Shown: one piece after another, positions 1-64,000 of the stretch
Position numbering within the stretch: the stretch's first letter is position 1
Layout: every line of letters begins with the position of its first letter
The notes under the pieces: generated by a model
Database searches by the model: none
Seen by the model: only the letters and a program-made list of their open reading frames with translations
Told to the model about the DNA's origin: nothing
NCBI RefSeq assembly: GCF_020520425.1
Contig: NC_079492.1
Span: forward strand, 140,310,361 to 140,374,360
DNA from: Spinacia oleracea
Lineage: Eukaryota; Streptophyta; Magnoliopsida; Caryophyllales; Amaranthaceae
Length of the DNA stretch: 64,000 nt
Direction: 5' to 3'
Translations under genes and position numbers: made by a program

Positions 1-1018
1 CTTTACTCTTATCATTTTAGTCTATTTAATAATTTTCTTTATACTTTGTTTTATTTTTATTTTTTTTTATATGAAAATTTACTATCTAACCTTTCTTACC
101 CCATAATATTTACAATTTTCACTCAATTCCTTTTACTCTATTATTTTTTCTTACATTCACCCAACATTTTACATATTTCTCTTACTTTATCCATATTTTA
201 TTATATATAACCAACTTTTCTACTTTTGTCTTAATATTTGTGCAAATAGTAGTCCTAAAAATCTTTATAAAACAGAGGTAGTACTAATTATCCCTCAATT
301 TTTATAACTTGGTATTTTTCTCATTTTTCTTAATGGGGGAGCGACCATAAAAAGGTGAATGCGGACTATGCGGTGGGCGTAAGAAAAAATCAACGTAGTA
401 TAAAGTTTATAGCTTGGTATTTTACGCTCATTTTTCTCCAATGTGAAAAAGATATGTACGTAAAAGGGTTGATGCGATGGGTGTCAAAAAAATTATCAAT
501 AATGTTTTAAGGTTTTTATGAACTTAGTTTTTTCACGATGATAATCAGTAGTTGCAATATCTAATGCTCTATTTGTTTGGACGGAAATTAAAACACTTTT
601 TCATAATTTTTTTTTAAGGTTGGCAACCATTTGTTCGTTTAATTCACTTTCCCAGAACATAAACGAATTTTTTTACAACTCTTTTGTAAGCTAAGAAACA
701 TGTGAAGGAAAAGTTTTCCTTCATGATTTCCCTATAAAATAATTTTCATGAAAAATTATTTTCCTTTGAGTGGTTTCAGTTGAAATTAACCGAGTCAAAA
801 TGAGATATCAAGACTTTAAAATTGAGATATAGAGTTCCCCTTATCTCTTCTTGTCGAGAAGTGATTATTTAATATTCATCACTACTTAAATGGACCTATC
901 ACCTGTGTACGTATTATGTGACAATTGTTTGAGAAGAGATGATATCATATTACTGTAGTTTCTGTTCATATCCAATTGTTGCATATGGTGAATATCCTTC
1001 TTTTATTTATCTAACAAA
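1..1018. other. AT-rich spacer with an imperfect ~105-bp repeat
   Basis: No gene is seen. The sequence is very AT-rich with many T runs. An imperfect direct repeat of the phrase 'taTaRcttggtatttt..ctcatttttct' occurs near 304 and 409, each followed by a gcg-containing stretch, which suggests a decayed MITE or local duplication. The stretch ends at the 3' terminus of a small Helitron at 1019. Confidence 0.5.
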
Positions 1019-1294
1019 CTAGTTTTTAGGCCCGGACGATGCCCCGGGTTACTACATTAATAAAATTTACGTTTACTTATATATAATTTTTTGTAATGAT
1101 AACATGAAGAATGTAATAGCTTAGTGGTAAAAGCTTTATTCTTTAAACTCAAGTTCATGAGTTCAAACCTTACACAAACCATATTTGCCATTTTGTTTTT
1201 ATGTAGATGAATATTACATGGAGAGAACGACCCATAAGTAGAGCGCCACGTGTCACGTATACTTTCTTATAAACGTCTTTTAATATATAGTATA
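1019..1294 (-). mobile_element. Small non-autonomous Helitron, main part (3' end to near 5' end), interrupted
   Basis: Read on the minus strand the 3' terminus is CTAG (1022-1019) followed by T, preceded by a GC-rich hairpin (gcccggac..gtccgggc type, about 1030-1048). These are Helitron hallmarks. The other side reads, on the minus strand, TATACTATATATTAAAAG, the usual start of plant Helitrons after an initial TC. That TC lies 10 kb away at 11171-11172, because the LTR retrotransposon inserted 7 bp inside the end. Without the insertion the element is about 278 bp and lies between A and T as Helitrons do. It carries tRNA-like A and B boxes on the plus strand. Confidence 0.75.
1117..1169 (+). 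promoter_or_regulatory. tRNA-like A box and B box (Pol III type) inside the Helitron
   Basis: TAGCTTAGTGG (1117-1127) fits the A-box consensus and GTTCAAACC (1161-1169) fits the B-box consensus GWTCRANNC, with normal tRNA-like spacing. There is no acceptor-stem pairing, so this is not a tRNA gene. It looks like a tRNA-derived or SINE-derived segment carried by the Helitron. A related element at 39189-39681 has equivalent boxes. Confidence 0.45.
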
Positions 1295-1689
1295 TGTTAT
1301 TCGGATGGAACACTACAAGAGGGGGGGTGAATTGTAGTATGGAACTTTCTAGCCAATTTTGCGGAATTATAAAGAAACTTTAAGCAAGTAGAGAAACAAT
1401 GCAAGAGAGATTTTACGAGGAAACTTTCTACGCCCAACTAGAAAGAAAACCTCGACCCACTAGGGATTTCAACTTAAACTCTTTTCACTATAGGGCAACA
1501 ACTCAGTTACAAACCTATAAGGAACTCGGGCATTACTTGAGTTCCTCTACGAACTCAAGTTCCCAATAGTTGTTCCTCAAACAACTACGCTCTCACTGAC
1601 TTCCCTAGAAGTCTCTCTTGACTCTTTTGCTTCACTCAAAGCCTCTCTGCTTCTTTCTCATAGACTTCACTCAAAGCCTACCCAAATAC

Positions 1690-1830
1690 AACCGGAACTC
1701 GCTCAAGTTCCTACCCCATACACATCAGGAACTCACTCAAGTTCCTGCCCAAAACTTATACAAGAATTCACTCAAACCCTTGACAAATTACCCATTACAA
1801 GAGCTCACTCAACCCTTGAACAACTCTTAA
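1690..1830 (+). repeat. Degenerate ~35-bp tandem repeat inside the LTR
   Basis: Four successive units share a core like gGAACTCRCTCAAGTTCCT, starting near 1693, 1727, 1764 and 1800. Later units have drifted (gaattcactcaaaccct, gagctcactcaaccctt). The same array lies in the right LTR at about 9466-9606. The units bracket a GGAACT..AGTTCC inverted pair, so each could fold into a small hairpin. Confidence 0.6.
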
Positions 1831-1884
1831 AATATTGACATTTGATAATTGATTAAACTCTAATATGTAGAGAGTGAATAACTG

Positions 1885-1930
1885 TAAAGGAACTCGGAAC
1901 TGACAGGAACTCGGAACTGCAGGAACTGAC
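1885..1930 (+). repeat. Clustered GGAACT repeats in the LTR
   Basis: Five GGAACT or GGAACTG copies fall within about 40 bp, in the form aggaactcggaactgac repeated twice plus a fifth copy. It is the densest point of the element-wide GGAAC motif and is copied exactly in the right LTR near 9662-9707. Confidence 0.7.
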
Positions 1931-3389
1931 TAAAAAACGTGGAACAAATATATCTTCTTTAATTACCTTCCACGTAAACCAGACTCTGTGGAATGACCGA
2001 GAAGTCAGACACCCTTGAATGAATGAGAAAGCTCTCCTTTATAGAGGAAGAAACCTCAACCACTTTCTCCATAATCTTCTCCACTAACAACCACTAAGCC
2101 CTTCAATTTAGGCATGATCCCATGACTTTAGTCAGTAGAGAAAATCATGGAGTTAGGGCTAAGCATAATCAGGTTTTCCATGATCTCCTATTATTTCTCC
2201 ACTAATGTAGTTTTTCCAAAACAACGTAAAACAATGATTTTAATTTTCTAAAACCAAACCTTTTAAATCTGATTTAAAAAAAAAATAATAAATAAATAAA
2301 TTTTATTAAAATAAAATAACTAACAATCAGATTTTATTTTACAAAAAGATTAATTATTTTTTATTTATTAAAAATAAAATTTTAAACACATTAAACTACA
2401 AAAGATATTCAAAACAAATCCTAGAATGAATAGGACATTATTAAAAACGAATTTTAAATAATAAATAAATAAATATATGATATAAAAATCAGAATCCTAA
2501 TTAAAATAAGATTTTATAAAAATTATCTTTTATTTTAAAAACATAAATAAATAGAGTTTTACTAGGAGATAAATACTCAAAGTCAAAGGTAAATCCCTAA
2601 CAACTAGGAGTGTTAAAAGCCACGATATTGACACTTAAAATTACCTTAAAACTAGGAGTATTCTAGGAAGATAAACTGACGTTATTTCTCATAAGTTCCG
2701 ACAAGTTCCTTTTGGCACCGTGTTCCTCAATTATTCAAGTTTCTACATACTTACATGAATCATAGAAAATAAACTCTTATTTTCTTCTTCATGCTTCATG
2801 ATGCTCCAACTCAAGAGCCTCATGTTGATAGTTCCGCCTCTGGAACTTCTCCATGCTTGTTCCTACTCAGGAACTTTATACTCGTTGTTCCTCGTAGGAT
2901 CTGCTGAGGAACTGATCTGTTTGTGTTCCTTTGAAGAACTTTGTTGCAGCTTGGATACTTGATTTATTGACTTGAACTCTTCATGTTTGTTTCTTCATCA
3001 AACCTATATTTGTTTCGTATACATATTGGAACTCAAACATAGGTTAGTCGTTTGCTAGTTGTCATCAAAACCATAAAGTCAGTGATGACAACCAATACAA
3101 GCAAGATGAAGAAAACTAAACTAATAAACAAGTATGCAGTAGTTAAGGACACAAACTCTAAGTCTAATGGTATACTTATATAATTAGACTTCTCTTCTGA
3201 AGTTCCCTTCACTTCTTGAGTTCCTTTCAGGAACTTCACTTCTTCTTGTATATATCTTCATAATCTTCCAACTAAATGATCTGTATTAACCGTCATTACT
3301 TGTTCATGCACATCTAAACAATACACACATTAGTTAGATAATCATCATTTGTTCATAATCATCAAAACACTATATTACTCAACAATATT

Positions 3390-3562
3390 CCCCCTTTTTG
3401 ATGATGACAAACAAATGATGCTTATCGCAAATTAAACATTAAAGATGTACATTAATTCCCCCTTAATAATACAGACTGGAAACTATTGAACAAGTCATGC
3501 ATAAGAGGATTTAGACTTGACTATATTAGACAATAAGCATTATACATAATCTTCCCCCTTTT
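3390..3562 (-). other. Multiple polypurine tracts upstream of the 3' LTR
   Basis: On the minus strand, AAAAAGGGGGA (3399-3389) directly precedes the LTR and is preceded by GTTTGTCATCATC, a phrase usual before the PPT of plant Copia elements. Further G5 purine runs lie at about 3456-3464 and 3553-3564, the last also next to GACAA. Plus-strand DNA priming during reverse transcription starts at such tracts, and multiple PPTs are a described trait of Sireviruses. Confidence 0.7.
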
Positions 3563-3564
3563 GT

Positions 3565-4276
3565 CATTATCGAAAAGGACAATTTTACACATATTTGCTT
3601 TAGGTAAATCATATATACATATTGCTATATGCCACAATTACCACCATAAAGGTTAAACACTTGTTAGTCCTAAAAGTCTCAAGATGCTCAATTTTCAAAC
3701 TTAGGATGCATATGCTACACGAATTTCCAATTCACAATCCAAAGATCCAACTTTAAAATTACTGAAGGAACTTGACAAATAATAAATTAAAGTCAAGCAT
3801 AGATCAAATTTGAAAGTCAAAAATGGATTAAGAGAGTATGATATTGTAATATCGGGCTCAAAGAAGTATGAAAGAAATTTATGGAGCAATTTGAATAGAG
3901 GGAACTTTGAAATAGATAGTGTGCTCTTTAGTTAGGTTTTCAAAGTGAGGTTCTCAACAATCATTAGAGTTTATCACTTTACCTCACAATCTTGAAATTT
4001 CTTCTAAACATAACCATGATATGTACCAATCAAGTTCACTTCTCTTCAACCACCAACTTTCCTTGAGAAACACACTGATAAAAGGAACTTGAACATATTT
4101 CATCAAGTTCTTTCAATTTTTGCTTATGTTCCCCTTTCAACTGATTCCATGAGTAAACGTCTTCAGAATCATATGTCATCTAGGAAATAATAAAGATTTG
4201 ATCACCCTTGTTTATTTTTATTTTTTTATTTTTTTTTTTATTTTTTCTTTTCATTTTTTTTTTTTTTCATCATACA

Positions 4277-4307
<31 letters not shown>

Positions 4308-7300
4308 CAAGGGTGTCATTACACGTTGTGGCACTTTCCTAGAGTTTTTAAGTACAACAGTAAAGAGAAAATATATTCATACATACTTGAGTTCCACCAC
4401 CAAATATGAATCATTTACATTTGTTCCTTCCTTATTCCCCCAGAGTTCCTTACCATTCCTCTCTTCATTTTGGAGCTTGTAAGTGTAGCTCCATCTAATG
4501 ATTTCCCTCGAAATATCAATTGATAAAGTATAATAAACTTGCTTCTCACTTCTTCCACAAACTTCCCCCTCAAAATGTATCCATCCATTTATAACTCTTT
4601 ATGTATCATCAAACCATACAAATCGATGAATATTAACTTAGAGCTCGTGGGAAGTAGTATATTTGAAGTGTCGGGATATGAGTGGAATGATAATTTTGGA
4701 AATAAGGATCTTCGAAGTTATGAAATGCTAATGATAGGAATAAAGAATACAACGTAGAGATACAATACTGGATTGTAGAGTATGATTGTACTTAGCACGG
4801 ACACACAACCCAAAGGTTGTAGAATAATGCTAATGGCTCGGCACAATAGAACACTCTTTGCGAATGTAGTATAATGCTCAACCCAATCACGAACACACAA
4901 ACCAGTCTTGTGGAAAGATGTTGTTCTTCAAATACATATGGTGTGGATAAGTGGAAGTTGGTTAAAATATAGGTTTGTTCCCTCTGACAATATTAAGCAA
5001 GATAAAGAAATATTTTTATGGGAATCTACTTGTCTAGTTCCATCAATGTTTCTTCCATTGTTTCTTTGGCAACTTAGGATTTTCTTGTTTGATAGCATCC
5101 ATATAGTTCTATTATGAGACATCTAATACTCTTTGGGCAAGTGAGTATGCCTTTTACAGCACAAAATATAAGTGTGACACATTTACTTTAAGCATACATA
5201 ATTGCCTTATCTAAATATGTGTAGGAGTTCCAAATCAACAAAACTCATGGAAAAGACTATGTTATGCTCATGCCATTGCTTCATTAAGTATTGATCCTTT
5301 AAACAGTCCATGAATAGATGAAATCATAAGGAAAGCATAATCACATAATGCATTTCAAGACGTGTACAATTAAATTAATAAGTAAACAATATAACAAAAA
5401 AAATGTACCTTATATAATTTTTCACCATGTGTATGATTACTTTGAGGTGCTGGACTAATTTTGATGAATTTATGTTCGAGTTCCTTGAGTGCTAGTTCCA
5501 TCATCTTGATGCCCTCACATCTTATGGAAACATTCATGTGTAATCGAATATTGTCAATCATTCTTCAGAAGTTCCTTGACATGCTTTTGTCATTTGATCA
5601 TCTCAAATATCACTCTCTATTTAATTTTTATAGAAATTAAGAGAGTGGTTGTTGTGTTCTTTCATCATGTTCATATAAACACTTATGATAATGAAACCTT
5701 ATAAAACAATTCGTTAGGTTCAACATTTATGTATATATATCACTAATAAATCAGTTTCTCTTGAAAACAAAATATGTTAATTTTAAAATCAGTTTTCAAG
5801 AAGGGACTTGACATTGTTCTTTATAAGAAAAAAAAGAAGTCATCTTCTGTTTGGAACAACCTATGTCCCATATGTGCAACAACATAGGATTATATATAAT
5901 TACCTTATAAACAAGCTACTGGAGAAATAGTCTCCTAAAAATCAATACCTTTCTGACTGGTTGTTCCTTTCAAGAACCAACCTTCTCTGAGTTCCTTTGT
6001 CGATGTCATTGAAAAATTGATTGAATGAATGTTGTAGTGCACACAGGAACTCGATAAATGAATCTGGCAATTTCTCTACTACTAGAGCAGTCGTGGAACT
6101 TGTTGCATGATATTGATTGATCGAGTTGATCTTCAGCTTCATGAACTGGAACTTGAACCTTAGTTTGAAGTTCCTCGACATGAACTTATGTAGCTGGCTA
6201 CTGTTGCTTTTAATAGTGACATATTTTATCATTAGAAACTCGATTAGTTCTACATGAACTTGCGAGTTCAATATTGAAATAAACTTTAACCTGTTGCTGG
6301 GAATAGTCATGTTAGTTTCAATCACAAGTAATATATTCACTTATTTCAACGCACATTTTTATATTTGTTGTAAACTCTGGATCATCTTCAATAACCCCTA
6401 GAAATATCAAATTATTGTTAGGAACCAAATTGTGATCCACAAAGTATGTGTTCTCTCTTTGATTCCCTTCAACTATGACATTTATTACTGATGATGTAAT
6501 TTATTTTTAAAATTACCAGAGAAAACATAATTTTGGAAACTCTAAACAAATGTGCATTAATTACTCGACAATAAAAATTCACAATGGAACAGGAACTTGA
6601 CTTACCAACTTTTCATTTGGAACCAATCTTACCTTAACTGTCAAAAGTTATAAGTTTCCAATGTAGGTAGCAACCAAACGATAATAGTGAATTTTCTTTC
6701 ATAGAACAATCATTGTCGAGATATAACGAGTTGTTCCCCCTTAGTTGTAGCCACCTCGTTTTTCATGTTACAAGTAAGCTAGAACATGTTCCTATGGTCT
6801 TCATGACCATTCTCCATCTTGAGTTATTTTAATATGAGTAATCTGGGAAAAAATAACACTCAAGTGTAGTACTTTTGTGCAAAGTTATGATTAGCGGGTT
6901 AGTCTAAAGTAAATATATATATAATCAGACATAATAACAAAATATGATGTTCCTGAAAAAGTTACTTCACGAAAGAAACATGAAACATATATTTTGTTCC
7001 ATGGAACTTAGGTTAACAAGAACCAAGAACTTGTACATGAAAAACTTTGACACCAAAAATTTGCTATCAAATAGTTTATGCACCATTTATCAAGTTACTG
7101 TAACCTTGAGTTCGCTGATTGTTTCACCAGAACTTAGGAAGAGTTCCTTTGATCAATGAAACTTATTATTATGCATTTTATACATATTAAATTCCAAAAC
7201 AAAACCTATAACACAAATAAGGTTAGTTTGCACAATAATTTAAGAGAAACAGGTTTATATAAAAAAATTCAACATTAATTAACACAAGTAAAATGAGGGA

Positions 7301-9055
7301 ACAACCTTACTAGCATTTCACATGATTGAGTTCCTTTGAGATGTTCAAAGTGACTTCCAATTATATAGTGCATGTGAGTTGATTCGTTGATATGACCCAT
7401 CATATTTGGAAGGAACTTACATGCTGGTGGAACTGGAACTAGTTTACATCTGAAGTTCCAAGTTCCGAGCCTGAGTTCCTCTTCACTATTCCAACGAATC
7501 TAATGGATTTCCAACTCATTTTTCCTTGGTGTAATTCTGATGTTGTTCCTTTACTTCATACACACACTCAATCATGAGTTATAAACCTGTAAAAATCATT
7601 TCTCTTCTACTACTTTCCAAAATCATGCATTAGTAATAAATATATTTAGGTAGCATAATTTAGAAGATTAAAGTATACAAAAATTGTATACTAACAGACC
7701 TGTAAACAATTCATGGTCTTGGGAACCTGACTTAATTTCAGTTCCTTTCTTTTTAGTAGTAGCATCTTAGAAAATGATTATTTTAAACTGCTAGATCTAA
7801 GATTTAACATGCATACATATAATAAATATTCAATATACTCATAATACATGGAAAAATCGTTCTTTGGACAATAAATGATATAACATTAAATTATGCAACC
7901 CAAAGAATAAAGTTCTCTTTGCAGGGAAACCAAGTTCCAAGAGTGGCTATATGCATTGTTCCTTTGTCTTGTTCCTTGAACCATTCAAATAATGCATGAA
8001 TGCAAAATCAGTTTTAGAATCTGAAATTTGTCTCACAAAAACATGTTTGAGACAATCCAAAATCGATTAAACAAATTTTAAAATATATTTGAACAATTTT
8101 CATAAAACGTTGTTAGGAACTTGATTTAAATAAATAGCGTATGCATATAAAGATCTCAAAAATTTAATGTTTACCTTAACTGTATCATTAAGGATCTTTT
8201 CGTTGCAGCCTTTATCTGTTCCTTGGAATGGTGCTTAAATGAGTTCCTTTATTCGAAAGTTCCTCTTCGGATTTTGATCCTTGTTCCGATGTGGGGAGCT
8301 GATGTAATGTATTTTTATAATGTCGCACCTTCGTGAGTTCCTAAGTATAACTCGTGGGTCAACAATGATCCAGCGAGTTCCTCAATGTAGAACTTAAATT
8401 CACAGGAACTCTGACATATTAATGTGCACCTTTGTTTGTTCCTGTACCAATTTCTTTGTCGAGGGAACCCAACAGATTTGGGTCCCTTCTTGTTAGTAGT
8501 AACTGTTAAGAAAATAATCAACACAACAACTACTACCAAGATACAATATGCCTTCATATAAATGATATTCAATATATTCATGAAGCATATAAAATAATAG
8601 TTCTTAGGCAGAGAAAAAATAAGTAGGATATTTTGTTGCCTAAAAAATAAAAACTCCGAGTTCCACATATATGCATTTTTCAAAATACGTTTCCTTGACA
8701 TAATTTTAATGTACTGAAGTTTGAAAAAAAAAAAATTGAAGAATCATTTATTAAATATAGATTTTAGATTTTTCAAATTTAATTTTAAATCAAAACAAAA
8801 CAGAAGTTCCATTAGAAACAATGCAAGGAACACGCAATAAATTAATGTATGCACACAAAGAAGGTCTAAAGAAATAGATATTTACCTTAGAAGATAGCCT
8901 GTTACACTTTGGCTGACTTTTATTCAACAATAAAAGTCAGATCTGCCTTGTTCCTTTGAATGGGTAGGATCGAGTTCCTTTCATCAAGTTTCTTGTAATT
9001 GTTCCTCCTTCCAGGAACTTAACTCAGCAGGGTTGCCTGCTTATCAGCGAGTTCC
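3565..9055 (-). other. Non-coding interior of the retrotransposon
   Basis: It has no domain-bearing frame. It contains about 60 GGAAC/GTTCC motifs (roughly 40 in the GGAAC sense on the minus strand), a T/A-homopolymer block at 4208-4308, and several minus-strand GTAA/GTAC splice-donor-like sites following the motif-rich segments (near 5405, 5903, 6602, 8174, 8883). Some ORFs of 60-132 codons exist but resemble nothing known to me. Confidence 0.6.
7690..8700 (-). repeat. Diverged ~730-bp repeat units in the retrotransposon interior
   Basis: The segment 7690-7935 matches 8437-8690 in order: a GGGAACC block, 'tagtagtarc', 'atgc..catataa..atattcaatata.tcat', then a GTTCC block and 'atatgcat'. 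The following parts, 8105-8240 and 8825-8965, also match, including a GTTTACCTTA / ATTTACCTTA phrase. Identity is only around two thirds by eye, so the duplication is much older than the insertion. Confidence 0.5.
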
Positions 9056-9068
9056 GGCTCTGATACCA
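9056..9068 (-). other. Primer-binding site (initiator Met-tRNA type)
   Basis: On the minus strand this reads TGGTATCAGAGCC, 2 bp inside the right LTR. It is the standard tRNA-iMet complement used by many plant LTR retrotransposons and fixes the element's orientation as minus. Confidence 0.92.
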
Positions 9069-9070
9069 AT

Positions 9071-11165
9071 TGTTATTCGGATGGAACACTACAAGAGGGG
9101 GGGTGAATTGTAGTATGGAACTTTCTAGCCAATTTTGCGGAATTATAAAGAAACTTTAAGCAAGTAGAGAAACAATGCAAGAGAGATTTTACGAGGAAAC
9201 TTTCTACGCCCAACTAGAAAGAAAACCTCGACCCACTAGGGATTTCAACTTAAACTCTTTTCACTATAGGGCAACAACTCAGTTACAAACCTATAAGGAA
9301 CTCGGGCATTACTTGAGTTCCTCTACGAACTCAAGTTCCCAATAGTTGTTCCTCAAACAACTACGCTCTCACTGACTTCCCTAGAAGTCTCTCTTGACTC
9401 TTTTGCTTCACTCAAAGCCTCTCTGCTTCTTTCTCATAGACTTCACTCAAAGCCTACCCAAATACAACCGGAACTCGCTCAAGTTCCTACCCCATACACA
9501 TCAGGAACTCACTCAAGTTCCTGCCCAAAACTTATACAAGAATTCACTCAAACCCTTGACAAATTACCCATTACAAGAGCTCACTCAACCCTTGAACAAC
9601 TCTTAAAATATTGACATTTGATAATTGATTAAACTCTAATATGTAGAGAGTGAATAACTGTAAAGGAACTCGGAACTGACAGGAACTCGGAACTGCAGGA
9701 ACTGACTAAAAAACGTGGAACAAATATATCTTCTTTAATTACCTTCCACGTAAACCAGACTCTGTGGAATGACCGAGAAGTCAGACACCCTTGAATGAAT
9801 GAGAAAGCTCTCCTTTATAGAGGAAGAAACCTCAACCACTTTCTCCATAATCTTCTCCACTAACAACCACTAAGCCTTTCAATTTAGGCATGATCCCATG
9901 ACTTTAGTCAGTAGAGAAAATCATGGAGTTAGGGCTAAGCATAATCAGGTTTTCCATGATCTCCTATTATTTCTCCACTAATGTAGTTTTTCCAAAACAA
10001 CGTAAAACAATGATTTTAATTTTCTAAAACCAAACCTTTTAAATCTGATTTTAAAAAAAAAAAAATAAATAAATAAATTTTATTAAAATAAAATAACTAA
10101 CAATCAGATTTTATTTTACAAAAAGATTAATTATTTTTTATTTATTAAAAATAAAATTTTAAACACATTAAACTACAAAAGATATTCAAAACAAATCCTA
10201 GAATGAATAGGACATTATTAAAAACGAATTTTAAATAATAAATAAATAAATATATGATATAAAAATCAGAATCCTAATTAAAATAAGATTTTATAAAAAT
10301 TATCTTTTATTTTAAAAACATAAATAAATAGAGTTTTACTAGGAGATAAATACTCAAAGTCAAAGGTAAATCCCTAACAACTAGGAGTGTTAAAAGCCAC
10401 GATATTGACACTTAAAATTACCTTAAAACTAGGAGTATTCTAGGAAGATAAACTGACGTTATTTCTCATAAGTTCCGACAAGTTCCTTTTGGCACCGTGT
10501 TCCTCAATTATTCAAGTTTCTACATACTTACATGAATCATAGAAAATAATTAAACTCTTATTTTCTTCTTCATGCTTCATGATGCTCCAACTCAAGAGCC
10601 TCATGTTGATAGTTCCGCCTCTGGAACTTCTCCATGCTTGTTCCTACTCAGGAACTTTATACTCGTTGTTCCTCGTAGGATCTGCTGAGGAACTGATCTG
10701 TTTGTGTTCCTTTGAAGAACTTTGTTGCAGCTTGGATACTTGATTTATTGACTTGAACTCTTCATGTTTGTTTCTTCATCAAACCTATATTTGTTTCGTA
10801 TACATATTGGAACTCAAACATAGGTTAGTCGTTTGCTAGTTGTCATCAAAACCATAAAGTCAGTGATGACAACCAATACAAGCAAGATGAAGAAAACTAA
10901 ACTAATAAACAAGTATGCAGTAGTTAAGGACACAAACTCTAAGTCTAATGGTATACTTATATAATTAGACTTCTCTTCTGAAGTTCCCTTCACTTCTTGA
11001 GTTCCTTTCAGGAACTTCACTTCTTCTTGTATATATCTTCATAATCTTCCAACTAAATGATCTGTATTAACCGTCATTACTTGTTCATGCACATCTAAAC
11101 AATACACACATTAGTTAGATAATCATCATTTGTTCATAATCATCAAAACACTATATTACTCAACA
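9071..11165 (-). repeat. Right LTR (5' LTR in element orientation)
   Basis: It is 2095 bp and near-identical to 1295-3384. On the minus strand it begins TGTTGAGT and ends CGAATAACA. As the 5' LTR it should carry the promoter and transcription start. I could not place a TATA box with confidence. Confidence 0.92.
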
Positions 11166-11172
11166 GTATAGA
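11166..11172 (-). mobile_element. Target-site duplication plus last 2 bp (5' TC) of the interrupted Helitron
   Basis: GTATA (11166-11170) repeats 1290-1294. The next two bases, GA, read TC on the minus strand and are preceded there by A. Joining them to 1290-1294 restores a canonical Helitron start TCTATACTATATATT. This shows the retrotransposon is younger than the Helitron. Confidence 0.8.
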
Positions 11173-11853
11173 TTGCATGATTTGTTCTTGAAGCACTAAA
11201 CCCCATATATTGTTTGCTATTTTTAAGATGCATTTATTACTGTTGGATATAGATTGAAGTAATAGCAAACTGCTAATTAACAGAATTCTACGTTACATAA
11301 AGATGATTTATGGGAAGAAAAACAACAATTATTTATCTCAACCAAATAATTTCTATCCACTTCCACGTACAGTTCCACTTGGTTACGTTTGGATAGGAAC
11401 GATGACGCAAGATAATTTCCTCACTCCAACCCCCAAGGCTAAAAATGAACCGAGTTGAGCCGGGTATTAATGTGAGCAAGCTTATTAAGAAATATTGATG
11501 TTGAACGAAATTTTAATTCGTAGTTCAAGATGCATGTGTTTGTTTAGTAAAAAATACTTGTTCGGCCTTAGCTTGAGCTTGTTTGTTTGTATGTTGAGCA
11601 TGAGTTCCAAATTTAACGAGATTTAGCAAACGAGTATTCGATGTATGATTAAGCGTTTAAATGGCTAAATAGACAAAAAAAAAAAATATTCGCAAAATTT
11701 AATTGACTATTGCGAATGTGATCGAAGTCAAGATTCCTAAATTTTATTTATTTTTCTATATTAAATTTGGACTTTCCAATTATTCGGAACGATATATATT
11801 CTTTAATTAAATTTATATTTTAGGGGGAAATATATTTTATATCTATACTAATA
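11173..11853. other. Intergenic spacer, no feature recognised
   Basis: AT-rich DNA without a convincing frame. The part at 11440-11660 has a slightly different texture (repeated gagctt and gagc phrases), perhaps a transposon relic. Confidence 0.4.
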
Positions 11854-12110
11854 CTTCCTCTATTCTTATTTAAATGACACAATTATTTAGTCACGCTTGT
11901 AAATGCACGATTTCAAACATTAATATCTTTAATTATCTATAAGAAAAAATTATAAAAGTTGATATTTAAAAAATATTTATTAAGACGAATCTAACAAAAT
12001 CCCACACGACTATGTTTTTACTTAAGTATAAACCACAAAAAGAAATCAAAGGCACTTATGTGAATAGTGTCCAAAACTCTATTGTGTCATATAAATAAGA
12101 ATGGAGGAAG
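11854..12110. mobile_element. Stowaway-type MITE
   Basis: Terminal inverted repeats run from CTTCCTCTATTCTTATTTAA at the left to its near complement ending AATGGAGGAAG at the right, including the inner TGACACAA/TTGTGTCA. A TA dinucleotide flanks both ends. Length is 257 bp with no coding potential. This fits Tc1/mariner-derived Stowaway MITEs. Confidence 0.8.
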
Positions 12111-12370
12111 TAATATATTAAAAGCCGTTTGTAAGAAAGTATATATACAATGCCACATAGCACTCTCCTCTTTCAATTCGACCCATGTCATTATATGTCA
12201 TGTCATCCAGATATTATTCAAAATTAGAAATGCAAGATTCGAACCCTTGATTTTGATGATTTGAACGTACATTAATGACTTATCCACTTGGCTTGGAATG
12301 TTACGTATTATCTTTTGCAAATGAAATATAATAAAGTGATAATAAAGAAAAAAAAATTAATAACAAATAT

Positions 12371-12618
12371 TCTCTCCGTCACTGATTAGTTGTTACATTT
12401 TGTTTTGCAAAAAGTTTTAGGTGATAAGTGGTTATTTGGTTATCAACTGTTATTTTATTGGAAAAGTAGATGTGATAGGAGTTAGTGGGTTATTTTTTCT
12501 AATTGAGTGAGGGAGGGTGTGAGGACAAAAAAAAGTTACTGGGAAGAGAAGTACAATATAATAATTGTAGGGTTATTCCTAATTTAGAAGTGTAACAACT
12601 AATCTGGGACGGAGGAAG
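12371..12618. mobile_element. Stowaway-type MITE
   Basis: The left end TCTCTCCGTCACTGATTAGT and right end ACTAATCTGGGACGGAGGAA are imperfect inverted repeats, with inner TTGTTAC/GTAACAA. A TA follows the right end. The element is about 250 bp and non-coding. Confidence 0.7.
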
Positions 12619-12844
12619 TACTACCATTAATAGGAGTTAATTATGATTTTTTTTTTTCACTTTTTTTTTGTAGAAGGACAATTATCCAAGTGATGACTCG
12701 GTCGCTAGGGAGCCCGAAATCTAGTACAATAATAAATAGGTGCCATAATTTACATATTTTAATTAATTTAAAATCTAATAAATAAAGAATATATCCAATA
12801 AAACTCTACACACAAGAGTGTTTCATCCAACATCAAACACTCTA

Positions 12845-12956
12845 AGGGTCCGTTCTATTGTCCTTATTTTGACTTAACTTATATTGTCTGAACTTAACTA
12901 AACTTATCTGAACTTATTTTGTATGAAGTCAAAATAAGTCGAACAGAACAGAGCCT
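12845..12956. mobile_element. Short inverted-repeat MITE
   Basis: AGGGTCCGTTCTATTGTCC at the left pairs imperfectly with the right end GTCGAACAGAACAGAGCCT. The inside contains the repeated phrases tctgaactta and ttttgacttaa/gaagtcaaaa, so the whole unit could fold. Superfamily is uncertain. Confidence 0.5.
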
Positions 12957-12969
12957 AATTAATCTTATA

Positions 12970-13452
12970 TCTATCTAACTATGTAGATAAAAGATGAACA
13001 TTTAAATAGCATACAGAGCGCCATCTAGAAAAAAAAATTATTTTATTTTATTTTATGTAATATGATAAATAGAAGTTATTAAGAACGGATTTTAATGTTA
13101 CTACAAATCTTATTTGATACGAAATAATAATATTATATAATCAAAATTCAATTAAATATCATACACTAATCCATCGATCGATAGAGCGCCGCGTAGAAAC
13201 TAATCGTTTCGGCAAATGAAAAATAAGATTTCTAAATTATTTTTGAATTTAAAATAGTCGAGTGCCAAATAGATAAATAATTAGGTGCACGTAGATATTT
13301 TAATTAAGTAATTAAAAATAAATCTAAAATGAAATTCAATCCAAAATCAAACACTAATCTAATACTTCGTATAATCTATAAGAGTTAGTATAAGAGTTTT
13401 ATTTTAACGTAACAATTTAATAGAATTGTGCATCGCACGGACTAAAATCTAA
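12970..13452 (+). mobile_element. Possible non-autonomous Helitron
   Basis: The candidate 5' end is TCTATCTAACTATG after an A. The candidate 3' end has a gtgcatcgcac hairpin (13428-13438) and CTAA at 13449-13452, but the next base is C rather than T. The 'gagcgcc..ta gaaa' phrase is repeated at about 13016 and 13184. Boundaries are tentative. Confidence 0.35.
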
Positions 13453-15166
13453 CTTGTTCTAATTAAATTAGGAAATAAAATGTTAACCAAACAAGACTTA
13501 TTCGTGGACGTAACCATGTAATAAAAACTTCCTAATTTCCTATCACATGACTTTGTAATGTGATGCAAGTTGCTCCACGTTTGATTAAGAGCCCAACGTC
13601 GCACATCACATCCACCCTAACACAATGAGTCTTTGTTTGATTTGGTGTGTACTACAAGCTTAATTTGGACTCTCAGTCCGTTTCATATTCTTGTCGATTT
13701 AACTAGAGTTATAGGGTGCGTTTTAGAAAACTGGATTTGGTATAGTTTTAGTTATCTAATGTTAGAGTTCTATGCATATGTATATTACCGTTATGTTACT
13801 ATACTAATATATAGTATCCTATATAAAATCATGATATAATTATTAAGGTTATCGAGTTCTACTTAATTTTTAAGTCAACATCGTCCACTAATATTATTGC
13901 TTTTAGTTTAATTGACACTAGTTATTGCCCCGGGCGGTGATTATACGTATTGAGAATTAATCTTAAAATAAATCGAGTTAAAATTTAAAAAAAATAGTTT
14001 GATAGTTAAATACATACATGCAACATGAGATAAAATGTATAATTTATTTTTATATTTTGTTTTGTAAGGTGATTGAATATAAAATTTGGTTAAATATCTT
14101 AGTAAACTAAATTTAAATTTAAAATGGAGTAGTCATTTGCTATGTTTAAATTCCAACTATTCCTTTTTTTTATAGCTTAAAGTAAATGTAAATTAACTGG
14201 CTTGCTAAAAAAATATAGTTGTAAATGAACCTGTAAAAAAAAACCGTAAATGTAAATAGAAAAGTTGTAAGTATAGTTATTTTGATAAGAAATAATTAAA
14301 ATACATATTTATGGTAGGTAGTAAAGTTTTAATATAAACATAATTTATATTTTTGAATTGCTTAATTATCATATGTTGTGTTATTGCATTAGTGGTTAAA
14401 GTTCTAGTTCATAAACATTTTGATTGTAAAAAAAACATTTTAATGGTAATTATTTAAATTTTTTACATTATTATAATGTACGCGTTTGTCGTGAATGATT
14501 TTTGGGGGTGATCCAATGTGGAGGACTCGGGAAGTCGGCTCTCTATAATAGGTATAGCCATGAAATTGTTAGTTGTATAGTCATGAGTCAATTACTACGG
14601 AGTAATTGTTATTGTGGGCGTAGTGTCAAAAATTAGCCTGCTTCGTGGTTGATCCACTCCACTTCAAAGTCTCTAACGTACATAGAACCACCATCTATTG
14701 ACGATATCTTTTGGCAGGCATACTTAGGGTTGTTCGCCTGTTTATAGTTTGGTTTAAATTGGATCAAAATTTTGTTGGAAATTCTATGGTATTGTAAATT
14801 CTATTTGATGGACACTTTACTTTTTCACTTTCCCAAGTGTGCTATATGATATAACGTAGAAGTCTATATGAATTAGAAAACCTACTAAGAGTAGAAGATC
14901 TAGTTTGTATTATAAATAAAGGCGTATGCCACAAATAATAACATACAACGCAACATCTTATATTTTCCCATCATCAATATAGTTTATCATAAAATGCCCC
15001 AATTGCACTTTTAAATGGCTAACCCATCATTTAACCCTAACTATTAACTTAACCTTTGGTCCAACGTAACAACAACAGCTCGTCCAACCCAACCCGAATA
15101 CGTGCATGCAGGCATGCAGCCGCCTGACCAGCCCAACCCACCGAAACCACCAATATCAATAAGTTA
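13453..15166. other. Spacer with an isolated Helitron-like terminus
   Basis: CTAG at 13918-13921 followed by a ccccgggcgg hairpin-like block is a Helitron 3' end in minus orientation, but the matching TC end was not found. The rest is AT-rich without a supported gene. The block 15060-15160 is more GC-rich with pyrimidine-rich 'caacccaacccg' text but no open frame. The short frame at 13633-13839 has no supporting feature. Confidence 0.4.
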
Positions 15167-15391
15167 CTCCCTCCGTCCCGGAATACTCGACCCGGTTTGA
15201 CCGGCACAGAGTTTAAGGGACTTGAATTGACTTATAATTATTTTTTGTATGGAGTAGGGGGTAGGTGGGTTAACAGGGTGGAGTGAGAAATAATATAATA
15301 TTGTTAGAATATTTTCATTTTTAGAAACAGGTCAAGTATTAAGGGACGGCCCGATAAGAAAAACAGGTCAAGTATTCCGGGACGGAGGGAG
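15167..15391. mobile_element. Stowaway-type MITE
   Basis: It starts CTCCCTCCGTCCCGGAATAC and ends TATTCCGGGACGGAGGGAG, with TA at 15165-15166 and 15392-15393. It is 225 bp long and belongs to the same family as 26194-26521, which lies in the opposite orientation. Confidence 0.9.
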
Positions 15392-15652
15392 TAATACATA
15401 ATGCATCAAATTAGCAAGCACGGAGTAGATCCTTTCTTTTGCTTAAATTTAAAACTCGAGTAATATATTGACACAGCTTTGTACATCAATATATATTTCA
15501 TATTTGTGCGCAGCTGTATGCTCAAAAGAAAACATCGATCAATCAACATCATATAATATGAAAAATCACTATGCAATAAAATTAAATATCAAATAATCGA
15601 ATTGGACAAAAATCAAGAGGTTGGAACCTGAAACCACGTAAACGATGCAAAA

Positions 15653-16751
15653 TCAGTAGAATAATGTAAAAGGGCCATGGTAAAAACTATGAATACTCCC
15701 ATCTGCTAGATTGTAAACGCCTATATCATTCCCCTTGTTACCGAACTTGTAACTATACCAATACTCAATAGATATCATATAATCATCCGTGAAATAGATA
15801 GAGTTAGGTTTACAACCATGATCGGTAGATATCTCTACAGAAAAGGATGAGTTACTGCCTACAAAAATGGCGACATCATATAAGCAGTCTAGTTTGTTAG
15901 CCTCCCTTTTATCGACATCTATCTCAAATATTTCGAACGATTTGGTGAAAAAGGCATTGTCCACCAATTCTCTCACCCTACGAACAAGCAACAACCGATC
16001 TGCTGATTCAACCAAGTAGTAGTTTAGTACAGAATTCTTGTCATATGATGTCCGCTTCAAGTCTCGAGTTTTTAATTTGATTATTAGTTCTTGGGGATGA
16101 CCTGATTTGTCGACATCAAAACGCCAAATCTTACCAGAACAGGCAGTCTCCATAACACCATAGAATACTCCACGATAACATATGATATCAAAGCATACAG
16201 AATTAGATTCCCCACAACCTTTATGCTCCAAGAGTGGTTTCCATTCATCGTTGTTGTTTCTCCAGAAAGAGATGATTGCATGACGGCAACACAGGTTCAT
16301 ATAAGGTTCGATTAAGATGAGGGCAATTGTGAAATCGTTAGTGGTAGACGGGTTCGCTGACAATATGAATTTCTGAAAACACCATCCATCGAATTCATAG
16401 TAACGTAAAGAATCCAACATATTGCTCCAATAGCAACCATCCATGTGATGATAACAACCTTTTCTCGTGAGGGTTCGGCTGCGGAAGACTAACACAACGG
16501 ACTTGCTGGTTATAGGGGCTATAAAACCGACGTTGGTTCGAGGTGTCGTCTTTCTCAGGAAGCATAAGCCATGGCACCCTTGAAAGCGTTGATGATTGAG
16601 TTTGAGTATTGTTGGCTTGAAACTTGGCCTGCTTGGCTGCTGATCTCCAACGAGAACAGACATGCCCGAATATTTCAAAGTCTTCTAAGAATTCGACGTG
16701 TTCGGCGATTTTACTGGCAACATCATCGTGTAGATTGCCCCAATCGGCCAT
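15653..16751 (-). pseudogene. F-box-DUF295 gene, copy 1, disrupted
   Basis: The start MADWGNLHDDV (ATG at 16751-16749) and an F-box-like segment (LEDFEIFGHVCSRWRSA) are in one frame down to about 16400. The rest, with the DUF295 signature NSIYFTDDY and DIGVYNLADGSIHSFYHG, continues in another frame. Compared with the intact copy at 20131-21312, a segment of about 40 codons around the phrase LINPLTGAVIKLPQV is missing and the reading frame is lost there. The last ~15 codons are also cut by a TAG, because the homologous ending FTWFQVPTS lies downstream in another frame. F-box proteins normally recruit substrates to SCF ubiquitin ligases. This copy probably makes no full-length protein. A sequencing error is the alternative, but the missing segment argues for real decay. 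Confidence 0.8.
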
Positions 16752-16960
16752 GTTTGATTATGCTCCAAACAAAGTACCTAGGTCGGGATGGAAAATTAAA
16801 AATAAAATATCATTATTTTCAATTTAAAGAGATCCTATATATAGTCGGCTCTCACCAATGTGCTTATAAAAAGTTCGTGGAGCCCTAAAGTTGGCTACAC
16901 AAAAATATAGCCCAACAATAACAGGCTCATTATTTTAATGATCCTTATCATTATGAGCCG
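16752..16960 (-). promoter_or_regulatory. Upstream region of F-box copy 1, duplicated upstream of copy 2
   Basis: About 200 bp here match 21313-21490 closely. Shared phrases include gtttgattatgct, cgggatggaaaattaaaa, agagatcctata, cttataaaaagttcg and gagccctaaagtt. The duplication that made the F-box genes therefore included their promoters. An A/T-rich TTTTTATAAG (minus strand, near 16862-16871) is a plausible TATA element. Confidence 0.55.
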
Positions 16961-17159
16961 TCGAGCAGGGCGGTCTCTGAGAATTTGAAGGCCCTCTTGT
17001 TTTTCTTACAAACTTTTGTATAAGGCGGTCTTATCGTAAGACCGCCTTGATGGAAGTCTAGCTGCTGCTTTGATGGCAGTCCAGCTGCCAAGTAGGTAGT
17101 GACGTCAGCGTTTAAAAAAGAAACAAGTTCAAAAATATATATACCTATTTATGATTTAT

Positions 17160-17800
17160 TTACCATTTATTTTCAAGCCTTTTCTCTCTCTTCCTCATTT
17201 CTCAGATTAGGGTTTTCTCCCTCCTCCCTCCTCCCCCTCCCATCACGTTTTCTCTCTCTTCCTCCTTCCATCACACACATGGCGGCGGCGACAGAGACGA
17301 TGGTCGTCGTCGTAGCAGAGAATAATTTCCGCCAGAGTGGAAGAGCCGCATCGATGTGGAAGCAGGGAGCATAGGTGTCGAGACAATGTTAGGGTTTTGC
17401 GATGGAGAAGAGAGACGGAGAATTCGAGAAACTTATGTTGCTGTGGCGGTACGAATGAGAATGCGGTTGAATTTGGTGGTCGGAGGTACAAAGGTCGGTG
17501 GCTGAGGCGGAGGTACGAATGTGGATGCGGAGGCGAATGAGGAGGCAGAGGTACAAAGACATTGGTTGTGGCTGCAGCGATACCTCTCTTCTTCTTCTTC
17601 CCTCCTCCATTCTTCCTCATGTACAAAGACATTGGTTCTGACTTGTATTTTCGATCGATATTCTATTAATTCAGGTTTTTGTTTATTAATTTGGCGATTT
17701 CAATTGAATCGCAATATCTAGGGTTTCTCTTGCCACCAAGACCGCCTCAGCCACCGGATTCCGCCTTCAAAACAGGTTAGATTTTCTACAATCTGTAGAT
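17160..17800 (+). other. Gene-like GC-rich segment carried by the MULE (possible Pack-MULE cargo)
   Basis: A CT-rich leader (17180-17275, resembling a plant 5' UTR with 'agggtttt') is followed by ATGGCGGCGGCGACAGAGAC at 17279, which opens a short frame (MAAATETMVVVVAENN...) that stops near 17372. More GC-rich text follows to about 17800, with a gttagatttt junction like an intron start. Base composition is unlike the flanks. No domain is recognised. It may be a captured 5' gene fragment. Confidence 0.4.
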
Positions 17801-18059
17801 TTTTATTTTATTTATATGAAATTAGTATGTTCTTATGCTGGAGTTTTTGATTTCTGGAGTTTTTGATTTTTGGAGTTTTTGATTTTTTATGTTATTAGGT
17901 CAACTCTTTGATGTAATTAGGTCAACTCTTGCGATTTTTGAGGAGGAGGCTTTGCGGTGGTGGCGGTCTGGCTGATGGTTGTGCAGTGTTGGTGCTGCGG
18001 TGTGATGCCGATTATTGTGATAGAATCGCTGCAAACTGAGGATTCGTAGCGGGGAAGCA

Positions 18060-19035
18060 CTGGTGTTTTAGTTTTAGTTAAGAATTGTAATGTTTTAGTT
18101 ACACTTTTTTGTATTTAGTTAAGAATAATTATGTTTTAGTTAGTTATAATTCTGAAATAATGGTATTCTCAGTGGAATTGCTGGACTGATTTTCTATGTT
18201 TTAGTTATGAATTTTTAAGTTTTAGTCACGATTTTTTTTGTTTTAGTTAAGGTTTTTTGAGTTTTAGTTACGTATTTTTTAGTTTTCATTCAGGGCTTTA
18301 GTTGTGATTTTTCGAGTTTTAGTTATGATTTTACCAGTTTAAGTTACGATTTTCTTGGATTTAGTTAACATTTTTTGAGTTTTAGTTATGTGTTTTTGAG
18401 TTTCAGAACAAATAGTTAAGCAATGTAACATATTAGTTAAGCTTCAGAACCAATTAGTTAAGCAATGTAATAAATTAGTTAAGTAATGTAACATATTAGT
18501 TAAACCGTGTAACCAATTAGTGAAGCACCAGAACAATTAGTTATGCATTGGATTTAATTAAGTTATCACTGGAACTGATTAGTTAAGTTTAAAATTCAAT
18601 TAGTTAAGCAACGAAACTAATTAGTTATGCAATGAAACCAATTAGTTAAGTACTGAACCAATTAGTTAAGCACTGAACCCAATTAGTTAAGCAATGAAAT
18701 CAATTAGTTAAGCATTGCAACTAATTAGTTAAGATTTTATGAGTTTTAGTTAATAATAAGTTTGTTTAAAATTAATAACTATTTGACTCATAAGTTTAAC
18801 TATTTGTCTTTATACCTTAACTATTTTGTTATTCGATTAGTTATGATTTTTTTTACTTTTAGTTATGTTTTACACTATTTTAATTAGTACCAAAAAAAAT
18901 TGAAAATTTTAATTTCGAAAAAAATTTGAAAAAAAAAAAATTAAAGCCTGAAATCCAATTAGTTAAGCCTGAAATCCAATTAGTTAAGCTTGAAGTCCAT
19001 TTAGTTAAGCCTGAAGTCCAATTAGTTAAACTTGG
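18060..19035 (+). repeat. TTAGTTA-based degenerate minisatellite
   Basis: Two linked repeat forms are seen. At 18068-18420 it is units of about 20-25 bp around GTTTTAGTTA(C/A)GATTTTT. At 18420-18740 and 18955-19030 it is units of about 18-22 bp around CAATTAGTTAAGCAATGAAA. Dozens of TTAGTTA copies occur. Units vary in length and sequence, so it is neither CRISPR-like nor a homogeneous satellite. Confidence 0.8.
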
Positions 19036-19200
19036 AAAATAAAATCAAAAAAAAAAATTCAAAAAAAAAAAAAAAAAAAAATTGTACATGATGACGTCAG
19101 CATGACTTCAGCACACGCGCCGACATGGCTGCCAGCAAGACTGCCAACAAGGCGGTCTTTCCTGTGAGGCGGTCTCACACAAAAGTTTCTCTGTTTTTCT

Positions 19201-20120
19201 AATGTGGAGGCTATTTTCTTAATAAAATAACTAGTAACTCTAAATAGCAAAAAAAATATGTATATATTGGAAGTCGATCCCGTTACCTATGGAATATTAG
19301 GGCTGTCTTTGAGAATTGGGAGGCCCTCTTCTTTTTCTAATGTGGAGGCGAAGCACCTAAAACCACATCGGACACATGTCGCTCTCTAGTTAAAAGTTTT
19401 CCCGCTCTCTAGTCCAATTTATGACAACATCATTTTACTGAATCTATTGTTACCTAAAAATAAATATATTGAATCTGCATAAGGTAAATAATGGAAAATC
19501 ATATAAAAATAAGTATATTGAATCTGCATAGGGCAAATAATGGAAAATTATATGGAAATGGACTCATCCCCGCCCATAACCCGCCCATCACCCGCCAAAC
19601 CTACCTCCATCCCCGCCTACTTGGGGCGGATGTGGGGCGGGTCTCCCACGAAACCCGCCCCACTGACATCCCTACCCACCCACTTTGAATGATAGGGGAG
19701 TATTAAGTGAGTATGACTATTGAAATAAAGAGCAGATGAGAATAAATTTATGTTTGATATGGGTTATGAGAGAGGAAGAACGTAAATGTATCATTGTACC
19801 CTACTTTTTATTTTATTTGAATTTGTTAAATAAATAAGATACAAAATGGAGCAGTAACAGATCTATATATCATTTGTTTTAATAAGAAGATTATCTATAA
19901 GCTCAATTTTGATGCTAATTGTTAATTGTGCATCGCACGGGTTATATCGTGCGATGTTCCAATTCGGTAGGTCAATCAACAATATTATGCATCTTTGTGC
20001 TCAAAAGAAAACCTCGATCTATCAAACATTTATTATCATACGAAGTATATATAATAGGTGCAAAATTTATGAAAAATCACTACGTAATGAAATTAAATAT
20101 AAAAAGTAGAAAGACATGAA
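19201..20120. other. Intergenic spacer with transposon debris
   Basis: Near 19307-19345, 'agggctgtctttgagaatt' and following bases copy the sequence at 16973-17005, so a segment that once hosted the MULE is duplicated. A GC-rich block at 19563-19675 (repeated cccgcc, 'ggggcggatgtggggcgggt', 'actgacatccctac') looks like a transposon end. 20003-20120 matches sequences downstream of the other two F-box copies (ctcaaaagaaaacctcgatc), so the 3' flank was duplicated with the gene. Confidence 0.5.
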
Positions 20121-20130
20121 TTGGACAAAA

Positions 20131-21312
20131 TCATGAGGTTGGAACCTCAAACCATGTAAACGGTGCGTATTTACTACAATGTGAAGGACCATTGTAACAA
20201 CGATCAATAGTCCCATCTGCTAGATTGTAAACACCCATGTCCTTCCCCATGATGTCCAACTTTATTTTATACCAACAATTAGTACCTTTAATCATATAAT
20301 CATCCGTAAAATAGATGGAGTTAGGTTTACAACCATGATCAATAGATACCTCTGTAGAAAAGGATGAATGAGTGCCTATAAAAATGGCGACATCATATAA
20401 GCAGTCAACTTTCTTAAACTCCCTTTTATCGACATCTATCTCGAATACTTGAAACGATTTCGTCTCTGCCAATGTTCTGACCCTACAAACAAGCAACAAC
20501 CGATCTCCTGATTCAACCAAGTAGTAGTTCACTACATATTTATAATAATCAAATGATTTCGGTATCAAGTCTCGATGAGACTCTATTTGGATCACTAACT
20601 CTTGCGGATGACCTGAATTGTCGACATTCAAACGCCAAATCTGTATAGAAGGCGCAGTTACAGTAACAGCATAGAATACTCCACGATAACAGGTCATATC
20701 AAAACTAATAAAATCCACATCAAGTGGTTTCCATTCTTCGTTGTGGTTTCTCCAGAAACAGATGGTTGAATAACTTAAATCAAAGTTCATACGAGTTACG
20801 TTTATGATCAGACCGATTGTGAAATCGGTAGTGGTAGACGGGTTTGCTGACAATATGAATTTCTCAAAGTGCTTTATTTGACATATGGGGTAATGTATAC
20901 GATTCACCTGAGGAAGTTTTATTACGGCACCGGTCAAGGGATTTATGAGACACAGATTAAAATAACCTTTTAAATTCATGTAAGTGACCGACATCAACCA
21001 TCCGCGTGATGATAACAACCTTTTATTGTGATGGTTCGGCTGCGGGAGACTCACATGGCGAACTTGTTTGTTATAGAAACTATAAAAACGACGTTGGTTC
21101 GAGGTTTCGTCTTTCTCGGGAAGCATAAGCCATGGCATTCTAGAAAGTGTTGATGATTGAGTTTGAGTATTTTTGGCATGAAACTTGGCCTCATTTACGG
21201 CTGATCTCCAACAAGAGCAGACATGGCCGAATACCTCAAAGTCTTCTAATAATTTCATGTGTTTGGAAATTTTAGTGACGAGATCTTTTGGTATGTTACC
21301 CCAATCTGCCAT
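20131..21312 (-). CDS. F-box-DUF295 protein (SKIP23-like), copy 2, intact
   Basis: A single uninterrupted frame of 393 codons starts MADWGNIPKDLV. An F-box-like N-terminus spans about residues 4-45 (KDLVTKISKHMKLLEDFEVF, then GHVCSCWRSA), followed by a conserved PWLMLPEK segment. The C-terminal half has the DUF295 (KIB1-4 beta-propeller) pattern: LINPLTGAVIKLP near 125, FYAVT near 215, HGCKPNSIYFTDDY near 330 and DMGVYNLADGTI near 360. In this plant family the F-box binds SKP1 in SCF E3 ligases while the propeller region is thought to bind targets; the target here is unknown. It is the only copy of the three without a frameshift, which suggests selection on it. The gene has no intron, as is common in the family. 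Its promoter and 3' flank are shared with the broken copies. Confidence 0.82.
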   Translation of the reverse strand: MADWGNIPKDLVTKISKHMKLLEDFEVFGHVCSCWRSAVNEAKFHAKNTQTQSSTLSRMPWLMLPEKDETSNQRRFYSFYNKQVRHVSLPQPNHHNKRLLSSRGWLMSVTYMNLKGYFNLCLINPLTGAVIKLPQVNRIHYPICQIKHFEKFILSANPSTTTDFTIGLIINVTRMNFDLSYSTICFWRNHNEEWKPLDVDFISFDMTCYRGVFYAVTVTAPSIQIWRLNVDNSGHPQELVIQIESHRDLIPKSFDYYKYVVNYYLVESGDRLLLVCRVRTLAETKSFQVFEIDVDKREFKKVDCLYDVAIFIGTHSSFSTEVSIDHGCKPNSIYFTDDYMIKGTNCWYKIKLDIMGKDMGVYNLADGTIDRCYNGPSHCSKYAPFTWFEVPTS

Positions 21313-21490
21313 GTTTGATTATGCTACAAACAAATTACCTAGATCGGGATGGAAAATTAAAATATCATTATTTTCAATATAAAGAGATCCTATAGTCGGC
21401 TGATGCTTATAAAAAGTTCGAGGAGCCCTAAAGTTAGCTAGACAAAAACAACAACAGGCCCATTATCATAATGATCCTTATCGCTATGCA
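21313..21490 (-). promoter_or_regulatory. Upstream region of the intact F-box gene
   Basis: Homologous to 16752-16960 upstream of copy 1. TTTTTATAAG on the minus strand near 21407-21416 is a possible TATA element about 100 bp before the start codon. Copy 3 has no equivalent similarity beyond its start, so its promoter seems lost or replaced. Confidence 0.45.
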
Positions 21491-21506
21491 TTTACACTAA
21501 TATAAA

Positions 21507-21537
21507 CCTGGTCCACGCTAACTTAGCGTGGACCAGG
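21507..21537. repeat. Perfect 15-bp inverted repeat with 1-nt centre
   Basis: CCTGGTCCACGCTAA, then C, then TTAGCGTGGACCAGG. A related but imperfect arm (atctggttcacgctattag) lies at about 21924-21942, so this may be one terminus of a foldback or MULE-like element of about 430 bp. Confidence 0.75.
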
Positions 21538-22279
21538 GCAACAAAGTAATTTGTATAGGCAACATGTGTAATTTGTACTGATTTGAATAAAATATTATCA
21601 AAAAATATTTAGCAAAATTATTATTACGTGGTATCTATTATTACGATATATATTTTTAGGAAAGTGGTTTTTGACGGCAAGATTTTACACGTGTCATTCC
21701 TGATGCCTATTTTAGTATAAAGTAATAGATAAATAGATACTCACCAACTCCTTTATTCAGCTAAAGATAACTTAAATGTGGCGACGTATGAAAAATGACA
21801 GGTGAAAAAGGAACATCCTTGGACCTTAGGTATTACTCGACCTTAGGTAATATCTTAAAACAAGGGAAATAAGATAGATTTTGTACTCGACAGCTCATAG
21901 TGATCAATCCCACTTGCATGGATCTGGTTCACGCTATTAGGTGGTAGATGGGAATAAATTTAGTTGGGAACGGTGATGAACGGGGATAAAAATGTTTTTA
22001 TATATGTACCGTGATTTGTTTTAGTTTTTTCGTAGATAAAATACAAAATGGAACAATACACTATTCATTATTAATTTAATTAGAAGAATGTATATATGCT
22101 CTAAGGCTTTGTTAATTTAATTATTAATTTAGTCCCAAATCATTGTAGGACTAAGGCTTTGTTGTTGTTGTTGTAATGTATATATGCTCTATTTAGATGA
22201 TAATGGTTTGTAGTTTAAAATTTAGAGTTGAGATTATACACGAGTACTGCACTAGTTATCCGCTAAACCACAATATTGT
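21538..22279. other. Intergenic spacer, no gene recognised
   Basis: AT-rich. It includes repeated phrases such as 'gaccttaggta' (21833 and 21839-21850) and 'aaggctttgtt' (22102 and 22152), probably debris of small transposons. Confidence 0.35.
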
Positions 22280-22480
22280 CTGCTACTTTTTTATTTTTTG
22301 AGGGGAAGATAGCTCGGACATTTTATTAAATCAAGTCGATTTCTGCCAAAGTAGTAATACTTTGAGGGAAAGAACCAATACAAACATATACTCAGAGTTA
22401 CCACTAGTATCCCACCTTGCCATTAGGTGAGCTACCGCGTTACATACCCGTTTCACATGAGAAATATCAAAAAGCAAGCA
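22280..22480 (-). mobile_element. LINE remnant: end of an RNase H-like domain
   Basis: Translated on the minus strand, with interruptions, it reads FDISHVKRVCNAVAHLMARW followed by FPQSITTLAEIDLI-like text. The HV-R-xN-xVAH-LARW and 'P..I..LAEIDL' pattern is typical of the C-terminal RNase H-like region of plant LINE/L1 open reading frames. It is short and contains stops, so it is a dead fragment. Confidence 0.5.
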
Positions 22481-22844
22481 ATCGATTCTAATGTATTCGT
22501 ATATTAGATGGATAGGGGTAAGCTCGCCTTCACCATGCTTCTTATATTGTCGGTTAGTTTGTGTATAGGTTGTTAGAAGTTTATCGAAATTAAAACTTTA
22601 GTTACGGAGTACATAAATATAAATATAAAAATACATCTAGATATTGACATCATGTGTGGCGCTTTTGGACTAATACTCTCAAATGGTGTAATCCAATTCC
22701 ACGGTAGGGCACTTGATCTTTATTTGAAGGTTTGTGTACGATCAACAATATTATTATGCATCTTTGTGCTCAAAAGAAAACCTCGATCTATATTATCATA
22801 TATAATAGGTGCAAAATAATAAAATATAAAAAGTAGAAAATTAA
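22481..22844. other. Spacer and duplicated F-box 3' flank
   Basis: 22752-22844 repeats the ctcaaaagaaaacctcgatc flank of the other F-box copies. The part before it shows no feature. Confidence 0.4.
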
Positions 22845-24007
22845 TCATGAGTTTGGAAGCTGAAACCATGTAAACGGTGCGTATTTAGTAGAAGAATGTG
22901 AAGGAGCATTGTAACAACGATGAATACTCCCATCTGCTAGATTGTAAACCCCATGTCCTTCCCCTTCCCGTGGAGATCCAACTTGAACTTGGGTGATATA
23001 TTACGTCCACTTCTAACGATCCTAGAATCATCCGTAAAATAGATGGAATTAGGTTTACAACCATGATGAATAGATACCTGTGCAGAAAAGGATGAATTAC
23101 TGCCTATGAAAATGGCAACATCATTGAATAAGCAGTCTAATTTCTTGGGCTTTCTGTTGATATCGACATCTATCTCAAATAGATCAAATACATGGAATGA
23201 TGGTCGTCTCTTCCAATTTGAACACCCTACAAATAAGCAACAACCTATCTCCTGATTCAACCAAGTAGTACTTGTATTCATCTTTAAAATCATAAATTGA
23301 TCTCCGTATCAAGTCTCGACGAAGAAACTCTATTTGGATCACTGGCTCTCGTGAATTGTCGACATCAAAACGCCAAATCTGTATAGAACCATCAGTCGCA
23401 GTAACACCATAGAATACTCCACGATAAAAGGTCATATCATCAAGGCATAAAAAACAAAATTTGAGTGGTTTCCATCCACCGTTGTGGAGAAGGTTTCTCC
23501 AGAAACAGATGATTGAAGAACCGATAATAGGAATGCGATCGCGATCGCTTAAGATGAGGGCGATTGTGAAATCGGTAGTGGTAGACGGGTTCGCCGACAA
23601 TATGAATTTCTTAAAGTAGCTTGTTTTGACGATCCAGGTTTATTACGGCACCGGTCAAGGGATTTATGAGTTCCACGGAGAGCAACCAACCATGTGATGA
23701 TAACAGCCTTAAGCTTTTCTTGTGCGGGAGATTAACATGCCGAACTTGCTGGTTATAGAAGCTATAAAAACGACACTAGTTCGAGGTGTCGTCGTCGTCG
23801 TCTTTCTCAGGAAGCATAAGCCATGGAACCCTAGAAAGTGTTGTTGTTGATGATAATTGAGTATTGTTGCCATCAAACTTTAGCCTGTTTTACGGCTGAT
23901 CTCCAACCAGAGCAGACATGGCCGAATACCTCAAAGTCTTCTAAGAATTTTATATGTTCGGAAATTTTAGTGACGAGCTCATTAGGTAAGTTACCCCAAT
24001 CTGCCAT
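22845..24007 (-). pseudogene. F-box-DUF295 gene, copy 3, multiply disrupted
   Basis: The start MADWGNLPNELV (ATG at 24007-24005) and F-box (LEDFEVFGHVC, WRSAVKQAK) are present, but the frame breaks soon after WRSA. Later pieces occupy different frames: about 23600-23184 (LSANPSTTTDF to LLLICRVFKLEE) and 23230-22937 (LFEIDVDI to YFTDDSR and KGKDMGF). The final FTWFQLPNS-stop is at about 22870-22845. At least three frame changes relative to the intact copy make it a pseudogene. Confidence 0.85.
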
Positions 24008-24195
24008 GTTGATGTTCTATACACTGTACTACTCGATCAAAGACTTGTAAATCGTCTTTCAGTATAGTTTGATTTCAGAATTTAGGGTTCTTCCAATTCA
24101 ACTACAAATCTCTATTATATAGAGGACCATCAAATATAAAATTGCCTTTTTTGCCCTCTACTTAAATCCAGAAAATAAAATAAAAACAACCTAAT

Positions 24196-24326
24196 ACTTC
24201 CTCCGTTTCGGAAATATCGCATCAGGGTTGACTTTTATTCCTCTAACCATTATTTTGACTCTTAATATCTCAAATCGTGTGCAAGTAAAACTATAAAAAT
24301 TTAATATTTAGAAAATATATATCGAT
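24196..24326. mobile_element. Half copy of a Stowaway-like MITE
   Basis: This matches the left half of 24586-24838 from CTTCCTCCGTTTCGGAAATA to 'atatatatcgat', then stops. The right terminal repeat is missing, so it cannot move on its own. Confidence 0.7.
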
Positions 24327-24585
24327 TGATTGAATTTTATTTTAGATTAGTATTTGATTTTGGATGAATTTTATTTTTGATTTATTTTTTCATTATTAGA
24401 GTGTTTTATTTTGGATAGAGTTGTATATATTAGTAATTAATTAATAAAAATATTTATGTGGCACCTAATTAATTATCTACGTGGCACTCAATTTTTTTAA
24501 TTCAAAAATAAATTAGAAATTGGCCGAAACCATTCGATTTTCTACGTGGCGTTCTAATATTTCAGCAAATATGCCTTTATATATA

Positions 24586-24838
24586 CTTCCTCCGTTCCGG
24601 AAATATCGCACCATGTTTGACTTTTACTCATTTAACCATTACTTTGACTCTTAATATCTCAAATTGTGTGCAATGAAAAATTATAAAAAATTAATATTTA
24701 GAAAATATATATCGATATGAATCTAACATAACCCCACATGACAAAAGTTTCGTTATGTACGAATCACAAAAAATGGTCAAAGTCGTAGTGTGAATAGTGT
24801 AAAAAACAAATGGTGCGATATTTCCGGAACAGAGGAAG
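24586..24838. mobile_element. Stowaway-like MITE, complete
   Basis: Terminal inverted repeats CTTCCTCCGTTCCGGAAATA and TATTTCCGGAACAGAGGAAG, flanked by TA on both sides; 253 bp, non-coding. Confidence 0.85.
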
Positions 24839-25021
24839 TATATATTTTTATTAGATTACGCATTAAAATTATAAGCACACATCGCGTGCATAAATTCTAG
24901 TATTCCACTGGTTTAAAAGTCATTATCACTTTTTTTTACTTTTTTTAGAAAACTAAAAATAAAATTTTGGAAATAACACCCATAGTTTCCAAATATTTAT
25001 TGTCAATTTTCATAGTTATTA

Positions 25022-25786
25022 CTCCCTCCGTCCCCTAATACTCGCACCGGTTTGGCCGGTGCGGAGTTTAAGATATTTGAATTGACTTATTAATTTAATG
25101 AGTGTTAGTTGATAGTGGAGTATTTTTTTTAATATAGTTAGTGGGAAATGTAAGGGGTGGGGAGTTGGGCCGGCTAGCTAGAGGGAGGTCCAGCCGGACC
25201 TTTAGCACCGGGCCACAAAATTTTAGGGCCCCAAAAAGAAATTATGTTGGTTAAACCTCCAAGAACAAATATTATATATGTAACCGCTACTTTGTTATGC
25301 ATTATGTAATCTTTGTCGCAGTTGGTAAGGACTCATATGTGTGGTAAGGGTTTGATTCTTCGTTTGCCCCTTTTTTATTTGCTTTTTTCATGTTTGTCAA
25401 CCCTTTCATCAATTTTCTCAAACCATCACACATAAAACGTTACCATATTATTAATTTGACTCTATATTTTGTATAAATAAAACAATATTAATATAATAAT
25501 TATGTTTTTTACATTAAATAATTGCTCGTAAAAATTTTTAGGAGCGCAATATCTGAATTTAGCACATGGCCTCTAAATTGCTGGAGACGGCCCTGGTGGG
25601 GAGTGGTGTGTGTGGGGTGTGAATTTTTAAATGATTTTTTTGTAGAGAGTAGGGGTATAGGTGGGGTAATAGGTAAGTGTGATAAATAATATAATATTGG
25701 TGAAAATTTCCATTTATAGAAGCGGTGCAAATATCAAAGGACGGCCCGAAAAGTTAAGCGGTTCGAGTATTAAGAGACGGATGGAG
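25022..25786. mobile_element. Stowaway-type MITE split by a later insertion
   Basis: The left end CTCCCTCCGTCCCCTAATAC and right end GTATTAAGAGACGGATGGAG are inverted repeats with TA flanks (25020-25021, 25787-25788). Without the insert at 25166-25595 it is about 330 bp and matches the 26194-26521 family. Confidence 0.8.
25166..25595. mobile_element. Small DNA transposon nested in the MITE
   Basis: The 9-bp direct repeat GTGGGGAGT flanks it exactly (25157-25165 and 25596-25604). The ends TGGGCCGGC.. and ..GACGGCCCTG are short inverted repeats. If the first T is part of the element, the duplication is 8 bp (GTGGGGAG), which with CAGGGCCG-like ends would suggest hAT; 9 bp would suggest MULE. 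It is non-coding. Confidence 0.7.
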
Positions 25787-26193
25787 TATTAATATAACTA
25801 ATTTTAACTTATTAATTCTTTCTAAATCTAGTTATATTTATTCAGTACCCTGTTTTAATTAATGAAAATTGAGTATTTGATTTACATTAAAAAAAAAAAG
25901 GGCCTGATTTTGCAAAATTGAATGGTGCCCCATAGTAGTGGTGTTATCATAGATTCAGTACTAATTAGTATCCCCATATAAAAATATTTTTTGAGAATTA
26001 AAAAATTATTAATACATTGGAATTTGGAAGTAGCTCAAGGGAATCAAAACTCTAAGCACGTACGTGTAGTATTTATATGACTAAACCCTAGTCCTTTATA
26101 TGCACTATTTATAGAAAAACTGGCCTGGCGTTTTCAGGCTTCTTCTTAGGATTTGTTTAGAGTTGTGATTGGAGCAATTTGCCAAAAAAGATA

Positions 26194-26521
26194 CTCCCTC
26201 CGTCCCGAAATACTTGACCTGTTTTCCTTATCGGGCCGTCCCTTAATACTTGACCTGTTTCTAAAAATGGAAATATTCTAACAATATTATATTATTTCTC
26301 ACTCCACCCCTATTAACCCACCTACCCCTTACTCCATACAAAAAATAATTAAAAATTCAACCCCTACTCTCCCCCAACCCCACCCCTTTACACATTTCCC
26401 ACTAACTGCATTAAAATAATACCCCACTATCAACTACTACCTATTAAATTAAATAAGTCAATTCAAGTCCCTTAAACTCTGTGCCGGTCAAACCGGGTCG
26501 AGTATTCCGGGACGGAGGGAG
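26194..26521. mobile_element. Stowaway-type MITE
   Basis: CTCCCTCCGTCCCGAAATAC to GAGTATTCCGGGACGGAGGG and a final AG, with TA at 26192-26193 and 26522-26523. It is the reverse orientation of the 15167-15391 element, 328 bp long. Confidence 0.9.
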
Positions 26522-27123
26522 TATATAGTCTCTAACATTGCAGATCATCTCGAATTTTGTCAAAACTCTCAACAGCTTCTGACTTTTTAGTACTCCCTTG
26601 TACTATTGGTACCAAATTCAATGGCAATTTGAAAAACGCAAAAGCAGATCAACAAAAGATGCAATCACAATTAAGTAATTAACAAATGAGAGAGACCAAC
26701 ATTAAAAATAATTTTAAGAGAAGAAACTAAAAATGGTAAATTGGAGAGTTACAACAGAATCTGAGGCACTCAATCAAACACTCATCATAAAACTCTTCTT
26801 AGCTGTAAAAATACACCTACCATTACCATTACCATTACCATTACCAATGCGCTACCTTACCTAAACTGGGTTATCTCATCTCAATTCTGGCTACCCCAAA
26901 TATCAGCCAATATATCATTCTCAAGTCTCAACTCAGGGCTTCCAAGACTGTAAAGCTTAATTCTGTCACAAACTAGTCAGGAAATGACTGTTATCTTCTT
27001 CTTTTTTTACCCTACTCCGAAAAGAACTAATGATACGGAAGCTTGTGCATCTAAAAGGCTTTAAATACACAACATAATGTATTTACATATCGCCCAAACA
27101 AGTAACATGAATGTCTTTTTGTT
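26522..27123 (-). other. Likely 3' UTR and downstream flank of the AHL gene
   Basis: No frame is found. It contains a (CCATTA)n-type microsatellite at about 26817-26847. The 3' UTR probably ends somewhere here; I cannot place the poly(A) site. Confidence 0.4.
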
Positions 27124-27453
27124 TTATCCACTTGCCAAGTCAATGTCAGTATTGGGGTTCTTTAGATCCAGTCCTTTGGAACCAGGCCATGAGCCAGCAA
27201 CATTTTGACTAGAAGATGCATTGTTGTTGATCTGTGCCGATGATTTATCACTCAATGGTTGTTCTGAACTCTTTTCGTCTATCGATTCTGACTCCTTGCT
27301 CTTGCCCTTTGTATTCCCGTAAACAAAACTGCACACTACCACCTGATAAAGACAGTGATAAGCTAACATTACAGGGTAACCAGTCACAAAACAGTTCTAC
27401 TCGTCCACAACTAATTGCACATTTTATTCCACATCAAAACCAATATTAAGGAC

Positions 27454-27518
<65 letters not shown>

Positions 27519-30500
27519 CCCTTATGAGGAAGAGTTGAGCTTTTCTCCATTTGCAACCAAAATCAAGTTCGACAGTAATCCAACAAGAGATGGCTAAATT
27601 CTGAGGCAGAACACTATATGGAGATCTAAATTTGTTTGTTCCAAGAAGAGACCGAGTTGAGAAAGACTGTTTTCCAATTAGTTCACAAAAATAATGTAAA
27701 AACAAGTAGGCGGAAAACTGCTTACAAGGAAATATTAAAACGGAGTTCAAAATGTATTCCCTCTGTCACTTGTATTTCACAATATGGTTTGGCATAAACA
27801 TCTGTAAGAGGCTAGCATATAGGTTGGGGCATGGCATGTGATAGTTGAAAACTTGAAATAGGGATATTGGGGTAATGGCATTTAAATTCAGATTTGTGGG
27901 CATTTTGGAAAATAAAATACCAAAGCAGATTTCTTAACCAACAAACTCCAAAATAAATGTGAAAAACAATACTAAGAAATGTGTGAATTGTGAAAACATT
28001 AGGAGGGAGTGTTATGGCAACAGACGAAAATATTAGGGGGTTGAGCCTGCTTTTAAAATTGTAAAAGGACTGCAAGAAGGATTTGCTTATTAATCCACGC
28101 AATCAAAATACATGGAATTCTCTGTGCCAAGACACATACTCCGTATTGCATAACCTTGTTATTCTATTACATAATAAGTATGGGCAAACTGAAGAATGAA
28201 GGATTTGTGATTTTACGGTATATTTTCCTCCCTTTTAAGGAAAAGAAGTTTATATTACACGCATAACGCATATACATCAGGAGAGGAATAGACATCCTGC
28301 TTCAACTAGAGGAAGAATAGTGCCATGCCTAAAACGCGATGTAAATTACATGATTACGAATAGATTGACCTATAACAGTCCGCAGGTCAAGAAAACAACT
28401 TTGAAAAGAAAATGAAAGCAACTTTGAAAACGATCTAATGTGGCCCAAGGGATAGAAGGTAGATAAATATATTGGCAGGTCGAGTAAACCTTGGAAAGAT
28501 AATCAAATAACAAATGGCAATACAGTAAGGAATGGTAGTATGCATGTCTTAGATTCCAATACCCAAAGAAAAGTTAATTAGAGCTTCCCAACATTTATCA
28601 ATCTCACTACTCTGATGATGGAAACCTACCTAGCCAAAAACAAATGAATACAAGGTTTTGTTTTTTTTTATTTTTTGGTAGCAGACAACGGTTTTAGGGA
28701 TAACTTAAAATGAAGGTGCATCCTAACACAAAGTTGGACACGGAAAAGTGAAAAAGTTAAAAATAAGCCAGGAATAAAAAGAAAATGTGAAGCTGCGTTT
28801 AAAAATTAAATTTATAATACCTGGACTGGTTTTGACGCAACGAGTCTTCCTCCAACTGCACCACCAATCACATGCCCGTCAGCACTAGAAAGAGAAACAT
28901 TAACTCCACCAGTCCGATTACGTGACCCACCAGTTTCAGCAACCAAGTAAGAACCAGATAAGCATAATATCTCAAAACGGCCCTACACAAATTATCAACC
29001 CAAATGACTCAGCTCTGAGCTTCTTACACCGATCACACACAATAAATACGTAAAGAAGATTGGAGTTATACAACACCACTACCAGACAAATGTGGGTCAA
29101 CAGCAAATATTCACCACATGATTAACACCACAGTATGACAGAGTGTTACCCACACAACAATTTACAACCTATGTCAATGTATAACAGCAACAATGCATAA
29201 ACTTCATTTGCTTTTCTTAAGACAAATAAGATTCGCTATACAGTCGTTCTCTATCTGAATGTTTCAACACTCCCCTATAGACGCACGACTTCCGAACAGA
29301 AGAAAATGCATATCTAGACAGGCAAATCAGTTACACAACCAACTGCCTTTTCAGGTTTTCATACTTTCTTCTGTTTCTGTATCTTCTTTTCTGTGAGGAA
29401 AGGAATTGGAATAACACCTTGTACAGAAATTATCAGACAGATATTACTCAAATAAGGTGTAATTAGTTGCAGAACCATACAGGGCACGCAAAAGGACCTT
29501 GTTCTATTCTTTTATTAAAAGATGAAAAATATTTCAAATACGTTCAGATAAGAGCAATACCGCTCATGGGAAAATTTTCCCCATGAGGAAATTTTTTGCC
29601 CAAAATCCATGAGGAAATTCTCCTCATCTTGTGAGGAAATGGGAAGATACTCAAAAGACTAGGAGAAATAAAATTTCCTCACGCCTCGGCAGGCATGCCA
29701 AACATCATTTTACATAATTTATTTTTCTTTTTTCAGAAAATAAAATTAATAAAAATATATTTTTTGAATAATTGGCCAGATTTTTTAATTCTCTATAAAA
29801 TGACATCCATTTTGCTATCTATGAACAATTTAAATTTTACTTTTAAAATATTTTATTTGATGAAATAGTAGAAAGTGAATGAGTGATGGGTTTTTTTGTT
29901 TCCTCGTGAGTGGGATAGAATTTTGGAGAAAAAAAAAATTCCTATGAGGAGAGTTGATGTGGAGGAGGGAGAAAGTGGGCTAATAGGGAAAATTGTCACC
30001 ATGAGTGGCATTGCTCTGAGGGCTACCCAAATTATGACAAGGTTAATTTCAGGTGAATAGAATGGACTAATGAAGCCCAATTATCATCAGAACTTTGAAG
30101 GAAAACTTATCCGAAAACAAATAAAATACTGAAAACCTCTATAACAATTGTTCCCGGCAACAAAATGAGAGAATACGTAAATATGATTACAAAATTGTGA
30201 GACAACAAAAACTAACAAAGAGGAATATTATCAAACTGAAGACTGGTAATATACAAAGGTCATGTATAACATTTTCAGCTCATTCAGTTTGTGGAAAACC
30301 AAATTGTGATAAATTTCTTGCAAACAGAATAAAGTTAAAACTTTCTATCTCTTCACAGCAGTAAAGATTATTTACCTCAAATAAGACGCCCCCAGCTGTT
30401 GATCCAGGCGGACGTAGTGTTACAGAAGAAACACCACCACTGCCTGACATAATGCATAGAGCTCTTGGTCTTTGTTGCGAAAATGATAGTATTTTTGCGG

Positions 30501-33318
30501 CAATGTCCTGAAGTTCACAAACACCAGTAAATTAATAACAACCAATGATTAATCTTCCAGGAATCAGGATTCAATAATATAACAGACAAAATTCTATCCT
30601 AAAAAAATGATGTTAAGGGTCTATCTCTATAACTTTCTAGTCATTTCAATCCTGCTTCTGAATTAATGAACACATTGCACTGCACAGCCACTAGATTTGA
30701 GATTGTTGTAATGTACAGTAGCTTGTTTTAAAGATCTATACTTTTCAAACTTCATAGCCCATGAATTACATTCTCCTAAAATATAACATAAGAATCATAC
30801 AACTATTCAAGGAAGAGGGAGGTGGACGGAAAAAAGGGTGAATGCATGACAAACTCTACGATAAAAAAAGTTTCCAAATCTTGTCCTCTTTTACAAACTT
30901 CTCATCAGTACTAATTTTAAACTCTTTCCCTTTCAAATCATAAGACACTTGCTTTAAAATATTAGTCATTCTACAATACCCATGCAATATTAAGCATCAC
31001 TTCATCATATCAATATACAAGTCCTGTGAAAAGTCTCATAGTAGCTTTCAAGCTTGCTAGCATACCTCTCCAGGTGCAACATGAATGACATGAGGCGTAA
31101 ATGCAAGGCCCGCAGAATTATTCATCCAGTCACCTGAAATTATCAATGATACAATTTCAATGTAAGTTCAAAATACATTCTTGTAATGGAAGACTAGCTA
31201 CAACAAAATTAGTAAGACTGTTTCACAAAAAAGGAGTCAATGAATATCAATGACTAGCTACATGGTAAATTTCAAATGGTGTGAACAGATTATTTACAAA
31301 ATACACCGTGCAACATCAGACTACAATATCAAGCAAACACAGTATAATTCACACATAACTTGATGTTTCTAGATTATATTTACCACTACAAACTTTCCTG
31401 TATAATCCACACCAACTTCTAACATTTTGCAAAGATAAAGAACAGAAATCGATATTATTCCAAGATGCGAGGTTGGGGGAAGGGAATTGCCAATTTACCA
31501 CAAGGCAAGAGTATATACTTAGAATTAATTGTCATTGAACCAAACCACGAACTGCTAGTTCAAATAATGGTATGAAGACTATGCAAACTATATCGATGCA
31601 TTACCATTTAGATATAGTTGTTTCAATTAAATTTGCAAACTCCTAGATCAAGGATCATGTTTTGTAAAGGAAATGGTCAAACATTGAGGACGGAGGGTAG
31701 ACCGTGCCAAACCACTAATACTTGCATTAGGATATTGAAAGATGGTTTCGGCCCAATTCTCTGATTCAAAAAAATGGGGGTCAGGTGCAACTTATTTGAC
31801 ACTTATCCCAAAAAGAAAATCGGAACTTACTCGCTTATCCAAAAGAGTCCTTACTAAAGAGGAACATCCAAGAGGTTAATATACATACATGTCATTTACA
31901 GAATTAAACAGCTAACAGTGAGCCCCATCAACTAAGTTACCAAACATCTTTGTACAAGCCACTAGTAAAAGTCACTGGACAAATTAGTATCACAAAAGCT
32001 AGCAACTAATTATATTATTTGCTGGCAATGCCACTCCAATTAATCCCATAAGCATGTCAAACACACATTTAACACCTAAGATAAGGATATGTAGTTGTGA
32101 TCCTCAAATATAACAGGAAAACACATGAAACTTTTTCCATCCATTTGGGTATTTCTAAGTAGTGTCTGGCAGTCAGGGTGACAAAATAGCCAAATGTCAG
32201 AATATCATTTCTCTTCAATTGAATATATCTGCTTCTTCGGGTGAATGGAATAGTGTCCAACTTTGCAGCTTTTATCAACACACATAAAAATGTAAGAAAT
32301 GACAGATGAACAATTCTAATCAAGTTCCTATTTAGCTTTCAATTCAGGTTATATAAAGCAAAACATTTCGAGGTTCGCCCCATTAATCTCCATTCTCCTT
32401 GATTGGCGAAATATTATTTATTATACATATTTCAATTTGATTACACCAATGCCCTTTGATTAGCAATTTCTCAAATATTACACGGAAAGTAGGAAGTCTT
32501 GCAACTATCTTCCTGAACACAAATACATTTTCACCCCATAAATATTGAACAGAAAACAAAAGTATATATACTACAGAAGTGAGAACTCTGTTTCTGAACA
32601 CAAATACACTTTCACCACATAAATAGTGAACAGAGACTGATAACTTTTATTTACATATCATACAATTAGCTCGCAATGTTCCAAGGTAATCCACATAATA
32701 TTAGCAAGAATGCCAAAGGATAATTGACATGCAGTAAACAATAAACCACCACAATTAACAAAATACACTTAAGCTCATTATGAGCTTTCTTCAAACAGAA
32801 CAGCAGGCAACCAGATCAAACATAAGTAAATCGAAGTAAAAGTAATTAAGCTTACCAACAGCTGCCAACCTCTGCTTCCTCCCAGAACCAGGAGGTCTTC
32901 CTCTCTTCTTCCTCTCCGCAAGGGTACCCGAATTTGGGGTAGATGGGGAAAGGGCCAACGACATAGTACCTGACCCGGATGCCGCCCCGGGGCCGGAACC
33001 ATCTGGTCCATATTTCCTTGGCCGTCCTCTCTTCTTCTTTGTAGGCTCACTCAATGAACCCCCAGTTGAAGCAACGGTAATGGTGAATCCTTGAGGCACA
33101 TTGGGCTGAGATCCTTCTACATTGAATCCAGGACCTACAGAATTACTAGACCTAACAATTTGCTGAGAAGAAAGGTTAGGGTTTGAAGAAGGTCTAAACC
33201 CTGAAGGAGGTGTATTCAATCCAGGCTGCCCGGCACCTGACCCAACTGCCCCAGGAATTGTTCTATGCATATAATATGGTGATGAACCTTGCAATGCCAT
33301 ACCTTCTCTCCCATCCAT
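27124..33318 (-). CDS. AHL: AT-hook motif nuclear-localized (AHL) protein, Type II, five exons
   Basis: Exons on the minus strand: 33318-32856, 31133-31066, 30507-30376, 28982-28821 and 27342-27124. All have GT..AG borders and consistent phase and give 347 residues. AT-hook 1 (KKKRGRPRKYG) is near residues 94-104 and AT-hook 2 (KKRGRPPGSGRKQ) near 137-149. The PPC/DUF296 domain follows (about 160-290): FTPHVIHVAPGEDIAAKI, LSFSQQRPRALCIMSGSG, SSVTLRPPGS, GRFEILCLSGSY, then GGVNVSLSSADGHVIGGAVG. AHL proteins bind AT-rich minor grooves through the hooks and form trimers through PPC domains to modulate transcription of growth and development genes. Two hooks plus an intron-containing gene fit the Type II class. 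The N-terminus is Gly/Ser/Pro-rich, the C-terminus acidic and low-complexity. Introns carry a MITE and an AT microsatellite. Confidence 0.93.
27456..27516. repeat. (TA)n microsatellite in an AHL intron
   Basis: About 30 uninterrupted AT dinucleotides in the last intron, 110 bp before the final exon in genomic order. Confidence 0.95.
29551..30017. mobile_element. MITE-like insertion in an AHL intron
   Basis: AGAGCAATACCGCTCATGGG at the left is mirrored by the right end CCATGAGTGGCATTGCTCT, with further inner ggaaaattttcccc symmetry. It is 467 bp and non-coding. A target duplication could not be fixed, so the superfamily is open. Confidence 0.65.
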
Positions 33319-33905
33319 ACATTTACCTCACCCAATTGTTTAGAAAAAATCACTTCAAATTTTACCCCAAAACATCAAATTTCTCAATTTTACCAAGAAT
33401 TAAACTTACCGAGATGCTCAAACAGCAAGACCGATTGAAACTTTTAGGGTTTAAGATCCAAAATTAGGGTTTTAAACCCTTTCTGATGCAGTAAAAAAAC
33501 CTCAATTACACCCAAAAGGCAACAATTAGAACTTACCCAAAAGTTGAAACACTCAGAAATTTGCCAAACAGGGGTAGAATTAGGGTTTTTATGGCAAATT
33601 AAGAAACCCCAGATCTCAAAATTGAAACTTTGAAACTTCCCAAGTGTTTTTTTAGTCCAATGAACAGCAGCAGATTTCTTCGGAAACCCAGGAAGGGAGA
33701 AAATTGAAATCTCGCCTACCTTTCTTCAACAAGCAGCCAAAAAATCAGAAGAAAAAAATAGAGCAAAAAAAGAAAAGAAAAAAGAAAACCCTAGATTTGA
33801 ATTAGGAAAGAAAAAATATGTCAGTAGGAGTAGTTTGAGAGGGAGGGGAGTGAAAGTGAGTTCAAAGAAAAGAGGAGAGAGAGAGTGTGTGGGAGTGTTT
33901 GTGTC
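33319..33905 (-). promoter_or_regulatory. 5' leader and proximal promoter of the AHL gene
   Basis: It is rich in repeated 'agggttt' phrases and contains possible 5'-UTR donors (minus-strand GGTAAG at about 33411 and 33535, GGTAGG at about 33718). A (GA)n-rich tract lies at about 33870-33890. Plant leaders often have such GA/CT tracts and 5'-UTR introns; the start site is not fixed. Confidence 0.5.
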
Positions 33906-34189
33906 AAAGAAAAAATAAATTAAAATACGGAGTAAAATAAATTTAATATGAAGTATAGAGATTTGAGCTTTTTGAATTAAAGGTGATCTTGTTCTTTTTT
34001 AAGAGGATTACTCCGTAGTATTTTACAGTACAAGACTACAAGGTAGAGTAGACCTATCGATTTTTTTTGTTTTTTTTGTTCAAGTACGAGGAGTTTCCAC
34101 CGCTTTCGGCGAGTGAACTAATCTCCCGAGACCTTATCGAAATTTAATATTAATAATCTAATATATATATATATATATAATATTAATAA
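33906..34189. other. Spacer between the AHL promoter and a Helitron
   Basis: AT-rich DNA with a poly-T stretch (34058-34080) and a short AT microsatellite at 34160-34180. No gene. Confidence 0.4.
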
Positions 34190-35672
34190 TCTAATATATA
34201 TATATATAAAGGGGAATTTTTTCAAGAACATTTGGAGCGTCACGTAGGATTTCCACGTCATAAAATATACTCCGTATAACTTAATACTATTTCAGATTTA
34301 TTAAAAATAAAAATAAATAAATAAACACTCGATAAAAGATAAGAAGAGATAAATTTTGCTAAGAGTTAAAATAGATAACTAATGTGTGGATTACTAGATT
34401 ATTAAATAAGATAATAATAGTGTAAGGAATAGAATTACAATAACATTAAAATTCTACCAAAAGATAATTGTTATAGTTTTTAGAAAAAGTAAATTGTTAT
34501 GGAGTATATAATATGAAGATTCAAAATTATCTCTCCCATAGTCCCACTAATGCGTATGAATTATATCAAATCATGTTTTATAAGAAGAGATAAATTTTAC
34601 TAAGAGTTAAAATAGATAACTAATGTGTGGATTACTAGATTATTAATAACATAATAATAGTGTAAGGAATAGAATTACAATAACATTAAAATTCTACCAA
34701 AAGATAATTGTTATAGTTTTTAGAAAAAGTAAATTGTTATGGAGTATATAATATGAAGATTCAAAATTATCTCTCCCATAGTCCCACTAATGCGTATGAA
34801 TTGTATCAAATCATGTTTTTTTTTCCATAAGTTTTATGTCATTTTTATCATACTCCGTAGTAATGTAAAATTAATTCATTCATCATGAATATATGATCAT
34901 GTAATCCTGCATGTTTTTATGTGGTGAAACCTATATACAGTGTATAATTCGTATTTTTTAATACTTTTTTGTTTTTTTGTTGTTGTTGCAGTGACTCATT
35001 CAACAGTTTTACGCACGAAACTAATTACAGATTATAATATTTAGTAATAGTTTCATACTGGGGTACTAATAAAATCAATAACTACTAATTTAGCTTTCTC
35101 TAATTCCGTCTATAAAGAACAACTTTTTTTGTTTTGAATAAGTACGTACTTTTATTAATGTTCGTCAGGTCAAAATTAAAACCAATACGAGCGTCGACAC
35201 CACCAACACATATGTGTCGAACAAGTAATCAATTTTGTCAGTCAATTACCCAATCAGTGCGTAAGTTGTTACTAAAAAACTTCCCCCTGGGGTCGGAATG
35301 CGAGGTCGTAGAACTTTGAAGCATAAAGCAATACACGATCATTATACTGAAATACTTGTCTTTCACAAAGAGGAAAAATTTGTTTTAAATTTTTTAAAAA
35401 ATAATAATTAATTAATAATCAACAAACAATTGTTGCAATTTTTTAATTAACATAGAATTGTTTTTCATGTTTGAGTAACAATGAATTTGATAAAGATAAA
35501 GTTTGAAAATATAACGTAAAAACAATGGAAAGTTAGAATTTATCATACTAATATATTTCATCTAAATATTTTCTTAATATTTATTCAATAAAAAAATCAT
35601 CAGTCGAATTAAACCTTTAAGTCGGACATATACATTGTGCGAATCCGTGCATCGCACGGGCTTCACATCTAA
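34190..35672 (+). mobile_element. Non-autonomous Helitron, 1.48 kb
   Basis: The 5' end TCTAATATATATATATATAA is followed by aggggaatttttt and a 'cacgtaggatttccacgtca' block typical of plant Helitrons. The 3' end has the hairpin CCGTGCATCGCACGG (35645-35659) and CTAA (35669-35672) before T. Insertion lies between A and T. There is no Rep/helicase frame. A 241-bp tandem duplication lies near its 5' side. Confidence 0.75.
34341..34820. repeat. 241-bp tandem duplication inside the Helitron
   Basis: Two adjacent copies (34341-34581 and 34582-34820) start aagaagagataaatttt and end 'tatcaaatcatg'. They differ at only a handful of positions by eye, so the duplication is recent relative to the element. 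Confidence 0.9.
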
Positions 35673-35689
35673 TACAATATAATGCGTAG

Positions 35690-35691
35690 TA

Positions 35692-35736
<45 letters not shown>

Positions 35737-35870
35737 TTTATTATTTATTTTTTTTTTATTATTATTATTATTATTATAAATCATAAATATTGATAATAAT
35801 TATTAATTATCATTATAATAATACTATGTAATTATTATTACTACTCGCATTATTATTATTATTATTATTG
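35690..35870. repeat. (ATT)n microsatellite tracts
   Basis: Long ATT runs at 35691-35738, 35757-35776 and 35848-35869, interrupted by other A/T sequence. Confidence 0.9.
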
Positions 35871-36429
35871 ACTATTGTTGTTGTTATTCTCTGTTCTTGA
35901 ATGTTAAGTCTATTTTTGACTCTAAGACAATCTAACATTCTTTTTTGTTTTTTGAGAGATAAGACAATTCAATATAAGTACAATTTTCATATACTTATCT
36001 TTATATTGGATTGTCTTAGATTTTCTTAATATCTTTTGGAATCTTTTCTTATTTGTCAAACATTAATCTTCGTTTTACCCTTATAAATATCAAATATTCC
36101 ACTTATTTACTCCCAAATAAACGTGTATCCCCAATTAAACCCCTTAATTGTTTCTCTCACCCTCCATGTTTATTATCGTTTGTACGTAGTACATGTTTGT
36201 AAGAAACAACTTGGTGTGTTTTGTATTTTATTAAGCACTTCATATTAATCAAACATCAAAAATTCAAAATACAGTAAAAATCAATTGGTTTAAGAGCAAC
36301 TCCAATTTATGAAATTATATTTTTATTAAATTCGTTATTTATAAATTCACTACTTATAAAATTTATTATTTATAAAATGTCAATTTTAATTTATTTATTG
36401 TTTTAGTACTAATTCAATAATTTAATATT
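35871..36429. other. Spacer, no gene recognised
   Basis: AT-rich. It contains an imperfect inverted pair around 'tctaagacaatc' (35921) and 'gattgtcttaga' (36010), separated by about 80 bp, perhaps a small foldback element. Confidence 0.4.
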
Positions 36430-37460
36430 TTGAAAGAATCGAACTCGGAACTCAGGAAGAACGGTCTATCGAACGGGACGTATAAACTACGATTGAGGTA
36501 ACATATATTGCTAACACCCACAATCCCCTTATGAAATGTGTTTTATGAGATTATGAAATGTGTTTACAATGATATGTTTTATTGGATTGTGGGCTATGAA
36601 ATGTATTTATGAAGTTTGTTTTATGCATGATGATATTCAATATGCGTTGATAAATGATTTTATAAGAATGATGTTTATGAGTTACGAATAAGATACGAAA
36701 CATGATAAATAAAAGTGTAACCGGTTCTGGCAGTTAGTGGGGTTACTATTTCTAGGTCGTGCACGTACCACCGTACCGCGGGACATCCAACAAGGGAGAG
36801 TGCTCCTTGAGGACTATCGTAAGGTGGGAGACGTCCCGCAAGGCTAACTTGTCAGTTACCAAGTAAAAAGAAGGTTTTATAAAAGATAATGGGAACTATC
36901 AAAGTTTCAAGTTATAAATGATGTTTTATTGCATTTATGAAAATGTTTTACTATGTTCTATTCTCCCTGATTGCAAAGTAAATAAAATGAATTGAAATGA
37001 GTTTACGCGGTTAGGGTAGTATGTTACTGGGTCTCGGCTCACGATGTTGCTTTTGTTTTAGGTACGAAGAAGATCATGGGATGCCTTAGAGTGAGGATGC
37101 AACCATCAAAGTCACGATCTATGTTTAATAAAGATAACTATGTCATTAGTAATAAAGGGATGTATTAACTAAACTCTAAGGTTGATTTCACGATTTGAGT
37201 TAAATTTTCAAATTAATGTTAAAACATGTTAGAAATATTTATTAAGGTTTACTTAGATTTCAATGCAATTTTTAAAGAATTAATTGAAGTGAAGTATAAT
37301 TACTATTACTCAACAGTAGTCAGTAAATGTAAAAAGGTTATGTCGCCTTGTATTTCCCACGAGGGAGATACGGCAGTAACGCTCCGACTAAATTAGGGTT
37401 TCCGCTGCTAATTAAAGATAATTAATCTAATTAATGGTGTTTAGAAGTCGGGGTGTTACA
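36430..37460 (-). mobile_element. Gypsy-like LTR remnant or solo LTR
   Basis: On the minus strand the right edge begins TGTAACACCCCGACTTCTAA, a common start of plant Gypsy (chromovirus-type) LTRs, and the body contains conserved GC-rich blocks (36720-36860, 37340-37400). The left boundary could not be found and no matching second LTR or target duplication is seen. Confidence 0.5.
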
Positions 37461-37572
37461 CCACGTTAGTTATACTTCACATGGTATTTCATGTCAACCA
37501 AATAACAGTACATCACCTTAGTATGTATTTGATGTTAAGTCATTGTTTCATTTTATTATGCCTTTTATTTTA

Positions 37573-38782
37573 CGGTTTTTTCATGAAATGCCCTTGAGGT
37601 TTAACGAAATGCACCAAATACACCCGCGTGTTTCAAATTACATATTATACCCCTATTTAAACTTATTATGCACCAAATACCCTTCTTACTAACGGAAGTC
37701 TAACGCCGTCAGTCATTAGTGCTAATTTACCTATTTATCCTAATTATTAACAATTAACCTCCAAATAAACCTGATTAATACATAACAAACCTAAAGATTT
37801 AGCAACCAAAAAAAAAAACTCACTCAAAATTCAATCAAACTTCTCGAAAATCTAGGTTCAAAATTTGCCCAATTTAAATCAAACTTGTGATAAAATTAAT
37901 CGAGCAATAATGCTTCTACTTCAATCAATTATCTCATCAATTAGCTCCACAATTCGTGCTAAAATCCCCAATTTGATTTGCCAAATCCTAAATTCAGAAT
38001 TGATTTCTTTATGTTTTGATCCAATTAATGTAACTTCTGGGTTCGAAAATCAGGGAAGGGGAGAGGAAAAGAGGAAAATTTTGGGTTCGAAAATATGAAT
38101 TTAATCCAGAGCTTTGTTGCTTCTTCAATGGAGTTGGGTTTCTGAAAAGCATCTTCATCGCGAGAGCTTCGTTGCTTCTTCAATGGAGTTGGGGTTGCAT
38201 GAATTTAATCTAAAATTTGGGGGTTTGAGTTGCGAATTGAAGAGGAGAGAGAAGAGGATGAGAGGAGAGCAAGGATGGGGGAATGGAGAGGATAGAGTAA
38301 TTCTCGTTATTGGGGTAGTCGATGGTGGTTTTGATGGTGGATGTGGGACTTCATTCGGACTTGGGAGAGAGAGAAGGAGTTGTAGTGGTGGAGGCGGTGT
38401 GCGCTTTGAGGGTGGAGGCCGACGGTGCGGAAATTGGATGATGGAGGTGGTGCTGTGCACTTTGACGGTGGAGCCGGTGCGGACTTTTGTGATGGCGGTG
38501 GTGCAGCTTCAATGGTGGTGTGTCTGTGGGCTTGGTGGTGGATAGAGCTATCACAGTGGTTCTAATTTCCATAAATAATCATGTTCGATTAGGTTTAATT
38601 AGTTTAATTAGGGGGGTTAAGTAAGTTAATTAGCACTAATGACTAATGTCGTTAGACTTCCGTCAGTAAGAAGGGTATTTGGTGCACAATAAGTTTAAAT
38701 AGGGGTATAATATGTAATTTGAAACACGCAGGTGTATTTGGTGCATTTCGTTAAACCTCAGGGGCATTTCATGAAAAAACCG
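37573..38782. mobile_element. MULE with ~155-bp terminal inverted repeats
   Basis: The 9-bp direct repeat TTTATTTTA flanks it (37564-37572 and 38783-38791). The ends CGGTTTTTTCATGAAATGCC and GGCATTTCATGAAAAAACCG are inverted, and pairing continues inward to about 37730/38625. The interior (37770-38570) is richer in G and C and holds overlapping frames on both strands with low-complexity text, with no transposase. It looks like a Pack-MULE-type cargo carrier. Confidence 0.85.
38108..38196 (+). repeat. Short direct repeat in the MULE interior
   Basis: 'gttgcttcttcaatggagtt' occurs at about 38116 and 38171, about 55 bp apart, with related flanks (gctttgttgc, gcttcgttgc). Confidence 0.75.
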
Positions 38783-39188
38783 TTTATTTTATTTATTCAA
38801 GTAGTACTTTTATCTTTAAAAAAGTACAGCAACAACTCCAAAGTGGAAGAACTCCGCCAAAAAAAAAACAAGTCCTTTAAAATGAGAGTAGATGAATTCC
38901 AGCAGAGGAAGGACAAAGTGAGCTACTTTAAACATCTCTCTTTTACCAAAATGGTGATACACTCACTGCCTTCTTTAATTCTATGTAAAACAACTACTCT
39001 CTTTGGTAAATATTGCTGCTGCTGGTGCCTGGTGGTCCTTGAAAGAGAGTTGAATAAAATAAACTTAAAACAAAGAGGAAATCAGGTAGTGCAGATGAGT
39101 TTCGGGTCGTGTTAGTTTTGACGGATCATAATTTAACTATTCAAGTGACAAAATGTAATTGGATCCGCCACTCTTTTTACATTAAAAA
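38783..39188. other. Spacer between MULE and Helitron
   Basis: A frame at 38732-39115 has no recognisable domain and partly overlaps the MULE end. No supported gene. Confidence 0.35.
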
Positions 39189-39681
39189 CTAGTATGTAAC
39201 CCGGGCGTTGCCCCAGTTTTTTATTTTTATTCGGGTTTTTTTATAAAATATGTGCACGTAGAGATGGTGTCATCATCAAATTACGGTGGTGACATAAGAT
39301 TAGTGGCCGATCAACAACCTCCCCGATTAAACCCCACATCCAAGAATCTAAACAAAGTCGGATCCTTTTCTTCAAAGTAATAATTGTACATTTATGAATT
39401 AAGTAATCATTCATTTTTTTTGCATTCACTTTTATTCAATGTATTTTTTATTGTAAAACAAATATATAGGATTATATGGAAAGATATTACATAAGTTGTA
39501 GTTGGTTAAGATGGTAAGAAGTGTAATTTTTAACAAAGAGGTTTGGTGTTCGATCCTTGTTAGATGTTTTTTGTTGTAATAACGTGTCATGATGCTAATA
39601 AGTGGTGACATGGCGTAATAAGGAGAGATCTACGTGACACGTATACATTCTTCAAAACGCCTTTTAATATATTAGTATAGA
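39189..39681 (-). mobile_element. Non-autonomous Helitron related to the one at 1019
   Basis: On the minus strand it starts TCTATACTAATATATTAAAA (39681 downward, after A) and ends with a gccccgggtt-like hairpin and CTAG (39192-39189) before T. Shared parts with the left-end Helitron include the 'tacgtgacacgtata' block and tRNA-like boxes: TAGTTGGTTAAG (39499-39510) and GTTCGATCC (39548-39556). Length is 493 bp. Confidence 0.8.
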
Positions 39682-39915
39682 TAGATAGATAGATATGTTT
39701 AAAATGTAAGGATCATCTATTTTTTTTAAGGAAATGTGACACCTTTTCCTGAACATCCCAAATAGTACACGTAATCTTACCTATTATCCGTGGACATAAA
39801 TACAAAAATACACCTAGTACAAACTAGGCAGCACATCTCAATACACAAATCAAGCACAATGCAGCCATTTTCCGGTGACTACCACTTTCAGGTGGAAACC
39901 ATACTACTTATAGGC
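39682..39915 (-). other. (GATA)n run and likely 3' UTR of the PEARLI-4-like gene
   Basis: GATA repeats at 39678-39697, then a mixed sequence up to the stop codon at 39916. Confidence 0.4.
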
Positions 39916-42900
39916 TTATAGCAATCCATCCGCCGCATAAACGAAACTAGGACATATATTTTTGATGTCGTTGATTTTGGCATTCAACTCTTCATCCCTT
40001 AGGTTTTTCACTGTAATTTGCTCATCCAACTTTGCAATCTCAAATTCGAGTTTAACCTGCTCAATTGTTTTCAACTCTAAAGCTTTAGAAAGCTCTTCTG
40101 CCTTTACTTTATTCTCCATAAGTTGTTCCTCGAGTTTCATGAGCTCATCTCTTGATGCCATGGCTTTCTGAATTTCATGGAGTCTCTGATGCAACCACTT
40201 GACATCAAAGTTGAGACCCTCTACATCCTTGAGAATGGAGAAGAGTTCCTTCAGTTCATCAGATTTCATATCAGCAACAGGAGTATCACGGAGCTTCTGT
40301 ACAACGTTACAGATACTCTCTAAAAGACGTGTCTTGATTAGTTCTGATTGAAATGTACATGATTTAGCGATATCCCCGTGCTTGTTCACTATAGCTTGCA
40401 TGATATTAGACCAGCCCCTCAGCATACCAGTTGTGCAGCTCGTTTCTTTTAGACGGTCATTGTCATTTTCATTTTTGTTTGAAGAACCAAATCCATGGTT
40501 ATTTTCAGGGGAAAGAGTCGGCTGTTCAAGGGTTGGACATTCATTTTCACCTTCTGAAGCAATGGACTCGTCTTGACCTTCTTCATTATCAAGTTGTGTT
40601 TCCATTGGTTGCACTTCATTTAAAACGATTTCTGGAGATCCAAGCCCATGACCATTTACACGAGTACCAGGCATTTCATCTGCAAGATTTTGACAAGGTG
40701 GGAAAATTAACAATTTGTGAATATTGTGATACTGAAGTAAAAACAAATTATGATACATCTTTTTATTCAAGTAAATATCTTATTGAATTTGTTAAAAATT
40801 TTTAGATGACTAAAATAAGTAAGGATTTTCCTAGGGGCCTAAAGAATAAGCGTTTACTCTTGAGCCGCCCCTGCAACAACATAATTGATTTGATGATGCT
40901 AAATGGGATAAACAATATGAGGTTTTTGGTGTAACCAAAGAGAGTTAACATACCTTTTACTGAGGTTCTACTGATGAAGTCATTCATTAGAGTATCACGG
41001 TTCGAAAGACAGCCAGAATTTTCATCTGAAGAGTCAATTTCAATGATTTCAGTAGGTGAACACCTTCTCGATGTTTCAACTTCAGATACCGTCTTTATGC
41101 AAGAACCTCCCATGAAAGTGTTGACATCCAACTTGATGATTTTAGCGCGATCCTGGCAGTTCAGCTGCTGCTGCTTTTGTGACAATGCTGCGGGAAAAGA
41201 GGCAACTACACTTATCAATACTCTACACTCCTGGTAAAGTAAAAATCTCAACTATTGAGCTCAATAATTTTGTCATTTATGAGTTCCCTCACCCCGTGTG
41301 ATAGGTCTAGATGACCTTCCACTTGTTTGGAGAGACACGTCTAATTGAGCTGCAAAATTACGCAATAGCTTATTACATTGCCTCATTTTTACAATCTTGT
41401 GCCAAACGACTAGTTAATTAAAAAAATGTGAATACTAGGACATAAAAAGAAAAGACATACAGAGTACTAGGCATTAAACAAGTCAACTATGGTTCAACAA
41501 ATCACCCAGAGAAGAGGAAAAAAAAAAGGTTCATTTAACACAGTCAGATTCAAAAGAAGATGATTTTCTATGAGGAAATGAGCAAACAACATGGGAAGAG
41601 TGGAAGACCAGCCTGGGGTTGGCATTACACAGGGGAAAGGAGGATGTAAAATTTTCAAGACTTTCAACCAAAATTACTAGTTTCTAATCTGCATAATGTG
41701 GTTTTAGTGAATGTCAAGACTCGAAAAGGAACTAGATTTAGATAAACATAGCTCAGTTTAAAAGATGTGGTCCTTCTATACATCCCTAGCTATCTCGAAT
41801 TATCTTCTTCACCTAATTTTTACAAAGATTTCCATGCGTTTATTATATCCAAAATTTCCAACTATAATCCAAACTTGAGCATTAGACTCTTTCAACTTTG
41901 TCAGAATATACAGTTCAATCTAAAAGGTCCTTGTGAGGACCCTGAGTGTTACCTCTCATTTTTTGGTGGGATTTACCACTACCGCGTGAGCAGCTCTTAC
42001 CATGATTGATCGATAGCATGTCAGACGACTTCATGGAATCACCTTGATCTATGGATTGACCCTCGGTTCTGCAGAATTCTAAGCAGAAAGCCAGCAACAT
42101 TCACAGTAAGTGATCAAGTTTCACAATTTACCAATCATAAGGAAAAACAACAATATTTCAGACACTAACACAAGGTTTAAAACAAAACAATTCTATCCCA
42201 ATCATGCAACTATCAGTTCATACAAAACTGATCTTCAAAGCTCAAACTCAACATAAACTTGAAGTACAAGTTGATAAAGATTGTTACCCCTCAATTTCAG
42301 CCTTTTGTGGGTGCTAATTGGGGTGTTTTCGGTCAATAGCTTCTTCGGCCACTCCATGTTTCGATGGTATTTGAGCCGGTACATGCCTTAAGTAGGATTT
42401 CAAATAGCAACAAAGGCAACAACAGTTAAATTACACTTTGTCCAACCAATTGGAAATTTAACAAACCGGATAAGCAAAATGATAAGCTACTAATGAGAAT
42501 TTCATACAAACTTCACAATCAAATTTAGGGCACACCAATTAACATGCAAAATCAAGAAAGTCGTTGTGTATCACATTATTTCTTCACAAATTACTAAAAT
42601 TGAGCTAATTTTCAAACTCAAAGAAAACAGTCGAAACACTAACCATTTGGGGTTTAAATTTATACAAAATTAATGGCATTTAAACAACCATCTCAACTCT
42701 CAAGTCAAAACCTTCCCAAAAATCCGTATCGTAAAATAATTATATAGAACTCCAAAAAATTAAAATAAAACCACAAAAACCAAATGTAACCAAGAAATTC
42801 TAAAAGATTTCACAAATTCACTGCAAAAGTAGAATATTAACAACAAAAACAACCCTCTAAATTCAGAAGGGTAAGGGTAGCTTACCGTCAATTTCCGGCA

Positions 42901-42961
42901 GCTTGCCTCCACCTTGCTCCGCTGGCGGTGGGTGTGTCGGGGCACCGTCAACGGCAGACAT
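39916..42961 (-). CDS. PEARLI-4-like (plant 'phospholipase-like') protein, five exons
   Basis: Exons on the minus strand: 42961-42886, 42078-42001, 41349-41293, 41187-40954 and 40679-39916. Splice sites are GT..AG and phases agree, giving about 402 residues beginning MSAVDGAPTHPPPAEQ. The N-terminal half is low complexity and probably disordered, with an acidic serine stretch (EIIEIDSSDENS, about residue 115). From residue 234 the order LRGWSNIMQAIVNKHGDIA, ESICNVVQKL, ELFSILKDVEGLNFDVKWL resembles the C-terminal domain of Arabidopsis PEARLI 4 family proteins. A charged coiled coil (about 320-390) follows. Despite the family name I see no phospholipase catalytic motif, and the molecular role is unknown. 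Family assignment is from memory of the pattern and should be searched. Confidence 0.68.
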
Positions 42962-44202
42962 ATGATCTACTCAGCAAATTGTCCGTTGAAAAAAATGGTG
43001 AAGAAGAACAGAGAGACTGTCACTCTTCTAGTGTGTTTGTACTTTGTTAGTATTTTTTTTTCAAAAAATAGTGTTTTGGTATGTTGATGGAATTAAATAA
43101 AGCAAAAAGTTCAGAGAGTAATCAAAGCCGTACCCGCCAAAATATTTCCGGAAATGTACTACTGAAAAGTCTGAAAACTCCCGTTTCGTATTAATCGCAA
43201 ACACAAATAGGGAGTATTTTATACTTTATCCATTTTCTAATAGATATCCGTATCTCATTGATGACAAATGGTATTTAAAATATTAATGGTCAAAGTTAGT
43301 ACATAAAAAGTCAAATGATTCGATAATATTGAACTAAATAGAGTGAATTGAGTATATGGTATGTGTTGAACAGACAAACGTGTCGTGTCGGATCATGTTC
43401 GTGTTATCATGTTGACTTTGTGTTGTTTATAAAATTTATCAAAACTATCTAAAAAAGTAAAATAATTGCATAATATGACAAATTAATCTAAATGGGTCGT
43501 GTTCAAGTTGGTTTCGTGTCGTGTCGTGTCAACTTCGTGTTTTCTTTTAGTAACTACATGCTTGTGTCGTGCTAGTTTCGATCGTGTTATCATGTCATGT
43601 CAGAAACTGTCAGCTCTAGATATGTGGCATAAAAAATTTAGGTGGATGGCCCATCATCTTACCATTCCTAGCTCAAACTACCAAATTGCAAATGTTGCAA
43701 TAAATTAAGAACAAATGAAGTATTACTATTAGTACAAATTGTACATTGTGAAATTATACATCAATACTAATTGAGTACTCTATATCAGTTTACGTGTTTT
43801 TTCAAATACATCAGTCAAAAATAGCATACTTCACTACAATACTTCACTGTATAATTAATGCAACAATCCTGTAAATTAAATACAATAGTCATCATATGTT
43901 TATATTCTTTACAATCCATGAAAAATGGTTCTACCGTGTGGCTCTTTATACTTGCTACTCCATATAACTTTCAAAGTAATCGGTCACAATTTATTAGTAG
44001 AGCTGTAGAAGTCATGATTCAATCACGTTAAAGAAGTGAAAGAGCAAAAGAAAGCATAGATAAGAGAAACTAATTCTCTTCTCTCTTTTATTACTTTACT
44101 TAACCACCATGCATTTCGGCAATGGTGGAAAAGAAAATGAATGAATTGAATAGAATAGAATACATTTGATAGACTAGAAAGAAACTAAACTAAACTAAAT
44201 AA
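42962..44202. other. Intergenic region: promoter of the PEARLI-4-like gene and downstream flank of the KDM5 gene
   Basis: The first ~80 bp are the 5' leader side of the gene. 43378-43610 is rich in repeated GTGTCGTGTC and 'gtgttatcatgt' phrases (for example 'tcgtgtcgtgtcgtgtcaac' near 43518), a transposon-like low-complexity block. No gene is supported elsewhere; the frame at 43499-43708 comes from this repeat. Confidence 0.45.

Positions 44203-64000
<19,798 letters not shown>

Follow-up and report, generated by a model that had tools for sequence, protein, structure and literature searches.

The window analysed here, a stretch of 64 kb from Spinacia oleracea, contains a whole LTR retrotransposon that reads along the minus strand and whose outer ends, 1295 and 11165, agree with those given by the first-pass annotation. 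The features of the locus are listed below, with 5' and 3' in element sense.

1295..11165, minus strand: complete Sirevirus-type LARD, a non-coding LTR retrotransposon, from the LTR pair, TSD, PBS, PPT and Pfam scan
1290..1294, unstranded: left TSD, GTATA
11166..11170, unstranded: right TSD, GTATA
9071..11165, minus strand: 5' LTR, 30 GGAAC/GTTCC sites
1295..3384, minus strand: 3' LTR, 30 GGAAC/GTTCC sites
10472..11015, minus strand: U3 motif cluster, 14 sites (3' LTR counterpart 2695-3234)
9722..10471, minus strand: motif-free stretch, mostly AT-rich, which holds the TATA box
9812..9822, minus strand: probable TATA box CTCTATAAAGG of the 5' LTR (repeated at 2036-2046)
9083..9721, minus strand: second motif cluster, 16 sites, on the downstream side of the TATA box (3' LTR counterpart 1307-1945)
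9097..9103, minus strand: C7 run close to the 3' end of the LTR, resembling the integrase signal of Sireviruses (repeated at 1321-1327)
9057..9070, minus strand: ATTGG spacer and TATCAGAGC primer-binding site, as in the Sirevirus consensus (PMC2829016, excerpts)
3385..9070, minus strand: interior, 62 sites (40 sense GGAAC, 22 GTTCC), coding domain not found
8314..9033, minus strand: ancient tandem module A (aligned span)
7555..8359, minus strand: ancient tandem module B (aligned span, which slightly overlaps A and has imprecise ends)
6734..6741, minus strand: extra PPT octamer AGGGGGAA, overlapped by a GGAAC site
4563..4570, minus strand: extra PPT octamer AGGGGGAA
3552..3559, minus strand: extra PPT octamer AGGGGGAA
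3456..3463, minus strand: extra PPT octamer AGGGGGAA
3388..3395, minus strand: terminal polypurine tract AGGGGGAA, which begins 11 bp upstream of the 3' LTR
3353..3407, minus strand: inverted repeat at the PPT/3' LTR junction (arms 3396-3407 and 3353-3367)

The element is a young, recently inserted, apparently gene-less and non-autonomous LARD of Sirevirus type. Its LTRs are identical in 2088 of 2095 aligned columns and the TSD GTATA flanks it; LTRs, TSD, PBS, PPT and a long non-coding interior are all in place. The seven differing columns, none of which lies inside a motif copy, are too few for a conservation test. A Pfam domain scan, whose scope was the 10 sense interior ORFs of at least 60 aa, yielded no match above the cut-off, and the Sirevirus assignment is built on published non-coding hallmarks, no coding domain having been found in the element. 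The 5' LTR/PBS junction reads AACA, ATTGG, TATCAGAGC, which corresponds to the Sirevirus hallmark CA/ATTGG plus TATCAGAGC. The octamer AGGGGGAA occurs five times in sense and never in antisense, in line with the multiple PPTs of Sireviruses, and the junction inverted repeat, another hallmark, was found both by reading its arms and as an inverted self-match (E 8e-6). The TATA box CTCTATAAAGG, picked from five loose TATA matches on position and form, occupies LTR positions 1344-1354 of 2095, the mid-LTR place typical of Sireviruses, and a by-eye comparison with excerpts of the published description relates the C7 run at LTR 2063-2069 of 2095 to the polyC integrase signal. No related fragments were detected elsewhere in the 64-kb window by blastn at E 1e-3.

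The element is saturated with the word GGAAC/GTTCC. We counted 122 copies, 30 in each LTR and 62 in the interior, where a first-order Markov model expects 12.8 (positions 1287-11165, 9.88 kb); the first-pass annotation had put forward about 30, 60 and 120 copies and a roughly tenfold excess, and both estimates hold. With one LTR counted, there are 92 sites for 9.7 expected, or for 7.6 when the motif is masked out of the background, an excess of 9.5- to 12-fold depending on background masking. The flank (11200-64000) has 54 copies versus 72.8 expected. Comparison of k-mers with the model and the flanks also bears the claim out: GGAAC/GTTCC is by far the strongest 5-mer excess of the element (z 26.4), and none of 71 control stretches had a top 5-mer above z 10.9 (3.2-7.3 in six equal-length flank stretches; median 5.7 and maximum 10.9 in 65 contig stretches, mostly non-plant), in a ranking that omits words with fewer than three letters or an expectation below 1. 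One-mismatch variants number 165 against 132.6 expected from the motif-masked background, a ratio of 1.24 that lies slightly over the 95th percentile of other 5-mers (1.22). This excess shows turnover or decay of motif copies. A reading of 'no decay' (167 versus 167.8) was dropped because motif copies had themselves raised the background used for it.

The base following GGAAC is T in 61, A in 27, C in 4 and G in none of the 92 sites, versus 32/36/17/7 expected (p 1e-9), in agreement with the frequent extension to GGAACT reported previously; since T or A nearly always follows, GGAACW fits better than GGAAC. Aligned flanks hold little information beyond about -1 to +7, and 91 of the 92 profiled sites have unrelated flanks. 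Both orientations are used, as had been stated: GGAAC to GTTCC is 54:38 overall (p 0.12, n=92) and 14:16 in the LTR, with a mild bias toward sense GGAAC in the interior (40:22, p 0.03), and neighbouring sites are randomly oriented. Sense interior sites are distributed 14/13/13 over the three frames, that is, with no sense-strand frame, and antisense ones 2/6/14 (p 0.006, in one of four comparisons of this kind). We found no preference for hairpins, as orientation shuffles fold as well (z -0.75, 27/100 at least as stable), nor for palindromes, with 5 and 8 inverted pairs within 15 nt against a permuted mean of 8.6 each. Of note, a local inverted pair, GTTCC-N6-GGAAC, is seen twice in U3. The CpG observed/expected ratio is 0.40-0.52 in four LTR segments, which indicates no CpG island. 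The earlier description of a motif that crosses LTR and interior and is not one array stands in that both bear sites, but the spacing is clustered and uneven (31 gaps of at most 20 bp versus 19.4 expected), about 750 bp of each LTR are motif-free, and a few motif-bearing local tandem arrays are present in the LTR. Heat-shock elements come as three-unit forms and as the patterns GAAnnTTC and TTCnnGAA. We rejected them as a general cause: the three-unit forms are absent (0), and GAAnnTTC and TTCnnGAA occur 4 and 7 times versus flank-scaled values of 2.2 and 3.2.

Modules A and B, 72% identical over 664 aligned columns, are the one diverged tandem duplication found, and their best-aligning part is motif-poor. 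Three of the 12 sites of module A are kept in B and nine lack a B counterpart; by comparison, the share kept is 5.7% for random 5-mers at exact register, 8.6% with a slack of 3 and 1.1% for GC-rich 5-mers. The B partner of A site 116 changes with the alignment. The only relative found is an ENA protein (P0001) that reads another copy of the LTR (BLASTP 62% identity, E 4.9e-22). In a frameshift alignment with this protein, motif codons are kept in 19/22 cases and other codons in 127/139, with no discrimination, and a residue is changed at the site at window position 9297. P0001 as query returned only itself, a third LTR ORF as query gave no match, and scans of viral_contigs for relatives gave 0 hits, with none confirmed by means of P0001. 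At least 120 viral_contigs stretches had a 14-mer and seven a 17-mer, five of the latter being new (L123-L127); a genome_contigs search returned two bacterial MAG records.

The unrelated flanks, the near-balanced orientation and the lack of a sense frame or of a hairpin or palindrome preference fit a site that is recognised in double-stranded DNA better than one serving RNA packaging, splicing or coding. We propose, with a probability of roughly 0.45, that this non-autonomous Sirevirus-type element carries GGAACW copies as putative sites for one protein reading double-stranded DNA, which mark it for a trans-acting factor. Its non-coding DNA has gathered 92 dispersed copies, or 122 when both LTRs are counted, and each may be a site for one sequence-specific protein, read in either orientation. 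The density of sites would mark the element for a factor from the host or from an autonomous partner, which may act on chromatin or transcription and keep the element transcribed or unsilenced; selection on master copies would have built the array. The dispersed selected site suggested by the first-pass annotation remains the leading class of explanation, with selection as a presumed component, but its RNA-level forms are disfavoured. For the binding-site reading we count the 9.5- to 12-fold excess of a single 5-mer, the sharp base preference after the core, as expected of a binding site, the A-B site retention above that of other 5-mers, and the precedent of VANC21, where a dense short motif is a protein target (PMC5735166, excerpts). 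Against it we count the one-mismatch excess, by which some of the array may be in decay; the nine of 12 unpaired A sites, with some 8% of random sets doing as well at slack 3; the P0001 motif codons, which are no better kept; the interior strand bias together with the antisense frame bias; and the one-orientation motifs of VANDAL21 in the excerpted account, unlike those of the element.

A functionless mutational history, in which a seed rich in the motif was propagated through a little-constrained non-coding element by local tandem duplication, microinsertion and gene conversion, would account for the local tandem arrays in the LTR, the ancient interior duplication, the one-mismatch excess and the site clustering. 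We consider it unlikely, as nearly all profiled sites share little flanking sequence, the ancient duplication aligns best where it is motif-poor, and the sites span both LTR and interior. On the first two points, repeated duplication of a motif-rich seed, which had been suggested previously, also fails as the general source, although local LTR tandems do exist.

The sites might also be degenerate or half-site versions of the repeated-motif (RM) boxes of Sireviruses, which would share the promoter-related role of these boxes and would have arisen in the LTR before spreading. According to excerpts of Bousios et al. (2010, PMC2829016), RM boxes are palindromic, with CGG-CCG cores in 12 of 13 (Tnd-1 differs), form CpG islands, number 8-32 copies in LTR and linker, start 200-400 bp after the junction and span 300-500 bp. 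The Sirevirus anatomy, the U3 cluster at LTR 151-694, close to this reported place, and the presence of RM boxes in linker DNA too are consistent with such an origin. We regard it as improbable, given that the element has no dyad preference, a GGAAC core and a low CpG ratio, that the part of the LTR beyond the TATA box holds 16 of its 30 sites and that 62 sites are interior. Rather doubtful is a VANC-like LTR-retrotransposon system, in which a GGAACW-binding anti-silencing protein, supplied by an autonomous partner of Sirevirus type or as a captured host factor, would be hijacked by the gene-less element through its LTR and interior sites.

An RNA-level signal, that is, packaging or Gag binding, a splicing enhancer or stems that pair GGAAC with GUUCC in the genomic RNA, would fit the interior preference for sense GGAAC and some local inverted pairs, such as those in U3. 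The orientation in the LTR and overall, folding that is not weakened by orientation shuffles, and close inverted pairs that do not exceed their permuted mean make this quite unlikely. The packaging or Gag site and the exonic splicing enhancer proposed at first do not survive well, with the motif on both strands and hairpins not favoured.

A remnant of a repetitive coding region (a short peptide repeat array) is highly improbable: the weak antisense frame bias would allow it, the domain scan having covered sense ORFs, but sense frames are even, the 10 sense ORFs gave no Pfam match above the cut-off and motif density is similar in the LTRs. The appearance of a coding cause, one-stranded and ORF-bound, is illustrated by L019, a viral contig and the only one of loci L001-L122 above 4 motif copies per kb. 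This locus has 40 GGAAC versus 7 GTTCC, and 35 of the 40 lie within two adjoining repeat-rich ORFs; we read its motifs as one-strand coding repeats and its ORFs as phage-like.

The preferred reading, sites for a protein that binds double-stranded DNA, can be set against known systems. The element resembles LARDs in its long LTRs, PBS, PPT, TSD and long interior where gag-pol was not found; to our knowledge, the definition of LARDs does not include saturation with one short word. Among the matches listed from CC-licensed literature, we recognised no report of GGAAC saturation in a retrotransposon. The claim that no described LARD has such a property needs qualifying, as element-specific repeated motifs in the non-coding DNA of Sireviruses are already described in the excerpts of Bousios et al. 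(2010, PMC2829016). In the same excerpts, Sirevirus PPTs are multiple identical octamers near the 3' LTR, usually G-ending and A-ending in ToRTL1 and Tnd-1. The element likewise has five sense octamers, all A-ending as in ToRTL1 and Tnd-1; three of them are within 0.2 kb of the 3' LTR, whereas two lie 1.2 and 3.4 kb upstream; its terminal PPT starts 11 bp upstream of the 3' LTR versus 10 bp in that description.

The closest known systems are RM boxes and VANC target motifs, and each definition fails on a tested feature. As with RM boxes in the excerpted description, a high-copy, element-specific short motif occupies Sirevirus non-coding DNA, in LTR and interior, and clusters in the upper LTR half. 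Unlike them, the word has 5-6 bases, is non-palindromic, lacks the CGG-CCG core and a CpG island, and occurs in 92 non-redundant copies over LTR and interior; this copy number of putative sites is above that of any element described in the excerpts of literature compared. The VANC21/VANC6 target motifs of VANDALs, which are Mu-like DNA transposons, are 8-9 bases long, often tandem and in one orientation, and the motif is shown as a protein target with element-wide methylation loss (Hosaka et al. 2017, PMC5735166, excerpts). In both systems a short motif is densely packed into the non-coding DNA of a plant mobile element; in our case it is rare elsewhere, as judged from the window flank. In contrast, ours is an LTR retrotransposon with a putative binding protein and mostly dispersed sites in both orientations, with few local tandems. 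So short and exact a motif lends itself to a simple screen by pull-down or DAP-seq. A gene-less retrotransposon would, if its sites are bound, use a single short word to attract a trans-acting factor all along the element, which would offer a direct handle on the role of Sirevirus repeated motifs and on whether retrotransposons use sequence-specific anti-silencing as VANDAL DNA transposons do.

GGAAC and its reverse complement GTTCC are in real excess in the retrotransposon. The first-pass annotation had estimated by eye about 30 copies per LTR, about 60 in the interior and about 120 in all, around tenfold above expectation, and the counts bear this out: 122 copies lie at 1287-11165 (30 per LTR, 62 in the interior), where a first-order Markov model fitted to this sequence predicts 12.8. 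With the LTR counted once, there are 92 copies versus 9.7 expected, or 7.6 if the motif is masked before the background is estimated. The flank at 11200-64000 falls under background (54 copies versus 72.8 expected). The comparison of k-mers with the flanks, also proposed in that annotation, gives a best 5-mer z-score of 26.4 in the element and 3.2 to 7.3 in six flank stretches of equal length; across 65 contig stretches, the majority from outside plants, this score has a median of 5.7 and goes no higher than 10.9. Once the motif is masked, the lead among the element's 5-mers passes to G5 runs, found in the polypurine tracts (z 6.0), and to ATATA. The base 3' of the core is T at 61, A at 27, C at 4 and G at none of the 92 sites, whereas the remaining AAC words would predict about 32, 36, 17 and 7. 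Hence, the word is better written GGAACW, and it is frequently found as AGGAACT. Among the matches listed in literature searches, we recognised no report of GGAAC saturation in a retrotransposon.

Features of the element and its neighbourhood
9071-11165, minus strand: 5' LTR in element sense, ending in CA; ATTGG and TATCAGAGC come after it
1295-3384, minus strand: 3' LTR in element sense, with AGGGGGAA ahead of it
7555-9033: modules A and B, about 720-800 bp each, an ancient tandem duplication within the 5' portion of the interior
15653-16684, 20131-21318 and 23184-23639, minus strand: three neighbouring ORFs with a KIB1-4 beta-propeller domain, the middle one also with a sub-threshold F-box match
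39916-40779 and 50976-51350, minus strand: gene fragments with matches to two Pfam families, PEARLI-4 and PLU-1-like

The element lies on the minus strand and, to judge from its non-coding features, is best classed as a non-autonomous large retrotransposon derivative of Sirevirus type. The AGGGGGAA octamer occurs in five sense and zero antisense copies, an inverted repeat flanks the junction between polypurine tract and 3' LTR, a C7 run lies close to the LTR end, and the likely TATA box (LTR 1344-1354) is one of five loose matches. Extracts of Bousios et al. 2010 (PMC2829016) describe such features, together with those of the 5' LTR/primer-binding site, as Sirevirus hallmarks, and report an octamer ending in A for ToRTL1 and Tnd-1. 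On the sense strand the interior has 10 ORFs of 60-142 aa, none of them with a Pfam match above cut-off (best E 0.09). The LTRs, of 2095 and 2090 bp, are identical at 2088 of 2095 alignment columns, and this near-identity and the GTATA target-site duplication indicate a young element. Its Sirevirus anatomy, together with nearby genes such as those of the KIB1-4 and PEARLI-4 families, points to a plant host. One of the polypurine-tract octamers, at 6733-6741, lies 3.4 kb upstream of the 3' LTR and shares bases with a GGAAC site (AGGGGGAAC).

As first described, the motif uses both orientations in LTR and interior alike. In element sense there are 54 GGAAC and 38 GTTCC (p 0.12), the LTR being split 14:16 and the interior 40:22 (p 0.03); the 50 neighbouring pairs less than 40 bp apart comprise 28 in the same and 22 in opposite orientation. 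Sites are clustered: 31 gaps are no longer than 20 bp, versus 19.4 (p 0.0015). In the LTR, 14 sites at 151-694 are followed by 750 bp with none, which contain the TATA box, and by 16 more from 1445 on; a gap this long arises in 0.8% of uniform placements. A very AT-rich, motif-free LTR stretch (14% GC) lies upstream of the TATA box at 2321-2570 (counterpart about 10098-10347). Our leading reading of this single copy, with a probability of roughly 0.45, is that the array represents dispersed putative sites for a sequence-specific protein that would read GGAAC on double-stranded DNA and, once bound, would act on the transcription or silencing of the element.

Duplication of a motif-rich seed, also suggested in the first-pass annotation, fails as a general source of the motif because the site flanks are unrelated, those of 91 of the 92 sites carrying little information beyond about -1 to +7. 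Nonetheless, local tandems are present in the LTR, and modules A and B are ancient tandem duplicates (z 16 versus shuffles; self-blastn E 1e-9; 72% identity across 664 aligned columns). No other module pair is comparably strong (best z 3.6). Both modules also share a TAAGGTAAA box, donor-splice-like by reading. When the modules are aligned with the motif masked, 12 of the 13 sites of module A fall in the aligned span; 3 of these 12 meet a motif at the aligned B position, one of them pairing differently in the unmasked alignment, and 9 are not common to B. Of random 5-mers, 5.7% are kept in exact register, where three are attained by 2.3% of 300 random sets, and 8.6% with a slack of 3, where 8% of sets do as well; of GC-rich 5-mers, 1.1% are kept, with no set above one. 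This comparison lends modest support to constraint on the sites, with much turnover. One-mismatch variants form a mild halo (165 versus 132.6 expected), consistent with site decay, with turnover or with tolerance of variants. The only relative found, the ENA protein P0001, is a reading of another copy of the LTR; it keeps its residues at 19 of 22 codons over motif sites and at 127 of 139 elsewhere, and so does not discriminate motif from other codons.

A packaging or Gag-binding site or an exonic splicing enhancer, as earlier proposed, and likewise RNA stems or coding repeats, are disfavoured by the use of both strands, by the lack of hairpin advantage when orientations are shuffled among sites (z -0.75; 27 of 100 shuffles equal the native fold in stability or exceed it), by the lack of palindromes (5 and 8 inverted pairs within 15 nt versus a permuted mean of 8.6 each) and by sense interior sites spread evenly over frames (14/13/13), the antisense ones being less even (2/6/14, p 0.006, one of four comparisons of this kind). 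In contrast to the two-strand element, a GGAAC-rich viral contig (L019) has a one-strand excess of coding cause, with 40 GGAAC versus 7 GTTCC and 35 of the 40 within two neighbouring repeat-rich ORFs (contig positions 2481-6023).

For protein-binding sites, the strongest precedent is VANC21, which, according to extracts of two reports (PMC5735166, PMC10398659), binds a nine-base motif found at high density only in copies of the Mu-like DNA transposon VANDAL21 and causes methylation loss across the whole element. However, the VANDAL21 motifs, as described there, are often tandem and in one orientation, whereas the GGAAC sites are dispersed and occur in either orientation. In structure, the closest kin, described in the extracts of PMC2829016, are the repeated-motif boxes of Sireviruses, which are element-specific and of unknown function; unlike the GGAAC array, they are palindromic, mostly CGG-CCG, CpG-rich and number 8-32 per element. 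When both definitions were applied to the element, each failed on at least one feature, and the array is therefore counted as a member of neither. We call it a variant of such systems.
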